From a virus, in IMG/VR virus record IMGVR_UViG_3300009093_000036, positions 1 through 64,000 of that record: a DNA stretch of 64,000 bases; one strand, written 5' to 3'. The notes under the pieces are model-generated. The model searched no databases. It saw nothing but the letters and a program-made list of their open reading frames with translations, and was not told where the DNA came from. Within the stretch, counting starts at the first letter, position 1. Each line of letters starts with the position of its first letter. Below, in pieces: positions 1 to 64,000 of the stretch. The position numbers and the translations under genes are program-made.

Positions 1-70
1 CCTGCTCATGCAGGTCATCTCTCCTCCGAAGGTGAAGGTGCCACCGTCGGGCCTCGTGGTTCCGGGATGA
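1..70 (+). CDS. C-terminal end of an unknown protein (partial)
   Basis: An open frame entering from the left edge ends at a TGA at 68-70. Only 22 residues are visible, ending PPSGLVVPG. Its stop overlaps the ATG of the next gene (ATGA), the same coupling used through the rest of this operon, which is why I accept it as a real gene end. No function can be assigned. Confidence 0.5.
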   Translation, partial: LLMQVISPPKVKVPPSGLVVPG

Positions 71-792
71 CCCCGAGCCATCGTCTGAAGGTGCTCGCAG
101 CGGAGTGGCACGGATGCACCCGCTGCGGGCTCCACGAGATGCGCAACGGCCCGAACATCTTCTTCAGTCACGGCGCGACCCCTGCGAAGTACCTCATCGT
201 CGGCTCAGTGCCGACCGACAGCGACGAGATCTTCAACGGTCTCTTTTCTGGTGATGAAGGTGACCTCCTCTTCGCACTGCTGAAGGAGGTCGGCATCTCC
301 CTGGAGGAATGCCACTTCACGTACTCCGTGTCGTGTCGCCCGAAGGTCTTCATCCCGGCGACCGACACCGAAGACGAACGTGTCGAAGGAAGAGCTCCCG
401 GCAAGGATGAAGTCGTGGCGTGTCGGCCACGCCTCTACGAGATCCTCTACCAGGTCGACCCGCGCGCCATCATCACCTTGGGCGAAGTCGCCACGAAGTC
501 GATGGTACGTGGGCGTCTCCCCAAGTTCTCGGAGGTGGTCGGCAAGCAGTTCGTGTCGATGCTTCCGGCAGCCACTCCCGAAGATCATGCCGATGGGAAC
601 GTTCGGGGAAAGGGTCGGCACCACGACCTGACGTACCCGGTGTTCGCAGTCCCCGACATGTCCGCCATCATCAACAACCCGAGCACGGCTGCGCATGGTC
701 CGCACAACGTTGCGATGAGGACCCTGCTCCGAGCTCATGACACCGCAGAGTTCGTGTTGCAGAACGAACACGCCACCATGAGAGGTTCCTGA
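67..792 (+). CDS. Family 4 uracil-DNA glycosylase-like Fe-S protein
   Basis: 241 residues. Four cysteines sit in the family 4 arrangement for a 4Fe-4S cluster: C17 and C20 (CTRCGLHE), C90 (SVSCRPK) and C119 (VVACRPRL). The usual GEGPG active-site motif is replaced by GSVPTDSDE near residue 46, and ITLGEVATKSM near 136 fits the conserved LG..A helix. Family members remove uracil from DNA, and related phage proteins are sometimes DNA-polymerase associated. The diverged motif A leaves catalytic activity uncertain. It lies upstream of the replication genes, and its stop overlaps the next start (TGATG). Confidence 0.75.
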   Translation: MTPSHRLKVLAAEWHGCTRCGLHEMRNGPNIFFSHGATPAKYLIVGSVPTDSDEIFNGLFSGDEGDLLFALLKEVGISLEECHFTYSVSCRPKVFIPATDTEDERVEGRAPGKDEVVACRPRLYEILYQVDPRAIITLGEVATKSMVRGRLPKFSEVVGKQFVSMLPAATPEDHADGNVRGKGRHHDLTYPVFAVPDMSAIINNPSTAAHGPHNVAMRTLLRAHDTAEFVLQNEHATMRGS

Positions 793-1211
793 TGTCCAAG
801 CAATCCCTGTACGCCGCACAGTCCGCCTACGAGAGCTCGCTCGCCACGTACGAGGCCTTCCGCACCCAGAATGCGGATGTCCTCGACGAGCACGATCACC
901 TCGCGGTCAGCCTGAACGAGTCCCTCGAAGTCCTGAAGAACGAGCTGCGAGACAACGCCGCCACGATCGGAAAGAAGTTCGGCTCGTTCTCGATCTCGGT
1001 GCCGCGCATCTACGACGTGGAAGCTCTTCGCAGGAGCCTCGGCAAGAAGGCCGACCCGTACGTGAAGGTCGTCGAGAGCGTCGACAGCAAGAAGTTCGAG
1101 GAAGCCGTCGAGAAGGGTCTCGTCGACCGTTCGGTCGAAGAGGTCGTCGTCGGGCAAGGCACTCCCCGCATCTCCGGTGGCCCGAAGCCGCCGTCGATTT
1201 TCCAGCGGTGA
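792..1211 (+). CDS. Hypothetical protein, helical, early operon
   Basis: 139 residues starting at the A of the preceding TGA. The first ~60 residues look helical and probably coiled-coil (heptad-like L/A spacing around SLNESLEVLKNEL). The tail is charged and Pro/Gly-rich. I do not recognise a family. Its stop overlaps the GTG of the next gene, so it is co-translated with the replication operon. Confidence 0.6.
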   Translation: MSKQSLYAAQSAYESSLATYEAFRTQNADVLDEHDHLAVSLNESLEVLKNELRDNAATIGKKFGSFSISVPRIYDVEALRRSLGKKADPYVKVVESVDSKKFEEAVEKGLVDRSVEEVVVGQGTPRISGGPKPPSIFQR

Positions 1212-1573
1212 GCTTCGAGATCATCCAGTTGGTCGAAGTGTGGGACGTCGAGGGAGAGCCCGTCGAAGAGCTCAGCTCGAAGTCCTACTTGACCGAGAAA
1301 GACCTGTACATGTCCGCCGACAAGTTCGCCTCGCTGACCGCTGGCAACAAGCTCGCTCGTGTTCGCCGTGAGATCTCCGAGAGCATCGGAGGGCCCGGCT
1401 ACAGCTCGATCCGGGTCTCGACCAGCATCGAAGTCGCCTGCGACCAGCACGAGGCCTCCATCAAGGCCGCCGCAGAAGCAACGATCGCCGAGTGCACCAT
1501 CCTCAACGAGGAAGCGATCCTGAAGGCCTACGACGGCCTGAAGGCGCACCGCAAGACCCTGGGCCTCGAATGA
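1208..1573 (+). CDS. Hypothetical protein
   Basis: 121 residues with a GTG start inside the previous stop (GTGA). It has a mixed beta N-terminus (FEIIQLVEVWDVEG) and an Ala/Glu-rich helical C-terminal half with one Cys pair in the middle (EVACDQH, AECTIL). No recognised domain. The tight overlap with both neighbours supports it as a real operon member. Confidence 0.6.
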   Translation: MSFEIIQLVEVWDVEGEPVEELSSKSYLTEKDLYMSADKFASLTAGNKLARVRREISESIGGPGYSSIRVSTSIEVACDQHEASIKAAAEATIAECTILNEEAILKAYDGLKAHRKTLGLE

Positions 1574-1896
1574 ACTCGGGGTACAAGGGTTCTCGCGTCG
1601 GCATCACGAAGACCACGATCGAGAACACCACGCTGGTGTACGAGGTTCAGTTCGTCGACGAAGATGGTGTTGTGCACGGCATCATGCGGCACGGCGTCCC
1701 TCTCGACAACGAGTCCGAGATCAGCATCAAGACCAACGAGCTCCTGGACGTCCTTCGCAAGCGCGCTGAGGCCTTCCACTTCGCGTCGCCTGCGAGCGGC
1801 GTCCTACCCTCAGCGATCGGAGGACCGCGTGGAATCGCAGAGTCCCTGGGAAATACCGGCCAGACGCCTGATGAGCCTGAAGGAACTCAAGGGTAA
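1570..1896 (+). CDS. Hypothetical protein
   Basis: The ATG at 1570 overlaps the previous TGA (ATGA), so I prefer it to the longer upstream reading in the same frame. 108 residues with a beta-rich first half (TLVYEVQFVDEDGVV) and a disordered Pro/Gly-rich tail. Its 3' end overlaps the start of the next gene by about 68 bp. Function unknown. Confidence 0.55.
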   Translation: MNSGYKGSRVGITKTTIENTTLVYEVQFVDEDGVVHGIMRHGVPLDNESEISIKTNELLDVLRKRAEAFHFASPASGVLPSAIGGPRGIAESLGNTGQTPDEPEGTQG

Positions 1897-2908
1897 CGTC
1901 GACGCCGACGCCGCCCTTCACCTTCCGGATCTCATCTACGACGTCAGCAGCGACGACCACAGCATCCGCTTCGAGCCCATCCCGCTCTCCACGCTTCTCG
2001 GCGAGGAAGAGCAGGATGTGGTCGGGGCCACGATCGAGCGCGATCGAAACGCAGAGGGTAGGCGCGAGGACAAGTACATCTTCACGCGCTGGAGCCGCTC
2101 GCAACTTCTTTCCCTACTGGGGACGAAGGAGAAGTGGTTCAGCTTCGTCGGGCTCGACCGTCAAGCCGATGAGCTCAACGCACGCCTGCACGGGATGAGT
2201 GGCCACAACCTCCGGACGCAGAGTGCCGTCGAGGACAGTTTCCCCGTGAAGCTCATCCGCGGCCTGGTGAGCCGAGAGTACGCCGACATCCCGAACACCG
2301 AGATCATGAAGGCGGTAGTCGACACCGTTCCCGAGACCTCGATGGCGCTTCGTCATGCCAGTGGCATCACGGACCGTGCCTTCTACGCGTACATCATCTC
2401 GCCGACCCCCATCACGATCCCCAACACGAAGTTCTTCGCGTACCCGGGAGCTGTCGTGAAGAACAGCGAGGTCGGCTACACCTCCCTGTGGGTGATCCCG
2501 TCGCTCGTCGTTCGTGCCTACGGGGTGCCGATCGTCATCGAGAGCCAGGCCGTGCTGCGGCGAATCCATCGCGGCAAGGTCGACCTCCCCACCAAGTTCA
2601 AGGAGGCCTTCGAGAAGTGCGCAGCCTCCTGGACCGACATGGCGTCGAAGATCCCGGTGCTCGCCTCGAAGTCCTACTTGAACGAAGACGATGCTGTGGC
2701 CGCCATGGAGCGCCTCCTCTCCTCGTGCCTGTCCAGGAAGGACTTCATCGACCTGTGCCGAGACACCTACCGCTCCCAGACCCGACTGCACACCGCGCTC
2801 GACATCTTCGAGTCGATCACCGAGGCGTGTGCCTCGTACACCAACCGCGACGAGAGCTATGAGGTAGGTGCCATCGCCGGCGCCGTCCTCTACCGCCTCG
2901 TCTTCTAG
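1829..2908 (+). CDS. Possible DUF932-like phage protein
   Basis: I chose the GTG at 1829 because a strong GGAGG lies 6-10 bases upstream; this gives 359 residues. The pattern SFPVKLIRGLVSREYADIPN followed by a beta-rich core with KNSEVGYTSL resembles DUF932 proteins, which are common in phages and plasmids beside replication and recombination genes. That assignment is from memory of the family pattern and is tentative. It is one of the few genes here ending in TAG. Confidence 0.55.
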   Translation: MESQSPWEIPARRLMSLKELKGNVDADAALHLPDLIYDVSSDDHSIRFEPIPLSTLLGEEEQDVVGATIERDRNAEGRREDKYIFTRWSRSQLLSLLGTKEKWFSFVGLDRQADELNARLHGMSGHNLRTQSAVEDSFPVKLIRGLVSREYADIPNTEIMKAVVDTVPETSMALRHASGITDRAFYAYIISPTPITIPNTKFFAYPGAVVKNSEVGYTSLWVIPSLVVRAYGVPIVIESQAVLRRIHRGKVDLPTKFKEAFEKCAASWTDMASKIPVLASKSYLNEDDAVAAMERLLSSCLSRKDFIDLCRDTYRSQTRLHTALDIFESITEACASYTNRDESYEVGAIAGAVLYRLVF

Positions 2909-2935
2909 CCGCTGCCGCCTGTGCCATGCGTGACG

Positions 2936-2990
2936 TGACCATCACTACAGGTGGTGGTGCTCACGAAGGCCTTGCGGTGAGCGGTGGTCA
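2936..2990 (+). terminator. Inverted-repeat structure between operon segments
   Basis: TGACCA (2936-2941) pairs with TGGTCA (2985-2990), and inside it GCTCAC (2959-2964) pairs with GTGAGC (2977-2982). It fills the 120-bp gap before the helicase gene, the largest gap in the early region. There is no T-run, so it could be a weak terminator, a processing site or an operator. Confidence 0.35.
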
Positions 2991-3028
2991 TCAACAAGAT
3001 GCCCTTCCCAAAAAACGGAGGCCTGTGA

Positions 3029-4564
3029 GTGTCAACGATCGCTCTTGAGCTCATCGCCGCCATGATCAAGGTCGGCGACATCGGCCCGATTCACCGCGGA
3101 GAGTTCCGCAAGGAGCACTGCACAGACGCTGGATCGGAGTCGCTGTTCGACTTCCTTTCGCACTACCGACAGATCACCGACGGCCAGGGGCATGTCCCTG
3201 CGATGTCCGTCATCAAGGATCGCTTCCAGCACATCAACCTGCCGGAGACCGCAGAGGTCATCGACCTGCCTGCTCTCGTGTACGAGGCTCGGTCCTACCG
3301 TACGAAGCTGAGCATCCAGGCTCTCACCGAGAAGATGGTCGCAGCCATGGATGCCGTCGACCCCATCGGCGAGCTTCGCATCGTTAGAGCCGAGTTCGAC
3401 GAGATCATGAAGGACGCGGGGTCGAGCCGCGACATGGACTTCCACGAGTCCGCCTTCGAGATCCTGGAGGACTACAGCAACAAGACGATCCTCAAGCAGG
3501 GCCTCCCGTGGCCGTGGAAGGGGTTGAACGACTCCACCCAGGGCCTGCACGCCGGAGAGTTCTACATCATCTCGGGACGCCCGAAGTCGAGGAAGACCTT
3601 CGTCGCCCTCTACATCGCGGCGTACATGATGCGTTACCACAAGCTGCGCATCTTGTTCATCTCGCCCGAGATGCCTCCGCGACAGATCATGTTGCGGTTC
3701 ATGGCCTTCCTCGCGGAGGTCCACTACAGCCAGTTCAAGAAGGGCGAGCTGGATGCGTTCGAGGAGCAGCAGCTCTTCGACATCATCGGCATGTTCTTGG
3801 ACGAGCTGCAAGGCTCGCTCGACCCCGAGTTCACGTCCTACACGGACGAGCCTTCTGCGATCCAGGCTCCGGGCAGCCAGGGCGCGTTCATCGTCACGAA
3901 AGCCACCGGACAACCGGTGACGTTCATCGAGGCGAAGATCAAGGAGCACCGCCCGCACGTCGTCATCGTCGACTCGTTCTACCGCCTCGGCGTGTCCGGA
4001 GGTCAGAAGTATGACTCGGACTGGAAAGCTCTGACGTCCGTCAGCCGTCTGCTGAAGGACATGGCGATGGAGCACGAAGTCGCGCTCATCGGAACGCACC
4101 AGCTCAACCGCGACGCGGAAGAGAAGGTCGGAACGCTGGCCAACCTCGGGTACTCGGACGCCATCGCGCAGGACTGCGACATGGCTCTCCGGGTCATCAC
4201 GGCGAAGCGGAAGGGCGGAGATCGCTCCGCTCTGTACGTCCTCGGTGGTCGTGAAACCGAATGCGAGGGTGTCATCATCCACAACGAGCCCTGCAACAAC
4301 TTCGGGGAGATCGAGCCGATCCTCCCAGGCACCAAGAAGAAGTTGTTGTCGATGCTCGCCTCGGAAGAGGATGCAGAAGCAACGGCCGAGAAGGAAGCTG
4401 CGGACGCAGAGGCTGCGAAGCGCGGACAGCCGAAGAACTTCGGGAATCGTGCGAACAGCGCGATGAAGAACAAGTTGGCGAACGCGAACCCGGGGCTCAG
4501 CTCCGTCGAGCTCATCCGTCCCGAAGACCTCGGGGAAGAGGAGGCGGATGGCGCAGAGCATTGA
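3029..4564 (+). CDS. DnaB-type replicative helicase
   Basis: 511 residues, GTG start with CGGAGG upstream. A RecA-like ATPase core follows an alpha-helical N-terminal domain. Walker A is at 183-190 (GRPKSRKT), the catalytic Glu motif SPEM is near 212-215, Walker B VVIVDSF is at 311-317, and the sensor Gln THQLNR is near 356-361. The residue before the catalytic Lys is Arg rather than the usual Gly. The C-terminal ~70 residues are charged and low complexity. It unwinds the fork and should pair with the primase whose start overlaps its end. Confidence 0.88.
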   Translation: MSTIALELIAAMIKVGDIGPIHRGEFRKEHCTDAGSESLFDFLSHYRQITDGQGHVPAMSVIKDRFQHINLPETAEVIDLPALVYEARSYRTKLSIQALTEKMVAAMDAVDPIGELRIVRAEFDEIMKDAGSSRDMDFHESAFEILEDYSNKTILKQGLPWPWKGLNDSTQGLHAGEFYIISGRPKSRKTFVALYIAAYMMRYHKLRILFISPEMPPRQIMLRFMAFLAEVHYSQFKKGELDAFEEQQLFDIIGMFLDELQGSLDPEFTSYTDEPSAIQAPGSQGAFIVTKATGQPVTFIEAKIKEHRPHVVIVDSFYRLGVSGGQKYDSDWKALTSVSRLLKDMAMEHEVALIGTHQLNRDAEEKVGTLANLGYSDAIAQDCDMALRVITAKRKGGDRSALYVLGGRETECEGVIIHNEPCNNFGEIEPILPGTKKKLLSMLASEEDAEATAEKEAADAEAAKRGQPKNFGNRANSAMKNKLANANPGLSSVELIRPEDLGEEEADGAEH

Positions 4565-5561
4565 GGAGGTCCTGCGTCAGCTAGCTCCGCAGTCCCTCAT
4601 CGGCGCGGTTCTCTCGACCAACTACGTGATGGTCCGCTGCCCGTTCCACGGCGGCGGTCTTGAGCGTACGCCGTCGTGCTCGGTGTCCCGAGTGAAGCCC
4701 GTCTTCTTCTGCCATGGATGCAGCGTCGGCGGAAACATCGGGAAGTTCCTGCGTCAGGTAGGGGCTCCGTCAGATGTCGCGAAGTCGATGGTCGAGAAGA
4801 TCGCCTACGACTACAGCGAGTACGGAGACGGCAAGAACGCCCACTCCATCTTCACGGGAGCGAATCCCTACCGAGGGAAGTTCATCCTGGATGACGAGAT
4901 CCTGGATGGATGGCGTCTGCGTCCAGAATCCCTCTACCGGGCGGGCTTCAAGGAGCGTACGCTCCGGCACTTCGAGGTCGGGGTCGACCACACGATGGCC
5001 CGTGTGACCTTCCCCCTTCGCAACCTGTACGGTGAGCTCGTTGGCGTATCCGGCCGCACGATGGTCAAGGACCTCGAACCTCGGTACAAAATCTACTCCG
5101 AGAAGGACCTGGCTCGGTTCGGCGTCAGTCCGAACTACTCCATGGCGTCTATCAAGGGTGCGCTCCTCTGGCATGCCCACCTCATCTTCCCGATCTGCTT
5201 TCGGGATCGCTCCCCCATCATCGTGTGCGAGGGCTTCAAGGCCGCGATGTGGGTCTGGCAGATGGGGCACCACAACGTCGTCGCCCTCGTCGGCGCGCAC
5301 TTGACCAAGCTCCAGGCGGAGCTCCTCGCCCGTACTGCGAGCGAGGTCACGCTCTTCCTCGACAACAACGAAGCAGGACACAAAGGAACGCACGCAGCAG
5401 GAAAGCTACTCGTCAACAAGAACATCGTGAAAGTCGCTAAGTACCCCGACCTGAGACAGCAGGCCGATCAACTTCAAGAAGCAGAGATCCAGTCCGCACT
5501 AAGCAACGCTCCGTACTACGTGAAGTGGAAATCAGAGAACAAGGAAAAGAGAACATCATGA
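4548..5561 (+). CDS. DNA primase (CHC2 zinc finger plus Toprim)
   Basis: 337 residues. The N-terminal zinc finger has C31, H34, C55 and C58 (RCPFH ... FCHGC). The Toprim fold shows the acidic IIVCEGFKAAM near residue 226 and LFLDNNEAGHKG near 271, where the second Asp of the usual DxD is Asn/Glu. It lacks a fused helicase domain, so it is a stand-alone DnaG-like primase making RNA primers. It overlaps the helicase gene by 17 bp, consistent with a helicase-primase pair. Confidence 0.88.
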   Translation: MAQSIEEVLRQLAPQSLIGAVLSTNYVMVRCPFHGGGLERTPSCSVSRVKPVFFCHGCSVGGNIGKFLRQVGAPSDVAKSMVEKIAYDYSEYGDGKNAHSIFTGANPYRGKFILDDEILDGWRLRPESLYRAGFKERTLRHFEVGVDHTMARVTFPLRNLYGELVGVSGRTMVKDLEPRYKIYSEKDLARFGVSPNYSMASIKGALLWHAHLIFPICFRDRSPIIVCEGFKAAMWVWQMGHHNVVALVGAHLTKLQAELLARTASEVTLFLDNNEAGHKGTHAAGKLLVNKNIVKVAKYPDLRQQADQLQEAEIQSALSNAPYYVKWKSENKEKRTS

Positions 5562-6811
5562 GCACCAACAGCTTTCAGCCCCGCATGCGCGGTCATCAGC
5601 CCCAGTCCCGGTTCGCCAACTCGGCGAAGGCGGCGAAGGCAGCCTCGGCCCGCACGCAGTTCAAGCGCCCCGATGGCGCGTTCGATCGTCTCGTGCTCGG
5701 CTCCACGCCGATCTGGGTGCGGCTGAACCCGGACCAGCTCTACGAGCAGCTCCTCTACAGCCGTGAGGAGAAGAAGCTCATCGAGACGAAGATCCCGACG
5801 AAGGAGAACCCGACGCCGGAGTACACGGCCCGTCCCTGGTACGAGTACACCGGGCACTACGTCGTGGCGCGCAAGCGTCCGTTCATCTGCTCGTCCGGCC
5901 CGGGCCGTGACCAGCCGTGCCGAGGCTGTGCGATCCGCGCGAAGTTCTACGACATCCTGCGCGATCAGGAGAAGGCGACGTCCGTGAAGGACGAGGAGAA
6001 GCGGAAGCACCCGCCGATCCAGGCCAGCACGCGCTACGGCATGGCCTGCACGTGCGTCGAGAAGATCTTCGAGATGCCGGTGATGAAGGACGGCAAGCCC
6101 CGCAAGGGCAAGAACGGCCAGGACATCACCTCGTTCATGCCGGCTCCGCTCAGCGGCGTGCCGATCACGAAGCAGGGCTCGATGCCCTTCGAGTTCGGGC
6201 GCAACTTCCACTGGAGCTTCGGCCCCGTTCACCTCGCGCAGCTCGCGGAGATGGACATGGACCTCTGGAACTCCTGCGCGAACTGCAAGAGCGATCTCAT
6301 GACGACGGAGATGCACTGTGCCGAGTGCAACGCCGTCACCTTCGAGATCCCCGAGGGCGTCACGGGCTCGGATCTGCGCGCTCTCCGCGAGCAGCCGATC
6401 AAGTGCAACGCATGCGGCACCGAGGGGAACTGCCTCCCGGTCATCCTGTGCACGGGCTGCGACACCCCGGAGGAGGGCTCGATCCTCAAGTTCGACCTGC
6501 GCCTCAAGACGGTGCCGATCGACGACAAGAAGTCGGACCTGAAGCTGGAGGACTTCCGCGTCCCCAACTACGTCACCATCTTCAAGCAGAACCCGACCTG
6601 GGCCGAGCGCATCTCGGAGCTCGTGATGAGCCCGCTCGACATCGTCACGATCCTCGCGCCGGACAGCATCGATCAGCAGGCCTGGACGCTGCCGGACGAT
6701 CTCAAGGCCGTCGACGCCGGCTACCACCTCAAGGAGAAGGCGAGCCAGCCCTACGGCAGCGACGAGGGCGACGCGGATCAGATGTCCTTCAGCGACGACA
6801 CGTCGAGCTGA
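5558..6811 (+). CDS. Zinc-ribbon protein with acidic tail, candidate ssDNA-binding protein
   Basis: 417 residues; the ATG at 5558 overlaps the primase stop and has AGGAAAAGAG upstream. Cys clusters occur at CSSGPG..PCRGC, CANC..CAEC and CNAC..CTGC. The C-terminus is strongly acidic (SDEGDADQMSF...DD), a tail type typical of phage single-strand binding proteins. Its position between primase and polymerase supports an SSB-like replication role, but this is inference; no OB-fold signature is evident by eye. Its codons favour gcg, cgc and ctc more than its neighbours', which may mean high expression. Confidence 0.7.
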   Translation: MSTNSFQPRMRGHQPQSRFANSAKAAKAASARTQFKRPDGAFDRLVLGSTPIWVRLNPDQLYEQLLYSREEKKLIETKIPTKENPTPEYTARPWYEYTGHYVVARKRPFICSSGPGRDQPCRGCAIRAKFYDILRDQEKATSVKDEEKRKHPPIQASTRYGMACTCVEKIFEMPVMKDGKPRKGKNGQDITSFMPAPLSGVPITKQGSMPFEFGRNFHWSFGPVHLAQLAEMDMDLWNSCANCKSDLMTTEMHCAECNAVTFEIPEGVTGSDLRALREQPIKCNACGTEGNCLPVILCTGCDTPEEGSILKFDLRLKTVPIDDKKSDLKLEDFRVPNYVTIFKQNPTWAERISELVMSPLDIVTILAPDSIDQQAWTLPDDLKAVDAGYHLKEKASQPYGSDEGDADQMSFSDDTSS

Positions 6812-6822
6812 GCTGACGAGGC

Positions 6823-8823
6823 ATGCCCAGACTTCGTCTGCTGCCCCCGGTAGAGGAAGTCCGGTCGTGGGAGGCATGTATCCCCGTGTTGCATCTTCTG
6901 ATGCAGCGCGGGGGTACTATCGCCATCGACACCGAGACGACCGGCCTGAAGATCATGGAGGATCGCATCCTCTTCTGGTCGATGGCTACCGAGGACAATC
7001 GGTGGTGCTTTCCAGCGGAGTTCATCTACGCGTTCGAGCGCCTGTTCGCCCGCACCGACATCAGTTGGTGTATGGCAAACGCGAAGTACGACCTGCACAT
7101 GCTTCGCAACGCCGGCATCGTGATCGCTGGCAAGGTCCTCGACATCATCGTCATGGACGCGATGATGGACGACACCCGCCCGCACGGTCTCAAGGACCAG
7201 GCGTGGTTGTCGTACGAAGCGAAGTGGGGTGAGTTCAAGGAGCTCTTCCTCGACCCGCTCGTCGTAGGTCAGAAGCTCGGCCTCGACAAGAACGCGTTCC
7301 GCGACTTCAAGAAGATGACGGGAGGCGACAAGCTCCTGTACGTCTACCAGCAGGCTCCGCAGTTGCTGGTCGACTATGCGAGCTGCGACGCCTACTTCAC
7401 CTTCCTCCTGCATCAGGACCTCTCGAACCAGCTTGCAAGCGAGCTGCTGCCCGTGGAGATCGCTCCCGGCTTCGAGACCCTGTACGACTACTTCCAGGTC
7501 CTGGAAGTTCCGATGACCCGCACGCTCTGGAACCTGGAGCGCCGTGGTGTCCTCGTCGACCTCGACTATGTGAAGAAGATCGATGAGCCCATGCGGAACG
7601 GCATCGCTGCCGCAACGCGCGAGCTCCACGACATGATCGGGAGACAGTTCAACCCGAAGTCCTCGGATCAGCTCCGAGACATCCTCTATGGAGGAAACAG
7701 CACGTTCAACTTGAAGCCCGTGAAGTACACGAAGGGCGGCAAGAAGGCGGCTGTCGAGGGCACCGACGAGAAGTCCCTCAAGATCCTCATGGAGCGCAGC
7801 TCCAACAGCATGGCTGGCAAGTTCATCTTCAAGCTCCTGGAGTTGAAGAAGCTGGTCAAGCTCCACGGCACGTACGTCAAGAACATCGGAGACCACCTCG
7901 GCCCCGATGGGCGTATCCACACCCGGTACAACCAGGCCGGCGCTCGAACGTCACGCCTGAGCTCGTCTGACCCGAACATGCAGAACCTGCCGCGCCCCGA
8001 CCCGAAGAGCGACCCCTACGGCATCCGAGGGATGTTCGTGTCGTCGCCTGGCAAGGACCTGCTGGACGGAGACTACCCGCAGATCGAGTTCCGCGTCGCT
8101 GCCGTGCAGGCAGACGAGGAGTCGATGATGGATGCCGTCCGCAAGGGCTGGGACATCCACAACGCCAACACGACGAACATGTTCGGCATCCCGTACGAGG
8201 ATGTGGCTGCCGCCAAGAAGAAGTCCAAGGCGGAGCTGACCAAGTACGACCTGGAAGTGCTGGCACGTCGTAACGAGTCCAAGACCGTTGGTCTCGGCAC
8301 CCTCTTCGGTGAGGGCGAGACGAAGATGGCCTTGCAGCTCAACATCTCGAAGGAGCGCGCCGGCGAGCTGAAGAATGCATTCTTCTCCGCCTACCCCAAG
8401 ATCTACGACAACATCATGTTCTGCCATGGGTACGCCATGGAGAAGGGGCACTCCTTCACGATGTTCGGCCGCATGCGCCGTTTGCATCGTATCGGAAGCC
8501 CCTTGAGCAACGGCCGCATCATCGCTCAGGAACAACGTCAGGCGTACAACATGCACGTGCAGGGCAGCGCAGCCGAGCTGATGAAGCTCGCCATGCTGCT
8601 CGTCGACAATGACCCTGACTTCAAGAGCCTCGGTGGAGAGCTCCTGCTCACCGTTCACGATGAGCTGGTAGGCGAAGCACCGAAGGACACGTCCAAGGAC
8701 TGTGCTGAGGTGATGGCGCAGTTGATGGGCAGGCCGATTCAGTGGGGTCCCCTCCAGATGGAGTACCCCGTGCCCATCACGCCCGACATCGGTCGGGCCC
8801 ACCGTTGGAACGAAGCAAAGTGA
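6823..8823 (+). CDS. Family A DNA polymerase with 3'-5' exonuclease
   Basis: 666 residues. The N-terminal DnaQ-like exonuclease has D36 and E38 (AIDTETTG). The polymerase domain shows GRIHTRYNQAGARTSRLSS, motif A LDGDYPQIEFR, motif B R483...K487..GL491GTLFG, and motif C LLTVHDELV. There is no 5'-3' exonuclease domain. In motif B the position matching E. coli Pol I Phe762 is Leu (L491), and that matching Tyr766 is Phe (F495). This is the replicative polymerase of the phage. Confidence 0.95.
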   Translation: MPRLRLLPPVEEVRSWEACIPVLHLLMQRGGTIAIDTETTGLKIMEDRILFWSMATEDNRWCFPAEFIYAFERLFARTDISWCMANAKYDLHMLRNAGIVIAGKVLDIIVMDAMMDDTRPHGLKDQAWLSYEAKWGEFKELFLDPLVVGQKLGLDKNAFRDFKKMTGGDKLLYVYQQAPQLLVDYASCDAYFTFLLHQDLSNQLASELLPVEIAPGFETLYDYFQVLEVPMTRTLWNLERRGVLVDLDYVKKIDEPMRNGIAAATRELHDMIGRQFNPKSSDQLRDILYGGNSTFNLKPVKYTKGGKKAAVEGTDEKSLKILMERSSNSMAGKFIFKLLELKKLVKLHGTYVKNIGDHLGPDGRIHTRYNQAGARTSRLSSSDPNMQNLPRPDPKSDPYGIRGMFVSSPGKDLLDGDYPQIEFRVAAVQADEESMMDAVRKGWDIHNANTTNMFGIPYEDVAAAKKKSKAELTKYDLEVLARRNESKTVGLGTLFGEGETKMALQLNISKERAGELKNAFFSAYPKIYDNIMFCHGYAMEKGHSFTMFGRMRRLHRIGSPLSNGRIIAQEQRQAYNMHVQGSAAELMKLAMLLVDNDPDFKSLGGELLLTVHDELVGEAPKDTSKDCAEVMAQLMGRPIQWGPLQMEYPVPITPDIGRAHRWNEAK

Positions 8824-8829
8824 GGACAG

Positions 8830-10155
8830 ATGCCGTCGAAAACAGCACAGCGAAAGCAACAGAAGCGAGACACCGAGAAGGCCAAGGCGAAGGTCGCCGA
8901 GATGGTGAGCGCCGGCAAGAAGCCGGCGACCCCCAAGAAGAAGGCGGCCGAGAAGAAGGCGCAGATCACGCCGGCCGAGCGCATCGATCAGATCATCGCA
9001 GCGACGAACGCGACTCACGAGTCGGTCGTCATTCGGCGAGCGTCGGAGTCCACCACCTCCCACGTGCTGCGCCGTCCCACGGGCATCCCCGACTTGGACA
9101 TCGCCCTCGCGGGCGGTTTCCCGGGCGGGGCTCTCAGCCTCATCACGGGCCCGGATGGTGCCGGTAAGGACTACATCCTGAACTGCATCATCCGTGAGCT
9201 TCAGAAGAACTACGGCGAGGAGATGCGGGTCGCCATCTTCTCAACCGAGTTCCCGTACGACAAGGACTTCGCTCGCGAGAAGTGCGGGGTCAAGGTCGCG
9301 GACACCGACGAGGAGATCGCGGAGAAGCAGCTCTCACGCATGCAGCGAGGACAGGCTCCGCTCACGGACGACGAGATCGTCGAGCTCCAGACGCAGGTCG
9401 GCAGCATCTACCTCATCCAGGGCATCATCGTGGACCACGGTCTCGATCTCGTTCTGGAGTGCCTCGGTACCGGCATGTTCCAGATGATCGCCATCAACTC
9501 CCTCGGCGTCTTCGAGACGCAGGCGAAGGACGACACCGAAAGCGTGTCTGAGCACGCCATCCAGAGCAGCGAAGCTCAGCTCCTTGGACGCTTCATTCCG
9601 AAGATGTTCATGATGCTGAACCGGACCACCGAGCTCGGCGGGAGGAACGAGACCACCCTCATCGCGACGAACCAAGTTCGTGCGAATCGTGACCAGGTCC
9701 GTATGAAGCCTGGCGTCCCGGTCCCCGCGCACATGAAGTACCAGCCCGGCAGCGGGTCTCGGGCTCTCGCGCACGGCAAGGCCATCGACGTCATGCTCCA
9801 CAAGGGGCCGGTCATCCTCGACAAGGCCGACGACCCGCCCACGCAGATCGGCAGGACCATCAACTGGGAGCTCACCAAGGGCAAGCTCGGGACTCACGAC
9901 GGACTGAAGGGGTCGTACGAGTTCTACTACGACTTCGGCGCGGACATCCCCTCCAGCCTCCTCACGGCTGGTGTCCGCTTCGGAATCATCGAGCAGGCCG
10001 GTGCCTGGTACTCGTACGAGGACGAGAACGCTGACCTCTCATGGCGTGCGCAGGGCGCCAACGCTGCCCGCACCCCTCTCACGAGGGCTGACATCGCTGC
10101 GGCGATCTACCAGAAGATCATCGCTGCGGCGAAGATCTCGTGCAGGTTCGTGTGA
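8830..10155 (+). CDS. RecA/UvsX-like recombinase with altered ATPase motifs
   Basis: 441 residues. A Lys/Ala-rich N-terminal ~50 residues precede a RecA-type core starting TGIPDLDIALAGGFPGG. Walker A reads GPDGAGKD (K113, D114), with Asp where Thr/Ser is normal. The Walker B strand reads MIAINSLG, with N223 where Asp is normal. ATNQVRANRDQ matches the L2/sensor region, and the PGSGSRALAHGKA segment resembles RecA's TGG.AL. It should form filaments on ssDNA for recombination-dependent replication. The two substitutions make ATP hydrolysis doubtful. Confidence 0.85.
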   Translation: MPSKTAQRKQQKRDTEKAKAKVAEMVSAGKKPATPKKKAAEKKAQITPAERIDQIIAATNATHESVVIRRASESTTSHVLRRPTGIPDLDIALAGGFPGGALSLITGPDGAGKDYILNCIIRELQKNYGEEMRVAIFSTEFPYDKDFAREKCGVKVADTDEEIAEKQLSRMQRGQAPLTDDEIVELQTQVGSIYLIQGIIVDHGLDLVLECLGTGMFQMIAINSLGVFETQAKDDTESVSEHAIQSSEAQLLGRFIPKMFMMLNRTTELGGRNETTLIATNQVRANRDQVRMKPGVPVPAHMKYQPGSGSRALAHGKAIDVMLHKGPVILDKADDPPTQIGRTINWELTKGKLGTHDGLKGSYEFYYDFGADIPSSLLTAGVRFGIIEQAGAWYSYEDENADLSWRAQGANAARTPLTRADIAAAIYQKIIAAAKISCRFV

Positions 10156-10655
10156 AGAAGACGGCGAAGCAGACCGTCCGCGGGTCCCTCCGAGCCACGA
10201 AGAAGTTCGTGTCGCAGCTCGGAGGGAGGCCCACGGCCGCGTCAGGGGCTGGTCTGGAGAAAGCCGATGGGCGTGTCCCGGGCAAGTTCCGGATCGAGAC
10301 GAAGTGCCCTCCCACGGGCAAGTACAGGTTCACGTACGTGGAATGGGCGAAGCTTCGTGCTGCCGCAATCTCCGCGAACGAGATCGCAGTCTTCCACTTG
10401 AAGTTGCACGGCATCGAGGTCGTGGTGCTTCGGATGGAGGACTACAACGGGCTCTGGCCCAACAGTCTGGCGACGATGTCAGTCGAGCTGGGCGTGAAGA
10501 AGGGCCGCACCTTCTCGAAGGAGGGGTGGGCGTCAGTCCTGACCAAGGCTGACCGTCTCCACTTCGCGATCCAGGACACCCACGGCATCCTGCACCACTT
10601 CGTCGCCATGCCCTCCATCACCTTCATCACCACCCTGCCGGAGGACGCATGCTGA
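10152..10655 (+). CDS. PD-(D/E)XK nuclease-like protein (possible Holliday junction resolvase)
   Basis: The GTG at 10152 overlaps the recombinase TGA; a second GTG at 10140 is possible. About 167 residues. KADGRVPGKFRIETK contains the D..ExK pattern, followed by the EWAKLRAAA helix and a strand IAVFHLKL, as in small archaeal/phage resolvase-type nucleases. It sits directly after the recombinase, where a junction-resolving enzyme fits. The fold is inferred by eye only. Confidence 0.6.
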   Translation: MKKTAKQTVRGSLRATKKFVSQLGGRPTAASGAGLEKADGRVPGKFRIETKCPPTGKYRFTYVEWAKLRAAAISANEIAVFHLKLHGIEVVVLRMEDYNGLWPNSLATMSVELGVKKGRTFSKEGWASVLTKADRLHFAIQDTHGILHHFVAMPSITFITTLPEDAC

Positions 10656-11464
10656 GCGCAGTCACGCGAGCAGACCGTTTCCTCATCACGGACACGGAGA
10701 CCCAGGTCTTCGACTTGGAGAACACGTACGTCGAGTGGGTGGAGAGCCAGCCACAGGACGATCGCCGTGGCCACTTCCACCCATCAGCCGTCGGCATGTG
10801 TGGTCGTCGGAACGTCTACGAGTACATCGGGACCCCTCGTGTCCAGGCCGCCAAGGCCGACGACATGGAGATCTTCCGCATCGGACACGCCGTACATCAT
10901 CTTGTCCAGACCATCCTCGGGGACCTGGACCGAGTGCTTGCGCCGCAGGGCATCGAGTACACCTTCCGACCGGAGGTGCCCTTCGATCCCGAGACGGACA
11001 CCCTGTACCAGGACCTCGGCATCGGTGGGACTACGGACGGGCTCCTGGAGCTCTACCACGCCAAGGAGGGCTGGACGCAGCGTGGAGTCGTCGAGATCAA
11101 GACGATCAAGGACGAGCACTTCAACTCGCTGAGAGCTCCGAAGCCTGACCACCTCATGCAGGCGAACTTGTACGCGTTCCGCTACAACATGCCCATCCTG
11201 TGGTTCTGGTACTACAACAAGAACAACAGCCGCCGTAAGGTCTTCCGCAGAGCTGCAAGCGACGAGAGCCTCAACGCCGCCCTCGACCGCTTCATCGTGC
11301 AGCGTGGGCATGCAGATGCCGGCACGCTCCCCGATCGCGAGGAGAGCTTCTACATGTGCCCGCGCTGCGAGTACGGGCACATCTGCAAGCCGGACACGCT
11401 GGAGCGGGTCCGAAGCCAACAGAAACTCGCGCAGGTCCGCAAGAAAGGGTTCGGTCGGAAATGA
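10649..11464 (+). CDS. Cas4/RecB-like Fe-S exonuclease
   Basis: 271 residues. The PD-(D/E)XK catalytic set is visible: H80 region (RIGHAVHHL), D130 (GTTDGLLE), E149 and K151 (VEIKT), and Q171..Y175 (QANLYAF). Cys 51 near the N-terminus and C237, C240, C246 (CPRCEYGHIC) near the C-terminus match the four-cysteine Fe-S staple of Cas4/AddB-type nucleases. It probably resects DNA ends for recombination and acts with the RecA-like protein upstream. No CRISPR or Cas1 gene is nearby. Confidence 0.85.
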   Translation: MLSAVTRADRFLITDTETQVFDLENTYVEWVESQPQDDRRGHFHPSAVGMCGRRNVYEYIGTPRVQAAKADDMEIFRIGHAVHHLVQTILGDLDRVLAPQGIEYTFRPEVPFDPETDTLYQDLGIGGTTDGLLELYHAKEGWTQRGVVEIKTIKDEHFNSLRAPKPDHLMQANLYAFRYNMPILWFWYYNKNNSRRKVFRRAASDESLNAALDRFIVQRGHADAGTLPDREESFYMCPRCEYGHICKPDTLERVRSQQKLAQVRKKGFGRK

Positions 11465-12126
11465 GCGACGAAGATGAACTGGAGCTGGAAGAAGAAGTCG
11501 AGGAGGAGAACTCGGAGGAGCTTGCTCATCCAGGAGGCCTCAGCTTGGGGCGCACCGCCGTCATCGACGAGGGGAAGGTGCGGCACGCGAAGGAGAAGAT
11601 CGACAGCCTCCTTCGAGACGTCGAAACGGACCTGGCCCGCCGGGGCATCCCGGAGCCCCCTCGTCCGAAGAACCATCCTGCTGAGCTTGCGGACATGGAC
11701 ACCGCCTTGCTCACGAACGCGGACCTCGGTTCGCTCTACACGCAGTACGTGGCCTACGCCTCGTACATCGGGGATGAGCTCGCCAAGATCGAGGGCATGG
11801 AGGAGTCCGCCAAGCGACTTCTACGGGACACCTTCGCTGAGCTGAAGGACGCCGCCTTCGCCAGAAACATGAAGGGTCCCGAGGCAACCTCGGCGGCTGT
11901 CAGCGACGAGCTCTACCGAGCTCTCAGCATGGAGCATCTGCGTCTGTACTTCATGAAGGCCATCATGAAGCGGCGCTACCGTGGCTACGTCTCGAAGGCG
12001 GCTGCCCTGTCCCGAACCATCGAGCTCCGCAAGCTCGACTTCGAGCAGGTGCGTCGGGATGGCAACATCGGGTTCGGTGGGAAGCGCCCCGCCGTTCCTG
12101 GTGGCTTCGGGGCCAAGAAGAAGTGA
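11461..12126 (+). CDS. Hypothetical helical protein, acidic N-terminus and basic C-terminus
   Basis: I start at the ATG overlapping the nuclease stop (11461), giving 221 residues. The first 20 residues are almost all Glu/Asp/Leu, the middle is helical, and the end is Gly/Lys-rich (FGGKRPAVPGGFGAKKK). This is a recombination neighbourhood, with a Cas4-like gene before and RusA-like gene after. No family recognised. Confidence 0.6.
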   Translation: MSDEDELELEEEVEEENSEELAHPGGLSLGRTAVIDEGKVRHAKEKIDSLLRDVETDLARRGIPEPPRPKNHPAELADMDTALLTNADLGSLYTQYVAYASYIGDELAKIEGMEESAKRLLRDTFAELKDAAFARNMKGPEATSAAVSDELYRALSMEHLRLYFMKAIMKRRYRGYVSKAAALSRTIELRKLDFEQVRRDGNIGFGGKRPAVPGGFGAKKK

Positions 12127-12659
12127 GCCTTCACGTGAAGGGTGACCTCAGCATCATCACGCTGAACCCGGTCCTGGACGCCCTCCTGACCCACTTCATG
12201 TTGGTCTACGGGAACGCGGTTTTCGTGGGGGCGGTCATCGAAGACCCCCAGCCCGTCAGCATCAACCTGCTGTACTCCACGTTCCACGGCAAGAAGGCCT
12301 TGACCAACGCCGGGAGGGCCTATAGAGACGCTTTGGCCTCTGCTGTAGCGCGTTCCACGCACGATTGGAAAACGGCACACCGGCTGGTCTATCAGGAAGG
12401 TGGAGGGGCTACCTTGCTCCTCGCACTGTACTTCGAGCAGATGAAGAACAAGTCCTGGAAGCCGAACGGAAAGACTGAGAAGGGCGAGCCCACGCAGCCC
12501 CACAAGAAGCAAGACTCGTCCAACTACATCAAGATCGCCGAGGACGCCGTGGCCAGAGGCTGTGGAATCGACGACTGCAACAACATCAACCACCTCATCC
12601 ACAAGGGCGAAGACCCCAAGAGGCCGAGGACCGAGTTGATCTACATCGTGCACCCCTGA
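12123..12659 (+). CDS. RusA-like Holliday junction resolvase
   Basis: 178 residues, GTG start inside the previous stop. The RusA signature is visible near residues 131-161: D131..N134..K137...D141A, then ID150 D151 and HLIHK161. N-terminal LLYSTFHGKKALTNAG fits the K..S/T.N stretch of the family. RusA dimers cut four-way junctions. The spacing of acidic residues is right, but the N-terminal third is longer than in bacteriophage 82 RusA. Confidence 0.72.
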   Translation: MSLHVKGDLSIITLNPVLDALLTHFMLVYGNAVFVGAVIEDPQPVSINLLYSTFHGKKALTNAGRAYRDALASAVARSTHDWKTAHRLVYQEGGGATLLLALYFEQMKNKSWKPNGKTEKGEPTQPHKKQDSSNYIKIAEDAVARGCGIDDCNNINHLIHKGEDPKRPRTELIYIVHP

Positions 12660-12660
12660 A

Positions 12661-12912
12661 ATGAGCAAGACCACCGAGATCGTTGACCTAGCTACGGAGC
12701 AGACCTCGTCCAAGTACGGCGTCTGCTACGCGAGCGGGTCCACGTTCAAGCCAACGGGCAAAGGAGCCACGACGTTCGTCGTGGAAAGCGGCAAGAGGCG
12801 CCTCGTCAGTCGCACGCTGTGCGTGACGCAGTACTTCAAGTCGCGGTGCCAGCACTGTCCGTTCAGCCAAGGCGAGCTCACCCTCGCCGCAACTGGAGCG
12901 GCCGGTGGCTGA
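12661..12912 (+). CDS. Small hypothetical protein with Cys cluster
   Basis: 83 residues. Contains TLCVTQYFKSRCQHCPFSQGE, with C-x11-C-x2-C that may bind zinc together with C22. It begins 2 bp after the RusA-like gene and overlaps the next gene by 8 bp. No family recognised. Confidence 0.5.
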   Translation: MSKTTEIVDLATEQTSSKYGVCYASGSTFKPTGKGATTFVVESGKRRLVSRTLCVTQYFKSRCQHCPFSQGELTLAATGAAGG

Positions 12913-13258
12913 CGCAAACTGGAGTTTCCTCGACGAGCTCAACGCGTCGGAGCTCGGGCTGATGGCCTGGTACATGAACCCGGGGGCCCACCGCGGGCTT
13001 CCGCGGGAAGTGCTCTACGCCATCATTCGAGGCGAGGAAGTCGAACTTCCGGAACGTCACATCGACATCTGGAGGGCGACCATCTTCAAGTACTGCGACT
13101 CGCATTGGGATCAGGTGTCTCCCCTGATCTCGTGCCCCATGAAGTCGCGCAAGCCCCACGCGTGCTTTTCGTGCCCTGACGTTCAGGTCGCGGAGTGCAC
13201 GCTGGACAATCACCGTAACCTGGTTCTGGACACAAAGAAGAGAGGATCGAAGACATGA
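12905..13258 (+). CDS. Hypothetical protein with C-terminal Cys residues
   Basis: 117 residues, GTG start with GGAG just upstream. The first 60 residues look helical (LNASELGLMAWYMN). The end has SCPMKSRKPHACFSCPDVQVAEC, a likely zinc-binding knuckle. Overlaps neighbours at both ends. Function unknown. Confidence 0.55.
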   Translation: MADANWSFLDELNASELGLMAWYMNPGAHRGLPREVLYAIIRGEEVELPERHIDIWRATIFKYCDSHWDQVSPLISCPMKSRKPHACFSCPDVQVAECTLDNHRNLVLDTKKRGSKT

Positions 13259-13803
13259 GCAACGCGAAATGGCCCGAGAACATCCCGATGCGCACGCAGG
13301 CCGAGTGGGAGCAGCTCGGTGCGACCTGGACCGAGAAGGATTCGCGCGAGGCGATCGTGGCGGCGCTCAAGGAGCTGAAGGTGCCGGCGACGGAGTACGC
13401 CCGCATGCAGCCGACCGAGCGTGCGCAGCGCATCGCGGCGATCCAGGAGGAGCGCGTCCCGGGCTCGACGACGGGCGCGAAGAAGGCGGCGGCTGCACCG
13501 GCCGCGGGGGCGAAGAAGGCTGCGACGCCGGCGACGGCGGGCAAGGCCACGACGACGGCCGCTGCGGCGTCCGGTGGTGGGGGCGGCGGAAGCGTCGACC
13601 TCTCGCCGGTCATCGCGAAGCTCGCCGAGATGGACGCGAAGATCGACGGTCTCGCGGCCACGAGCACGAGCGTTGAGACGCTTCTCAAGCTCATCCTCCT
13701 GAACCCGAGCATGGCGGACAGCCTCCAGCTCGCGGCGGACCCCGACGTCCTCGCCGAGTTCGCGGGGAAGAGCATCGGTGAGCTCGCCTCGGGAAACGGC
13801 TGA
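13255..13803 (+). CDS. Hypothetical protein with Ala/Gly linker and coiled coil
   Basis: 182 residues. A helical N-terminal domain (TEKDSREAIVAALKELKVP) is joined by a 45-residue Ala/Lys/Thr/Gly linker ending in six Gly to a short C-terminal coiled coil (SPVIAKLAEMDAKIDGLAA). Codon use is strongly gcg/ctc/gag. The linker resembles those of multidomain DNA-bound phage proteins, but no function can be assigned. Confidence 0.6.
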   Translation: MSNAKWPENIPMRTQAEWEQLGATWTEKDSREAIVAALKELKVPATEYARMQPTERAQRIAAIQEERVPGSTTGAKKAAAAPAAGAKKAATPATAGKATTTAAAASGGGGGGSVDLSPVIAKLAEMDAKIDGLAATSTSVETLLKLILLNPSMADSLQLAADPDVLAEFAGKSIGELASGNG

Positions 13804-13829
13804 GCGAGCCGTCGGCTCCGCAAGTTGAT

Positions 13830-13860
13830 GTGGGGTCAGTCATCGAAGGACTGACCCCAC
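13830..13860 (+). repeat. Perfect 12-bp inverted repeat with 7-nt loop
   Basis: GTGGGGTCAGTC (13830-13841) and GACTGACCCCAC (13849-13860) pair without mismatch around ATCGAAG. It lies 26 bp past a stop codon and at the apparent start of the next small gene. There is no T-run, so it may be a translation-control hairpin, operator or mRNA-stabilising end rather than a simple terminator. Confidence 0.7.
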
Positions 13861-14024
13861 TCGACGCCGACCAGCTCATCAACCTCTCGGTTGAGGACCT
13901 GCGGGGGATGTCGATACAGGACCTGGTGGGCCTCGCCTACCAGATCGGTGTCAACGTCCGAAAAGTGCAAGCGGAGCGCGGCAAGCTCCTCACCGAGATC
14001 ATGAACCACATCCACGAAGCGTGA
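13830..14024 (+). CDS. Small hypothetical protein (start uncertain)
   Basis: 64 residues from the GTG at 13830; no upstream ribosome site is visible and the start lies inside a perfect hairpin. An in-frame ATG further on would give about 34 residues. The sequence SVEDLRGMSIQDLVGLAYQIGVNVRKVQAERGKLLTE is amphipathic helical. It ends 8 bp before a terminator. No family recognised. Confidence 0.45.
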   Translation: MGSVIEGLTPLDADQLINLSVEDLRGMSIQDLVGLAYQIGVNVRKVQAERGKLLTEIMNHIHEA

Positions 14025-14031
14025 TGGGGAG

Positions 14032-14069
14032 ACGGGAGTGCTACGATTCGTGGCGCTCCCGTTTCTTTT
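14032..14069 (+). terminator. Rho-independent terminator with TTCTTTTG tail
   Basis: ACGGGAGTGCTA (14032-14043) pairs with TGGCGCTCCCGT (14051-14062) with two G-T pairs, around CGATTCG, followed by TTTCTTTTG. It closes the early operon. The same tail follows hairpins near 40,835, 52,259 and 53,215. Confidence 0.75.
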
Positions 14070-14089
14070 GCCCCTCTCAGGAGAACATC

Positions 14090-14767
14090 ATGAAGCCCAT
14101 GATCGACGGCATCACCAACCCGCGCCTTCTCGGCATGATCGACCTCTGCGACGCCGAGGTCCCCGGGTTCGAGCTCCGGTTCAAGGATGAGTCGGACTGG
14201 ATGAAGTTCCTCAACTTCTTCACCCAGATCTTCAACAAGAACTTCATGAAGACGTTCACGACCACCTCCGGCACGATCGTGTACGCCCCGTCTCGCGAGT
14301 ACCTCATCGCGAACCAAGAGGTGTTCGCCTCCATCCTCGCGCACGAGCTCGTCCACATGAAGGATGCTCAGAAGGAAGGGAACGTCTCGATGTTCCTGCG
14401 CAATGCCTTCCCGCAGATCTTGGCGGTGCTCGCCATCCCGGTCTTCGGGGCGTTCTGGAACCTCTGGTTCCTGCTCTCGCTGGTCTTCCTGCTCGCGCTC
14501 CTGCCTCTGCCGTCCCCTGGCAGACGCGACATCGAGTTCCGCGGCTATTCGATGAGCATGGCCATCCGCTACTGGACCGGCGGCGAGTTCACGAACGCGG
14601 ACTACGAGTTCTACGCGAGCGAGTTCACGGGCCCCTCGTACTACTTCATGTGGCCGTTCCGGGACGACATCATGAACCGGCTGAAGATGCAGGCGATCGC
14701 CATCCGGACGAACGCCGTGTTGCAGGACCCGCTCTACCGCAAGGTCTTCAACATCTACAAGGCCTAG
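14090..14767 (+). CDS. Membrane-anchored HExxH metalloprotease-like protein
   Basis: The ATG at 14090 has CAGGAG 6 bases upstream. 225 residues. ILAHELVHMKDA holds the zinc motif H85-E-x-x-H89, and RRDIEFRGYS near 149 may supply the third ligand Glu. Two adjacent hydrophobic segments (about 107-140) form a membrane hairpin after the active site. Putative substrate unknown. It is transcribed after the terminator, so it must have its own promoter or rely on readthrough. It ends in TAG sharing CTAG with the opposing gene. Confidence 0.65.
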   Translation: MKPMIDGITNPRLLGMIDLCDAEVPGFELRFKDESDWMKFLNFFTQIFNKNFMKTFTTTSGTIVYAPSREYLIANQEVFASILAHELVHMKDAQKEGNVSMFLRNAFPQILAVLAIPVFGAFWNLWFLLSLVFLLALLPLPSPGRRDIEFRGYSMSMAIRYWTGGEFTNADYEFYASEFTGPSYYFMWPFRDDIMNRLKMQAIAIRTNAVLQDPLYRKVFNIYKA

Positions 14768-15252
14768 TGCGCGAAGATGGCGGCAGCGACGACACCAACG
14801 ACGACTGCAACGACGAGGGCGCCCATGCCGAACGCGAAGCCCCAGGACTCCCAGAACGGCTGGTTCCTGTACCGCGCGAGCTCGCCCTCGTACCGCGCCG
14901 CCTGATCTCGAAGGTCGGTCCTCAGCCCGTCGATCTCACGACCGTAGGACTGCGCCTGAAGGTCCAGACGCTGTGCAATCGAGGACTCGTACGCTGACCT
15001 GGTCGTGACGAGCTCGTCTTCGAGGAGATGGATGCGCATGCGGTAGCGCACGATCCGGTTCCCCCAGCGAAGGGCTGTCGCCTGGTCGAAGAGCTGCCCC
15101 GTGATGGGGGCCGGAACGCCCTCCCGAGCCACCACGATGACATCCGGGCCCGAAGGGACGTCCACGTCCCCATCGGGCACTGGAGCGCCGTCCTGAGCCT
15201 GCACAGGGGCCGCAACCAGCAGGACCACCAAGAAGGCCGCCAGGACCCTCAC
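14764..15252 (-). CDS. Secreted/membrane protein with coiled coil, spanin-like
   Basis: 162 residues, GTG start. N-terminal signal peptide (VLAAFLVVLLVAAPVQAQ, cleavage near residue 20), a periplasmic coiled coil around residues 70-125, and a C-terminal membrane helix (ALVVAVVVGVVAAAIFA). It is last in a run of small membrane genes that look like a lysis cassette. No lipobox is visible. The spanin idea is inference from topology and position. Ends in TAG. Confidence 0.55.
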   Translation of the reverse strand: MRVLAAFLVVLLVAAPVQAQDGAPVPDGDVDVPSGPDVIVVAREGVPAPITGQLFDQATALRWGNRIVRYRMRIHLLEDELVTTRSAYESSIAQRLDLQAQSYGREIDGLRTDLRDQAARYEGELARYRNQPFWESWGFAFGMGALVVAVVVGVVAAAIFAH

Positions 15253-15587
15253 AGCGACTTCAGCCAGGTGTTGAGGGCCTCGGGGTCGTCTTCGAGCGAT
15301 GCGGCGTGGTCGAGCTGCTCACTCGTGAGCTGCTGGAGCTTCTGGGCGTGCTCGGCCCGCACTGCATCGAGCTGAGCTCGGAGCTGGGCCTCGGCTGCTG
15401 CTTGCTGCTGACGACGAGTTTCCTCTTCCGCCTTCGCCCGGTCGTCGGCCTTGGCCGTCGGGTCGGTCGTGATGACGTCACGCTGGGTGCTGACGCGACC
15501 GAGGACGAAGAGAACGATGCCGACCGGGAACAGGATCCACTGCCAGTGCAGCTTCACCCACTCCCAGGCCTTCTTGAGCGACTCCAT
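15249..15587 (-). CDS. Small membrane protein with coiled coil, inner-spanin-like
   Basis: 112 residues. One membrane helix near residues 16-31 (WILFPVGIVLFVLG) followed by a long Ala/Gln/Glu coiled coil. This N-in topology with periplasmic coiled coil resembles Rz-type inner spanins. Stop overlaps the next gene's GTG. Sequence identity to a known spanin cannot be judged here. Confidence 0.55.
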   Translation of the reverse strand: MESLKKAWEWVKLHWQWILFPVGIVLFVLGRVSTQRDVITTDPTAKADDRAKAEEETRRQQQAAAEAQLRAQLDAVRAEHAQKLQQLTSEQLDHAASLEDDPEALNTWLKSL

Positions 15588-15589
15588 GT

Positions 15590-16093
15590 TCAGTTCCCCG
15601 AGCCCGCGCCCTCTTCAGGCGGGACCTCTGCCGTGACCGCGACAGCTTCGGTGACCGCAACGACTTCCGACGGCGGCCTCGATGGACGCTTCGGCGCCAT
15701 CGCCTCCATGACCCCCTTCACCTTGCTGAAGATGTAGTCGGAGAACTGACCACAGGCGGCGCCCCAGCTTGCGTAGATGAGGGTGGCCTGCCAGCCGACG
15801 ATCGCCTTCGTGGTGACGAAGGTCGTGATGGTGTCGGGGCGGGCCGGGATGATCGCCGCGCACGCCATGCCGAACACGATCGGGAGCGTGGGGAACACGA
15901 CGCGGTTCAGGAACAAGTTGCTCTTGCGGACGTCCTTGCCCACGGCCGTCATGTCCTTGAGGGTCGGCGTGGGCGCCGGATCGACGTGACCGAGCAGGAC
16001 GTCGAGCGAGACCTTGATGAGCTGGGTCATGCCCGTCGCCGCACACGCGATGAGGACGGCCTGCCAGCAGTAGAGGATGTCGAGAGGGTTCAT
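15590..16093 (-). CDS. Multi-pass membrane protein, putative holin
   Basis: I start at the ATG at 16093, overlapping the upstream stop; the longer reading is a shadow. 167 residues with hydrophobic helices near 8-28 (WQAVLIACAATGMTQLI), 68-85 (PTLPIVFGMACAAII) and 97-118 (GWQATLIYASWGAACG), then a Pro/Glu/Val-rich hydrophilic tail. Size, helix number and the spanin-like neighbours fit a holin or related lysis protein. Confidence 0.55.
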   Translation of the reverse strand: MNPLDILYCWQAVLIACAATGMTQLIKVSLDVLLGHVDPAPTPTLKDMTAVGKDVRKSNLFLNRVVFPTLPIVFGMACAAIIPARPDTITTFVTTKAIVGWQATLIYASWGAACGQFSDYIFSKVKGVMEAMAPKRPSRPPSEVVAVTEAVAVTAEVPPEEGAGSGN

Positions 16094-16284
16094 GACTTCT
16101 CCTTCGGCTGCTCGATGCAGGGACAGCCCTCGGGCTTGGAGCAGCCGCTCCAGGTGCCGTCGGGGTGCTTGGTCCAGCCGTTCTGCGTGGCCTGCATCTC
16201 GACCTCCTCGACTGTGAGGGTGTCGGGATGATCGAAGGTGTTCGTGCAGTTCTTGGTACTGCACGTGATGACGGTGAGCTTCAT
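16090..16284 (-). CDS. Small Cys-rich protein
   Basis: 64 residues from the ATG at 16284. Cysteines at TCSTKNC, SGCSKPEGCPC suggest one zinc site. It lies between a fibre gene and the holin-like gene with 4-bp overlap downstream. No function recognised. Confidence 0.55.
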   Translation of the reverse strand: MKLTVITCSTKNCTNTFDHPDTLTVEEVEMQATQNGWTKHPDGTWSGCSKPEGCPCIEQPKEKS

Positions 16285-16286
16285 GT

Positions 16287-18563
16287 TCAGGTTCCCATCC
16301 CGCCCGGTCCGATGAGGCCGTAGCGCACGACGCACTTGACTGCCTGGAGGAGGTCACCGACGCGCTGACCACGGATGCGGATCGAGTAGCCGGCGGTGGC
16401 GTGCGAGATCGTGGTGCCGGAGCCAGCTCCGTGGCTGATGAAGTTCTCGCCCCACGCCCCGTTGGCGAAGATGATCGTGGCCTCGTTGGCGTTGACGACC
16501 GTCGGAGGAGTGGCGGGGGTGCCCCACGCCGGCGTGTTGATGCGGAGGGCCGCGAGAACGCTGTGCGTGCTGCCCGAGCTGGCGAATGCCTGCACGGTCG
16601 TCGTGCGCAGAACGCCCGAGAACGTGATCGGGATGTAGAGCGCGGAGTCGCCGCCACCGCCGAGCGTGATGAGCTCCCAGCGCTGGTTCGTGCGATCGAA
16701 GCGCCAGAGCGGCGTACCCGTCGCGTCCTCCTCGGACATCGCGAGGCTGAGGTCGAGGTTGATCGTGACGTCCGTGTTCGGGATCGTGATTGTCGGGTCG
16801 GTCGTCAGCGTCATGCCCGCGGCATGGACGCGACCACCTGTGTAGAACTCGCCGTCCTCTCGGAGATACCAGCTCTCCTGAAGGTAGTGATCGCCAGCGA
16901 CGTTCGACTGGTCGAACTGGATGCCCGCGAGATCTCCGTTGAAGCCGATGGTGCGCACGTGAGCGGCCGAGCTGGAGCTTCGTCCGAGCACGTGGGAGTA
17001 CGAGACCGGGTCGTTGGCGACCACGGTCGGATCGAGGCTCGTCTTGAGCTGCGATGCCGGCATCTTGTAGCCGAAGACGTCGCGAGCGATGAAGCGGAAC
17101 GTGAAGTTGCCGGCGGTCGGGAGGCCGGGCGCACCACCGTCCATGTCGGTGACGACGATCTCGTCCGGAACGGTGTCCGACGGGCCGGTGCCCGTCAGCG
17201 TGACGTGGTTCAGGAGGTAGATCTGCCCCTGGTTCGAGCCCGAGAGCATCTCGATGGCGGTGACACCCGGAGTCATCGGGATCGCCCACGTCCACTTCAA
17301 CTGACCCGTCGGGGCCGCCGGCGTGCCGTCCGAATCCGGCATGATGATGCGTCCGGATGGGGAGGCGAATGTACCGTTGATCGACGGGTTGAGGCCGAGG
17401 ACGGTGGTCTCGGTGATGCGCTGCCAGTTCTCGACTGCCGAGCGAGAGGTGGAGGCGTTCAGGTCGTCCTTGACGATCAGACCGACCTCGTGCGAGTTCG
17501 CAGCCGCGCCCGCGTGATCGAAGATCATGTTGGCGATGCCACCGTACGAGCGCATCTCCAGGTCGGAGCTGATACCGAGGTAGGTCGAACTCAGCGTGGA
17601 TCGGAACTGCGCGAGAGCGGCGAACCGCGCCGGGATCAGGTCTGCGCCCGTCTTGGTTCGGGCGTGGAACTCGACCGCCTTGTCGGACCCCGTGCCGAGG
17701 TAGCCGTTGTCGTGCGTGAAGATTCCGAGAGCTGCCGTCTGACCTTCGATGGAGGCAGCCATGACCCCGAACGAACCCAGGGCCATGTTCGCCGGCGACA
17801 TGAACGACGCACGGAAGAGACGTACCGAGCACGAGACCCCGGACCCGAATGTGGGAGACGACCCATCGAGCTTGCGGAGATGGAAGTCCGACGCCGTTGG
17901 CCCGAACGTGTGGACGTAGTAGAGCCCGTTGACGCCAACGGAGGCCCCGCTGATTTCCAGCATGTCGAAGTCGAGCTGGACGTCGGTATCCGTGCCCGTG
18001 TACGCGGTGGCCGAGGTGAAGCGCAGGAGATCGACCCCGAGCCCTCCGGGATTGAGCGTGGCGGCTTCGACGTAGCTGATGTTGCTGTTGACGAGTGCGG
18101 CGACGGAGTTGATCCGCGACATGAACCCGTACGCGGGGTCGACCGTCGATCGCGTCCCCTTGAAGTCGAAGCCGCCCCCAGGGACGACATCGCCCATCGC
18201 GTTGGCTCGGAAGTGGGCGTTGGCGACGTCGTCGGCGAACATCGCAGAGAGGGACGACTGCGTCTCGACTGCTCCGCCGTCCTTGATGATGACGCGGCCT
18301 CCGCCGGCGACGGCGACGACACCCTGGTCGTACGCCGCATCGAGCCCGCCGGTCTCGAACAGCGCGAGGCGCGTGTTCAAGTCGTCGGTGTTCAGGGCAA
18401 GGGCCCAGTGGGAACGGTTCGCGACCGCGGACGTGAGCTGCTCGCCGAAACCGATGCCTCGGTTCGCCGCCCCATACCCGGCCGGGTTGGACACGCTGAT
18501 CGGCACCTGCGTGCCGTGCGCACCGTTGTCGCCGAAGAGCTGTACGGAGGTGAAGAAGGACAT
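16287..18563 (-). CDS. Tail fibre / receptor-binding-like virion protein
   Basis: 758 residues, rich in Gly, Ser, Thr, Asp and beta-strand patterns with no long helix, as in trimeric fibres. N-terminus SFFTSVQLFGDNGAHGTQVPISV probably attaches to the tail. The final ~120 residues (GGGGDSALYIPITFSG ... HATAGYSIRIRG) look like a compact beta domain ending in a small hydrophobic strand. Placed beside baseplate genes and the lysis-like cluster. No named domain is recognisable. Confidence 0.6.
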   Translation of the reverse strand: MSFFTSVQLFGDNGAHGTQVPISVSNPAGYGAANRGIGFGEQLTSAVANRSHWALALNTDDLNTRLALFETGGLDAAYDQGVVAVAGGGRVIIKDGGAVETQSSLSAMFADDVANAHFRANAMGDVVPGGGFDFKGTRSTVDPAYGFMSRINSVAALVNSNISYVEAATLNPGGLGVDLLRFTSATAYTGTDTDVQLDFDMLEISGASVGVNGLYYVHTFGPTASDFHLRKLDGSSPTFGSGVSCSVRLFRASFMSPANMALGSFGVMAASIEGQTAALGIFTHDNGYLGTGSDKAVEFHARTKTGADLIPARFAALAQFRSTLSSTYLGISSDLEMRSYGGIANMIFDHAGAAANSHEVGLIVKDDLNASTSRSAVENWQRITETTVLGLNPSINGTFASPSGRIIMPDSDGTPAAPTGQLKWTWAIPMTPGVTAIEMLSGSNQGQIYLLNHVTLTGTGPSDTVPDEIVVTDMDGGAPGLPTAGNFTFRFIARDVFGYKMPASQLKTSLDPTVVANDPVSYSHVLGRSSSSAAHVRTIGFNGDLAGIQFDQSNVAGDHYLQESWYLREDGEFYTGGRVHAAGMTLTTDPTITIPNTDVTINLDLSLAMSEEDATGTPLWRFDRTNQRWELITLGGGGDSALYIPITFSGVLRTTTVQAFASSGSTHSVLAALRINTPAWGTPATPPTVVNANEATIIFANGAWGENFISHGAGSGTTISHATAGYSIRIRGQRVGDLLQAVKCVVRYGLIGPGGMGT

Positions 18564-18573
18564 CGTGAGCTCC

Positions 18574-19224
18574 TCAGAAACGGTACTCCCAGCGCACTTC
18601 GATGCTGAAGAGGCCGGACTTGTGGATCGTGTTGAACGTGTCGTACGCAGCCATCAGGCCGCCAGCACCGGGGTAGACGCCACTCGCGCCATTCGGCAGA
18701 GCAGGATCCGCGGCACTCGTGAAGAGGCCGATCTCGGAGAGGGGAACGCTTGCATACGAGCCGAAGTTGATGTCGGTCTCGGAGAAGATGGCGGTGAAGC
18801 GGACCGAGGTCGCCGTCGGAAACGTCGAGGGCGCCGTGATCTCTCGGACCCACAGAGGCGCGCTCGTGACCTTGACCGGGCGCTGGAGACCAGTGACCGT
18901 GAGGTCGGTGTCGGTCTGCGTGTTGACGCCCGGGTAGTCGGTGCTGAACGGAGCCGAGTTCGCAATCGACGAGTTCTGCCGGCTGCCACCGATGCCGAAC
19001 CCGATGTAGCGGATGACGGTGTTCTGGTGCCGAGTGATGACTGGAGCCGGAGTGTCCGAGACGATGACCTCGGCCAGCATCTGCCGACCGATGTTCGTCA
19101 CGATGTTGTGGGTGCGCTCGCGCTGCACGATCTTGCCGCGCTCTCGGACATCCAGCTCGATGTTGACCAACCCGATGATGGCATCGGGCGGGAGCATCAG
19201 GAACTTCTTCGCGGCTTTGCTCAC
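18574..19224 (-). CDS. Tail fibre-associated structural protein
   Basis: 216 residues, GTG start inside the upstream TGA. IVNIELDVRERGKIVQRERTHNIVTNIGRQMLAE and VIRYIGFGIGG resemble the N-terminal segment of phage fibre or fibre-connector proteins that carry a short strand-exchange region. Sits between the 1150-residue adhesin-like protein and the fibre. Assigned by context mainly. Confidence 0.55.
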   Translation of the reverse strand: MSKAAKKFLMLPPDAIIGLVNIELDVRERGKIVQRERTHNIVTNIGRQMLAEVIVSDTPAPVITRHQNTVIRYIGFGIGGSRQNSSIANSAPFSTDYPGVNTQTDTDLTVTGLQRPVKVTSAPLWVREITAPSTFPTATSVRFTAIFSETDINFGSYASVPLSEIGLFTSAADPALPNGASGVYPGAGGLMAAYDTFNTIHKSGLFSIEVRWEYRF

Positions 19225-22200
19225 GGCAGCACTTGATTTCCTGCGTCGATCATGGGGCAGATCTCGTACGTCCCTGCTGGGAGAGTCATATCATAGGTCG
19301 GGGTGAATGTGTTCCCGGGGATCCCCGTGAAGGCCCCGCTGACATCGATGACGTCGGTATCGAAGAAGAAAACCGAGTCGTAGGTGATGGGGCCGCCGGG
19401 CCACGTCAACACGAGACAGAACTGAATCCAGTCCTGCGGGCAGTCCACGTAGCCGTCGTAGTACGTGATGCCGTCGTCGAAGCTCGACCAGATCGTGCCG
19501 TCACCACGATAGTCGTCGTACATGAACGCGCGGCCTGAGCCACATGCGCTGTCGTAGAGATGGAGGGTCACGCCCATGTTCAGGACGTCCACCACATCGA
19601 CATCATCCACAACATCCTTCGCCCCCAGAAGGATTGGATGCGTGTACGTCGGCTTGATGCGGAGGATGAGCTGCGAGATCAGCGAGATGTTCGCCAAGGA
19701 CACCAGGTCCAAGTTGAACGTGACCAGGAAGTAGAAGAACTTCTCCAGCTCCGTGAGGAGCCCCGAGCTCACGAAGGGGACGAACCACTTCGGGCTGTTC
19801 TTGTAGTCCTCGATCCGGATGCCAGTACCGATGGGAGCGAACTGCTCGATGCGATCGCCCACGACGTAGGGGACGCCGGTCACCGGGTTCACTTCGAGAC
19901 CCGAGGTCGCGGACGGATCGAGTGGGTCCTTGCGGTAGACGTAGCTGCGGATGATCTCCGAGCGCGAGGGCACGTTGCCGTCGTCATCCTGGATGAGGAT
20001 GCGGGAGAACTCCGGGCTGTAGTCCTCACGGATCTCCGTGACGAAGCCAGCGACCTCTGCGAAGGGCTGCCCGAAGAGGATCTGCGCTCCGACACGCATC
20101 GCGTACGGAGTCGGTCCCCGCTGCGTCGCGTACATCAAGCCGGCGACACCGCTCAAGTACGAGAAGTTCTCTCCGAGCGGAGCTGCATCCTCACGCAGGA
20201 AACCTACCAGACGTCCGAAGAGGTCTTCGATGTTCTGGTCGTTGCTGAAGTTGACGAGCTCCGCCCACAGGATGTCCGGTGGCTCGATGTCGGGGATGAT
20301 GAAGACTTCATCTCGGAACTGAAGCTGCGGGATCGGCTGCTCCAGGTCGTCCCGGTAGAAAGGCTCCAAGACGTAGTCGATGTTCTCCAGCCACATCGTG
20401 GGGTTCTGCGACTTCGGAATGATGTCCTGAAGGCGGGGGATGCCAACGACGTCGATCGGGAGCTCGACACCCTTGCGGCGCTTCACGCCGAGCCAGCGGA
20501 GCTCGAAGAGGGGGTCCTGGAGCACAGCGAAGAGGCCGTCCAGGTTGCCCGCCACGACGGTCGCCTTCTGAGCGACCACGTAGCCCTTGTGGTCGACGTA
20601 CGTGCTCGTTCGTGGGTCGAACGACTCCACCTTGATCAAGTCGCCCGGGTAGGCGCCCGCCACCTCGTAGTCGACCTCCTCGCTCGTGAGAACGCTCGGG
20701 ATCGTCCAGACGTTCGTTGCATCGAACGGGAGCGGGTCGATCAGCAAGAGGCGCTGGTTGGTGCCTGCATCGCGAGGGTCGTTCAGGACACGGTCGATGC
20801 GGAAGGACTGACCATTGTTCAGCACCAGGAGGTCGCCGTGCTTCACGCCCTGAGCGAGAAGGTCGACCCCGTTGTCGACGCGGTACGTGTTGTCGGTGAC
20901 CTTCGCTCCACGAACGCCGCTCAAGTAGTTGTAGACGCCCGTCGGGATCCCGAGCACTGCGGCAGCCGAAGAGGTCAGCCCGAGCCGGAAGGCCAACGTC
21001 TCCGAGGACAACAGCAGGAGCAGCTTCGGCCCATCCGTGACGCTGTGAGCCTGGATGTCGAGGCCAGCGAGACCAGCGGTCAGGCTCGCGATGATCGCCG
21101 AGACCGTGCCGGTGCCGAGAGTGATCGTCCGCTGCGTGAAGGTGCCATCAACGTTCGGAGTCTCGATCACGATCGTCGAACCAGAGACCGAGGCCGGTCC
21201 CATGTTGAAGTCGTAGGTACCTTCGAGCTTGCCGTAGCGCGGGCTGATGGTTGCAAACTCGGGAAGGGTCTCCGTGATCATCGTGCGGAAGGCCACCCAC
21301 TTCCTCTGAAAGACACGCTGGGCGTCACGGAGGCTCATGTTGTAGTGGTGCTGCCAGACCTCCAGGAGACGAGCCCCCAAGATCTGGGTGGTGCCGCGCC
21401 AGAACTCCGTGAAGATCTCCCGGTTCTCGACCAACCGCCACTCGTCGCCGAGGACGTCCCAGAGGAACTCGACGGACGGTTCGATGCCGAGAGGAGCGCG
21501 AGCTCCGACGACGTTCACCAGAACTTCCGCCTCCTCGGAGTCGATCTCGCCGTCGTTCACGACGAGCGTGAAGCGGTAGATGCCGGGGATGTCCGGCACC
21601 ACGATGGGCGTCTCGGTGTTCGCACCGATGAGCACGCTCTGTCGGATGACGCGGAATGGAGTCCCCGTGAGATTGTCGGGGATCGTGTCGGTCTCGACGG
21701 TCAGCGTCCCTCCGGCGTTGTTCACGGTGTCGATGACGTGTCGCGTCCCAGCGATGATCAGGACGTCGCCGTGAGCCACCCACGCTGGAAGCGTCGACGG
21801 AGGGAAGGACAGCAAGTTGGTGACGCCATCCGCATCACCGTTGTCCACTGTGGTGCCCGAAGAGGCGTCGTACGCGAACTGGGAGAGGTAGGGCGCATCG
21901 ATCGCCAGCCAGCGGTAGGAGAGCGGGGCCCCTTCCGGATCGAAGCTGGCACGTGCGTCGAGGCGAGCCGAGTTGCCGGCGGCGATGACGCGATCGGCCC
22001 CCGGATTCGCAACAGGAGGGAGGTTCGGCAGAAGCAGAGCTCCTGCGACCTGGATGATGCGGTACTCGATCGTGACGGGCTGTGCAGGAGTCCCCTTAGC
22101 CACGATGCGGAAGCGGTCGTTGACACCCGGAGGAGTCGCCTCCACCGGCAGGATGAAGCGAAGCGGAGGGAACGGATCGCTCTCACGGCCGATGAAGACG

Positions 22201-22673
22201 TAGGCCCGCCCATCGCCGGAGTTCACCGCAACACGAACACGATGGAAGTACGTCGCAATCTCTTCCGTGTAGACGGTGCTGTCCGGCAGAGGAGCGACGC
22301 TCCCGAAGTCATCGATGCGGGCGATCGCGATGCCTGTCTGCGAGAAGTAGATGCCGACGCCACGGCCGGCATCATCAGCAAGCTGGATGCCGGCATGGTG
22401 ATCGGAGAGGTCTGCGACGTCGTGAGGCAACGACGGGAAGCGCACCACGAAGTCGATGGTGTACTCGGCGGGCATCGCGACGTTGAAGTCGGCGTAAGCA
22501 TCCGTGCTGTCTCCGCTGGAGACCACCAGGAGCTGTCGGTCTGCGTCGTACGTGAAGTACGGGGCAGCTCCAGGTACGAGCGAGAGGTCCGACGGACCAA
22601 GCCCGAGGAGGAGCGGCATCGTGGAGACGTTGAAGTCCGCGATGTTCCAAGTAGCTGATGTCGGGATCGCCAT
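19221..22673 (-). CDS. Large virion adhesin with lectin-like and PKD-like domains
   Basis: 1150 residues. Residues ~1-210 have a ConA-like/LamG pattern (FTYDADRQLLVVSSGD ... YTIDFVVRFP). About 217-395 is a PKD/Ig-like domain: VANPGADRVIAAGNSARLDARAS followed by SYRWLAID and FTLVVNDGEIDSEEAEV. The remaining ~750 residues begin with a helical segment (EFWRGTTQILGARLLEVWQ) and become beta-rich. Such modules bind cell-surface sugars or proteins, so this is a candidate host-recognition protein attached to the baseplate. Confidence 0.68.
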   Translation of the reverse strand: MAIPTSATWNIADFNVSTMPLLLGLGPSDLSLVPGAAPYFTYDADRQLLVVSSGDSTDAYADFNVAMPAEYTIDFVVRFPSLPHDVADLSDHHAGIQLADDAGRGVGIYFSQTGIAIARIDDFGSVAPLPDSTVYTEEIATYFHRVRVAVNSGDGRAYVFIGRESDPFPPLRFILPVEATPPGVNDRFRIVAKGTPAQPVTIEYRIIQVAGALLLPNLPPVANPGADRVIAAGNSARLDARASFDPEGAPLSYRWLAIDAPYLSQFAYDASSGTTVDNGDADGVTNLLSFPPSTLPAWVAHGDVLIIAGTRHVIDTVNNAGGTLTVETDTIPDNLTGTPFRVIRQSVLIGANTETPIVVPDIPGIYRFTLVVNDGEIDSEEAEVLVNVVGARAPLGIEPSVEFLWDVLGDEWRLVENREIFTEFWRGTTQILGARLLEVWQHHYNMSLRDAQRVFQRKWVAFRTMITETLPEFATISPRYGKLEGTYDFNMGPASVSGSTIVIETPNVDGTFTQRTITLGTGTVSAIIASLTAGLAGLDIQAHSVTDGPKLLLLLSSETLAFRLGLTSSAAAVLGIPTGVYNYLSGVRGAKVTDNTYRVDNGVDLLAQGVKHGDLLVLNNGQSFRIDRVLNDPRDAGTNQRLLLIDPLPFDATNVWTIPSVLTSEEVDYEVAGAYPGDLIKVESFDPRTSTYVDHKGYVVAQKATVVAGNLDGLFAVLQDPLFELRWLGVKRRKGVELPIDVVGIPRLQDIIPKSQNPTMWLENIDYVLEPFYRDDLEQPIPQLQFRDEVFIIPDIEPPDILWAELVNFSNDQNIEDLFGRLVGFLREDAAPLGENFSYLSGVAGLMYATQRGPTPYAMRVGAQILFGQPFAEVAGFVTEIREDYSPEFSRILIQDDDGNVPSRSEIIRSYVYRKDPLDPSATSGLEVNPVTGVPYVVGDRIEQFAPIGTGIRIEDYKNSPKWFVPFVSSGLLTELEKFFYFLVTFNLDLVSLANISLISQLILRIKPTYTHPILLGAKDVVDDVDVVDVLNMGVTLHLYDSACGSGRAFMYDDYRGDGTIWSSFDDGITYYDGYVDCPQDWIQFCLVLTWPGGPITYDSVFFFDTDVIDVSGAFTGIPGNTFTPTYDMTLPAGTYEICPMIDAGNQVLP

Positions 22674-22694
22674 GAACCATGCGATAGTACCGGC

Positions 22695-23000
22695 ATGAGA
22701 CTTCGTACGCTACCGCTCAGCGTCCGCCGCAAGCTGATCGAGAACCAGCCCGACATCCTGACCCCGCTGGCCGTGGCTCGTGCCACGAAGTACTCGACGC
22801 CGTGTCCGCGCTGCGGCGGGGCGATGCACCAGCATCTGGCGCCGCGTGCATTCACGGCAGAGAGCGTGCTTCCTCGCACGGTGGCCCGCTGTGTCGACTG
22901 CTCCTACGAGGTCGACACGCAGTCGGGGATCGTGACCAACACCGGGAACCCGGCGAAGGTCGAGGAAGCCCTCCCGATCATCGGGCAGCAGAAGAGCTAG
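22695..23000 (+). CDS. Small zinc-ribbon protein on the opposite strand
   Basis: 101 residues with paired knuckles CPRCGG and CVDCSY, a treble-clef/zinc-ribbon pattern. It is an isolated plus-strand gene within the minus-strand virion block, only 21 bp from the divergent start at 22,673. Its end overlaps the convergent neighbour by 23 bp. Ends in TAG. Could be a small regulator; function unknown. Confidence 0.6.
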   Translation: MRLRTLPLSVRRKLIENQPDILTPLAVARATKYSTPCPRCGGAMHQHLAPRAFTAESVLPRTVARCVDCSYEVDTQSGIVTNTGNPAKVEEALPIIGQQKS

Positions 23001-23310
23001 GACGGCGCGACGCCTGCCTCGCTGCGAGGGCGGCGTTGTACGTCTGCATCCGGCGCTCCTGGCCTCGACGCACCGAGGGATGTGGACGGCGCTCGCGAGA
23101 CTTCGTGTCGGAGAGGACTTTCTTGAAGGCCTGCTCGACGCGAAGCTGATGTTCGAGCTGCTTCGTGTTCCCCTCGAACTCCTTCAGGAGCTGCGCCAGC
23201 TCCCTCTCTCGCCGCGTCTTGGGCGGGGAGTAGTACGGCATGTTCGAGGAGTACGAGCTGTAGTCGAAGACCCAGCTCGTACCTGTGACGTTGGGGTAGT
23301 TGGCGATCAA
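22978..23310 (-). CDS. Small virion-cluster protein, basic and helical
   Basis: 110 residues with a TTG start; GGAGG lies at proper spacing and TTGA overlaps the upstream stop. After a Tyr/Ser-rich N-terminus (FDYSSYSSNMPYYS) it is helical and very basic (Arg/Lys/Gln). No family recognised. Translational coupling to the baseplate gene suggests a small baseplate accessory. Confidence 0.55.
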   Translation of the reverse strand: MIANYPNVTGTSWVFDYSSYSSNMPYYSPPKTRRERELAQLLKEFEGNTKQLEHQLRVEQAFKKVLSDTKSRERRPHPSVRRGQERRMQTYNAALAARQASRRPSSSAAR

Positions 23311-26300
23311 CGCAGGCCTCCAGGAGCGATGCGCTTGATGGCGAGGTCGTCGCCGATGAAGCGTTGCGTGCGGCTGGTCTGAACGTAGTCGCGAACGATC
23401 GCGACGCGCACGTTCCGATCGACGTCGTGGTAGACGACGATCATCACCGGAGCGTTGCGGCCGCTCGGCGACTCGGGATCGAGGCTGTAGATGCTGGTCG
23501 CACCACGCGCCGTCATGACTCGCGACAGGTCGATGACTTCGAGCTGCTCGTTGGCCTCGACCGTCTCCAGAGCAGCGTTGAGGGCAGCCCGCATCGCCGT
23601 CTCGGTGTCTCCGCCGGCGTAGCGCCAGGAGAGATTCACGTAGTGCGGCAGCAGGTGCCGAACAAGGATCTCTTCGTTCACGACGCGGTGAAAGTCGGAG
23701 TCGCAGAAGCTCTGCACGTCGTCGACGAGCTGGCTCTGGTCGTAGCTGACCTGAACGTTCTGACGGCTGAGCTGCACGTACTCCGAGGGGCTGTCGGACG
23801 AACCGACGAGGAGAATGGTCCGGCTGATCCCTGCGAACAGGCGCTCCGCACGGCTGTACGAGAGCGTGTTGTTGTTCACGTAGAGCCGGTAGCCGTCCGA
23901 CACCACACCCGTGGCGTCCATGACGAGCGAGGACGGGGCGTTGTTCCGGTCGCCCGGAGCCAACGACAACATCTCGACGTCCACGTAGTAGAGGCCGGTC
24001 TCGTCCTGGTTGTTGTTCATCTCGGTCGAGCTGATGCGCTGCAACGCTCGGCGGATGCGGTAGCTGGTATCGGAGACCGCCGTCGAGCTTCCGAAGGGCG
24101 TGTCGACCGAGAGGGTGAGCACTGTGGGCTCGACCCCGTTGATGATGTACGTCCCGGCACGAGGATGTGCCGAGCTTCGCGGAGCGCCGTTGAGGAACAG
24201 CGTGTCCGGAGAGAAGATCGTGCTGTCCCCGCGGAAGGTGATGAGCGACGAGCTCTGAAAGACGAGGTAGCCCGAGCCGTCGATCACTGCGACGTCTTCA
24301 CCGACCTGCGTGTTGATGTAGTCGACGAGGTCGCTGCGCGTCAGCGCGATCGGGAAGGCGATGGTGATCCACGGGTTCTCATCGAGCCGCAGGATCAAGT
24401 TCTTGCCGACGATCGCCGAGATCGTCCCGGGAGACGGAAGAGGCGAGGTCGACTTGATGGGGCGGTAGAGGACGTCGAGATAGTCGCCCTCTTCGACCCC
24501 GAGGGCCTGGAAGTTCACGGTCGTGTCCTGGAACGCCGTCGTCAGCGAGCCCGAGGATGTGGTCCCGTTGTCGGGGAGGGTGGTGAGCGGCGGGGGCGGC
24601 TGGATGACCCGATCGTTCTCGGGGTCGGGTCGATAGAGCAGGGTGTCCGTGCCCACCAGCACAGAGAACTGCGTCGTGAGGTAGCGGAACTCCGCCGACG
24701 TGGGGGCGAGGAAGTAGACCCGCGCCGAGCCCACCGAGGGGCGACCGACGCGGATCCGAACGCCGACTTCCGGAAGAAGAACTTGCACCTGGTGCAGAGG
24801 CAGCGAGTAATCCTCGTCCGTGGGGCCAGGCCCGACGAGTGCGGAGAGGTAGCCCGTGTCGTCGTGCCCTCGAAGGACTCGTGTCGTGCCTCGGTTGTTG
24901 CCGTCGACGAACTCGACGAGGTCGCCCTGACGCGGGTTGAACGTGGGGAGGCCGATGTCCGCGTTCGTCGCACCACGCCCACTCGTCGGGAACCCGAGCA
25001 AAGAGTTGGCGGTGCCACTCGTGCCGATGATCACGAACTCGGGGCAGTAGATGCCGACGTACGTGCTGCCGTTGTAGTTCAGCACGGTCGCACGCACCTG
25101 GCGCTCCACGAGCTCGGGCGTGGTGTTGATGATCGTGGCGATGGCAGACGGCGTCTGGACTCCGGAGAGGTTCAGCGTGTACGTGCCCGAAGGAGTCAGC
25201 GGCTTCGACGAAGGGCCTGCGAAGACCTTCGAGGGCTTGCGGAAGTTGAAGATGAGGGTGGCTCCACCTCCGAAGTTCACGCTCGTGACGATCGCTCCCG
25301 TCACCAGACCGAGCGATAGCGGGAAGCCCTCGAACTCGACACCGGAACCCTCGTTCTGGAAGCCACGAGTGATGATCGCGACCGGGTCACGGTACGGGAT
25401 CTTCACTCCGTTCGGAGCCCCACCGCTGTCGAGGAGGTCGAGAGCGGTGATGCGAACCACCGGCGTGAGCACGTTTCCGCTCGGTCGGAAGATCGTGTAG
25501 CTCAGGTTCGACAGCGTCCGGATGGGGACCGGGGAGACCTGAAGGGAGACGGCGCCGACGACCTGAACGGTGAAGTCTCCACCGGCGTCATCGGCGTCGA
25601 CTCGAACGATGTCGTTCTGCTGAACGTTCGCATCGATGAAGTTCGTCGACGAGAAGGTCGTGATCAGGTTGTTGCCCGCCACCATCACGAGGTCGGACCC
25701 CTGAAGCTTGATGTCCTTCGTCTCGGTCAGCTCGATGTTGATCTCGTCGACGATCTTCCAGAGAAGATTCGCCACGACACCCGTCATCGCGACGGGAACC
25801 CGGATCTGGAGCGTGGAGCCCGAGACCACGCTGTCCCGGATGTCGTAGCTCCCGACATCGACACCTTCGTCGAGGACGATGCTGAAGCTGCCATCCGAGA
25901 TGAGGGCCTGTAGAGCCGCAGCTCCGCCAGGCGGATCGTTGATGATGATCCATTCGAGCGTCGACGGAGAGCCGAGAGGAACGCCGGTCTGTGCGTTCGA
26001 GCCGCGAGCGATGGGCAGCTCATCGGAGATGCCATCGATCGCGACCGTCTGAGCCACCACTTCGCCGGCGAGGTAGAGGTCGGTCTTGCCTCCGATGTGG
26101 ACCTCATCGGACTTGATGATGAGCTGCCCGTTCGGCGTATCGGGAAGGGTGATGCCCCCGGGGATGTCGGAGATCGTCAGCTCACGCTTGCGGATCATCC
26201 AGTTCACGTTGAGCGGGAACGAGGGGAACTCGTAGTTGAGCAGCAAGTCGGTGTCGGAAATGACCTCCAGCACCTGCGCATCCACCAGCACGGGACCGGA

Positions 26301-27341
26301 GTTGTCGTAGGAGAGGGTGAGGTAGAAAGCCGACGGGTCCGAACCCGCCGACCCGATGCGCGACACGAAGTGCCCCGTCGGCGCCGTGATGCGGTGGGTG
26401 GTGACGTTGCCGTCCCCGTCATCGACAGCCGTTGCTGCTCCGTACACCGGACCGAACGTGTCGGGGGCCAGAGCGGGCCCGAGACCTCCGCCCTTCACGA
26501 TGTCGCGAAGCATCTCGGGGTCCTTGAACCCGATGACCTGGATGCGGCGCACCGCCGGGAAGTTGTCCGTGAGCTCCGAGAAGATGCCTCGCGTCGTCGT
26601 GAGCGTGCGATCGCCCTGCTTCGATTCGACGCGAGCGACGTAGTCGATGCTGTTCTCGCGCGGGATGCCGTTGTCGAAGCGGTTGAGGTTCCGGACTCGG
26701 GAGGCAGCCGGCAGGTTCGCGATCGAGATGATCTCGCCGCGATCGACGTTGTACTCGTCGCCACGCTTCTCCGCGACGTAGCTGATGTCGCAGTAGAACT
26801 CCTGACCATCGCGGTTCAGGAGCATCTGATCAGCCGTGATCGTCTGCGCCGGCGATGGAAGGTAGCGAAGACCTCCTCGGGTCGAGGCGACCTGGATCAG
26901 GGTGAACGAGACCGTCGTGGGGGCCTGGAAGCTCACCCGAACGACACCGCGAGAGTAGCCACCCGCCTTGCGGGACTCGAAGAAGTTCGTGACGACGGCA
27001 TCGACTTCATCATCCCCGAGCCGTTCCGCGTTGGCGATGGCGGCCTGACGGAGCTTGACCAGCTTCACCTCGCGGATGATCGGCTCCAGGAGCACGCGCA
27101 TCGGGCTGATGAGGGTGTCATCGAGCGCCGTGGTCTGCGTGATGTTGAGGTTGGGGAACGACTGCGTGATGCGTTCTCGAACGAACGTCTCGATGTCGGT
27201 GTCGAAGGGGTCGGTGCCGATGCGGCCCAAGATCGGCTGAATGAGCTCGGTCTGCGCACGGCTGCCGTCCGACAAGTCGATCGACGGGTCGTAGCGAACC
27301 AGCAGGTCCTGCAAGAAGGTCTGGATGTCAGTCTGGGCCAT
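23307..27341 (-). CDS. Baseplate J / gp47-like wedge protein, very long
   Basis: 1344 residues. The N-terminal ~400 residues show the gp47/J layout: helical start (DIQTFLQDLLVRYDPSIDL), strands with GLRYLPSPAQTI, QEFYCDISYVAEKRGDEYNVDRGEIISI, and SIDYVARV before a domain on crystallin-like strands. The rest is repeated beta-sandwich material, far longer than T4 gp47 (~330 residues) or P2 J (~300). It would form the wedge core linking hub to fibres. The next gene is gp25-like, as in contractile tails. Confidence 0.72.
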   Translation of the reverse strand: MAQTDIQTFLQDLLVRYDPSIDLSDGSRAQTELIQPILGRIGTDPFDTDIETFVRERITQSFPNLNITQTTALDDTLISPMRVLLEPIIREVKLVKLRQAAIANAERLGDDEVDAVVTNFFESRKAGGYSRGVVRVSFQAPTTVSFTLIQVASTRGGLRYLPSPAQTITADQMLLNRDGQEFYCDISYVAEKRGDEYNVDRGEIISIANLPAASRVRNLNRFDNGIPRENSIDYVARVESKQGDRTLTTTRGIFSELTDNFPAVRRIQVIGFKDPEMLRDIVKGGGLGPALAPDTFGPVYGAATAVDDGDGNVTTHRITAPTGHFVSRIGSAGSDPSAFYLTLSYDNSGPVLVDAQVLEVISDTDLLLNYEFPSFPLNVNWMIRKRELTISDIPGGITLPDTPNGQLIIKSDEVHIGGKTDLYLAGEVVAQTVAIDGISDELPIARGSNAQTGVPLGSPSTLEWIIINDPPGGAAALQALISDGSFSIVLDEGVDVGSYDIRDSVVSGSTLQIRVPVAMTGVVANLLWKIVDEINIELTETKDIKLQGSDLVMVAGNNLITTFSSTNFIDANVQQNDIVRVDADDAGGDFTVQVVGAVSLQVSPVPIRTLSNLSYTIFRPSGNVLTPVVRITALDLLDSGGAPNGVKIPYRDPVAIITRGFQNEGSGVEFEGFPLSLGLVTGAIVTSVNFGGGATLIFNFRKPSKVFAGPSSKPLTPSGTYTLNLSGVQTPSAIATIINTTPELVERQVRATVLNYNGSTYVGIYCPEFVIIGTSGTANSLLGFPTSGRGATNADIGLPTFNPRQGDLVEFVDGNNRGTTRVLRGHDDTGYLSALVGPGPTDEDYSLPLHQVQVLLPEVGVRIRVGRPSVGSARVYFLAPTSAEFRYLTTQFSVLVGTDTLLYRPDPENDRVIQPPPPLTTLPDNGTTSSGSLTTAFQDTTVNFQALGVEEGDYLDVLYRPIKSTSPLPSPGTISAIVGKNLILRLDENPWITIAFPIALTRSDLVDYINTQVGEDVAVIDGSGYLVFQSSSLITFRGDSTIFSPDTLFLNGAPRSSAHPRAGTYIINGVEPTVLTLSVDTPFGSSTAVSDTSYRIRRALQRISSTEMNNNQDETGLYYVDVEMLSLAPGDRNNAPSSLVMDATGVVSDGYRLYVNNNTLSYSRAERLFAGISRTILLVGSSDSPSEYVQLSRQNVQVSYDQSQLVDDVQSFCDSDFHRVVNEEILVRHLLPHYVNLSWRYAGGDTETAMRAALNAALETVEANEQLEVIDLSRVMTARGATSIYSLDPESPSGRNAPVMIVVYHDVDRNVRVAIVRDYVQTSRTQRFIGDDLAIKRIAPGGLR

Positions 27342-27344
27342 GGT

Positions 27345-27998
27345 TCACCTGATGATCGTTGCCGCGGCTGCCGTGCCCGCATGAGAGGTCACCGAAACGG
27401 ACATCGTCACCGATCCCTCACGGGGCTGGATCGACAGGCCGATGACCTCTGCCGACAAGAGACGTTCCTCGGGAGGGATCCTACGGTCCGGCGTCTGCGA
27501 CGCAATCATCAACTGCCGGGTCCGGGCAACAGCGACGACCACTTCAGCGCCAACACGATCACGGGCGTTGCTGCCGATGACCTTGCCGACGTTCTTGAAA
27601 AGGCCTCCTCCGCTCTGTCGATGGAAGATGTTCGAGCCCGGCGTTCGCAGAAGGATGCGGGTGAACTGCTGCACCAACGAAAGCGTACCTTCGACGGTTT
27701 GCGGTCGCGTCCCCATACTGAGCTCCACCAAGCTGCGACTCGTGAAGCTGATGCGGGTCGAGAGGACGTAGGCGTCCGTGATGGCCTGCTGGACCTTGTC
27801 CGCTGGCACCTGCGCCAAGATCTCCGAGTCCGACAGGATGATGAACTCCGGCGATGCCGAGCTGTTGATGTACACGGACTCGACGTTCTTGAAGTCGCGC
27901 CCTGTGAGCCTCACGGTGCGCGGACGAACACCAGGCACCGCAGTGATGCCGGTGATCGGAAGCACATCGCTCAGGCGAACGACCTGGATGTCGATCAC
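27345..27998 (-). CDS. Baseplate gp25-like protein with N-terminal IPT/TIG-like domain
   Basis: 217 residues, GTG start overlapping the previous TGA. The first ~85 residues (VRLTGRDFKNVESVYINSS ... ILAQVP) match the TIG/IPT fold pattern seen in cell-surface and virion proteins. The second half (LVQQFTRILLRTPGSNIFHR..GGGLFKN ... IPPEERLLSAEVIGL) follows the gp25/GPW pattern with the conserved T.PG and R.P..ER. It should seed the sheath at the wedge. Confidence 0.65.
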   Translation of the reverse strand: MIDIQVVRLSDVLPITGITAVPGVRPRTVRLTGRDFKNVESVYINSSASPEFIILSDSEILAQVPADKVQQAITDAYVLSTRISFTSRSLVELSMGTRPQTVEGTLSLVQQFTRILLRTPGSNIFHRQSGGGLFKNVGKVIGSNARDRVGAEVVVAVARTRQLMIASQTPDRRIPPEERLLSAEVIGLSIQPREGSVTMSVSVTSHAGTAAAATIIR

Positions 27999-28321
27999 GT
28001 CGTCGTTCCCGTGTCGGAGGTGTTGGCGTCGGTGTCCGGGTCCGGCTGACGGAAGGCATCCGCCGGGGTCTCTCGGATGCCGTCGATCGCAGCCGTGAAG
28101 TCGTTCTTGATCTTGTCGAGGCGGGCGATGAGCCCGGGCTTCTCCCCAGAGACCGGAGCCTCGATGCGATCGATGCGGTTGTCGATCAGCTCTTCGAGGC
28201 TGATGCTGGTGAAGGTCCGCGTGACCTCCTGCGAGCGAAGAACGCCGACCACATCAGCCACCACCTCCCGGTAGTGCTGCATGGTCTCGCGTGACGCTTC
28301 GGAAGACGTCTGCTCGGGCAT
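27995..28321 (-). CDS. Small virion-cluster protein
   Basis: 108 residues with helical N-terminal two-thirds and a disordered acidic tail (DPDTDANTSDTGTTT). SISLEELIDNRIDRIEAP is the only distinctive stretch. Located between two baseplate genes and coupled by GTGA. Probably a baseplate accessory, but the family is unknown. Confidence 0.55.
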   Translation of the reverse strand: MPEQTSSEASRETMQHYREVVADVVGVLRSQEVTRTFTSISLEELIDNRIDRIEAPVSGEKPGLIARLDKIKNDFTAAIDGIRETPADAFRQPDPDTDANTSDTGTTT

Positions 28322-28348
28322 GCCGAGAATCTATCACTCCCAGAGCCG

Positions 28349-30877
28349 TCAGGTCATCCGGCGGGAGCGCAAGCGCACTTCTGGGCTGTTGATGACGGAC
28401 TTCGCGAAGCGGGACACTGGGGCGACCTGGCGGGTGACATCAGCCGCAACGCGAATCAGGTTCGTCGAGTAGGACGACCCATCCGGGTGCATGCTGAAGA
28501 ACTCGATGACCTGGAGCGAGGTGAAGAGGTCTGCGGCGCGATCCAGGCCTTGTTCGACCAGCATGCGCAAGATGTTGTCGACCGTCCGCTCGAACGGGAC
28601 GACGTAGTTCTGAATGCTCGCCAACGACGTGATCTGCGTCGAGAACGTCCCCACAGGACCTCCTCCGGAAAGCAGCGCCGTAGGGTCAGCTCCGCTGAGG
28701 ATGCGGGTGATGGCGAAGTCGGCCGCCTCGAAGTCGACGGCGTTCACGAACGACGTGACGGCGTTCACGAGGATGGTCCACGCCACATACCTCGCACTCT
28801 GCACGGTGAACCCTACCGACCCCGCGAAGAAGGGCACGGGCTCGGTGATGAGCTCGTCCAGGAAGACCTCAGTGATGGTGGTGACCGAAGCAGAGGGCGA
28901 GGTCTGAAGGGTGAGGATGTCGCCCACTCCCACACCACGAGAAAGGAAGTCGATCGTCCCTCCGGAAACGAAGTCGGTGAGGCCGGGCTTGGTCTGCGTG
29001 GGCGTGACCGTGTACCCGATCGCAGTCGCTCCTGCGCTCGACGGATTGGCTGTGATGCCATCTGCTGACGAAGCAGCCGGGGCCGTGGCCTGCAAGTACG
29101 ACGTGAAGACCGTCAGGGAGACGGGGTCACTGGTCACGAAGAAGGCGCGATTGACAGTGAGCTGTCCGATCGTGCCCGACACGACTCGATAGGGCCCGCG
29201 GTTGAGCGGAACGGCCGTGGACCCCACCAGCACACGAGCTCCTGCCGGAACAGAGCGGAAGTCCGGACCGATGCGGTAGGACACCGCTCCGACATCCGAC
29301 ACCGCAACATCAACCTCGAAGCTTGCCCCAGTGACACTGGTGAGCTTGCCGATCTGAGCGGTGCCTGTCGGATCGATGATGATGAAGTCCCCGGCCTTCA
29401 CCCCAGCGTTCTCGATGTTCTCGGCTGCCGAGAACGACGTCCCTCCGCCCGCCGTGTCGACGGTCCCCGTCAACGTGGAGACCTGCACGACCGAGGCTGC
29501 CTGGGTGATCCCGTCTCCGGTGAAGTACTCCGTGCGGAGCTCCGAGAGGCGGACACCCGGGGCCGAGGTCGCAGCAGCAACGATCGTCCTAGCCTCCACG
29601 CCTCGGCACACCGAGTACGGAACGAAGCCGGAAGTCGCAAGGAACGCTGCCTGCCCGAGGGTGGCGGTCACGACCTCGATGCTGCTGATGTCCGTCGAGC
29701 TGTTGCTGCGGATGAAGACCTGTGCGCCGATGCTGAAGGCCGTCGCCGGGACAGAGTTCGTCGTCAGGTAGTTCTGTACGGCCGTCAGGAACAGCGCGAC
29801 AGAGGCGTAAGAGCTGCTGCCGAACGATCCATCAGATGGATACAGGACACCATCGACGCGAAGACGGAGCGCCGCGCCCGCAGGGAAGACGATGGGGAGG
29901 GTGGTGAACTGACGGGACGGCGTTTCGGCGTTGCTATAGGCCCCGATCGTGATGCTCGACGAGACGATGGGGCTGCCCGACTCGAAGTCGAGTGTCGCCG
30001 CCGGCGCGACGTTGAAGGGGCCGCTGTTCGTTCCGACGATCGCCGCCGGCGAGATCCCTCCGGTGCCCGAGAGCTGCGCGAAGTCTCCGACCAGCGGGGC
30101 CAGAAGCTGCTGAGGGGTACGGAAGCTCGACACGCGGGCCAGCAGCGTCCGCATCGTCAGGAGGTCGAGCATGGCCTCTCGGTGCGTGGAGACATCCTTG
30201 TCGGTCTGGAGCTGGGTCGTGAGCTCGGTGAGGCGGCTCTGAAGCTTCGAGATGACGTCCGTGACCGCCTTCTCCGGCAGCTTCACAGAACTCAAGTTGC
30301 TGATCGCGTCGATGATCAACTGGCAGAGCTCCAGCATCTGCGCGTGCGTCGTCTTTACCGTCGCCCACGAAGTCGCGATACGAGCTTGAGTCTCTCCAGC
30401 GGTCTCCGTGGGGACGCCGTTGCTCACGACGTTCTTCTTGAGCTGCGTGTTGATGAAGCTCTCGATGCTGTTGCGGAAGCGTGTCACCTCGGGACCAAGG
30501 TCTCGGGTCTGAACGCCCTGCCCCTGGTTTATGCCGGCGGTGACGTTCACCAGCGCCGCCTGAGCGTTCGTGAGTTCGGCCGTGGAGGTCACCGGCTTCC
30601 CACGTCGACGGAGTGAGGCCAGCGTGGACGGATCGAGGATGGTGGCGAGTGCAGCAGCTTGCTGACGGCGAAGGGCTTCGAGCTGATTCTTCGCCAACCA
30701 GATCACGTAGAAGTAGCTGTCCGGGCGAAGGAGGAGCGTTGTCGTCAAGAGGGCGTAGATGTCCGCCCGCGCTGCCAGCACGTCGCGTGCACCGAGGTTC
30801 GTCTTGGGCGTCGTGACCGTGCTCAAGAGGAACTGGTCGATGCTCGCCTGGAGCTCTTCTGACGTGTAGCCCGCCAT
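28349..30877 (-). CDS. Large virion structural protein (baseplate/tail)
   Basis: 842 residues. The N-terminal ~280 residues are helical (ASIDQFLLSTV ... LQSRLTELTTQLQTD), the remainder beta-rich with repeated small sandwich motifs (GDFIIIDPTGTAQIGKLTSVTG, GDILTLQTS). The second motif recurs in the gp47-like and 1150-residue proteins, suggesting shared insertion domains. Neighbouring genes point to a baseplate role. No named family. Confidence 0.6.
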   Translation of the reverse strand: MAGYTSEELQASIDQFLLSTVTTPKTNLGARDVLAARADIYALLTTTLLLRPDSYFYVIWLAKNQLEALRRQQAAALATILDPSTLASLRRRGKPVTSTAELTNAQAALVNVTAGINQGQGVQTRDLGPEVTRFRNSIESFINTQLKKNVVSNGVPTETAGETQARIATSWATVKTTHAQMLELCQLIIDAISNLSSVKLPEKAVTDVISKLQSRLTELTTQLQTDKDVSTHREAMLDLLTMRTLLARVSSFRTPQQLLAPLVGDFAQLSGTGGISPAAIVGTNSGPFNVAPAATLDFESGSPIVSSSITIGAYSNAETPSRQFTTLPIVFPAGAALRLRVDGVLYPSDGSFGSSSYASVALFLTAVQNYLTTNSVPATAFSIGAQVFIRSNSSTDISSIEVVTATLGQAAFLATSGFVPYSVCRGVEARTIVAAATSAPGVRLSELRTEYFTGDGITQAASVVQVSTLTGTVDTAGGGTSFSAAENIENAGVKAGDFIIIDPTGTAQIGKLTSVTGASFEVDVAVSDVGAVSYRIGPDFRSVPAGARVLVGSTAVPLNRGPYRVVSGTIGQLTVNRAFFVTSDPVSLTVFTSYLQATAPAASSADGITANPSSAGATAIGYTVTPTQTKPGLTDFVSGGTIDFLSRGVGVGDILTLQTSPSASVTTITEVFLDELITEPVPFFAGSVGFTVQSARYVAWTILVNAVTSFVNAVDFEAADFAITRILSGADPTALLSGGGPVGTFSTQITSLASIQNYVVPFERTVDNILRMLVEQGLDRAADLFTSLQVIEFFSMHPDGSSYSTNLIRVAADVTRQVAPVSRFAKSVINSPEVRLRSRRMT

Positions 30878-31221
30878 CAGTCTTCGTCTTCGTCAGAACC
30901 GATCGTGTCGTCGGTCTCGGGAGGGGTCATGCGAACCAGGTCGTCCTTCGTCAGCGTGAGGATGCGCCGGCGGACGTCCTTGTAGTTCATGTTGAGGGAG
31001 GTACAGATGTGGCGGAAGGTCATGTCCTCCTTCCCGTCCCAGAAGATCCATCCTGCGGCGTCCTCCGCGATACGAATGGAAGGGGTCCCCTTCTTCGAGT
31101 CGCGGTAGTTGACGAAGTCTCGGATGGCTCGCACCAGGATCGCGGTCAGCAGCCGCTGTCCTGTGTCGCGGAGGAGCGCCTCCTCCGCATCGACTTCATA
31201 CGACGTTGATTGTCGTAGCAT
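30877..31221 (-). CDS. Small HTH-like protein in the tail cluster
   Basis: The ATG at 31221 is the first start that leaves only a 26-bp overlap with the upstream gene; an ATG at 31248 is possible. 114 residues. DFVNYRDSKKGTPSIRIAEDAAGWIFWDGKEDMTFRHICTSL followed by NYKDVRRRILTL resembles a winged or sigma-like helix-turn-helix. The acidic tail DDTIGSDEDED ends it. It might be a late transcription regulator; the inference is weak. Confidence 0.5.
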   Translation of the reverse strand: MLRQSTSYEVDAEEALLRDTGQRLLTAILVRAIRDFVNYRDSKKGTPSIRIAEDAAGWIFWDGKEDMTFRHICTSLNMNYKDVRRRILTLTKDDLVRMTPPETDDTIGSDEDED

Positions 31222-32119
31222 CGCCGACGATGGGGGAGTCGGGTTCATACGCGAGGCTTGAGTCCTTCCGCTTGACGAAGAGGGTAGAAGCGCCGGTGGT
31301 GAGTCCACGAAGAAGGAGTCGATCATCGAGTACCTGGAGATCAACGGACGGGTTCCCATCTGGCTGGCTGTAGTCGATGTCGTCGGAGGCCGTGCCGTTG
31401 ATGACGTACCCCGAAGTGAGCTGGACCTGGACGTTGACGGTGAGCGTCGTGCCGACGTTCACTTCCAGAGTGGACGGGGTGAACACGACCCCGTAGACGC
31501 GAGGGAAGAGCACGAGGTTGATGTTCGCCGCCCCGAGGTCGGGGATGAAGACGTCGCGGGCCACGTTCTCGTGGCTCTGCACGATCGCGTGGTAGCAGCC
31601 CTTCCGGTAGAGGTCGATTTGCAGGTAGCCGTCCTTGTCGGTGCGGATGACGGCGCGCTCGCCCAACACCCCGACAGAGTCGTCCGGCCCCGAGCCCACG
31701 ATCAGGGGCTTGAAGCGGTGGATGAAGTGGATGTCGAGGCCACGGCGAGCTCGACCTGCCGGATCACGCACGTAGCCACTGAGGCGACAGAGCGCGGGAT
31801 CGACGGCGGGAGGCAGCGTAAAGACCTCGGCATCGAGGCGGAAGTTGTTCGTCCCGGTGGGCGAGCTCGCGGGAGGCGAGTAGACGTCGATGTACACCGG
31901 CTGCGGCAGAGACATGCCGACCTTGAACGTGCGGAGCTGATACCGGATGAAGCTGGTGCCGCCGTCCAACATGAACGACACGTGACCTGTCATGTCCGTC
32001 GTTCCGGACGTGATCAGCGTCGTGCCCGTGACGTCGTAGACCCGAACCAGCACACCTGCTGTTGCCGGATTCGGAACGAGAGCGCTCCGGACCAAGACAT
32101 CGACGACTTCGACTGCCAT
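31196..32119 (-). CDS. Virion protein with Ig-like/carboxypeptidase-regulatory-like domains
   Basis: 307 residues, all-beta. GVLVRVYDVTGTTLITSGTTDMTGHVSFML and YVRDPAGRARRGLDIHF ... TDKDGYLQIDLYRKG have the pattern of carboxypeptidase-regulatory/CNA-B sandwiches, and the last ~100 residues resemble a Big-type Ig domain (FTPSTLEVNVGTTLTVNV). Shares its middle domain style with the 33,634-34,596 gene. Probably a surface-exposed decoration of the tail. Confidence 0.6.
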   Translation of the reverse strand: MAVEVVDVLVRSALVPNPATAGVLVRVYDVTGTTLITSGTTDMTGHVSFMLDGGTSFIRYQLRTFKVGMSLPQPVYIDVYSPPASSPTGTNNFRLDAEVFTLPPAVDPALCRLSGYVRDPAGRARRGLDIHFIHRFKPLIVGSGPDDSVGVLGERAVIRTDKDGYLQIDLYRKGCYHAIVQSHENVARDVFIPDLGAANINLVLFPRVYGVVFTPSTLEVNVGTTLTVNVQVQLTSGYVINGTASDDIDYSQPDGNPSVDLQVLDDRLLLRGLTTGASTLFVKRKDSSLAYEPDSPIVGDATTINVV

Positions 32120-32131
32120 GGCCGGAGGCTA

Positions 32132-33631
32132 TCACACAGCCGTCATCAAGTCGCTGTACGCCACCACTGCATCAGCGAGGCCAGCGTTCTTCGAGTGCTG
32201 CTCGGTCGTCGTCTTCAGGATGTCGCGCACCTGCTGGTTGAGCTCGTCCTTCTGCGAAGAGAGCGTACGCAGGTACTCGTCGATGCTGCCCGGACGCTTC
32301 GCTCCGAAGGCTCGACGGATGATGTTCGGCTTCGGGAGTTGCGAGACGTAGTGCTCGACAGCGACGTTCCGCTGGTCTTCTGGGAGATGCTCGTGGCTGC
32401 CGTAGCGGATGCCGCGAGCAATCACCTGCTCCAGCTTCTCCTTGTTGAAATGGGGCTCCAGCACCTGGATCTGCCGTGTCCCCTTCAGGTCGAGACCTTC
32501 ACCGCCGGCGCTCGACAGCAGCAAGGCCTTCAGCTTCCCCTCGTTGTAGTCCTTGACCATCTGGTCGCGTTCGCTCTTCGAGAGCTCGCCGGTGAACTTG
32601 CCGTACGGGACCTTGCCCTGCTGGAGCATCGTCTCGTACGGATGGAGCCCGGACTCCAAGAAGTTCGAGTACACGAGAGCTCGATGCTGTGGGTTCTTCT
32701 CGATCTGACCTGAGAGCCGCTGGTAGGCGGTCTGAAGCTTCGGGCTCATCGCTGCGGCCTGGTCAGGAGTCACCCCCTCCTGGAAGCCTGCCGGGCTCAA
32801 CGAGACCTGGCGAACTCCGCTGGAGAACGCGTTGAGGTCCTTCGACTCCTGCTTGTTCGGTGGAAGTCCGTGTTGGACCTTGTACTTGATCCACGCAGGA
32901 GCCTCTCCCATCAGGGAGTTGTAGACGTTCTGCTGCTCCTTCCCGAGCGTGGTGTTCACGACCTCGTCGTGCCGTGCCGGGAAGTTGTCGGTCGTGTTCT
33001 CGTGGAAGTCGACCCACTGCCCGAGGATCTTCGAGAGCTCGTCCTTGCGCTTGAGCTCGGCCACGGACCCCGGCTTCACACCACGGAACGTTCGAGCAAT
33101 CCAGCCTGGATCAACCTTCCGTTCCCCGATGTAGCGCTTCTCGAAGTCGGCCTGCGCTGGTGGCAGGACGTTCTCGCCGGCGGCGACGTTGACCAACGAC
33201 GCGAGGTCGTAGGGGCGGTTGTAGAGCGGTGTGCCGGTCAGCAGCATCCGCTTCTTCGCCTCGGCTCCACGCACCACCTTCCTCGACATCGAGGAGGGGT
33301 CACGAATCCGATGCGCTTCATCGACGATCAGGTTGTCCGTGGGCTCGATGCTCCCGTGGAGGGCCTGACGCTGGAGGCTCTGGATGTCGTACTTGGAGTT
33401 CGGAGTCCCCTTGAGGTGCTTGTCGAGCTCCTTCTGGTAGTTGCTCTGAAGAGCCGCAGGCACGACCGCTGTCGTGTTCCCGCCAAGACGTTCAGCCGCC
33501 GCGATCGAGGTGAGGGTCTTGCCCGAGCCCATGCCGTGGGCGACGACGAGGCCCGGCTGTTTCTGGATGCGGTCCACCACACGCTGTTGGTGCGGCTTCA
33601 GCTCCGAGATGATCTCCGAGAGCTTCTTCAT
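32132..33631 (-). CDS. SNF2-family DNA helicase/translocase
   Basis: 499 residues from the ATG at 33631; the longer upstream reading is a shadow. Walker A GMGSGKT at 33-39, DEAH at 104-107, LTGTP at 131-135, LLSSAGGEGLDL (motif V) and QVIARGIRYGSH (motif VI) form a full superfamily 2 core. No accessory chromatin or nuclease domain is seen. Family members move along double-stranded DNA. It sits between two Ig-like virion genes, away from replication genes, so it may act late (transcription, packaging or an ejected protein). Confidence 0.85.
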   Translation of the reverse strand: MKKLSEIISELKPHQQRVVDRIQKQPGLVVAHGMGSGKTLTSIAAAERLGGNTTAVVPAALQSNYQKELDKHLKGTPNSKYDIQSLQRQALHGSIEPTDNLIVDEAHRIRDPSSMSRKVVRGAEAKKRMLLTGTPLYNRPYDLASLVNVAAGENVLPPAQADFEKRYIGERKVDPGWIARTFRGVKPGSVAELKRKDELSKILGQWVDFHENTTDNFPARHDEVVNTTLGKEQQNVYNSLMGEAPAWIKYKVQHGLPPNKQESKDLNAFSSGVRQVSLSPAGFQEGVTPDQAAAMSPKLQTAYQRLSGQIEKNPQHRALVYSNFLESGLHPYETMLQQGKVPYGKFTGELSKSERDQMVKDYNEGKLKALLLSSAGGEGLDLKGTRQIQVLEPHFNKEKLEQVIARGIRYGSHEHLPEDQRNVAVEHYVSQLPKPNIIRRAFGAKRPGSIDEYLRTLSSQKDELNQQVRDILKTTTEQHSKNAGLADAVVAYSDLMTAV

Positions 33632-33633
33632 GT

Positions 33634-34596
33634 TCAGCTCAGACGGATCGCGAAGTCGATGTCCGGCTGCTGGATGCCGAACTCGTCCTCGTCGCTCAGC
33701 GACGGGTCGAAGAGGTTGATGAGGTCGGTGGGGTCTCCGACCGCAGGGAGCTTCACGCGCCGAGTGAAGTTGGTTCCTTCGACGTGCACATCGAGGACAG
33801 ACCCACGGATGAGACGAACGACTGCGTAGCCGGTCTCGTCGGTCTCGATGTCTTCGTAGTGCCGGAAGATGTTGTAGGAGCCGACGGTGTTGGGGAGGAA
33901 CACGTTCGCGATGACGACGCTGCGCCCCTCGATGGGGCGGCCTCGCATGTCGGTGATCTTCACGTACGCCGAGATCATCAGGTCGTACGCAAGGACCGGA
34001 ACCTCGACGCCTGGCAGCGGGACGCTCTGCGGAGCCACGGCCATCGTCGTGTGGTGCAGGAGCTGCGTCTTGTACCAGTAGGACGTCGCTGCGTTGCTGT
34101 CGGTGAAGAAGTACTCGTGCACCGTGCTGCTGAGAGTGCTGTCGACCCCCTTGCCGATGGCGAAGTCCCCGGTCTGGAAGCCGAGAGCGAGAGCTCCATC
34201 CGACTCCATGATCTCGATCGATGCCCCGGTGCCGGTCAGCGCCGTCGTCAGAACGAGATGCGAAAGGCCGTCCGCGGAGGCAACTACAAGTGCCGTCGCC
34301 CCGTTGATGTCCGAAATCGCCGAGGACGTGCTGTACGGGTCTGATCCCGAGAACGTGACGTCGACCTGCGTCGCACCGTTCACCTTGAACGACAGCGTCT
34401 TGCCGTTGAGGGCGTGGGGCTCGCGGAACGTTCCAGTGAGCACCGCCGGCTGAGCGGTATGCGCCGAGATCTCCTCGTACACGCCGTTCGGACCCGTGAT
34501 GGAGCGGAACCATCGAATCGAGTCGTACGTCGTGAGCGCGGTGACCGGGTCCACGACCACCTGAGCGAGCGTCAACTGCATGTTCGTGATCGGCAT
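33634..34596 (-). CDS. Virion protein with Ig-like C-terminal domain
   Basis: 320 residues, beta-rich. TFREPHALNGKTLSFKVNGATQVDVTF and ALVVASADGLSHLVL suggest flagellin-hook-like or fibre sandwiches; AYVKITDMRGRPIEGRSVVI with ETDETGYAVVRLIRG is a carboxypeptidase-regulatory-like domain similar to the one at 31,196-32,119. It sits 2 bp upstream of the SNF2 gene. Likely tail decoration or fibre attachment. Confidence 0.58.
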   Translation of the reverse strand: MPITNMQLTLAQVVVDPVTALTTYDSIRWFRSITGPNGVYEEISAHTAQPAVLTGTFREPHALNGKTLSFKVNGATQVDVTFSGSDPYSTSSAISDINGATALVVASADGLSHLVLTTALTGTGASIEIMESDGALALGFQTGDFAIGKGVDSTLSSTVHEYFFTDSNAATSYWYKTQLLHHTTMAVAPQSVPLPGVEVPVLAYDLMISAYVKITDMRGRPIEGRSVVIANVFLPNTVGSYNIFRHYEDIETDETGYAVVRLIRGSVLDVHVEGTNFTRRVKLPAVGDPTDLINLFDPSLSDEDEFGIQQPDIDFAIRLS

Positions 34597-34597
34597 G

Positions 34598-34819
34598 TCA
34601 CCCCGCGAGGAAGCTCTCGATGTCGTTGGTCACGAGCACTTCTGCCTCCGCCGTGTTCTGGCGAGACAAGCGCTCGGAGCCGGTGCGGCCGCGCAAAACC
34701 GACTTCAGGTACGTGGCCTCGTCCGTGAGCCGTGCATGCTCATGGTCGTAGAACTCGTTGAACGCAGACTGGAGGCGGTCCAGTTTCGCGTTGCGGTCGG
34801 TGGTGCGGTCGTCGGGCAC
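34598..34819 (-). CDS. Small helical protein
   Basis: 73 residues, highly charged helix (NAKLDRLQSAFNEFYDHEHARLTDEATYLKSVL). First gene downstream of the terminator that follows the sigma factor. Could be a chaperone or small structural protein; no family recognised. Confidence 0.5.
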   Translation of the reverse strand: MPDDRTTDRNAKLDRLQSAFNEFYDHEHARLTDEATYLKSVLRGRTGSERLSRQNTAEAEVLVTNDIESFLAG

Positions 34820-34850
34820 CGCTGAAGTCTACGCTGAGATGGGCAAAGGA

Positions 34851-34870
34851 AAAAGGCGGCCGTAGCCGCC
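34851..34870 (-). terminator. Rho-independent terminator after the sigma gene
   Basis: Read on the minus strand, GGCGGC-TACG-GCCGCC is followed by TTTTTCC. The stem is 34865-34870 with 34855-34860. It lies 5 bp past the sigma factor stop and separates that gene from the downstream virion genes. Confidence 0.8.
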
Positions 34871-34874
34871 CCCT

Positions 34875-35663
34875 TCACACGCCGCCGAGATGCGGCTTCA
34901 CCTTCTTGTAGATGGCTCCACGAAGCCGGTAGACCTGGTTCTGGTTCATCCCCGTCTTCTTCGCGATCTGCATGATGCTCGGGGGATCGCCGACCGTCGG
35001 AAAGAGCTGGTCGAAGACCTTCTGCTCTTCGCTCGTCAGCAGCGCCGGCATCAGCGAGATGATGCTCCGGACCTGGCTCGGGGCATGACCCAAGCTGCCG
35101 TCCTCGGCGTCCGGGTTCGGATTGCCTCCGATGAAGTGCTCGGTACGGAACTCCGACATCATCGGCCGCAAGTCGCTGGCCGGGATGTCGGGAAGCAGCT
35201 TCTTCATGTCTTCGTACATGGGCTCGTGCCCGTGCTGCTCCATGAACTCGTGTCGAGCGTTCATGAACTTCTGGAACTTCTCGACACGCGGCTTCGGGAC
35301 GTACGCGAAGTTGCGGTTGCCTCCGACGAAGTCGGTGATGCGCTGGAAGTTCGTGATGACGTGCGTGCGGATCTTCGTCCCCTTCGTCGGGTCGTAGGAC
35401 TCCAGCCCCTTCTTCGCCGCGACTCGGAGCTGCTGCTCCAAGGCCGAGTAGGGGATCGAGCCACCGAGACCGTTCAGCTTGCGCTTCGCGAACGACTGGA
35501 TGGTCGGTTCGAGAGCATCGAGAAGCGGTTCGAGATGCTTCGCCTTCTTCCCGCTGTCGTTCCAAGCCTTCCAGAGCGCGTAGTGCGGGTCGGAGACTCC
35601 TCCGCCCGTGATCTTCCGCGCATCCTGGTTGAACTTGTCGAACGGGCTTCGCGTCTTGGTCAT
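34875..35663 (-). CDS. Phage RNA polymerase sigma-70-type factor
   Basis: 262 residues. Region 2: IQSFAKRKLNGLGGSIP..ALEQQLRVAAKKGLESYDP plus KIRTHVITNFQRITDFV (residues ~50-115). Region 3-like: MEQHGHEPMYEDMKKLLP near 140-160. Region 4: SEEQKVFDQLF and the helix-turn-helix SIMQIAKKTGMNQNQVYRLRGAIYKK (~208-258). Region 1.1 and full-length linkers are absent, as in group 3 factors. It should redirect host RNA polymerase to phage promoters, most likely late ones, and is followed directly by a terminator. Confidence 0.85.
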   Translation of the reverse strand: MTKTRSPFDKFNQDARKITGGGVSDPHYALWKAWNDSGKKAKHLEPLLDALEPTIQSFAKRKLNGLGGSIPYSALEQQLRVAAKKGLESYDPTKGTKIRTHVITNFQRITDFVGGNRNFAYVPKPRVEKFQKFMNARHEFMEQHGHEPMYEDMKKLLPDIPASDLRPMMSEFRTEHFIGGNPNPDAEDGSLGHAPSQVRSIISLMPALLTSEEQKVFDQLFPTVGDPPSIMQIAKKTGMNQNQVYRLRGAIYKKVKPHLGGV

Positions 35664-35992
35664 GCCGAGCGATGACGCGTCAGCGCCTGCGACGCCGCAG
35701 TCGAGCCCGAGATCTCGTCGATCTTCGCGTGCATGAGCCCTCCGATGGAGGCACGGAAGTCGTTGACGCTCGGGATGTAGTTGTCGAAGGCACGGGCGAG
35801 CTCGCCCTGCATCGTGTCGCGATGACGCTCGACCGTGAGGTCGGTCATCGGGCCCTGCACGTCGGCCTTCAGCCCGATCGACGGCGACATCGGATCCGAG
35901 GGCCGGATGTCGTTCGGGCCGGAGATGAGCGGGCTGTCACCACCACGAGCGGTGACGTCCCCTGCGAGTTCGAGAGCGAGCTTCCTGATCAT
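35660..35992 (-). CDS. Small hypothetical protein upstream of sigma factor
   Basis: 110 residues, ATG at 35992 with GAGG 7-10 bases upstream and a CCTATCAG element 16-23 bases upstream. The middle is helical (ERHRDTMQGELARAFDNY). Its end overlaps the sigma start by 4 bp, so the two genes are co-expressed; an anti-sigma or accessory role is possible but only positional. Confidence 0.55.
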   Translation of the reverse strand: MIRKLALELAGDVTARGGDSPLISGPNDIRPSDPMSPSIGLKADVQGPMTDLTVERHRDTMQGELARAFDNYIPSVNDFRASIGGLMHAKIDEISGSTAASQALTRHRSA

Positions 35993-36007
35993 GTTGTCCT
36001 CATCGAT

Positions 36008-36015
36008 CTGATAGG
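36008..36015 (-). promoter_or_regulatory. Candidate late promoter element CCTATCAG
   Basis: On the minus strand CCTATCAG is followed by ATCGATGAGGAC and the ATG at 35992. The same octamer with a downstream GATGAGG-like segment heads six other genes in the window. It would drive the sigma factor pair of genes. No conserved -35 is obvious. Confidence 0.5.
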
Positions 36016-36019
36016 GGAT

Positions 36020-36703
36020 TCAGGCCTTATACGCCTGCATTGCGTCGCTCAGACTGCGGCGCGGATTCATCGGGTCACTGCTGGCCGAGCGGGTCACGCC
36101 CGACTTCGCTGCGATCGGCGTGTTGCCGACCCGCTGCGACTTGTTCGAGCTGCCACGTAGCACGCCGAGCGTAGGCGCAGAAGGCACCGTAACCTTCGGG
36201 GTACCCGGCCCCGAAGGAGGACCTCCGAAGAGGCTGCTCAGCTTGTTCTCGGCCAAGTAGCTGTGGATGGCCTTGCGGGCGTGATGGAGCTCGATGCCTT
36301 CCTTCGCCGCGGCGAGCACGCCTCCACCGAGACCCGAGGTCAGGGCCTTGGCGGCGAGGTCTCCGCCGGTCTGCTGTGCGAGCTCCTTGGTGCCGCCGGC
36401 GAGTCGCGAAGAGAGGCCACCCTTGGCGTTCACGAAGCCCTTGGTGAAACGACCTGCGGTGTCGATCGCCGGCGCCGCAACGGAGGCGAGGCCAGCGGTC
36501 TGCCCGATGATCTTCCAGGGCTTCGGCTTCTGGAGCTTCGCTGCGGCCTGCTCGACTTCGTGTTCGTCGACCGACAGCTTCTGGACCTCGTCGACGAAGG
36601 CCGCCATCTGGGCTTCCTTCATCAGCGTCTGGACGTTCGTGGGGATGGAGCCCTTCCGGGACTTCAGCCGCTTGTCGTCGATGTCGAGGCCGTGCTGTTC
36701 CAC
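36020..36703 (-). CDS. Hypothetical virion-cluster protein, possible amber readthrough extension
   Basis: 227 residues from a GTG at 36703 that lacks a ribosome site. An in-frame ATG at residue 33 has AAGGAAG at good spacing and would give MAAFVDEVQKLSVDEHE. The frame is identical to that of the upstream 1182-residue gene, separated only by TAG and three codons. The middle is Gly/Ala-rich (SRLAGGTKELAQQTGG), the tail Ser/Pro-rich. It may exist both alone and as a readthrough fusion. Function unknown. Confidence 0.55.
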   Translation of the reverse strand: MEQHGLDIDDKRLKSRKGSIPTNVQTLMKEAQMAAFVDEVQKLSVDEHEVEQAAAKLQKPKPWKIIGQTAGLASVAAPAIDTAGRFTKGFVNAKGGLSSRLAGGTKELAQQTGGDLAAKALTSGLGGGVLAAAKEGIELHHARKAIHSYLAENKLSSLFGGPPSGPGTPKVTVPSAPTLGVLRGSSNKSQRVGNTPIAAKSGVTRSASSDPMNPRRSLSDAMQAYKA

Positions 36704-36712
36704 CCCACAAGA

Positions 36713-39700
36713 CTATCCGAGGATGCCCCGCGTAGCCAAGACAGCTTGCACGTAGAGGAACACCGACAGGCGCTTCTCTTTCCGGGTGTCGAGACGGGCT
36801 GCCCGAGCAGTGTCCCGAGACGAGCGCTGGGCCGCCGCCGGATCGTCGGTTTCATTCGCATCCGTGGTCGTTAGGCCCAAGATGGTGTCGACACGATCGC
36901 CCTCAACGTTCGTCGTGAGCTGACGAAGGTCGTCGAAGTCTCCGAAGGCGCGAGAGTGGAAGCCCTCAACGCCTCGGGTGACAGACCCATCGTCGTCGAT
37001 CTCCAAGTTCGCGGTCCCGAACATGTCGACCATCGAAGCAATGGGACGCCACGTGTACGACTTCAAGAAGTCGTCGACGTCGAAGCGATTGCGGCGGATC
37101 ATCGAGTAGCCGTCGACCAGAGACGAGACCGCCTCCTCGATCGTTCCTCGTGCCGAGATCTCCGACAGCGTCGCCGGCGCTCCGATCTCAGAGGGTGTTC
37201 CAGCGGGGCCCGTGATCTCCGACGGATTGCTGTCGAGGGTCTCCGGAGGCTGCTCGGGCAGCGTGACCGGGGTGCTTGCTCCCAAAGTGACCGGAGAGTC
37301 GGGAGTCACCGAGCTCGCCCCAGAGGGATCACCACCGTCAGCCGATCGAGTCGACCGTCCTGTGGGATCGACGATCACGGTGGGGTCGACGATGCTGCCG
37401 GTTCCGAAGAAGTACGAGTAGAGGGACCCGATGTTCTGGCTGCGGTAGTTCTCGCCGTACCACGGCGGGAACGTGAGGTCCTCCGCCGGCAGATCGACGG
37501 TCGTGCGCTGATAGACGCCCAGCGTCTCAGTGATCTGGTATGCGCGGAACGTCACCGAGACCTCGCGCAACGCCGCATCGTCGCCGGCGTTGCCGGTACC
37601 TGAAGTTGCAACGAAGGACGACTGCGTGTCGCCCACGCTTCCAGCAAGAGCTGCGACCTCGGGAACCGACGATGCAGGCACCGCTGTGCCGACGACGACG
37701 CGAGTTCCTCGAATGCGCCCGGCACCTCCTCCAGGAACGAAGAGAGGCAGCGTCGTGCTTGATGTGTAGCGCTGCGAGCCTGTGGCGGAGGTAGAACGAC
37801 GACCTCGAACTGGACGCACCCGCTCGGAGCGAGCGTACTGATCGGTGACGTCCGTGACCGCTGTGATCTCCCCACCACGGGGTCCCGTAGTTCCAGTTGC
37901 AGGGGTATCCAGCATCGCCACGACGCTGCGCACCGAGGTGTTGCGTGTCCGCCGATAGCGACGAGGAGCTGCACGGTCATCGCCGAGGAACTCGGTCCTC
38001 TCATCCGTGACGCGGCCGTACATCATCTGGATCATGGTCTGGCCGCCGGTCTCGGCCGAGATGCTGTGCGTGATGGATGCCGGAGTCCCCAGGTAGTGAC
38101 TGTTCGGCTGCTGTGCCGTGAGGGCCTGCACGAGGTCTGCCGTGCGCTCGTCCGCCATCTCGCGCTGACGATTCTGCTCCTCCGCCGGCAAGTCAGATTG
38201 GACACCCACACCTTCGCCCTGCGATGCAGCTTCGGCGATCCGACGTGCGATCTCCTGGTTGACCTCCGTATCCGCGGAGTTGATGTCGTCGGCCTTGTAC
38301 TTGTCGATGACGAGCGCCGGGAAGCCGAGCACGACGAAGGGGTTGAACTTGCCCTGCACCTGGAGCTGCCGAGAGCGGAAGCGGTACTGGAAGAAGATGT
38401 GGTTCGCAGCAAGCTGAGCGTAGCCGACTCGCACACCGTCGATCATCACACTGCCACCACGCAGTGCATGCAAGTTCAAGTCGCTCATGCGCTCGAACTT
38501 CGGGATGATGCCCGTGTAGAGCTCGTGGTCCATGAGGTCCCGGATGAACCACGCCGGTGCATCTGCGAGGTCAGGAGGCTCGACTCCAGTACGACCGCGA
38601 CCGATGCTGGCCCCCGACCGCGATCCCAAGATCCTCGATGGCGCCATGTAGTAGCCATCGAACAAGAAGTCGGAGCCGAAGAACGCCGACGACGTGCGGA
38701 GCATGAGCCGCGAGACCTCGTCCATGAAGGTCCGGCCGTAGCTGAAGCTGCTGTAGAGCTCGGGGAAGAGAACGTTGCAACGTGGAGGAGCAACCATCCA
38801 GACGTCCGGCCGGTAGATCTGCGTGATGAGACGTGCCGGAGGATCGGGCTGCCGGTTGCCGGTCGCGACACGGCGCTGAAGCTGCGCGTTGACGATCGTC
38901 TCCATGTCGGCTGCGATCTGATCGCAGTACGAGGTGACCTGCTGCCCTTCAGAAGAGTCCGGAGCTCCGAAGGTGTTGTGAGAGGAGGGCCTTCGCGTGA
39001 GCTGTTCGATGCGCTGGAAGCGGACTGCGTTGACCACCAAGATCTGATGGACCTCCAAGTCACCCACGAACCGAGAGCGCTGGCTCACGGCAAGACGACG
39101 AGCGACACCAGCGGCCGTTCCACAGAGCGAGGCCAAGCGCGGAAGTTCAACTTGAAGGCCTCCGTTCTCCGAAGATAGACGGCTTGCCTCATCGGGCGTC
39201 GTCGACCGTGACTGACGGTCCTTCAGGTCGAGAGCTCGCTGCTTCAAGCGACGAGCTGCATTCACGACCGGCGTGTACGAGTCATTCGTCGTGATCGACA
39301 CCGTCTCGTACTGCGGTCGGTTCGGGTCGACCAGCGCCGGGATGTAGTGCGGCGACGTGATCGGGATGACCTCGTGGAAGATGTAGCGCTGAAGGGCGCT
39401 CAGGACGGCTCGAATGGAGACCTGCCGACCAAGACCTGAAAGAGCTCGGCGGAACAAGCTCCCGAAGCCGTTCGCCGACATCAGGCGGACCTCGTTCTGC
39501 TGCTCGAACGGATTCGCTCCGAGCATCTGCGTGATCTTCAGCCGGAGCTCCGCGATGCTGAAGAAGTCGTTCACGCCTCGGATGGCTCGGGTCCCGAAGT
39601 TCACACCTCCGATGGCTTCGATGATGTGGGTGATCGCTCCGAGCAGCGTGCCTCGCAGGTTCGGGTAGTTGCGAGGTGCTGTGTTCATCAGCCCGACGAT

Positions 39701-40261
39701 GATGTCGCCGTTGCCCTCCAAGAAGGAGTTGAAGACGGTCGTGGCGGCTCCAGTGAACGCAGCGCTGATGCCGCCGCCGTCGAGAGAGAAGCCCTGCACC
39801 TGGTACTGGAACGCGTAGTCCCAGTACATCGACCAGTCCATGCACTGGAGCACGATGCTCCGTGAGCTCCCGGTCTTGTCGACGGTGAAGCCGACGAGTT
39901 CGCCTCCGAAGAGGAGACGGTAGTTCTCGTTCTCCAGATCGGTGTCTTCCTGGGCGTCGGTCTGCTCCAGCCTCTCGGGCGGGATGATGCCGTCGAGGTC
40001 GGGATCACGGTCCTGGTTCTGGATGGCGATGTTGTCGCCGGCGACCCATGCCCGATCCGATGCAGGAGCTCCGCGATAGAAGTCGTAGAAGAAGAGATGG
40101 ACGAGCGTGCGAGGGCGAAGCTGAAGAGCGAGGTCGTTCGCCGGGATCTGAATCGAGCACACCGCGGGCTGGTTGGGCTGCGACTGCACCACCGCCGAGA
40201 TCACGGGAACCTCCACCCCTTCCAGGAAAAGGCGGATGTGGAGCTTCTGGGCGATCGTCAT
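36713..40261 (-). CDS. Large tail/baseplate protein (hub-like)
   Basis: 1182 residues. N-terminus (LHIRLFLEGVEVPVISAVVQSQPNQPAVCSIQIP) and LFGGELVGFTVDKTGSSRSIVLQCMDWS resemble baseplate hub/gpD-type domains that form the tube-end barrel. A helical central part is followed by a Ser/Thr/Pro/Gly-rich disordered stretch (~870-1030) and a C-terminal domain. Ends in TAG (36,713-36,715) in frame with the next gene. The start at 40,261 is divergent from the plus-strand gene at 40,345. Confidence 0.6.
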   Translation of the reverse strand: MTIAQKLHIRLFLEGVEVPVISAVVQSQPNQPAVCSIQIPANDLALQLRPRTLVHLFFYDFYRGAPASDRAWVAGDNIAIQNQDRDPDLDGIIPPERLEQTDAQEDTDLENENYRLLFGGELVGFTVDKTGSSRSIVLQCMDWSMYWDYAFQYQVQGFSLDGGGISAAFTGAATTVFNSFLEGNGDIIVGLMNTAPRNYPNLRGTLLGAITHIIEAIGGVNFGTRAIRGVNDFFSIAELRLKITQMLGANPFEQQNEVRLMSANGFGSLFRRALSGLGRQVSIRAVLSALQRYIFHEVIPITSPHYIPALVDPNRPQYETVSITTNDSYTPVVNAARRLKQRALDLKDRQSRSTTPDEASRLSSENGGLQVELPRLASLCGTAAGVARRLAVSQRSRFVGDLEVHQILVVNAVRFQRIEQLTRRPSSHNTFGAPDSSEGQQVTSYCDQIAADMETIVNAQLQRRVATGNRQPDPPARLITQIYRPDVWMVAPPRCNVLFPELYSSFSYGRTFMDEVSRLMLRTSSAFFGSDFLFDGYYMAPSRILGSRSGASIGRGRTGVEPPDLADAPAWFIRDLMDHELYTGIIPKFERMSDLNLHALRGGSVMIDGVRVGYAQLAANHIFFQYRFRSRQLQVQGKFNPFVVLGFPALVIDKYKADDINSADTEVNQEIARRIAEAASQGEGVGVQSDLPAEEQNRQREMADERTADLVQALTAQQPNSHYLGTPASITHSISAETGGQTMIQMMYGRVTDERTEFLGDDRAAPRRYRRTRNTSVRSVVAMLDTPATGTTGPRGGEITAVTDVTDQYARSERVRPVRGRRSTSATGSQRYTSSTTLPLFVPGGGAGRIRGTRVVVGTAVPASSVPEVAALAGSVGDTQSSFVATSGTGNAGDDAALREVSVTFRAYQITETLGVYQRTTVDLPAEDLTFPPWYGENYRSQNIGSLYSYFFGTGSIVDPTVIVDPTGRSTRSADGGDPSGASSVTPDSPVTLGASTPVTLPEQPPETLDSNPSEITGPAGTPSEIGAPATLSEISARGTIEEAVSSLVDGYSMIRRNRFDVDDFLKSYTWRPIASMVDMFGTANLEIDDDGSVTRGVEGFHSRAFGDFDDLRQLTTNVEGDRVDTILGLTTTDANETDDPAAAQRSSRDTARAARLDTRKEKRLSVFLYVQAVLATRGILG

Positions 40262-40298
40262 CGGGGCTTGATCCTACGCGAATCGAGTACGTGAAGCA

Positions 40299-40306
40299 CC
40301 TATCAG
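40299..40306 (+). promoter_or_regulatory. Candidate late promoter element CCTATCAG
   Basis: CCTATCAG followed by CAAGATGAAGG in the 83-bp divergent region. Directly after it AGGGCAC-G-GTGCCCT (40,315-40,329) is a perfect hairpin in the presumed leader, then GGAG and the ATG at 40,345. Confidence 0.5.
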
Positions 40307-40344
40307 CAAGATGAAGGGCACGGTGCCCTGAAGGAGCGAAGAAC

Positions 40345-40809
40345 ATGGACCCCGACGATGTGCAGAACAAGAACCTGATGACCCCGGGCGATGCGATGGC
40401 CGAGCTGGAGCGCACGCTCCCGAAGCTCGATGTCACGCCGAAGACCCTCTTCCCGACGAAGCCCAGTTTGCTGGCGCCCGGCCACCGCGTCATCGCGGTG
40501 TCGAGCAAGGTGATCGGCGACAACTCGTTCGTGAACCGCTTCGAGAACTACCGGCCGGTCGTCGAGGTGTGGGATCTCCCGGAGAACGGCGACATGGCCG
40601 AGGCCAAGCTGTTCGGTGTCTTCCGGCACGTCGAGGTGCTCGGCGCGTCGTGGATCCATCACGACCCCGAGAACGGGCTCCAGTACCAGGCGCGTCGTGG
40701 TTCCGTGCTCGTCACGAAGAGCGCGCTGCGCGTCTACGAGGACACGCCGGAGAACGTGGCCCGCATCGCCGAGTCCGAGAAGGCGGTGCCGAAGCGCTTC
40801 GGCTGCTGA
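40345..40809 (+). CDS. Hypothetical protein in its own transcription unit
   Basis: 154 residues, AAGGAG 9-14 bases upstream of the ATG. Helical start (DAMAELERTLPKLD) then a compact beta domain (GHRVIAVSSKVIGDNSFVNRFENYRPVVEVWD ... FGVFRHVEVLGASWIHHD). It has a private promoter element, leader hairpin and terminator, and strongly gcg/cgc/ctc-biased codons, all of which suggest high expression. No family recognised. Confidence 0.65.
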   Translation: MDPDDVQNKNLMTPGDAMAELERTLPKLDVTPKTLFPTKPSLLAPGHRVIAVSSKVIGDNSFVNRFENYRPVVEVWDLPENGDMAEAKLFGVFRHVEVLGASWIHHDPENGLQYQARRGSVLVTKSALRVYEDTPENVARIAESEKAVPKRFGC

Positions 40810-40834
40810 GCTCGACGAAGTTCCGGTTCGTGTG

Positions 40835-40865
40835 GAAGAACGGGCGTGTGCTCGTTCTTCTTTTG
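40835..40865 (+). terminator. Bidirectional terminator between converging genes
   Basis: GAAGAACGGGC (40,835-40,845) pairs with GCTCGTTCTTC (40,850-40,860) around GTGT, followed by TTTTGC. The stem begins with AAGAA on the other strand, so it can act in both directions; the opposing gene ends at 40,867. Confidence 0.75.
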
Positions 40866-40866
40866 C

Positions 40867-42093
40867 TTACAGGTTCAGGCCCGGGACGCCGGCGGCGAGA
40901 TTGAGGGCTCCATCCGCCTGTCGAATGCCGAAGCTTCCGAAGAGCTGAATGCCGGCGAAGGCGGCTCGACCCAGCAACAGGTAGTTGGCACTTGGACGAC
41001 CGACGTTGACCCCTAGCTTCGCGAGCTGGCCACGGGCCTGGTTGTCGAGCTCCTCGGGGCTGTTCAGACGAAGGAGCTCCTGGACGCGGTTGAGCTCCTC
41101 CTGGTCGTACTGCGGCTGTGTGGTGTCGTGGACGAACGCTGTGTACTCGTCCTTCTGCTGCCAGATCGGGACACGCTCACCGTTCGACCCAGGAGCGGAC
41201 GGGAAGCTCGCCTGGTTCTCGATCGGCGGGACGTAGAGCTGGTTGCCGATGCCCTTGTTCGGGAAGGCGAGGCTGCGGCCGTAGAGCGTGTTCTTCGCCT
41301 GCTCGATCGCACGCTGGATCGTGAACGTCGCATCGTTCGCGAACCGCTGAGCGTCGGCGAGGAAGCCGGTGAGGCTGTCCTGATTGCCCAAGGACGACTG
41401 GACATCCGCGGTCGCTGCCGGGTCGTCCGGAGGAACGGTCGTGGGCGTCGGTCCGGGCGTCCGATCCGCCATCTCGTCGTTGTAGATGGGCGAGAAGATG
41501 CTGCCGACGTCGCCGATGATCGAGTAGTTCGTGCAGAACACCTGGAACGTCAGCGGGAGCTTGTACGGGTCCTCGACTGTCTGCACCGCCTGCGCCTGGA
41601 GCATGTAGCCCTCGATGACGACGTCATCGAAGTACAAGTACATCCGGGCGTTGCGTTCGAGCAGCTTCGTTCCTCGCAACGTGTCGTTGTAGTTCTTCCA
41701 CCACTCCGACTTCCAGTTGAAGTTCCGTGCGTTCAGGATGACAGCGTTGAAGGTGTAGATGCGGGGGCGCTCTCCGAAGAAGAAGATGTAGTCCTCTCCG
41801 AAGGTCTCCACGATCTGCTGCTTCTCGACGCGCTGCTCCTGAACGGACTGAAGGATGAAGTTCGAGTACTCGATGCTCTGACCGATGCCGTTGACATCAG
41901 TGGCGCTGCTGCTGTCGACGAGCGGGATGGGGCGACCGACGGCGTCGATGACCTTGATCGTGGCGTAGGTGTCCTTCTTCACCTCGATGCCACGCGTCGG
42001 TCGCCGCACGTTCTGTGAGGTACGGGTCTCCTGCGCGGCGTCGTTGAAGACGTCCTCGAAGGGAGAGGTCGTAACGCTGATGAAGACCGCCAC
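40867..42093 (-). CDS. Tail structural protein
   Basis: 408 residues. FGEDYIFFFGERPRIYTFNAVILNARNFNWKSEWWKNYNDTLRG then RMYLYFDDVVIEGYMLQAQAVQ is a compact beta domain resembling tail-tube/baseplate junction proteins in large myoviruses. C-terminal 200 residues are helical and Gln-rich. Divergent from the NADAR gene, with its stop (TAA) at a shared terminator. Family assignment is tentative. Confidence 0.55.
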   Translation of the reverse strand: MAVFISVTTSPFEDVFNDAAQETRTSQNVRRPTRGIEVKKDTYATIKVIDAVGRPIPLVDSSSATDVNGIGQSIEYSNFILQSVQEQRVEKQQIVETFGEDYIFFFGERPRIYTFNAVILNARNFNWKSEWWKNYNDTLRGTKLLERNARMYLYFDDVVIEGYMLQAQAVQTVEDPYKLPLTFQVFCTNYSIIGDVGSIFSPIYNDEMADRTPGPTPTTVPPDDPAATADVQSSLGNQDSLTGFLADAQRFANDATFTIQRAIEQAKNTLYGRSLAFPNKGIGNQLYVPPIENQASFPSAPGSNGERVPIWQQKDEYTAFVHDTTQPQYDQEELNRVQELLRLNSPEELDNQARGQLAKLGVNVGRPSANYLLLGRAAFAGIQLFGSFGIRQADGALNLAAGVPGLNL

Positions 42094-42101
42094 GCCGGAA
42101 T

Positions 42102-42109
42102 CCTATCAG
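42102..42109 (+). promoter_or_regulatory. Candidate late promoter element CCTATCAG
   Basis: CCTATCAG followed by GAAGCTGAGGAAGC, 18 bp before the ATG at 42,128, in a 34-bp divergent gap. The GAGGA within the downstream half doubles as the ribosome site. Confidence 0.5.
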
Positions 42110-42127
42110 GAAGCTGAGGAAGCATCC

Positions 42128-43123
42128 ATGCCGCGCGCAGAACGACCGGAGCGAGCCTTCAAGGCTTGGTCCGACGTCGAAGTCGACAAGCTCAGCTTCT
42201 GGTGGGGCGTCTTCTCCATCCAGACGATCGCAAAGCGCCTCGGCAGAACCCCGGCCGGCGTATCAGAGAAAGCTCGCAAGACGAAGTTGGGGGCCTTCGC
42301 CCAAGACACCATCTCGATGAGAGAGTTCGTACGCTTGAGCGGGTACGAGGACTCTCGCATCCTCGCCAGCGCAGAGGCCATCGGTATCAAGCTCCAGCGC
42401 ATCGGCGTCGGGAACCCGAAGCGTCCGAAGGCGAAGAGGGCCTACGCAATCACCGAGGAGCAGCAAGAGAAGCTGCTCGCACACTTCGCAGAGCATCCGA
42501 ACACCTTCTATCCGAACAAGCCCGGCTCCGGTAAGACGACCCAGGGCGTCTGGGGCATCGGCCGGAAGCCTCCGCAGTGCCTCGACTGCAAGAGAAACGA
42601 CAGACCTCACTACTCCAAGGGCTTGTGCGATGGCTGCTACCAGAAGGTCATGCGCAGCAACCGAAAGAAGAACATGAACAACCCGCCGATTACCCACTTC
42701 CAGGGGAGCTACCGCTTCCTGTCGAACTTCTTTCCCGCCACCATCACGTTCGGAGGACTGAAGTACTACAGCGTCGAGCACGCCTTCCAAGCCGCCAAGA
42801 CGTTGGACCCTGTGAAGAGGGCCCCGCTCACCTTCGCACATGGCACCGAGCTGAGCTGGAATCCCGGCAAGGCGAAGGTGTACGGGCGCAGTCTCGAACT
42901 TCGTCCTGATTGGGAGGACGTCAAGTTCAAGGTGATGGGGCAGCTCCTTCGCGAGAAGTTCACGGAGCACGCCGATCTCGGGAAGAAGCTGATCGCCACT
43001 GGAACCCGCGAGCTCATCGAAGGCAACTACTGGGGCGACCGCATCTGGGGTGTCTGCGACGGCGAGGGGGAGAACCGCCTCGGCAAGTTGCTGATGGAGA
43101 TTCGAGAGGAACTACAGAAATGA
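42128..43123 (+). CDS. HTH - zinc finger - NADAR fusion protein
   Basis: 331 residues from the ATG at 42128. Residues ~10-60 form a SANT/HTH-like helix bundle (FSIQTIAKRLGRTPAGVSEKARK). A zinc knuckle has C151, C154, C167, C170. Residues 188-329 are a NADAR/YbiA domain: FLSNFFP at 197-203, EHAFQAAK at 217-224, NYWGDRIWGV near 300-309 and N..LGKLLMEIR. NADAR enzymes remove ADP-ribose, including from guanine in DNA. An internal ATG (residue 183) could give the NADAR alone. The fusion suggests DNA-targeted ADP-ribose reversal, possibly against DarT-type defence (inference). Confidence 0.8.
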   Translation: MPRAERPERAFKAWSDVEVDKLSFWWGVFSIQTIAKRLGRTPAGVSEKARKTKLGAFAQDTISMREFVRLSGYEDSRILASAEAIGIKLQRIGVGNPKRPKAKRAYAITEEQQEKLLAHFAEHPNTFYPNKPGSGKTTQGVWGIGRKPPQCLDCKRNDRPHYSKGLCDGCYQKVMRSNRKKNMNNPPITHFQGSYRFLSNFFPATITFGGLKYYSVEHAFQAAKTLDPVKRAPLTFAHGTELSWNPGKAKVYGRSLELRPDWEDVKFKVMGQLLREKFTEHADLGKKLIATGTRELIEGNYWGDRIWGVCDGEGENRLGKLLMEIREELQK

Positions 43124-43668
43124 CTACGCCCGAAGAGAAGATCAAGAAGCTCGACTTCACGAAGGTAACGCGGGACGCCGACAAGACGCGCACCAGGATT
43201 CTCATCAAGCCCCGCTACGGGATGCAGAGCTTGGAGATCGTGTGTGGTCGCACCAACCTGAACCGCAACCGAGACCGTACGCCTTCATACGAACGGCTCA
43301 CGGCCCGGGCTTCATACGGTGTCATCGACTTCGAGCACGACAGCGCGTACATCTTCCAGATCCCGCTCGTCGGTGTAGCACTCGACTTTGTCGAAAACTC
43401 GACCGTCTACTACAGCGGGATCCTGTTGGGACGCGACCCCGAAGACCTCCGCATCTCGTTGGACACCGACTACGATCCGACGAAGCTGAAGGGCGCCTAC
43501 AAGTGCAACGGGAAGGAGTGTCGCTCAGGCAAGTCGCACATGATCGTTCCCGAAGGGTACTGGGCGGGCCCGGAGATGAAGGTCCAGACCCTCTACTTGC
43601 AGCTCGTTGGTGCCGAGGTTTCCGTGATCTTGAGCACGCCAAGCAAGGAGGACCCTGACCACGGCTGA
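43120..43668 (+). CDS. Hypothetical protein after the NADAR gene
   Basis: 182 residues, ATG overlapping the preceding TGA. Beta-rich (RILIKPRYGMQSLEIVCGRTN, AYIFQIPLVGVALDFV) with two Cys (KCNGKECRSGK) in a loop. Ends 8 bp before the tRNA gene. No family recognised; translational coupling suggests it works with the NADAR protein. Confidence 0.58.
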   Translation: MTTPEEKIKKLDFTKVTRDADKTRTRILIKPRYGMQSLEIVCGRTNLNRNRDRTPSYERLTARASYGVIDFEHDSAYIFQIPLVGVALDFVENSTVYYSGILLGRDPEDLRISLDTDYDPTKLKGAYKCNGKECRSGKSHMIVPEGYWAGPEMKVQTLYLQLVGAEVSVILSTPSKEDPDHG

Positions 43669-43675
43669 GACGCCT

Positions 43676-43746
43676 GCCCCCGTAGCTGAGCGGGAAAGCA
43701 GCGGATTCTAAATCCGTGGTCGTGGGTTCGATCCCCACCGGGGGCG
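43676..43746 (+). tRNA. tRNA with CUA anticodon (amber suppressor)
   Basis: 71 nt. Acceptor GCCCCCG/CGGGGGC; U8 A9; D-stem GCTG/AAGC with A14, GG18-19 and A21; anticodon stem GCGGA/TCCGT; loop TTCTAAA giving U33, anticodon C-U-A at 43,708-43,710 and A37; 4-nt variable loop GGTC; T-arm GTGGG-TTCGATC-CCCAC; discriminator G. CCA is not encoded. It should read UAG. G73, G10 and U35 are compatible with glutamine charging, but identity is not established. Confidence 0.85.
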
Positions 43747-43768
43747 AGCAGAAGCAATCACGTTTCTT

Positions 43769-43776
43769 CCTATAAA
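43769..43776 (+). promoter_or_regulatory. Candidate late promoter element CCTATAAA with leader hairpin
   Basis: CCTATAAA is followed by ACAGATAGAAG in the 69-bp gap after the tRNA. GAAGAG (43,784-43,789) pairs with CTCTTC (43,795-43,800) in the leader, before CCGGAG and the ATG at 43,816. It is one of two A-variants of the CCTATCAG element. Confidence 0.5.
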
Positions 43777-43815
43777 ACAGATAGAAGAGACAACCTCTTC
43801 CGGAGAAACACGAAC

Positions 43816-44241
43816 ATGAACCAGAACATTCAGAAGGTCCTTCAGCTCGGCGCCCTCATCGATCGCAACAACGAGACGGTTCGCCGACTTCAAGAAGAGA
43901 ACAAGCAACACATGGAGGTCATCGAGTCCCTCGTGGTCCACAAGAGGGACAACCAGCGTCCCTCGAAGAAGATCGAGGACCGTCTCGTCAAGCAGATCAA
44001 GCGCGCCTTCTTCCGTTCGGAGGAGGAGTACGAGAAGACGATCGTCCAAGCGCTCAAGGGCGGGCCTCCCCTCTGCCGTGCGGACTTGGTGCGAAAGACT
44101 CACATCTCGATGAAGACGCTGGCCAAGCTGATGCCACGGCTGGCCGAACGAAACGTGGTGAGGCCCGTGTCAGCCCTCAAGAAGCTGAGTGACGGGCGTG
44201 AGATCAAGGTGCAGGGATGGTCCGCCGGAAAAGCGGCCTGA
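43816..44241 (+). CDS. Coiled-coil winged-helix-like protein
   Basis: 141 residues. Residues ~1-50 form a coiled coil (GALIDRNNETVRRLQEENKQHMEVIESL). The rest contains PPLCRADLVRKTHISMKTLAKLMPRLAERNVVRPVSALKK, a winged-helix pattern. It may bind DNA or RNA as a dimer. It overlaps the methyltransferase-like gene by 25 bp and follows the suppressor tRNA. Confidence 0.6.
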   Translation: MNQNIQKVLQLGALIDRNNETVRRLQEENKQHMEVIESLVVHKRDNQRPSKKIEDRLVKQIKRAFFRSEEEYEKTIVQALKGGPPLCRADLVRKTHISMKTLAKLMPRLAERNVVRPVSALKKLSDGREIKVQGWSAGKAA

Positions 44242-44888
44242 ACTACCCCGGAGACAACCCGCAGAAGGCCGACTCCCGCAACCTGCTCTACCGGACCGTG
44301 ATGTCTTACTGGAAGGCCGCCAAGCCTTCTGGAGACATCATCGTCTTGGCAGGGCATGAAGCGAAGGACGTCGGCCCTCTGCGAGATTATCTTCGGTGGC
44401 CGGCATCTCGCGTCCTTTTCGTGGACATCGACGAACGAGGACTGACCCAAGCTCAGAAAGACTGGCCAGGCGTACGTGTTCATCACGGCGACCTCAGCGA
44501 AGCCGTCAAGCAGGTCAAGCAGATCGCATTGCTGAACTTGGACTTCATGGGCAGCTTCAACGATGACGTGGAGGCTGCCCTGACTGCGGCTGAGGGAAAA
44601 GTCAGTCCACATGGGGTGGTCGCGTACACGTTCTACCGAGGAAGAGAGCACCGATCTCAGCATTCCTTGCAGAAGAACTTGTTCGCAGCTCGCCGTCACA
44701 TCGACCTGAAGAGCTCCGACTACGAGACGATGCGCTGGGTGGCAGCAGGGGCACGACTACAGCGTGGTCTCGTGTTCGAGAACCCTGAGCTCCTGTTGAC
44801 CCATCGCTATCGTTCATCGAGTGCAGCCATGGGCATGCTGGCCATCGCCAACGAGCCGAAGGCCAAGGGGAGTCGACGCAGCAGGTGA
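44217..44888 (+). CDS. Methyltransferase-fold protein
   Basis: 223 residues. Rossmann-type motifs: IIVLAGHEAKDVGPLRDYL (motif I, degenerate Gly run), RVLFVDIDERGL (acidic end of strand 2) and VRVHHGDL, then IALLNLDFMGSF as strand 4. These fit a class I SAM-dependent methyltransferase, but no DPPY or NPPF motif identifies the target. Its 3' end overlaps the converging PTH2 gene by 82 bp. Confidence 0.55.
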   Translation: MVRRKSGLNYPGDNPQKADSRNLLYRTVMSYWKAAKPSGDIIVLAGHEAKDVGPLRDYLRWPASRVLFVDIDERGLTQAQKDWPGVRVHHGDLSEAVKQVKQIALLNLDFMGSFNDDVEAALTAAEGKVSPHGVVAYTFYRGREHRSQHSLQKNLFAARRHIDLKSSDYETMRWVAAGARLQRGLVFENPELLLTHRYRSSSAAMGMLAIANEPKAKGSRRSR

Positions 44889-45163
44889 CGTCCCTGCGGA
44901 GACACAGCGATCGCAGTGAGGGCGTTTCCGAGATCGGGTTCCAAGAACTCGGACACGGGAACGCCCTCTGCGCGCGCAGACGAAACGACTCGGCGAAGTT
45001 CTTCTTCGTTTGCCGTCTCCAGAAGCACGAGCGTGTTGGATGTCGTGAACCACTCCCGGTCCACGGCAGGATGCTCCTCCGTGAACGCGCGGATGGCGTG
45101 ACAGAGCTGCGCCGCTCGGAGTCCCGGAGCGAGGTCCTGTCGCGAGACCAGGAAGAGCTTCAT
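44807..45163 (-). CDS. Peptidyl-tRNA hydrolase 2-like protein
   Basis: 118 residues from the ATG at 45163. The N-terminus MKLFLVSRQDLAPGLRAAQLCHAI matches the PTH2 start (R.DL..GK.AAQ..HA), with H22 in the catalytic helix. NTLVLLETANEEELRRVVSSARAEGVPVSEFLEPD continues the fold, and LGNALTAIAVSP replaces the usual DAGRTQI..G. PTH2 frees tRNA from stalled peptidyl-tRNA. It lies 1 kb from the suppressor tRNA and ends in TAG. Confidence 0.7.
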   Translation of the reverse strand: MKLFLVSRQDLAPGLRAAQLCHAIRAFTEEHPAVDREWFTTSNTLVLLETANEEELRRVVSSARAEGVPVSEFLEPDLGNALTAIAVSPQGRHLLRRLPLAFGSLAMASMPMAALDER

Positions 45164-45588
45164 GCGGCCCTCCGGGGACGCCCAGAGGCCTTCATCTCGC
45201 GAGCTCTTTCCTTTGCCTGCCGGAGATGCTCGGCGTACGACGCGAGCTCCTCGTCGCTGGGCTTGGCCTCCAGCCACGCCTTCACCGCACCCTCGTCGAC
45301 GTCAGCCCCCGCCCAGTAGGCGACGCTGCTCGCGCTGGGCGGCTCCTTCGTGAAGCGCTCGACCTCCCAGTACCTGCGCCCGCGCACGAAGGCGTACGCG
45401 AGCCCCGTGTACCGAATCTGCGAGCGCAGATCGGAGCCATGGCCCCAACACATGAGCATGGTGCTGTGCTGCTGTGCCGTGCGCTCCGCGAACGGGATGC
45501 GCTTGAGCGAGAGGCGCTCCTGAGTGTTGGCGACCTTCGACTTCACGAGCTCACCGAGCTCGAACTTCAGAACCATCTTCTCTTTCAT
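45160..45588 (-). CDS. Hypothetical protein
   Basis: 142 residues from the ATG at 45588, with AGGAG at ideal spacing. N-terminal strand KMVLKFELGELVKSKVAN, a middle with WGHGSDLRSQIRYTG, and a helical Glu/Ala/Lys-rich end. Coupled by 4 bp to the PTH2 gene, so it probably heads this two-gene unit. No family recognised. Confidence 0.55.
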   Translation of the reverse strand: MKEKMVLKFELGELVKSKVANTQERLSLKRIPFAERTAQQHSTMLMCWGHGSDLRSQIRYTGLAYAFVRGRRYWEVERFTKEPPSASSVAYWAGADVDEGAVKAWLEAKPSDEELASYAEHLRQAKERAREMKASGRPRRAA

Positions 45589-45728
45589 CGTGAATCTCCT
45601 GCATCTGGTTGCTGTTCGGGTGAGGGAACAGCCCAGCAGGAGGGCCACGGGGAAGGTGGAGCTACGTCCAGGTCATGTGCGCATCATCGCCATCGTCCAG
45701 CGCGACGTCAAGCCCGACAACGTGCTCT
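45589..45728 (-). other. 140-bp gap between minus-strand genes
   Basis: I see no coding frame, tRNA, strong terminator or CCTATCAG element on either strand. It presumably carries the promoter for the 45,160-45,588 gene, which I cannot identify. Confidence 0.4.
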
Positions 45729-45932
45729 TCACACGAACAGGTTCGACTTGATGATCCAGTCCTTGACCTCACGAGGAACCGGCTCAGCCAGGTTCTCCCC
45801 GGTTGCGATGCGGTGGACCGCCGCCCGCACCAAGACGTCGTAGCAGTCCTCGACCCCGACGCTGTCGAGCGCGGTGACGGTGACTCGTCGCTTGCCGACG
45901 AGATAGTTCATGACGGCTTTCTGACGAGCCAC
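45729..45932 (-). CDS. Small hypothetical protein
   Basis: 67 residues with a helix-strand pattern (MNYLVGKRRVTVTALDSVGVEDCYDVLVRAAVHRI). It follows the large tape-measure-like gene with an 8-bp gap, a position often held by small tail proteins. No family recognised. Confidence 0.5.
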   Translation of the reverse strand: MARQKAVMNYLVGKRRVTVTALDSVGVEDCYDVLVRAAVHRIATGENLAEPVPREVKDWIIKSNLFV

Positions 45933-45940
45933 GGTTCACC

Positions 45941-48900
45941 TCATGCGGCAGGAGTTGCAGTCGGAGGCGTACCACCACCCGCAGGCGCCGGCAGGCGCTC
46001 GCTGAGTGTGGTGCTGATGGTACGGAGGGTCGCGAGGGATTCACGCCCGATCGGGTCACGAGCCTCGGCCTGAGACAGCGAGGCCGCCTGCTGTCGCTGC
46101 TGAGCTCCCTGGATTGCTTGCTGGATGTCTTCACGGCCCGTGAACTGACGGATCGCATCGCGATCGGCAGCGGCGAAGCCACCACGCGAATCGCGACGAG
46201 AGAGCGCTCCACGAAGAAGGTCTCGGGCTTGGGTCGCCTGCTCGGTGCTGAACCCGAGGCCTTCGGGATCGGAAAGCTGGTGCTCGAACTGCCCCATGAT
46301 GTCGAGACGTCGAGAACGGCTCATCCCACCGCCACCCGACAGCGCCTGCTCGAACATCCGCTGAGCTCGGGTGCCGCTGACGCTGCGCCCTCCGATCGAG
46401 AGCTCCATGCTCCCCATACCGAAGCCCGTCACCTGACCGAAGGCAGCATCAACGGCTCCACGGCCACGACGGCGCCCCTGTCCACTGAGCTCGCGCTCCG
46501 TCGAGCGCATCTGGCTGAGACCCGTGAAGAAGGCTCGGCCTGCTTCATCGATCTCACCAGTCTCCGAGCGCATCGCCCGAGACGAGTACTGCCGGAACTC
46601 GGAGTCGGACATCGCCATGAAGCGGCTCTGCATCTCGCTCTGAGCTCGCATCGCGGTGTCGGTGTCACCGGAGGCGAGGGCGGCACTGTAAGCACGCACA
46701 GCACGGCTTCCTGCGCCACGTCCACCACGGCGAGCGATGTCGGCGAGATCGGCCTGGTACTGCTGGAACTGAGCTCCGGCTGCACGCATCGAGGGATCGT
46801 TCTGGACGAACGAAGCGAACTCGGAGCCGAGAGCTCCACCGTTCGTCGCCATGCTCTGCTGCATCTGCATGAGCATCGAGCGAGCTGCGATACCTTCGCG
46901 GGACGCCGGGTCCATGCCGCCGATCGTGGCGCGAAGATGTGCCATCGCGGACTGACGTTCGGCATCGCTACCTGCACCGACCGCAGTACGAACTCGGCGC
47001 ATGAAGTCGGAGTTGCCCTGCAACGACTCGATGTCCTCACGGCTGACACCCGAAATCGCAGCCTGCGTCGCTCGCTGAGCCTCGGTCATGTGGACCTGGC
47101 CGCCGCCGAAGTACGCCGAGGTGCTGAGGCGATCGAGGCGCTCTCGAACGTGGCCGCCGCGAGCGATGAACGAGGTCGCATCAGCACCCGGCTGACGCAG
47201 CGCTTCCATGACTTCGGAACGCATCCCACCGATGCCGAAGGCCATGCCGCCGATGCCCGCCGCAAGACCAACTGCGGCTCCGAGCGGACCGCCGACTGCG
47301 GCGCCCATCATGGTGGCACCTCCGAGAGTCGCGAGGTCTCGTCCGATGCCGCCCATCGTGAGGCGGCCTCCACCACGACCCAGAAGCTGCCCCTCTCCAG
47401 GAGCAGTCGCCGCGTTCGTGATGCCATGCTGGCGCATGAAAGCCGACGTCGCGTTTCCGTTTCCGCCCATGAAGCGGTAGACGTCGTCTGCATTGCCGCT
47501 ACCTGCGGCGGCGAGCTGCGCTTCGAGGATCCGACTGGTTGTTCCCTCCGCGTCACCACGAAGGCCACGTAGAGCACGGATGTCCGCCCCTTGCGTGAGG
47601 ACACCAGCATCAGCAGCACGAGCAATCTGGAGAGCACGAGACGCCCCAGAGAACGTGTTGATCCCCTCGGTCGACATGCCGCGAGCGCGCAGACGAGAGC
47701 CCACGGAAGGTCCCACCTCGAACATGCCCTGCTGGTCGATGTTGAAGGCAGCCTGCGGAGCCGAGAAGCCACCACGCCCGAAGCCCATCGACTCGAAGTC
47801 CTGGCGGGTTGCGCGGCTCTGTCGAAGGTGCCGCATCGCGGTCTGACCTTCCGTAGACATCGAGTCGGAACTGATGCCGAGGACGTCGTTCATGACGCGC
47901 TCCGCCAAGCTCGACACCCTCGTCACGAACGAACGACCTGCATCACGAGCCGCGTTCATGCCCGTCGCATCCTGAACATGATGTTCCAGGTTCCGCATGA
48001 AGGCGTCGACCGAACGACGTTCCGTGATGTCGGAGCGCAGAGCTCCTTCGCGACGAGAGCCCACGGAGTCCGCAGCCTCACGGCTCGCGATCTCTCCCTG
48101 GTTGCGCATCATCGACATCATCACTTCGGACTGCGGGCGGCTCATGTGGAAGCGGCGCTGCAAGACCAGGGAGCCCAGGTCATCTCCCTGGTCCATGGCG
48201 CGTTCGCCCAACATCATCCTCATCATGCCGAGCTGGCCGGCGATGCCACCCTCCTCCATGAGAGAACCGCGGAGAAGACCTTCTCGGTTGATCGCCCGAG
48301 CTCGGCCCATGCCTCCGACAGCAGTGTGAGCTCGCCGGCTCAGATCACCAACGCTCATGCTGCCGGTCGTGAAGTCCATCATGGCGCCAGCATCGAGCCC
48401 GGTGCCTTCACGATTCGACAACCCGAAGATGCTGTAGCGACCTGCGGCGGTGCGGCTGAAGCGGCCCGTCTGCGCCATCATGTCGGTAACGAATGCCTGC
48501 ATTGCGTCGGTGCCCGTACGACCGCCGGTGGCTTCCGAGAGCAGGCCCTCGTTGATCATACCGCCCTGCATCATCGTGGAGACCTGCGAGATGCCTCGCA
48601 GAGCTCCTTGAGCTCCTTGCTGGCCGCGACCACCGAACGATCGAGCGATCTGAGCTCCGTTCGACGCGAGCTGGAGGAGCTGCCCCTGATCCATGCCGGT
48701 CGAGGCGGAGGTCTGCCGGATCGTTGCGGCGAACCGAGTCGCCTGCGTCGAGCCGAAGACTCCGGCCTGGCGGCTCTGGTTCACGAACTCCTGGGCCTCC
48801 TGAAGCGATCCGCCGAGCTCGCGCTGAACGGTGCGCAGGGTCGTGATCATCTCGCGGAAGCGGGTGCGGAAGCCCTCGACATCACGGATGCCCGTGAAGG

Positions 48901-49624
48901 TCCCCATCTCGGCTCCGCCGGCGATGAGCTGGTTGAGCTCCCCCATCGACGTGAACGGGTTCTGGCGGGCCGTCTGAGCGACGGTACTGCCGATCTGACC
49001 CATCTGCTGCTGGTTGAACCCGCGACCGAAGGCGCCCTGGCCTCCCATGAAGTTGAAGTTCTGCCGCAAGTTGGAGTTCAGGGCCATCTGGTCCTGCATG
49101 CCTCCGTAGAAGTTGCGACCCAGAGCTCCGGCGTACTGAGCTCCGGCGTACATCGGAAGAGCAACTGCACCAGCAGCAAGACCGCCGGCGGCGAGCCCAC
49201 CCATGCCTCCGCCGGCCATCCCGAAGGCGCCCATGCCGGCACGCATCGCGAGACCCATCGGGTCCGCCATCGCACCGAGAGCTCCGAGCGGACCACCGAC
49301 AAGACCGAGGCTGCCCGCCATGCCCAGGCCGGCCATCCCGACCCCGGCCATGCTCATCCCCATGTGCCCGGCGTTCGCAAGACGACCCGCCATCACCTCG
49401 CCGTACGCACCTGCCGTCGGTCCGCCGGCGTAGCCGCCATAGCCCCGCATCACACCCATCGCAGAGGGTGGAGGCGGAGGGGGCATCTGCGGCATCATCT
49501 GCGGCGGAGGCCCGCTCATCATGCCGGCTCCGTAGGATGCCTGCTGGGCGTAAGCCTGCATGCCCTGGAACATGGAGTTCTGGGCCATCACCGACTGCGA
49601 GATCCAGGAGGACGAGAACACCAT
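45941..49624 (-). CDS. Tape-measure-like virion protein
   Basis: 1227 residues, the longest helical protein in the window. The first ~190 residues are Met/Gly/Pro/Ala-rich and low complexity (PPPQMMPQMPPPPPPS, then Gly/Ala/Met runs with hydrophobic stretches). The remainder alternates long amphipathic helices and Gly-rich turns without Trp or Cys, ending in LSERLPAPAGGGTPP. Length and hydrophobic patches fit a tail tape measure. A start at 49,588 is also possible. Divergent from a plus-strand cassette. Confidence 0.58.
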   Translation of the reverse strand: MVFSSSWISQSVMAQNSMFQGMQAYAQQASYGAGMMSGPPPQMMPQMPPPPPPSAMGVMRGYGGYAGGPTAGAYGEVMAGRLANAGHMGMSMAGVGMAGLGMAGSLGLVGGPLGALGAMADPMGLAMRAGMGAFGMAGGGMGGLAAGGLAAGAVALPMYAGAQYAGALGRNFYGGMQDQMALNSNLRQNFNFMGGQGAFGRGFNQQQMGQIGSTVAQTARQNPFTSMGELNQLIAGGAEMGTFTGIRDVEGFRTRFREMITTLRTVQRELGGSLQEAQEFVNQSRQAGVFGSTQATRFAATIRQTSASTGMDQGQLLQLASNGAQIARSFGGRGQQGAQGALRGISQVSTMMQGGMINEGLLSEATGGRTGTDAMQAFVTDMMAQTGRFSRTAAGRYSIFGLSNREGTGLDAGAMMDFTTGSMSVGDLSRRAHTAVGGMGRARAINREGLLRGSLMEEGGIAGQLGMMRMMLGERAMDQGDDLGSLVLQRRFHMSRPQSEVMMSMMRNQGEIASREAADSVGSRREGALRSDITERRSVDAFMRNLEHHVQDATGMNAARDAGRSFVTRVSSLAERVMNDVLGISSDSMSTEGQTAMRHLRQSRATRQDFESMGFGRGGFSAPQAAFNIDQQGMFEVGPSVGSRLRARGMSTEGINTFSGASRALQIARAADAGVLTQGADIRALRGLRGDAEGTTSRILEAQLAAAGSGNADDVYRFMGGNGNATSAFMRQHGITNAATAPGEGQLLGRGGGRLTMGGIGRDLATLGGATMMGAAVGGPLGAAVGLAAGIGGMAFGIGGMRSEVMEALRQPGADATSFIARGGHVRERLDRLSTSAYFGGGQVHMTEAQRATQAAISGVSREDIESLQGNSDFMRRVRTAVGAGSDAERQSAMAHLRATIGGMDPASREGIAARSMLMQMQQSMATNGGALGSEFASFVQNDPSMRAAGAQFQQYQADLADIARRGGRGAGSRAVRAYSAALASGDTDTAMRAQSEMQSRFMAMSDSEFRQYSSRAMRSETGEIDEAGRAFFTGLSQMRSTERELSGQGRRRGRGAVDAAFGQVTGFGMGSMELSIGGRSVSGTRAQRMFEQALSGGGGMSRSRRLDIMGQFEHQLSDPEGLGFSTEQATQARDLLRGALSRRDSRGGFAAADRDAIRQFTGREDIQQAIQGAQQRQQAASLSQAEARDPIGRESLATLRTISTTLSERLPAPAGGGTPPTATPAA

Positions 49625-49647
49625 CGAGCCGGAGTCTAGCGCATCCT

Positions 49648-49655
49648 CCTATCAG
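49648..49655 (+). promoter_or_regulatory. Candidate late promoter element CCTATCAG
   Basis: CCTATCAG followed by AAGCGTGGGGAT in the 70-bp divergent gap, 39 bp before the GTG at 49,695, which has AAGGAG upstream. Confidence 0.45.
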
Positions 49656-49694
49656 AAGCGTGGGGATGCAGATGCCCCTATCCAAGGAGATCCT

Positions 49695-50015
49695 GTGACC
49701 GACGAAAAGACGCCCCCTGCCCCGACGACCGATCCGACGAAGTCGGTGACGCCGACGTCCATCATGACCGCCGGACCTCTGAACCTCATCATCGTCCGAC
49801 GCGATACCACGGACTCGAAGCCCGAGTTCTTCATCAGCATCAAGCGCATCCCGACGGCCCCGGGCGACGACCCTGGCCTGATTCCGTTGATCGAGGTGCC
49901 TGCCCTTCAGCGCATGCTGGAGGAGGCCTTCACCCCCGCACTCGGCCTCCGCTCTCTTCTTCCCCAGCCCACGCCTCCCGTCCAGCAGAAGACGAAAAAG
50001 CGAGGACGCAAGTGA
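49695..50015 (+). CDS. Small hypothetical protein
   Basis: 106 residues; GTG start with AAGGAG spaced 6 bases. Pro/Thr-rich at both ends with a short beta core (LNLIIVRRDTTDSKPEFFISIKR). The basic tail KTKKRGRK may contact nucleic acid. Coupled by GTGA to the dNMP kinase gene. Confidence 0.55.
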   Translation: MTDEKTPPAPTTDPTKSVTPTSIMTAGPLNLIIVRRDTTDSKPEFFISIKRIPTAPGDDPGLIPLIEVPALQRMLEEAFTPALGLRSLLPQPTPPVQQKTKKRGRK

Positions 50016-50680
50016 AGACCATCATCGCGATGTGCGGGCTCGCGGGCAGTGGCAAGGACACCGCCTGCGACTACCTCGTCAAGAACTACGGCTTCATGAA
50101 GACGTCGTTCGCAGCCCCGATGAAGGAGATGGTGAAGATCGCCTTCGGCTTCACGGACGAGCAGCTCTACGGGTCGAGCTCGAAGCGCGAAGAGGAGGAC
50201 AAGCGCTACCCGTTCAGTGGCATTTGCACGCACTGCGGGCAGTCCTGCAACGACTGGAGCGATGTCCTGCCCGAGGAGCGTGACATCCCGGAGGGGTTCC
50301 GCTGGAGCTGCGTGAACTGCGAGATCAACTTCAAGGAGTTCGTCACGCCCCGCCTCGCTCTTCAGACCCTCGGCACGGAGTGGGGTCGTCGTCTGAACGA
50401 CGGTCTCTGGGCGAAGGCGACCCTCAACCTCATCATGAGCTCGACCCACGACAAGTGGTGCATCAGCGACCTGCGCTTCCGCAACGAGCTCGACACCATC
50501 CTCGATGCTGGAGGCAGGGTCATCCGCCTCACTCGCGGGAAGCCCAAGCACAACCATGCGAGCGAGACCGACCTCCTTCGGATCCCGCTCAGCCACTTCA
50601 GCACCGTCATCGAGAACGAAGGCACCGTCGCCGAGCTCGAACGAGAGCTGGATCAGATCTACAGGAACTCGATCCGATGA
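50012..50680 (+). CDS. Deoxynucleoside monophosphate kinase with zinc-ribbon insert
   Basis: 222 residues, GTG start. P-loop GLAGSGKD (9-16), SFAAPMKEMV and TPRLALQTLGTEWGR (112-126) match T4 gp1-like dNMP kinases. WCISDLRFRNELDTI is the later conserved segment. An insertion at residues ~65-105 has C72, C75, C100 and C103, a zinc ribbon not present in T4 gp1. The enzyme phosphorylates dNMPs from degraded host DNA. Confidence 0.82.
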   Translation: MKTIIAMCGLAGSGKDTACDYLVKNYGFMKTSFAAPMKEMVKIAFGFTDEQLYGSSSKREEEDKRYPFSGICTHCGQSCNDWSDVLPEERDIPEGFRWSCVNCEINFKEFVTPRLALQTLGTEWGRRLNDGLWAKATLNLIMSSTHDKWCISDLRFRNELDTILDAGGRVIRLTRGKPKHNHASETDLLRIPLSHFSTVIENEGTVAELERELDQIYRNSIR

Positions 50681-50716
50681 GCGACACGAAGGTCCTCAGC
50701 TTCACGACCCCCGAAG

Positions 50717-51082
50717 GTGAGGTTGGTGCTCATCGAGAGCCCACTCGCTGCGAGCGCGACGCACACCATGGAGCAGCACAAGGAGTACGCGAAGGCGTGC
50801 ATGCGCGACAGCATCTGGCGAGGGGAAGCTCCGTACGCTTCGCACCTCCTCTACGCGCAGCCTGGCATCCTCGACGACCTCATCCCGGCGGAGAGGGAGT
50901 ACGGGATCGAGGCCGGCCTGGCGTGGGGTGACAGGGCGGACCTGACCGCGGTCTACACGGACCTCGGCATCTCCGGAGGCATGCAGCGTGGTATCGAGCG
51001 CGCCCAGAAGGCTGGCAGGCCCATCGAGATGCGTCAGGTGGACCCGTCGCACCTCCGCGTTCACTGGAAGTTCCACTTCTAA
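50717..51082 (+). CDS. DUF7768/nucleoside deoxyribosyltransferase-like protein
   Basis: 121 residues from the GTG at 50717. LVLIESPLAAS, HKEYAKACMRDSIWRGEAPYASHLLYAQPGILDD and DLTAVYTDLGISGGMQRGIERA follow the pattern of small phage DUF7768/DUF4406 proteins related to nucleoside 2-deoxyribosyltransferases. No ribosome site precedes it. An ATG at 50,677, coupled to the kinase stop, opens another frame that runs over this start (see findings). A nucleotide-salvage role fits the neighbour. Ends in TAA. Confidence 0.65.
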   Translation: MRLVLIESPLAASATHTMEQHKEYAKACMRDSIWRGEAPYASHLLYAQPGILDDLIPAEREYGIEAGLAWGDRADLTAVYTDLGISGGMQRGIERAQKAGRPIEMRQVDPSHLRVHWKFHF

Positions 51083-51098
51083 CAGGCGTTCTTTTTCG

Positions 51099-51106
51099 CC
51101 TATAAG
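51099..51106 (+). promoter_or_regulatory. Candidate late promoter element CCTATAAG with leader hairpins
   Basis: CCTATAAG follows the small hairpin AGGCG-TTCTTTTT-CGCCT (51,084-51,101), which may end the previous unit. In the leader GTGAAG (51,111-51,116) pairs with CTTCAC (51,126-51,131), directly before AGGAG. Confidence 0.5.
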
Positions 51107-51146
51107 TAAGGTGAAGGGACTTCCTCTTCACCAGGAGAACATGAAC

Positions 51147-52031
51147 ATGACCAACAAGAAGATCTACGCGAAGGGCGACTACCTGGAGCTCAGCCGCGAC
51201 GAGATGTACGGCGCGCTGCGGGACATCGACCCGACGCGTGCGAAGGGGAAGTCGCGCGCCAAGAAGGAAGAGCTCGTCGACCTCTACAGCGCGGCGCTCC
51301 AGGAGCACGCGAAGGTCCACTTCCAGACCGAAGAGGACCGAACCAAGGGCTCGGACTTCGAGGAGAGTGCCGAGCTCGTGCAGGACCCGACCCCCATCGT
51401 CGAGATGGATACGATCCTGAAGAAGGGCGACCACCAGGTCGTCGTGGTGGGAGACGGCTCTCACGGCGAATCTCTTCGTCAGGCAGCACTCGACCGTGGC
51501 CACTCCGTGGTGATGGTGCCCGAGGATCACGGACATCACGTCCACGGCCCCAACTGCGTCCATCTCCATGGCAGTGCGCTCCCCCTGCTCGCCGGAACCG
51601 AGGAGTTCGAGCGCGTCAACCCGGAGATGCCGGGACTCATCGGTGATGGAGGCATCCTCCACGTCCCATCGGAAGAGGACCGTCTCTTCACCTTCAAGAA
51701 CGGCGATCGCGAGCTCACCGAGAAGGAGAAGTTCATCATCGACCGCCTCTCCAAGAACTTCGACGCGTTCTGTGCGAACCCCGCGAACAACGAGGCGAAG
51801 CGTGATGTCCTGGCCGACATCTACTCGCTGAAGGTCAGCGGCATCATCGCCAACCCGAAGTTCGCCGAGACCCTGAAGAAGGGGCGTACCGACGTACGCG
51901 ACTTCCGGCGCCAACAGAAGATGGGCATCACGGGCGACCTGCTGAAGCAGGCGATGGCCGACGTGAAGCGCGACCAGGCCGCGACACAGCTCGAAGGAGC
52001 GGTGTCCGCCGAGCAGCAGGCGGGGGCCTGA
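51147..52031 (+). CDS. Hypothetical protein with HeH/SAP-like N-terminus
   Basis: 294 residues from the ATG at 51147 (9 bases after AGGAG); ATG 51141 is the alternative. YLELSRDEMYGALRDIDPTRAKGKSRAKKEELVDLY is a helix-extension-helix pattern like SAP/HeH DNA-binding modules. A His-rich stretch (PEDHGHHVHGPNCVHLHG) may bind metal. The C-terminal third is helical. It heads its own unit with leader hairpin. Function unknown. Confidence 0.58.
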   Translation: MTNKKIYAKGDYLELSRDEMYGALRDIDPTRAKGKSRAKKEELVDLYSAALQEHAKVHFQTEEDRTKGSDFEESAELVQDPTPIVEMDTILKKGDHQVVVVGDGSHGESLRQAALDRGHSVVMVPEDHGHHVHGPNCVHLHGSALPLLAGTEEFERVNPEMPGLIGDGGILHVPSEEDRLFTFKNGDRELTEKEKFIIDRLSKNFDAFCANPANNEAKRDVLADIYSLKVSGIIANPKFAETLKKGRTDVRDFRRQQKMGITGDLLKQAMADVKRDQAATQLEGAVSAEQQAGA

Positions 52032-52032
52032 C

Positions 52033-52248
52033 ATGGGCAACGGCCGAACCTGTGATAGCTGCGGCTGCTCGCGCCACGAGTGCGAGTGCTGCAACGGCTG
52101 TCATCGCCTTCGCTGCATCTGCGAGGAGCGGCCGGGAGATGTCAGGACTGCTGCGGACCTCACCCGTCTCGGGACGGAGCAGGAGCTGCTGCAAGACCTG
52201 ACGTCCAGAGGGTCTCTGAGCATCGACGACGACATCGCGATGTTCTGA
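52033..52248 (+). CDS. Small Cys-rich zinc protein
   Basis: 71 residues with eight Cys and two His in the first 30 (CDSCGCSRHECECCNGCHRLRC region), enough for two zinc sites. The helical remainder is acidic. One base after the preceding stop and 11 bp before a terminator. Confidence 0.6.
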   Translation: MGNGRTCDSCGCSRHECECCNGCHRLRCICEERPGDVRTAADLTRLGTEQELLQDLTSRGSLSIDDDIAMF

Positions 52249-52258
52249 CGAGGGAGGG

Positions 52259-52290
52259 AGGCGTGCCACATGGCACGCCTTCTTCTTTTG
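52259..52290 (+). terminator. Rho-independent terminator with TTCTTTTG tail
   Basis: AGGCGTGCC (52,259-52,267), ACAT, GGCACGCCT (52,272-52,280), then TCTTCTTTTG. Perfect stem, ends the 51,147-52,248 unit. Confidence 0.8.
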
Positions 52291-52310
52291 CCACTATTGG
52301 GCTGCTTTTA

Positions 52311-52318
52311 CCTATCAG
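52311..52318 (+). promoter_or_regulatory. Candidate late promoter element CCTATCAG
   Basis: CCTATCAG followed by AGAGATAGGAGG. CCTATC (52,311-52,316) can pair with GATAGG (52,322-52,327), placing the ribosome site GGAGG beside the hairpin. The ATG is at 52,340. Confidence 0.5.
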
Positions 52319-52339
52319 AGAGATAGGAGGAGCCCCAAC

Positions 52340-52810
52340 ATGAACACGAACAAGCGTCTCGACCCCAGCGGCACCAACCCCGTCAACAGCATCCCCGATC
52401 CCCTCAAGAATGACATCCTCTGGGACAAGTTCCTCTTGTCCGTGGGCACCGAAGCTCGTCGTATGTACGAGGAGAAGGGCATCACGTCCTTGCAGTTGGC
52501 GGGAAGCATCAGGCAGATCGCCCTCAGCACGGGGAAGCACGCCCCCTTCGTCTACGACCATCAGGGGGCCGTGGTCTTCACTGCCTTCGCGTACCACCTC
52601 CACATGCACGAGATTCTCATCCGGGAGTTCGCGACGGCAGCAGTTGCGTTGCACCATCCCCGCAAAGAGATCTTCGTGCTCGTGCTCTACAGCAAGTTCG
52701 GGCTTACTCCGGCCGATCTCGATCCGCACTTCTCCATGGTGGAGGGGTGGTTCAACGATTGGCTGGGTACGTTCGGACCGGACATCCTGCGTCCGGAGAA
52801 AGAAGAGTGA
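52340..52810 (+). CDS. Hypothetical helical protein
   Basis: 156 residues. Largely helical (ILWDKFLLSVGTEARRMYEEKG; VVFTAFAYHLHMHEILIREFATAAVALHH). Starts at an ATG 9 bases after GGAGG. Behind its own promoter element. No family recognised. Confidence 0.58.
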   Translation: MNTNKRLDPSGTNPVNSIPDPLKNDILWDKFLLSVGTEARRMYEEKGITSLQLAGSIRQIALSTGKHAPFVYDHQGAVVFTAFAYHLHMHEILIREFATAAVALHHPRKEIFVLVLYSKFGLTPADLDPHFSMVEGWFNDWLGTFGPDILRPEKEE

Positions 52811-52811
52811 G

Positions 52812-53210
52812 ATGATCAAGAGCATCGGGGAAGAAGAGCTGTCCGAGCACGACGACGCGAACATCACCTGCAACGTCTTCATCACGAAGATCAGCGAGAA
52901 TGATCACGAGGAGCTCGACGAAGATTGGGACGAAGAGGAGGGGGAGCCGCCCAGCAAGTGGGCGAAGTTCCAGCTCACGGCGGACGTCTTCATGCCTCGC
53001 AAGGGCCTGCACGACGGCGCCTACAAGTACATCGCAAGCACGCGGGCGGAGCTCCAGGAGCTCGTTCGCGAGAAGATCCTTCCCAGCTACGAGATCGGCC
53101 TCCAGGCCGTGAAGGACCTCGCGGACGGGAAGCGCACGGGCTTCTACTACTGGACCCCGACGACGCCGGAGGACCATCCGGACATCGCGGATGCGGAGGA
53201 TTCGGACTGA
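52812..53210 (+). CDS. Acidic hypothetical protein
   Basis: 132 residues. Strongly acidic near residues 30-48 (HEELDEDWDEEEGE) and at the C-terminus (DHPDIADAEDSD), with a mixed alpha/beta core. One base after the previous stop. DNA mimicry is conceivable from the charge but nothing shows it. Confidence 0.55.
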   Translation: MIKSIGEEELSEHDDANITCNVFITKISENDHEELDEDWDEEEGEPPSKWAKFQLTADVFMPRKGLHDGAYKYIASTRAELQELVREKILPSYEIGLQAVKDLADGKRTGFYYWTPTTPEDHPDIADAEDSD

Positions 53211-53214
53211 GCGC

Positions 53215-53250
53215 GAAGAGGGACTGGCTGATGCCGGTCCCTCTTCTTTT
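53215..53250 (+). terminator. Bidirectional terminator between converging units
   Basis: GAAGAGGGAC (53,215-53,224) pairs perfectly with GTCCCTCTTC (53,237-53,246), then TTTT. The converging minus-strand gene ends at 53,256. Confidence 0.8.
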
Positions 53251-53255
53251 GCTGC

Positions 53256-53513
53256 TCAGCCTCGCGTCGAGCTCTTCTTCTCGCGCTTCTTCGAGATCTC
53301 CGCGATCGCCTTCGAGACCTGCTGCTCACACGGGTCACAGAGGTTCGTGTACGCCACGACCACCTTCCCGTTGCTGCTGATCTGATACCGCGGCGGAGCG
53401 TCCGCCTTCGGCGGCGCGTACTTGTTGTTCTTGATGTCCTCGGCGGTCACCGGGATCTCCTTCACCGCCGGGCACCGCTCGCACTGTCGCTTCATCACCA
53501 TCACGTCGCTCAT
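53256..53513 (-). CDS. Small zinc-ribbon protein
   Basis: 85 residues from the ATG at 53513, six bases after AAAGG; an overlapping TTG is an alternative. Cys pairs CERC and CDPC (residues ~12-15 and ~60-63) with a beta hairpin between fit a zinc ribbon. Last gene of the minus-strand unit. Function unknown. Confidence 0.58.
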   Translation of the reverse strand: MSDVMVMKRQCERCPAVKEIPVTAEDIKNNKYAPPKADAPPRYQISSNGKVVVAYTNLCDPCEQQVSKAIAEISKKREKKSSTRG

Positions 53514-53515
53514 GA

Positions 53516-53731
53516 TCAACCTTTCGTCTTCGCGTAGATGAGAAAGGCCTTCAGGATGCCGCGCTCGGGGGTCATCAGGCGGTCGTTCCCGCTGAGGCCC
53601 TGCTCACGCTGCTTCTGCTGAAGGTACTTCTCGAACTCCGAGATCTCACCGTCCATCAGCCGATCGATGTTGGCTCGATCGAGCTCGGGGGGATCAACTC
53701 GGACGACCACCTTGAGGGCGGGACTTCCCAC
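53516..53731 (-). CDS. Small hypothetical protein
   Basis: 71 residues from a GTG at 53731 with AAAGGAAA upstream. Strand LKVVVRVDP then helices (EISEFEKYLQQKQREQG; RGILKAFLIYAKTKG). Overlaps the next upstream gene's end by 38 bp. No family recognised. Confidence 0.5.
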   Translation of the reverse strand: MGSPALKVVVRVDPPELDRANIDRLMDGEISEFEKYLQQKQREQGLSGNDRLMTPERGILKAFLIYAKTKG

Positions 53732-54119
53732 TGGGATTTCCTTTCTGTTCTGCTGCCGTCTTCTTCGCCGCGTCGGCGATGGCAGCGTCTTCGGCAACCT
53801 TGGCTGCCGGCTGCTCGCCGGCGGTGTTCGGCTGCTCAGCCGCGGGAGGCGTTCCTCCGCCCACGGGCTGATTCTGGAGCTCTTCGAGCTCGGCATCGAT
53901 CTCGTCGATGCGCTGCTCCATCTCGATGAGGGAGAGCTCGATGTGCTCCTCGGGAACGGAACCCATGTCCTCGCGTTGCATCACGAGTTCGGCGGGACCC
54001 GCGTCGGTCTTGCGGTAGAACGCACGCAGGTGGGAGATCGAGACGCCGTACACGGCCTTCCTCGACTTCAACTTGGAGATGAGCTCCAAGACCTCGGCGA
54101 TCGTCTTCGGTGTGGTCAT
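53694..54119 (-). CDS. Hypothetical protein with coiled coil and disordered tail
   Basis: 141 residues from the ATG at 54119. TIAEVLELISKLKSRKAVYG and IELSLIEMEQRIDEIDAELEELQNQ form helices; the end is Ala/Pro/Lys-rich. RKAVYGVSISHLRAFYRKTD is a compact middle part. Possibly a chaperone or assembly factor by analogy of layout only. Confidence 0.52.
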   Translation of the reverse strand: MTTPKTIAEVLELISKLKSRKAVYGVSISHLRAFYRKTDAGPAELVMQREDMGSVPEEHIELSLIEMEQRIDEIDAELEELQNQPVGGGTPPAAEQPNTAGEQPAAKVAEDAAIADAAKKTAAEQKGNPSGKSRPQGGRPS

Positions 54120-54124
54120 CTTGT

Positions 54125-54838
54125 TCACGCGCGCAGGAAGGCGTTGAGTCGAGATTCCAGTGTAGCACCGGAAGCTCCATCCCTGATGAGATCCTTCAGG
54201 TTGTAGCGGACCCACTCGCGACTGGAACGCACGAGCTCCAGCTTCTCACCACGGTGTTCGCGCTCCTGCTCCTGCTGCGTCGTCTTCATCAGATCGCCGC
54301 GCATGATGCCGATGCGGATGTCCGCATTGCATTCGAGCCTGAAGAAGTAGCGCTCGATGACCGGCGCCCAGTTCTCCATGGGCAGCTTGAAGAAGACTTC
54401 GCCGACGAGGTCGCGGTCGCGGCTGGGAGTCCGGCATGACAGGCAGATCCCCATCCTGTGCTTGATGAGCGCCGGAGGCATCGGAGCCGCACACCGCCGG
54501 CGCTGACCGTCGACCTCGATGACGTTCGGACAGAAGTAGACCTTCTCGTCCCCTCCGCCGTGCGCGAAGCCACCATTCGTCCAGGCCATGAGGAAGCCGC
54601 TGAACGGGCGGAACTTCGAGCGTTCCTCGTTGAAGTAGACCTCCAAGAGGAACTTCGAGGTGTGATTCTCGGTCTTCAGAGCCCCCATGAGGCGCTGAAC
54701 CTGCTCTTCGACCTCGGGGGTGACCTTCAGCTTCTCCCCGACCGCGACCATGTCGTAGATCGAGGCGTCCCCGGTGAGCTCGCCGATGCCGGACGTGCCG
54801 TCCGCCTTGACCGAGCCCTTCACGTTCGTCGATTCCAT
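54125..54838 (-). CDS. Hypothetical zinc-binding protein
   Basis: 237 residues from the ATG at 54838, with GAGGAGA upstream. FCPNVIEVDGQRRRCAAPMPP and MGICLSCRTPSRD provide four Cys for a zinc site around residues 107-145. The C-terminal half is helical and charged (EQEREHRGEKLELVRSSREWVRYN). No family recognised. Confidence 0.58.
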   Translation of the reverse strand: MESTNVKGSVKADGTSGIGELTGDASIYDMVAVGEKLKVTPEVEEQVQRLMGALKTENHTSKFLLEVYFNEERSKFRPFSGFLMAWTNGGFAHGGGDEKVYFCPNVIEVDGQRRRCAAPMPPALIKHRMGICLSCRTPSRDRDLVGEVFFKLPMENWAPVIERYFFRLECNADIRIGIMRGDLMKTTQQEQEREHRGEKLELVRSSREWVRYNLKDLIRDGASGATLESRLNAFLRA

Positions 54839-54852
54839 GTTCGTGTTTCTCC

Positions 54853-55302
54853 TCAACCTGCGATGAAGGCGCTGGCGACTGCCTGCGACCCACGGTCCTC
54901 ATCGTCGCGCGGGTAGGCGCCCTTGAACTTGCCGTTCTTCGGGTCGGGCACGAGATTCGACTGACCCACGAGAGGGACCTCGTTGACCTCGTTGCCGATG
55001 CGCAGGGTGTTGATGGTCGCCTGCGTCAGCGAGATCTGACAGTCCTTCAGGTTGCCGCGCATGATGATGCGCCACATCCAACGGACGCTCCCGCGCTGCG
55101 CATAGAAGCGCTTGCTGATGTCGATGCTCCAGGTCTTCGCCTCCTCCGCGGTGATGAGGATGTGGTCGACCAGCGCCCGCCAACGAGCGGGGACCAGAGG
55201 GTTCTCCGGCCTCACACGAACGGAGATGACGATCTCCTTGCCGTCGGCCTTCGCATCGACGATCTCGAAGCCAGCCTTCGCGAACGCTTGATCGACACGC
55301 AT
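54853..55302 (-). CDS. Hypothetical protein
   Basis: 149 residues from the ATG at 55302. A single alpha/beta domain (DGKEIVISVRVRPENPLVPARWRALVDHILITAEEAKTWSIDIS) with a flexible tail. Two bases after the preceding gene. No family recognised. Confidence 0.55.
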   Translation of the reverse strand: MRVDQAFAKAGFEIVDAKADGKEIVISVRVRPENPLVPARWRALVDHILITAEEAKTWSIDISKRFYAQRGSVRWMWRIIMRGNLKDCQISLTQATINTLRIGNEVNEVPLVGQSNLVPDPKNGKFKGAYPRDDEDRGSQAVASAFIAG

Positions 55303-55303
55303 C

Positions 55304-55813
55304 TCAGACTCCGAGGTCGATCGCCAGCCCGAAGGTGACGTCGGTGAGGAAGAGGGAAGAGGGTGGAGCTCCCAAGACAATGACGCGCTCGTTCGTGACG
55401 AGAGGAGACACGTACGCCGTCTTGATGCCGAAGACGTGGGTTGGTGGCTGCTGCGTCTCTTCGACGCCGAGCCATGCCGCGAAGAGAGGCCATCCCGGGA
55501 CCACGAGCTCGAACGTGAGGAGCTTCTTCTCCGACATCTTCTGCGTCGCCCCGTAGAGCGTGTAGATGCCGTGCTCCTTCGGATTGAACGGGTACTGCTC
55601 GATCTCCAGGTGGTTGAGCAGGAAGGTGTGGTCGACCTCGTTCTGTCCCTCGGGAACGACGGGGGTCTGCTCGTCCGCCATCTCACGCGAAACGAGGATC
55701 CCCTTCTCGGTGATCACGACCTCGTGGACCTTCGGCTGCGAGACGGCACGCTTCACGTACTGAAGCAACGCCGACATCGTGTTCGGCAGCGGCTCGGTGT
55801 GGAGACGCTTCAT
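55304..55813 (-). CDS. Hypothetical protein
   Basis: 169 residues from the ATG at 55813, overlapping the upstream stop. Beta-rich (VHEVVITEKGILVSREMADE; LLTFELVVPGWPLFAAWLGV; VFGIKTAYVSPLVTNERVIVLG). TFLLNHLEIEQYPFNPKEH is a helical insertion. Operon member behind the RHH gene; function unknown. Confidence 0.55.
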   Translation of the reverse strand: MKRLHTEPLPNTMSALLQYVKRAVSQPKVHEVVITEKGILVSREMADEQTPVVPEGQNEVDHTFLLNHLEIEQYPFNPKEHGIYTLYGATQKMSEKKLLTFELVVPGWPLFAAWLGVEETQQPPTHVFGIKTAYVSPLVTNERVIVLGAPPSSLFLTDVTFGLAIDLGV

Positions 55814-56043
55814 CGGATGGCCTCCAGGACGATCTGGCGTTCCCGGTCCTTGTGGGCGCGGTAGAACTTGACGGCGTCCCGCATCACCCCCGTGAACCCC
55901 TTCGGGTGGTTCTCGGCCTTCGCGAGGGACTCCAGCCACTGCTCGTCATCGCGAGGAAGACGGATCGTCCGTGGGCTGGACATCGTGTCGAGAGGCTCTG
56001 TCTTCTCAGGAGCCTTCTTTTTGGGCTTGGGCTTGGGAGCCAT
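55810..56043 (-). CDS. Ribbon-helix-helix-like DNA-binding protein
   Basis: 77 residues from the ATG at 56043 (four residues more from 56055). A Lys/Pro-rich N-terminal arm precedes SPRTIRLPRDDEQWLESLAKAENHPKGFTGVMRDAVKFY, the strand-helix-helix of RHH repressors (IRLP as DNA-contacting ribbon). It heads a string of seven co-directional genes. A 9-bp direct repeat overlaps its own promoter, which suggests self-regulation. Confidence 0.68.
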   Translation of the reverse strand: MAPKPKPKKKAPEKTEPLDTMSSPRTIRLPRDDEQWLESLAKAENHPKGFTGVMRDAVKFYRAHKDRERQIVLEAIR

Positions 56044-56048
56044 GGCCC

Positions 56049-56080
56049 AGAGCATACGAGAGCATACAGCGCCTCGTCAA
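56049..56080 (-). promoter_or_regulatory. Sigma-70-type promoter with direct-repeat operator
   Basis: Minus strand: TTGACG (56,080-56,075), 18-bp spacer, TATGCT (56,056-56,051), and 7 bases to the ATG at 56,043, so the transcript could be leaderless. GTATGCTCT occurs twice (56,067-56,059 and 56,057-56,049), 10 bp apart, the second covering the -10. That is the usual geometry of an RHH dimer-pair operator. Confidence 0.6.
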
Positions 56081-56337
56081 GCGAGTTCGAGCGCGTGCAT
56101 CCCGTTCAGGTAGCTGTCGAGGCCCTTCACCTCGGGGAACATCTCCTGAAGACGACGCACTACATGCTCGTGGATGGCGTCGAGATCGGCAGCGGTGTCG
56201 GTGACGCCATTCATCGCGATGATCGTCTTGAGCTCGTTCTCCAGCGACGACTTCAAGAGCGGGTTCGTCGCGAGCCAGAGAGGCAGCCACGTCCAGCGGA
56301 TCTCGAACGCCCCGTCGATCAGCTCCACGATCCTCAT
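56077..56337 (-). CDS. Small helical protein
   Basis: 86 residues. Tryptophan-containing start (FEIRWTWLPLWLATNPLL) then helices (SLENELKTIIAMNGVTDTAADLDAIHEHVVRRLQEMF). Follows a fibre gene by 10 bp; its stop codon lies within the -35 of the next promoter. No family recognised. Confidence 0.55.
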   Translation of the reverse strand: MRIVELIDGAFEIRWTWLPLWLATNPLLKSSLENELKTIIAMNGVTDTAADLDAIHEHVVRRLQEMFPEVKGLDSYLNGMHALELA

Positions 56338-56347
56338 GCGGCCCTCT

Positions 56348-58000
56348 TCATGACGAGCGGACGGTAGCAGCGATCAGATGCGCCGTACCAGGCATCGTGT
56401 CGTTGATGTTCTCCCAAGCCCGCTCCACCGAGAACCAGAAGGGGGCGTTCGCAACCAGCCCACTGAGCTGGAAGGGAACCTCGACGATGACGTTCTTCGC
56501 GGAGAAGTTCGCTGTCGCCTCGACGATCGTCGCCGACCCCAAGTTGTACGGGTTCGTGCCCGGGCCCAGGGAACCGTAGCGGACACGGAAACGAACGGTC
56601 GTGCCCGGGCCAGCATCAGCGTCGCCCGAGAACGAGAGACGAAGCACGGGGGCGGCAGCAGACGCGTAGCTGCGGAAGAACGCCCGCACGAACCGCCCGC
56701 CGATGCTCGCGACGATGTTGCGCAGGTACGACTGAAGCGTCGAGCCCTCGAAATCTCCGAAGGCCATGCGGAACGTCGGGCTCGCTCCGCCAGGTTCTCC
56801 AGAACCCCAGTTCGACGGAGCAACAGGGCCCGTCAGGATCGGGATAGCAAGCACACCCTCCGAGGCCCCGATCTTGAGGCCCGCGTAGAAGGTCACCCAC
56901 GCCGAAGGCGGTGGAGAAGTGACGTCGTGAAGTGTGCTTCCGGTGAGAGTCTGCATGTTGAGCAGCCCCGCACGAGAGCGCATCTTTATGCCGTGGTAGT
57001 TCGCGGATGCCCCAGGAGCACCATCTGCAAGCAGACCGAACCCCTTCTCATCCGAGACCACCGAGGAAGAATCGGTACGGACCTGCGCATACAGGTGGAT
57101 CTCGGTGAAGGCAGAGCCGAGCGTGACTTCCTTCAGGAATGCATCAGCGACCGTGGTGGTGATGGAGAGGACGCCACCGTCGATCAGCGTGTACACACCT
57201 CCGCTTCCGAACCCCGTGAACCCCGCCGCCAGAGGCAACTGCCCGAAGCGAGCGTCGTACTCGATGACGACGTCGCACTTGTCGAACGGGATCGTGGAGA
57301 TCGCGCTCGTGCCGGGCTGCGAGACCGGGTTCGCAGCGCGCAGGTTCTCCTCGACGACGATCGGAGGAAGGCCGTTGAGATCTGCTTCGTGGGGGTAGTG
57401 AATCTGCACGGCGGACTCCAAGAGGATGTTGGCGAGCGGGGAGGACGTCCCCGAGCACACGTCGACCAAGGAGACCACGAAGGTGCCGTCGTAGTCCACA
57501 TCGGGCAGGAGAGCTCGCAGGATCCCGGCCACGGGAGTTCCCGGGCTCTCCGCGGTGACGTCCGGGGTCGGAGCTGCGAGAGGAAGGGGGTCGCCACTGT
57601 AGATCGTGGGGCTGACGTCCACACGAATCCCCAAGGTAGCGTTCTCGAAGCGGATGCGGACGCACCCCAGCAGTGTCGTGTCGGTCACCAACACGAAGAT
57701 GCTGTCACCGAGGACGTAGCTGCCGAAGAAGCCGATGCCGCTCAGGACGACGTCGCTTCGCACCCTCGAACAGCTCTCGCAGACGATCTGCTTGTGGGTC
57801 CGTGCAACATCGACCTCGAACTGCCCCCAGGTGCCGGAAGCTCCCGAACCGAAGTAGGTGCCGTACGGCGTCGACCCGAAACCACCGTAGGCGCCGTTGT
57901 CGAAGAGCACCCACTGCGTCGCCGGCTCGATGAGCGTGATTCGTTGGTCCCGGAACTTCCGGTACCCACACACGCACTTCATGTTCGGATCGGCGGTCAT
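56348..58000 (-). CDS. Fibre-like virion protein with zinc knuckles and lectin-like domain
   Basis: 550 residues from the ATG at 58000. N-terminal CVCGY and CESCSR form one zinc site (residues ~8-70). Beta-rich throughout; about 245-420 (FDKCDVVIEYDARFGQLP ... EIHLYAQVRTDSSSVV) has a ConA-like lectin pattern, and the last ~120 residues another sandwich ending WFSVERAW. Likely a tail fibre or adhesin. Directly downstream of the signalling and holin-like genes. Confidence 0.58.
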   Translation of the reverse strand: MTADPNMKCVCGYRKFRDQRITLIEPATQWVLFDNGAYGGFGSTPYGTYFGSGASGTWGQFEVDVARTHKQIVCESCSRVRSDVVLSGIGFFGSYVLGDSIFVLVTDTTLLGCVRIRFENATLGIRVDVSPTIYSGDPLPLAAPTPDVTAESPGTPVAGILRALLPDVDYDGTFVVSLVDVCSGTSSPLANILLESAVQIHYPHEADLNGLPPIVVEENLRAANPVSQPGTSAISTIPFDKCDVVIEYDARFGQLPLAAGFTGFGSGGVYTLIDGGVLSITTTVADAFLKEVTLGSAFTEIHLYAQVRTDSSSVVSDEKGFGLLADGAPGASANYHGIKMRSRAGLLNMQTLTGSTLHDVTSPPPSAWVTFYAGLKIGASEGVLAIPILTGPVAPSNWGSGEPGGASPTFRMAFGDFEGSTLQSYLRNIVASIGGRFVRAFFRSYASAAAPVLRLSFSGDADAGPGTTVRFRVRYGSLGPGTNPYNLGSATIVEATANFSAKNVIVEVPFQLSGLVANAPFWFSVERAWENINDTMPGTAHLIAATVRSS

Positions 58001-58410
58001 CAGTGCCCAAGGATGGACTGAAGCAGGGCCACGATGCCAGTGATCAGTCCGAAAATGCCCGTGACGACCGCGATGATGATCGGGGCGGTGGTCTTCCACC
58101 ACTCCAGGCCGATCTTCTTCTCCTCGTGGTGCTGCGTACGCACCTCTTTGACCTCGGCGAGCGTGCGTGCCGTGTCCTCTCGTCCATCCCGAACACCCTC
58201 CTGGTGCCCTTCGAGCTTGGCGAGACGAACAGCGATCGCACTGACGTCCTTCTCGATGTCGTCGGCCTTCTTGGTGAAATCCTTCTGCGAGCTCTCGACG
58301 TGCTCGACGCGGGTCGTCAGCCCAGTGAGCATGAAGTTGAAGCCCGAGAAGCCGCGGCGCACCCGCTGCTCCAGTTCACGAAGCTTGGTGATGAAGTCTT
58401 CACCCGACAC
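58000..58410 (-). CDS. Coiled-coil protein with C-terminal membrane helix (XhlA/holin-like)
   Basis: 136 residues. A coiled coil (about 30-95) with heptads (VEHVESSQKDFTKKADDIEKDVSAIAVRLAKLEGH) ends at WW and a hydrophobic hairpin TTAPIIIAVVTGIFGLITGIVALLQ (about 107-132). This is the layout of haemolysin XhlA-like, holin-associated phage proteins. It overlaps the response regulator gene by 11 bp, so a membrane partner for the signalling proteins is also possible. Confidence 0.58.
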   Translation of the reverse strand: MSGEDFITKLRELEQRVRRGFSGFNFMLTGLTTRVEHVESSQKDFTKKADDIEKDVSAIAVRLAKLEGHQEGVRDGREDTARTLAEVKEVRTQHHEEKKIGLEWWKTTAPIIIAVVTGIFGLITGIVALLQSILGH

Positions 58411-59215
58411 GGTCGGCCTCCTCCTCGCTGATCATGTCTAGCACCGCGGCGCGAGCTTCCGAGAGGTTCGTGGGCATCGGCATGCCCGGAGGAACCGAAG
58501 CCTCCCGTACCGCCTTCAGCGCCGCCTCCGAAATCGGTTTCGTTCGGGGCGGAGACTCGTCGTCGAGCTGGAGGTAGCTGCGGATCTCCCGCAACGCGAT
58601 GTACGCCCCGTCGTTCGTGAGGATGTCCTGAACCGCCTCCGCCTGCGATGGAGCGTTCTTCATGAGATGCAGCCGCACCTTCGCGATCGCCTCCTCGATC
58701 GTCGAGATGTGCCGAGACAGGATCCCCGTGTCGACCGGCGGCGGTGTCGAAGACCGTCCGGGGCGCTCTTCGATGGTCCGAAGACTCGCCATGGAGGCTC
58801 GCGTGAGCTTCTTGGCGGTGAGGTCGTTGATCTTCCGCTCTCGGGCGTAGAAGATCTCGCGTTCGAGCTGCTCGGGGGTCAGGCCCGGCTTCTTCACGAG
58901 GTAGCTCTGAGCTCCGGCACGAACTGCCAGAATCGCCGTCTCCATGTCCTCGCGGCCCGAGAGCACGATGACCGGAACGTTCGGCGACACCTTCAACACC
59001 TCGACGAGGGTGTCGATGCCCTGGCTGTCCGGAAGTCCGAGATCGAGCAGCACGACGTCGAACTTCTTGTTCGACAGGAGCATGGTGGCCGTCTTCAGCC
59101 AGGTCGCAACCTCGACTCCGACCCGCAGCAACGTGGCCTGAAGGAGCCTCGACTCGATGAAGGCGGCGTCGGGAGCACTGTCCTCGACGAGAAGCACGTG
59201 GATGGGGATGGCCAT
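58400..59215 (-). CDS. Response regulator with REC domain and novel C-terminal region
   Basis: 271 residues from the ATG at 59215 with GAGG upstream. REC domain 1-125: E11 D12, phospho-acceptor D58 (LLDLGLPDS), S86 (VLSG), K108. The remaining ~145 residues are helical with a Pro/Ser linker (about 148-155) and do not match any output domain I know (no HTH, HD, GGDEF or ANTAR). It would be phosphorylated by the adjacent kinase. Two bases separate it from the CheY-like gene. Confidence 0.88.
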   Translation of the reverse strand: MAIPIHVLLVEDSAPDAAFIESRLLQATLLRVGVEVATWLKTATMLLSNKKFDVVLLDLGLPDSQGIDTLVEVLKVSPNVPVIVLSGREDMETAILAVRAGAQSYLVKKPGLTPEQLEREIFYARERKINDLTAKKLTRASMASLRTIEERPGRSSTPPPVDTGILSRHISTIEEAIAKVRLHLMKNAPSQAEAVQDILTNDGAYIALREIRSYLQLDDESPPRTKPISEAALKAVREASVPPGMPMPTNLSEARAAVLDMISEEEADRVG

Positions 59216-59217
59216 GT

Positions 59218-59625
59218 TCACCTCGCCGGTAGCTTCGAGACCTGGAACCAGTACGCGCCCAGGATAGCTACCATGTCCCGAAAAGTCGTGAGCGACATCG
59301 GCTTGATGAGGTAACCCGAAGCTCCAGCTCGATACGCTCGTTCGATGTCATCGAGTGACGACGAGCTCGTGATGACGACCACGGGGATCGACTTCGTGAG
59401 CTCCTCGACCTTCAACTTCGCGAGGAGCTCGAAGCCGCTGATCTTCGGCAAGTTCAAGTCGAGCAAGATGAGGTCGACGAGCTCGTGCTCCAGCATCTTG
59501 CTGGCTTCGTCGGCTGTCACCGCTACACGCATCTCTACGCGATCGAGCGCCGAGAACGCCTTCCTGGCGAGGACGACGTCGGGAGCGTTGTCCTCGACCA
59601 GTAGAACGCGGTGCTGCACGGTCAT
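59218..59625 (-). CDS. CheY/Rcp1-like single-domain response regulator
   Basis: 135 residues, REC only. E11 D12 acidic pair, phospho-acceptor D56 (LLDLNLP), T86, K108 followed by PMSL. NLPKISGFELLAKLK and the length resemble Rcp1-type regulators that pair with phytochrome-class kinases. With no output domain, it acts through protein contact or as a phosphate relay or sink. ATGA overlap with the kinase gene. Confidence 0.92.
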   Translation of the reverse strand: MTVQHRVLLVEDNAPDVVLARKAFSALDRVEMRVAVTADEASKMLEHELVDLILLDLNLPKISGFELLAKLKVEELTKSIPVVVITSSSSLDDIERAYRAGASGYLIKPMSLTTFRDMVAILGAYWFQVSKLPAR

Positions 59626-61085
59626 GCCTTGGGGAGGGTAAAAGAAAGGGTCGTTCCGTGGCCCTTGCCTCCCGATTCCGCCCAGATGTCACCGCCGTGA
59701 GCTCGGACGATTCTCTGGCACAGCGAGAGCCCGATGCCGGTCCCATCATACTCCGCCGTCGTGTAGAGGCGGTAGAAGGGAGTGAAGATCTTCGTGAGGA
59801 AGGCGGGCTCGATCCCGAGTCCTCGGTCTGTAACCTTGATCAACCACATGCGACCCGCGTCGCTCGCCGTCACACGGATGTGCGGAGGCGCCTCACTGTC
59901 ACCCTTAGGGGTGAACTTCACGGCGTTGCTGAGCAGGTTCTGGAAGACCTGCACCATCATGCCGGCATCGCATGTCACCGAGGGAAGGTTCTCCGTCGTG
60001 ATCTCCGCCTTCGACTCGTTGATCGAGACGCGAAGGTTCTCCTTCGCGATCTGAACGAGCCGCTCCAGCGACACGTTCTCCTGCGGGTTCATGTTGTTGC
60101 CGGCCCGGCTGAACCGAAGAAGGTCGTCGACGAGGTCCATCGCCCTCTTCGAGGCTGTCTCGATGAAGCCTCGATACTGCTGGGCCTCCGGAACGTTCTC
60201 GAAGAGGTGCCCGTACTCCTCGAAGAGGAGCTGCGTGTAGTTGCTGATGACTCGCAGGGGCTCGCGCAGGTCGTGCGAAGCGACGTGGGCGAAGTTCTTC
60301 AAGTCGGAGTTCGACTGCTGAAGCTTCTTGGTGAGCTGGACCTTGTCGTCGATGTCGATGAGGACGTGCATCATCTGCACGAGCTTCCCACCCTCGCGAT
60401 AGATCTGTGCTCGATCGATCACGGCCACCACACGGCCATCCGGCTTCACCAGCGAGAACTCCAACTCGACGTTGGAGACCTCCGGGTTCGCGAGGGCACG
60501 TTCCATGAGCGCACGAACGTCCGTTACGTCCGCCGGTGAGATCTTCGAGTAGAAGAGGTCGAGCGACGTTCCCAGAGACGTGGATGCAGCTCCGAGGTCG
60601 AGCATCTGTCCGACGCCAGCGTCCCAGCTCTGCATGTTCATGACGTAGTCGAACCACCACATCCCAGCCTTGGCAGATTCCAACGCCAGCGAGAGGCGGC
60701 GGTTGGTGTCGTGGACCTCCGTGATGTCCTCGAACATCGACGCAGCGACGCGAGTCCCCATCGGCAGAAAGTACATGCGGTACGTCCTTCCGAAGATCGT
60801 CCCGAGCTCCACCTGCTTCGGGTTCTGTGACTGAGCGGTCTCGTAGAGCGTCTGAACGAAGTCGGCGTTCGGCTCCTTGCCCTGCTCGGCCGTGATCTCG
60901 CGGAAGGTCTTCCCTTCCACGTGCTCGCGAGCCATGCCGTATCCCGAGACGATGCTCTTGACGCCCCACTCGTTCATGAAGACCAACTTCATATCTTGCG
61001 GGGAGGTTGCGCCTTCGGCATCCCAGACACCGATCGCGATCGGCACCTGGTGAAGCAGGGCATGGGCGAGTACTTCGTTCATCAC
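59622..61085 (-). CDS. PAS-PAS sensor histidine kinase
   Basis: 487 residues. PAS-like domain ~8-125 (VPIAIGVWDAEG ... MFEDITEVHD), second PAS ~130-248 (SAKAGMWWFDYVMNMQSWD ... HVLIDIDDK). HisKA: phospho-acceptor H271 in FAHVASHDLREPLRVI, of phytochrome-kinase type. HATPase: N-box N383/N387 (NLLSNAVKF), G1 VTDRGLGI (D420), F-box FTPFYRL, G2 YDGTGIGLSLC. All catalytic residues are present. No membrane helix, so it is a soluble sensor. It is coupled to two REC genes. Confidence 0.95.
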   Translation of the reverse strand: MMNEVLAHALLHQVPIAIGVWDAEGATSPQDMKLVFMNEWGVKSIVSGYGMAREHVEGKTFREITAEQGKEPNADFVQTLYETAQSQNPKQVELGTIFGRTYRMYFLPMGTRVAASMFEDITEVHDTNRRLSLALESAKAGMWWFDYVMNMQSWDAGVGQMLDLGAASTSLGTSLDLFYSKISPADVTDVRALMERALANPEVSNVELEFSLVKPDGRVVAVIDRAQIYREGGKLVQMMHVLIDIDDKVQLTKKLQQSNSDLKNFAHVASHDLREPLRVISNYTQLLFEEYGHLFENVPEAQQYRGFIETASKRAMDLVDDLLRFSRAGNNMNPQENVSLERLVQIAKENLRVSINESKAEITTENLPSVTCDAGMMVQVFQNLLSNAVKFTPKGDSEAPPHIRVTASDAGRMWLIKVTDRGLGIEPAFLTKIFTPFYRLYTTAEYDGTGIGLSLCQRIVRAHGGDIWAESGGKGHGTTLSFTLPKA

Positions 61086-61089
61086 AGCC

Positions 61090-61374
61090 TCACGACCGGA
61101 AGATCTTGGAGATGCAGTAGTCCGACGTCGTCACGCCGAACACACCGGGCCCAGGGTAGCTCTTGCCTGTGGTGTCGGGATAGAGCGTGGTCCACGACAC
61201 CAACTTGGTGGCCACGGAGTCGTAGACGCGATTCTCCACAGCGAAGACGGAAGGGTTCCTCCAGAACTCGCGAGGAGCCCACCTTACCGACAACGAGAAG
61301 GCCGGCTCTTGGTTCGCGCGAAGCGTCCAGAACTCCAGCGGGGCCCACCGAACTGAAAGCGTCGTCAGAGCCAT
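61090..61374 (-). CDS. Small repeat protein upstream of the kinase
   Basis: 94 residues with an internal repeat: SVRWAPLEFWTLR and SVRWAPREFWRN. Beta-rich, ending CISKIFRS. It lies between a fibre protein (3 bp) and the kinase start (4 bp), so it is probably part of the fibre set. No family recognised. Confidence 0.55.
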   Translation of the reverse strand: MALTTLSVRWAPLEFWTLRANQEPAFSLSVRWAPREFWRNPSVFAVENRVYDSVATKLVSWTTLYPDTTGKSYPGPGVFGVTTSDYCISKIFRS

Positions 61375-61377
61375 GGC

Positions 61378-62427
61378 TCACCCGAGGCTGGGAAGGGTGT
61401 TGGCGAGCCAGGGGACCAAGAGGCAATCGACGAAGACACGGGCCTCCGTGGCGTTCGTCGGGTCGTGACGAGCCGGCCACGAGCGGAAGGCGACGCCACT
61501 TCCCCGAAGTCGAAGAGAGGTCCCCTTCGTTCCCTGGCGAGCGGCATAGCTCGATGCGGGACGAACCCACGCGAGCTCGATGCTTGGCTCTGCCAGATCG
61601 TTGGGATCCGGCCCTACCCCCGTCAGCGTGTTCAAGCCCGAAGCCGGAACGTACGTCGAAGAGGAGTTCGTTCCTTGCGCCACCAACACCCACTCGTCGA
61701 AGCTCTCCGACGTGAGGTTCATCTTGTACCAGCCGAACCAGGTCGTGCTGTTGAAGAGAGAGGTTGCGCTCAGCGGACCACCACTGGCCGGGAACCAGGT
61801 CATGATGATGGGGTCGGCATCGAGGGCGTTGAACGAGCGGAGGGTCTCGAACATGACGACCATAGAGATCGAAGAGTTCGATGGGCCCGTGGCCCATGCG
61901 TAGAACGTGTAGCAGTCCGTGTTCGCGGCATCGGAGTATGCGAGACAGTGGAAACGCGTACCCGAAGTGGTGGACGGGTTGGTGACGCTGGTGAACGCGT
62001 TCGCAGCGCCGAGAACCTGACCCTGATCAGTGGCACTGGGAGGCACGGTCGCGCTGATCGCACCGAACCCAGTGCCGATGAACGTATCGAGGGCGGAGTA
62101 GTAGATACGCCACTGCGTGTTGCTCGTGCCGCGCTGGATGAGGATCTGCCGCTTGTTCGCCGGACAGCGCAGAACGATCCATGCGTTGTTCCGATCGAAA
62201 CCTCCTGTGCCCGTTCCCGTCCCCGTGATCTGGTTGTTCACGTTGCCAGGCGTCGTAGAGAACGTTCCGCCGGTACCTGTTCCCGAGGCGAAGTGAGTCC
62301 AGCCCGCGGTGAGAAGCGTCTGGATGATGTTCCACAGGAACTCGACGACACCGGAGCCCGAAGGCTGCGGGTTCGGAAAGTTGATGGAGCTCGCACTGTC
62401 GATGGAGCGTGTCGTGATCTTCGCCAC
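61378..62427 (-). CDS. Fibre-like virion protein A (paralogue pair)
   Basis: 349 residues, Gly/Ser/Thr-rich beta protein. WNIIQTLLTAGWTHFASGTGTGGTFS and FDRNNAWIVLRCPANKRQILIQRG correspond to matching segments of the next gene upstream, indicating duplication. Probably particle-surface or fibre tip protein. The C-terminal half differs from its paralogue. Confidence 0.58.
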   Translation of the reverse strand: MAKITTRSIDSASSINFPNPQPSGSGVVEFLWNIIQTLLTAGWTHFASGTGTGGTFSTTPGNVNNQITGTGTGTGGFDRNNAWIVLRCPANKRQILIQRGTSNTQWRIYYSALDTFIGTGFGAISATVPPSATDQGQVLGAANAFTSVTNPSTTSGTRFHCLAYSDAANTDCYTFYAWATGPSNSSISMVVMFETLRSFNALDADPIIMTWFPASGGPLSATSLFNSTTWFGWYKMNLTSESFDEWVLVAQGTNSSSTYVPASGLNTLTGVGPDPNDLAEPSIELAWVRPASSYAARQGTKGTSLRLRGSGVAFRSWPARHDPTNATEARVFVDCLLVPWLANTLPSLG

Positions 62428-62437
62428 TTCGTCCTCC

Positions 62438-63430
62438 TCACGGGCTCGGCGTCGTGCCCTTGGGCCACGGGATGGCGAAACCGTTGTAGTAGACCCATGC
62501 GAGGTCGCTCGACGGGTGCTGCACGACGTCCGGGTAGTTACGAGCGATGATCGTCTTCTCGGACAGGTGATGCGAGAGCCCGAAGAAGAGCCCCGGGTTG
62601 CCGCTGCCCTGATTCAGGAAGCGCATGTACCTCACAGCGATGATGTCGTCACCACCGTCGTAGTCGTTCGCCCCCATACCTCCGGCGCTGATGCCGCTCG
62701 CATCGCTGATCGTGTTGCCGGAGCCGTTGTTGGTCCCGAACCGAGCGCAGATGATGGGGATGAGCGTGCGAGTGCTCAGGGTGGGCGAGTAGAGAAGCTG
62801 CATCGTGACCGAGAGCGAAGAGCTCGACCCCGCGGGAGAAGCCGTGCCCTGGAAGGCATGCCAGACGCACGGGTCGATCACACTCCCCAAGCTCGCGTAG
62901 CGGCTCTCGTCGGTTCGTGAAGAGAGCGGATCGCAGCAGATGAAGTCAGCGCGAGTGCTCGTGCTCTGGATGGTCCGGATGAGCCAGAAGCCCCACACAC
63001 CGTTGATGGCGGTGTCTTCGACGACGGCATGCGTGTAGATCAACGCGCTGGTGTTGAAGTTGCCCGAGCTGATGATGGTGACCTCATCCGTTGCCGTCGG
63101 ACGAGCGGAGGCTCCTGGAGAGCCACCCGTGAAGCGAGCCGAGTAGCTGTAGTAGAGGCTCCAGACTGACGCCGAGCTCTCGCGCTTGATGATGATCTCG
63201 CGGTTCCCGCTCGGGTCACGTAGACGCACCCAGCGGTTCGTGCCGTCGAGTCCTCCGGTACCCGTGCCACCGGAAACCACAGGCCCAGCCGCGCTGTTCG
63301 AGAACGTTGTGCCGTCCCCTGAGCCCTGCTGCGTCCAGCCCACGGAGAGAAGCGCGGTGACGAGGGTGTACCAAGACACGCCCATGGTGGCCGCCACCTG
63401 ATTCACGAGCGAATGTGTCGAGACCGTCAT
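62438..63430 (-). CDS. Fibre-like virion protein B (paralogue pair)
   Basis: 330 residues. WYTLVTALLSVGWTQQGSGDGTTFS and LDGTNRWVRLRDPSGNREIIIKRE align by eye with protein A, followed by a similar YYSYSARF/IYYSALDTF strand. Two Cys (FICCDPL) in mid-protein. Likely a duplicated fibre or head decoration protein. Confidence 0.58.
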   Translation of the reverse strand: MTVSTHSLVNQVAATMGVSWYTLVTALLSVGWTQQGSGDGTTFSNSAAGPVVSGGTGTGGLDGTNRWVRLRDPSGNREIIIKRESSASVWSLYYSYSARFTGGSPGASARPTATDEVTIISSGNFNTSALIYTHAVVEDTAINGVWGFWLIRTIQSTSTRADFICCDPLSSRTDESRYASLGSVIDPCVWHAFQGTASPAGSSSSLSVTMQLLYSPTLSTRTLIPIICARFGTNNGSGNTISDASGISAGGMGANDYDGGDDIIAVRYMRFLNQGSGNPGLFFGLSHHLSEKTIIARNYPDVVQHPSSDLAWVYYNGFAIPWPKGTTPSP

Positions 63431-64000
63431 CAGCTCACCTCGATGCCTGCCCAGTGGATCTTGACGAGATCACCGAGGGTGGCGGCATCCAAAATAGCAC
63501 GGAGCTCGTATACCCGAGCGGTGTTGAAGATGGTGTTGGTGTTGACACCCGGAGACGCCGTCTTGGTGAGACCCTGCTGACGGTCGAGGATGTTCGAGCC
63601 CGCCGAGAAGTTGATGGAGAGCGTCGACCGAAGGACCGGCGTGATGGCGGCTCCACCCACGGGCCCTGTGTCGTAGAGGCGAACACGAGCATCGCCCGAG
63701 GTCGCAGGACTGAAGCGGCCGAACATGTGGAAGACGCTCGTCTGCTTCGTACTGCCGTCGAAGATGAAGCCTCCGATGACGACCTCGACGTTGATGAGCG
63801 AGATGTCCTGATTCAGCGCCCCGACGAAGGTGCCCTTCGCTGCGGTGCCGACATCCGACCACGTCGCCGGGTACGTCGCGCTGTCGCACTTGCGGTAGAG
63901 CAAGCTCGTCGTGTTGTAGTAGATGTCGCCCTGTCGCAGAAGTGGTTCAGCCGCAGCCGTACCGTAGTCCGTGGTGGAGGGCGGCCAGAAGCGGTTCTGC
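63430..64000 (-). CDS. Fibre-like virion protein, N-terminus beyond the window
   Basis: The frame is open to the right edge and has no credible internal start; the visible ~190 residues begin QNRFWPPSTTDYG. Beta-rich (DISLINVEVVIGGFIFDG; FHMFGRFSPATSGDARVRLYD), ending KIHWAGIEVS. Its stop overlaps the start of protein B (ATGA). Structural by context. Confidence 0.55.
   Translation of the reverse strand, partial: QNRFWPPSTTDYGTAAAEPLLRQGDIYYNTTSLLYRKCDSATYPATWSDVGTAAKGTFVGALNQDISLINVEVVIGGFIFDGSTKQTSVFHMFGRFSPATSGDARVRLYDTGPVGGAAITPVLRSTLSINFSAGSNILDRQQGLTKTASPGVNTNTIFNTARVYELRAILDAATLGDLVKIHWAGIEVS

Follow-up and report, generated by a model that had tools for sequence, protein, structure and literature searches.

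A lone tRNA gene with a CUA anticodon in a large tailed phage that retains UAG as a stop codon

The tRNA gene and its neighbourhood

The stretch of DNA analysed here, hereafter the window, comprises 64,000 nucleotides (bases 1-64000) of a phage record of 195,355 bp (G000); the remainder of the record was read in overlapping stretches. ARAGORN calls a single tRNA in the window, at 43675-43747 on the + strand, with anticodon CTA. The Rfam model RF00005 matches this gene over its full length (43676-43746; 66.7 bits, E=2.5e-12, gathering threshold 29). The acceptor, D, anticodon and T stems contain 7, 3, 5 and 5 bp, respectively, the first pair of the anticodon stem being G-U. Two bases (TA) separate the acceptor and D stems, the D loop contains GG, the variable loop is short, the acceptor end pair is G1-C72, and the discriminator is G73. 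In the anticodon loop, U33 precedes CUA at positions 34-36, and A37 follows, as in amber suppressors. In structure it is an ordinary bacterial tRNA. An earlier note on this DNA had described a complete cloverleaf with U33, A37 and the loop TTCTAAA placing CUA at 34-36; both programs and, decisively, the comparison with a related phage (see below) bear this description out, and ARAGORN gives no other anticodon. When the tRNA alone is folded with RNAfold, the z-score is -1.5, unremarkable for one tRNA. No further tRNAs were found in the 195-kb record, making the CUA tRNA the sole one.

ARAGORN labels the gene 'tRNA-Pyl', which is merely its name for the CTA anticodon. We reject this identity, because the anticodon stem has 5 bp rather than 6, two bases rather than one precede the D stem, and GG is present in the D loop. 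A PylRS-type synthetase was sought in G000 and not found, which also counts against tRNA-Pyl.

The tRNA sits in an accessory block of the + strand that includes a NADAR-domain protein (Table 1). This protein, a D5-like/NADAR fusion, is a candidate counter-defence gene. A motif, CCTATAAAACAGATAGAAGAGA, separates the tRNA from the gene downstream; in the related phage G001 it is found upstream of two genes, at 23926 (-) and 163084 (+), and it is probably a phage promoter.

Table 1. Features of the window discussed in the text
Feature	Position	Strand	Remarks
TAG stop of 1182-aa gene	36713..36715	-	9 nt before next gene, 36020-36703, which shares its frame; both TAG and frame kept in G001 and G005
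D5-like regulator (PHROG 323) fused to C-terminal NADAR domain (PF08719)	42080..43123	+	Upstream of tRNA; syntenic in G001; no match among G005 genes
182-aa protein	43120..43668	+	No functional assignment; stops just before tRNA
tRNA gene, anticodon CUA	43676..43746	+	Discriminator G at 43747; CCA not encoded; ARAGORN and Rfam
Anticodon loop TTCTAAA	43707..43713	+	CTA at 43709-43711; identical in G001
Motif CCTATAAAACAGATAGAAGAGA	43769..43790	+	Between tRNA and next gene; conserved in G001
141-aa protein	43816..44241	+	Downstream of tRNA; weak profile matches only; syntenic in G001

Related phages with and without the CUA tRNA

The closest relative, G001 (IMGVR_UViG_3300049792_000048; 195,774 bp), is colinear with G000, albeit reversed and circularly permuted, and about 84% identical at the nucleotide level. 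It has exactly one tRNA, which also carries CUA and is syntenic with that of G000. The bodies of the two tRNAs have diverged, with all 20 of 20 stem pairs kept, four of them by double-sided, compensatory changes. Because every pair is kept in this way and the anticodon loop is unchanged, the tRNA is evidently maintained. The flanking DNA shows 78-83% identity between the two phages. These same observations bear on whether the gene is a neutrally drifting tRNA, its anticodon mutated, with no present function. A reading of this kind would accommodate a tRNA that has no proven target and is absent from the next relative, but we consider it very unlikely, given four compensatory changes and an intact anticodon loop in a region whose flanks have diverged so far.

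That next relative, G005 (191,681 bp), has a terminase 77% identical at the protein level. Its single tRNA is a tRNA-Asn, the CUA tRNA is absent, and no genes matching the block around the CUA tRNA occur among its called genes. Hence, in the G000/G001 lineage, the suppressor is an accessory gene that is maintained once present. The sequences do not support an origin of the CUA tRNA from the G005 tRNA-Asn, as 42 of 72 positions agree.

It is also conceivable that the tRNA serves counter-defence or host take-over rather than acting on phage genes, either as a decoy that engages tRNA-cutting nucleases of the host or by causing readthrough of host genes that end in UAG. The accessory block, unmatched in G005 and including the NADAR-domain protein, would fit such a role, since NADAR proteins of phages can counteract defences based on ADP-ribosylation. 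Nevertheless, a CUA tRNA is unable to replace any sense-decoding tRNA, and a nuclease or defence context has not been demonstrated. We regard this explanation as unlikely.

UAG as a stop codon

All gene counts come from a codon-usage gene caller written for this analysis rather than from a published program. G000 has a GC content of 62.5% and is a tailed phage, as judged from its hallmark genes for a DnaB-like helicase, DNA polymerase, topoisomerase II and terminase. Its 262 called genes give a coding density of 0.95 under the standard code and end in TGA (217), TAG (32) or TAA (12). Five of the TAG-ended genes lie in the window, so the "about six" of the earlier note was about right. Across the record, TAA/TTA is very rare, with 139 occurrences (both strands) versus 1365 for TAG/CTA and 6026 for TGA/TCA. 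Stops are largely conserved between G000 and G001 (TAG/TAG, 18 genes; TGA/TGA, 168; a few swaps each way), and TAG terminates the terminase gene of either phage. In G005, which has no suppressor, 36 of 273 genes end in TAG, a share about equal to that in G000. UAG is not reassigned, and TAG is a working stop codon in G000.

G000 also encodes a one-piece tmRNA (129510-129899, - strand), with the tag ANDSSYAQPVLANAA; the tmRNA is kept in G001 and G005 (tag ANDSSYAPAALAA). Its core matches Myxococcota, Planctomycetota and Myxococcus phage Mx1, indicating no single host group. Mx1 likewise has a tmRNA, unannotated in its record.

In code-15 gut phages (crAss-like and others), UAG is reassigned to glutamine, with proteomic support (PMC9523058), and a CUA tRNA is a typical possession of these phages (PMC9523058, PMC11210395). 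These phages share a phage-encoded CUA tRNA with G000, but UAG is reassigned there and remains a stop here. Many in-frame TAGs inside conserved genes and a low density under code 11, both expected of code-15 phages, are not seen in G000. As for the auxiliary genes that are frequent, though not universal, in such phages, for example those for a phage RF2 or a synthetase, release factors (PF00472) were not found in G000, G001 or G005, and a search of G000 confined to two synthetase types, PylRS/PheRS (PF01409) and Gln/Glu (PF00749), was likewise negative. Full or late-gene recoding of UAG is thus scarcely tenable: the anticodon alone would suit it, but TAG ends 32 genes, the terminase in both relatives included, and one gene in 262 is interrupted. 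The earlier note's reading of the anticodon as that of a suppressor holds. It had also doubted full reassignment, and rightly so, as the standard code holds throughout and the TAG stops have stayed stops in G001. The likeness it drew to gut phages with UAG recoded in their late genes is not borne out, since no late-gene recoding is seen; a single conserved gene in G000 is interrupted by TAG.

Charging, candidate targets and the role of the tRNA

Which amino acid might the tRNA insert? Glutaminyl-tRNA synthetase favours U35 with G73, and E. coli tRNA-Trp altered to CUA inserts glutamine. The G73 and U35 of the phage tRNA make glutamine the best candidate, but the acceptor pair G1-C72 is not Gln-like. 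The E. coli amber suppressors supE and Su+7 resemble the phage tRNA in their CUA anticodon, G73 and short variable loop. They are mutated host tRNAs, however, whereas the gene in G000 is phage-encoded and its charging presumed. Similarity searches gave inconsistent indications of a parent tRNA and were set aside for this purpose: the best matches in bacterial genomes are to tRNA-Met and tRNA-Arg, and a strong phage match is to a tRNA-Lys. The longest match, at 72%, is to Stenotrophomonas phage DLP_3, and there is no clear match among the tRNAs of Mx1. The codons found opposite interrupting TAGs in the related genome, CAG (Gln) and AAG, do not help either; both are one step from TAG, so the residue cannot be deduced from them.

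These TAGs come from a gene-based alignment of the called genes of G000 and G001. At G000:111757, an in-frame TAG interrupts a conserved gene of 117 codons, the second half of which has a weak KOW-like match; G001 has CAG at this site, and in a third phage, G012, the gene is uninterrupted there. At G001:171986, an in-frame TAG interrupts a gene of 62 codons in which G000 has AAG. In both cases similar sequence is present on either side of the TAG, and each genome has one such gene. No equivalent two-sided interruptions by TGA or TAA were found between G000 and G001. From the codon usage, TAG is the expected outcome of about 70% of random nonsense mutations, and hence the fact that two of two interruptions are TAG is no evidence for suppression. 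At G000:111757, an ATG a few codons past the TAG could restart translation. As suppressor targets, the two genes are suggestive only.

A second set of candidates consists of TAG-ended genes that read, in frame and free of stops, into a close neighbour on the same strand. In G000 this is true of 10 of 18 TAG-ended genes with such a neighbour, versus 19 of 75 other genes (p=0.02). The corresponding figures are 12 of 21 in G001 (p=0.07) and 6 of 19 in G005, where there is no enrichment. Two pairs, 135309/134928 and 107619/107301, keep both TAG and frame in G000 and G001 and have TGA in G005. These observations raise the possibility that the tRNA serves programmed readthrough, producing fusion proteins from specific gene pairs split by an in-frame UAG. 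Several considerations make this quite unlikely. The p-values are marginal, G000 and G001 do not count as independent cases, the frame or the TAG of several pairs is lost in G001, and most of the downstream genes have a start codon of their own. Moreover, the most clearly conserved pair, 36713/36020, keeps its TAG and frame in G005 as well, and is therefore independent of the tRNA. (In the window this pair spans 36020-40261 and encodes proteins of 1182 and 227 aa, neither with a significant known domain; no clear ribosome-binding site precedes the second gene.)

A further test comes from Stenotrophomonas phages Summit, DLP_5 and DLP_3 (Delepquintavirus), which, like G000, are high-GC tailed phages of standard code with a CUA tRNA. 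Unlike G000, they carry other tRNAs beside it, and their genomes are about 96 kb. Whereas ten TAG-ended genes of G000 continue in frame into their neighbour, none of 20 does so in these three phages, as determined with a coding model, and TAG-interrupted orthologues were not found among them. Enrichment of in-frame junctions is thus not a general companion of CUA tRNAs and may be due to chance. The CUA tRNA of DLP_3 (MT110073.1, 49181-49254) is annotated as tRNA-Glu, while ARAGORN reads its anticodon as CUA. That of DLP_5 lies in the same place but has a different body, which suggests replacement of the tRNA with retention of the anticodon. In sum, the candidate UAG targets amount to one interrupted conserved gene per genome plus the ten in-frame junctions, none of them beyond chance with confidence.

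We favour the view, to which we assign a probability of roughly 60%, that the tRNA is a functional amber suppressor, encoded by a large tailed phage whose code is otherwise the standard one, and gives partial readthrough of UAG. The tRNA would be charged by a host synthetase, glutamine being the best fit, and the charged tRNA would compete with host RF1 at UAG. This competition would yield partial readthrough, with UAG staying a stop overall. Strong suppression would add a long tail to the terminase, so suppression, if the tRNA works, is probably moderate. Such partial suppression would make amber mutations in the phage's own genes tolerable, and a fraction of the products of some 32 UAG-ended genes would be extended at the C-terminus or fused. 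Judged from the sequences, such partial readthrough is plausible, if undemonstrated.

Suppressor tRNAs have been described before in phages that use UAG as a stop, their targets not found, as in Summit and XacN1. Summit has a predicted amber-suppressor tRNA and the standard code, and its authors could identify no target for the tRNA (PMC9022506). Xanthomonas citri jumbo phage XacN1 has two suppressor tRNAs (CUA) per terminal repeat, and in-silico readthrough of its 18 amber stops revealed no targets (PMC5852040). XacN1 has 56 tRNA genes in its terminal repeats, whereas in G000 the suppressor is the only tRNA. What distinguishes the present case is that this lone tRNA is confirmed by a relative to be retained, and that candidate targets can be named. 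Since there are candidate targets and a natural control in G005, which has no suppressor, the role of the suppressor is testable. A pattern search of IMG/VR with one anticodon-arm sequence returned 27 stretches. Reading TAG as open adds little at most of the loci around them, so phages of this kind are probably not rare.

It is doubtful that moderate readthrough of UAG acts as a programmed switch, providing both fusions from UAG-separated gene pairs and a full-length product of the UAG-interrupted gene. If it did, a suppressor tRNA of a non-recoded phage would, to our knowledge, have identified targets for the first time. More generally, if partial suppression is real, phages such as G000 may represent a stage on the way from the standard code to the reassignment of UAG.
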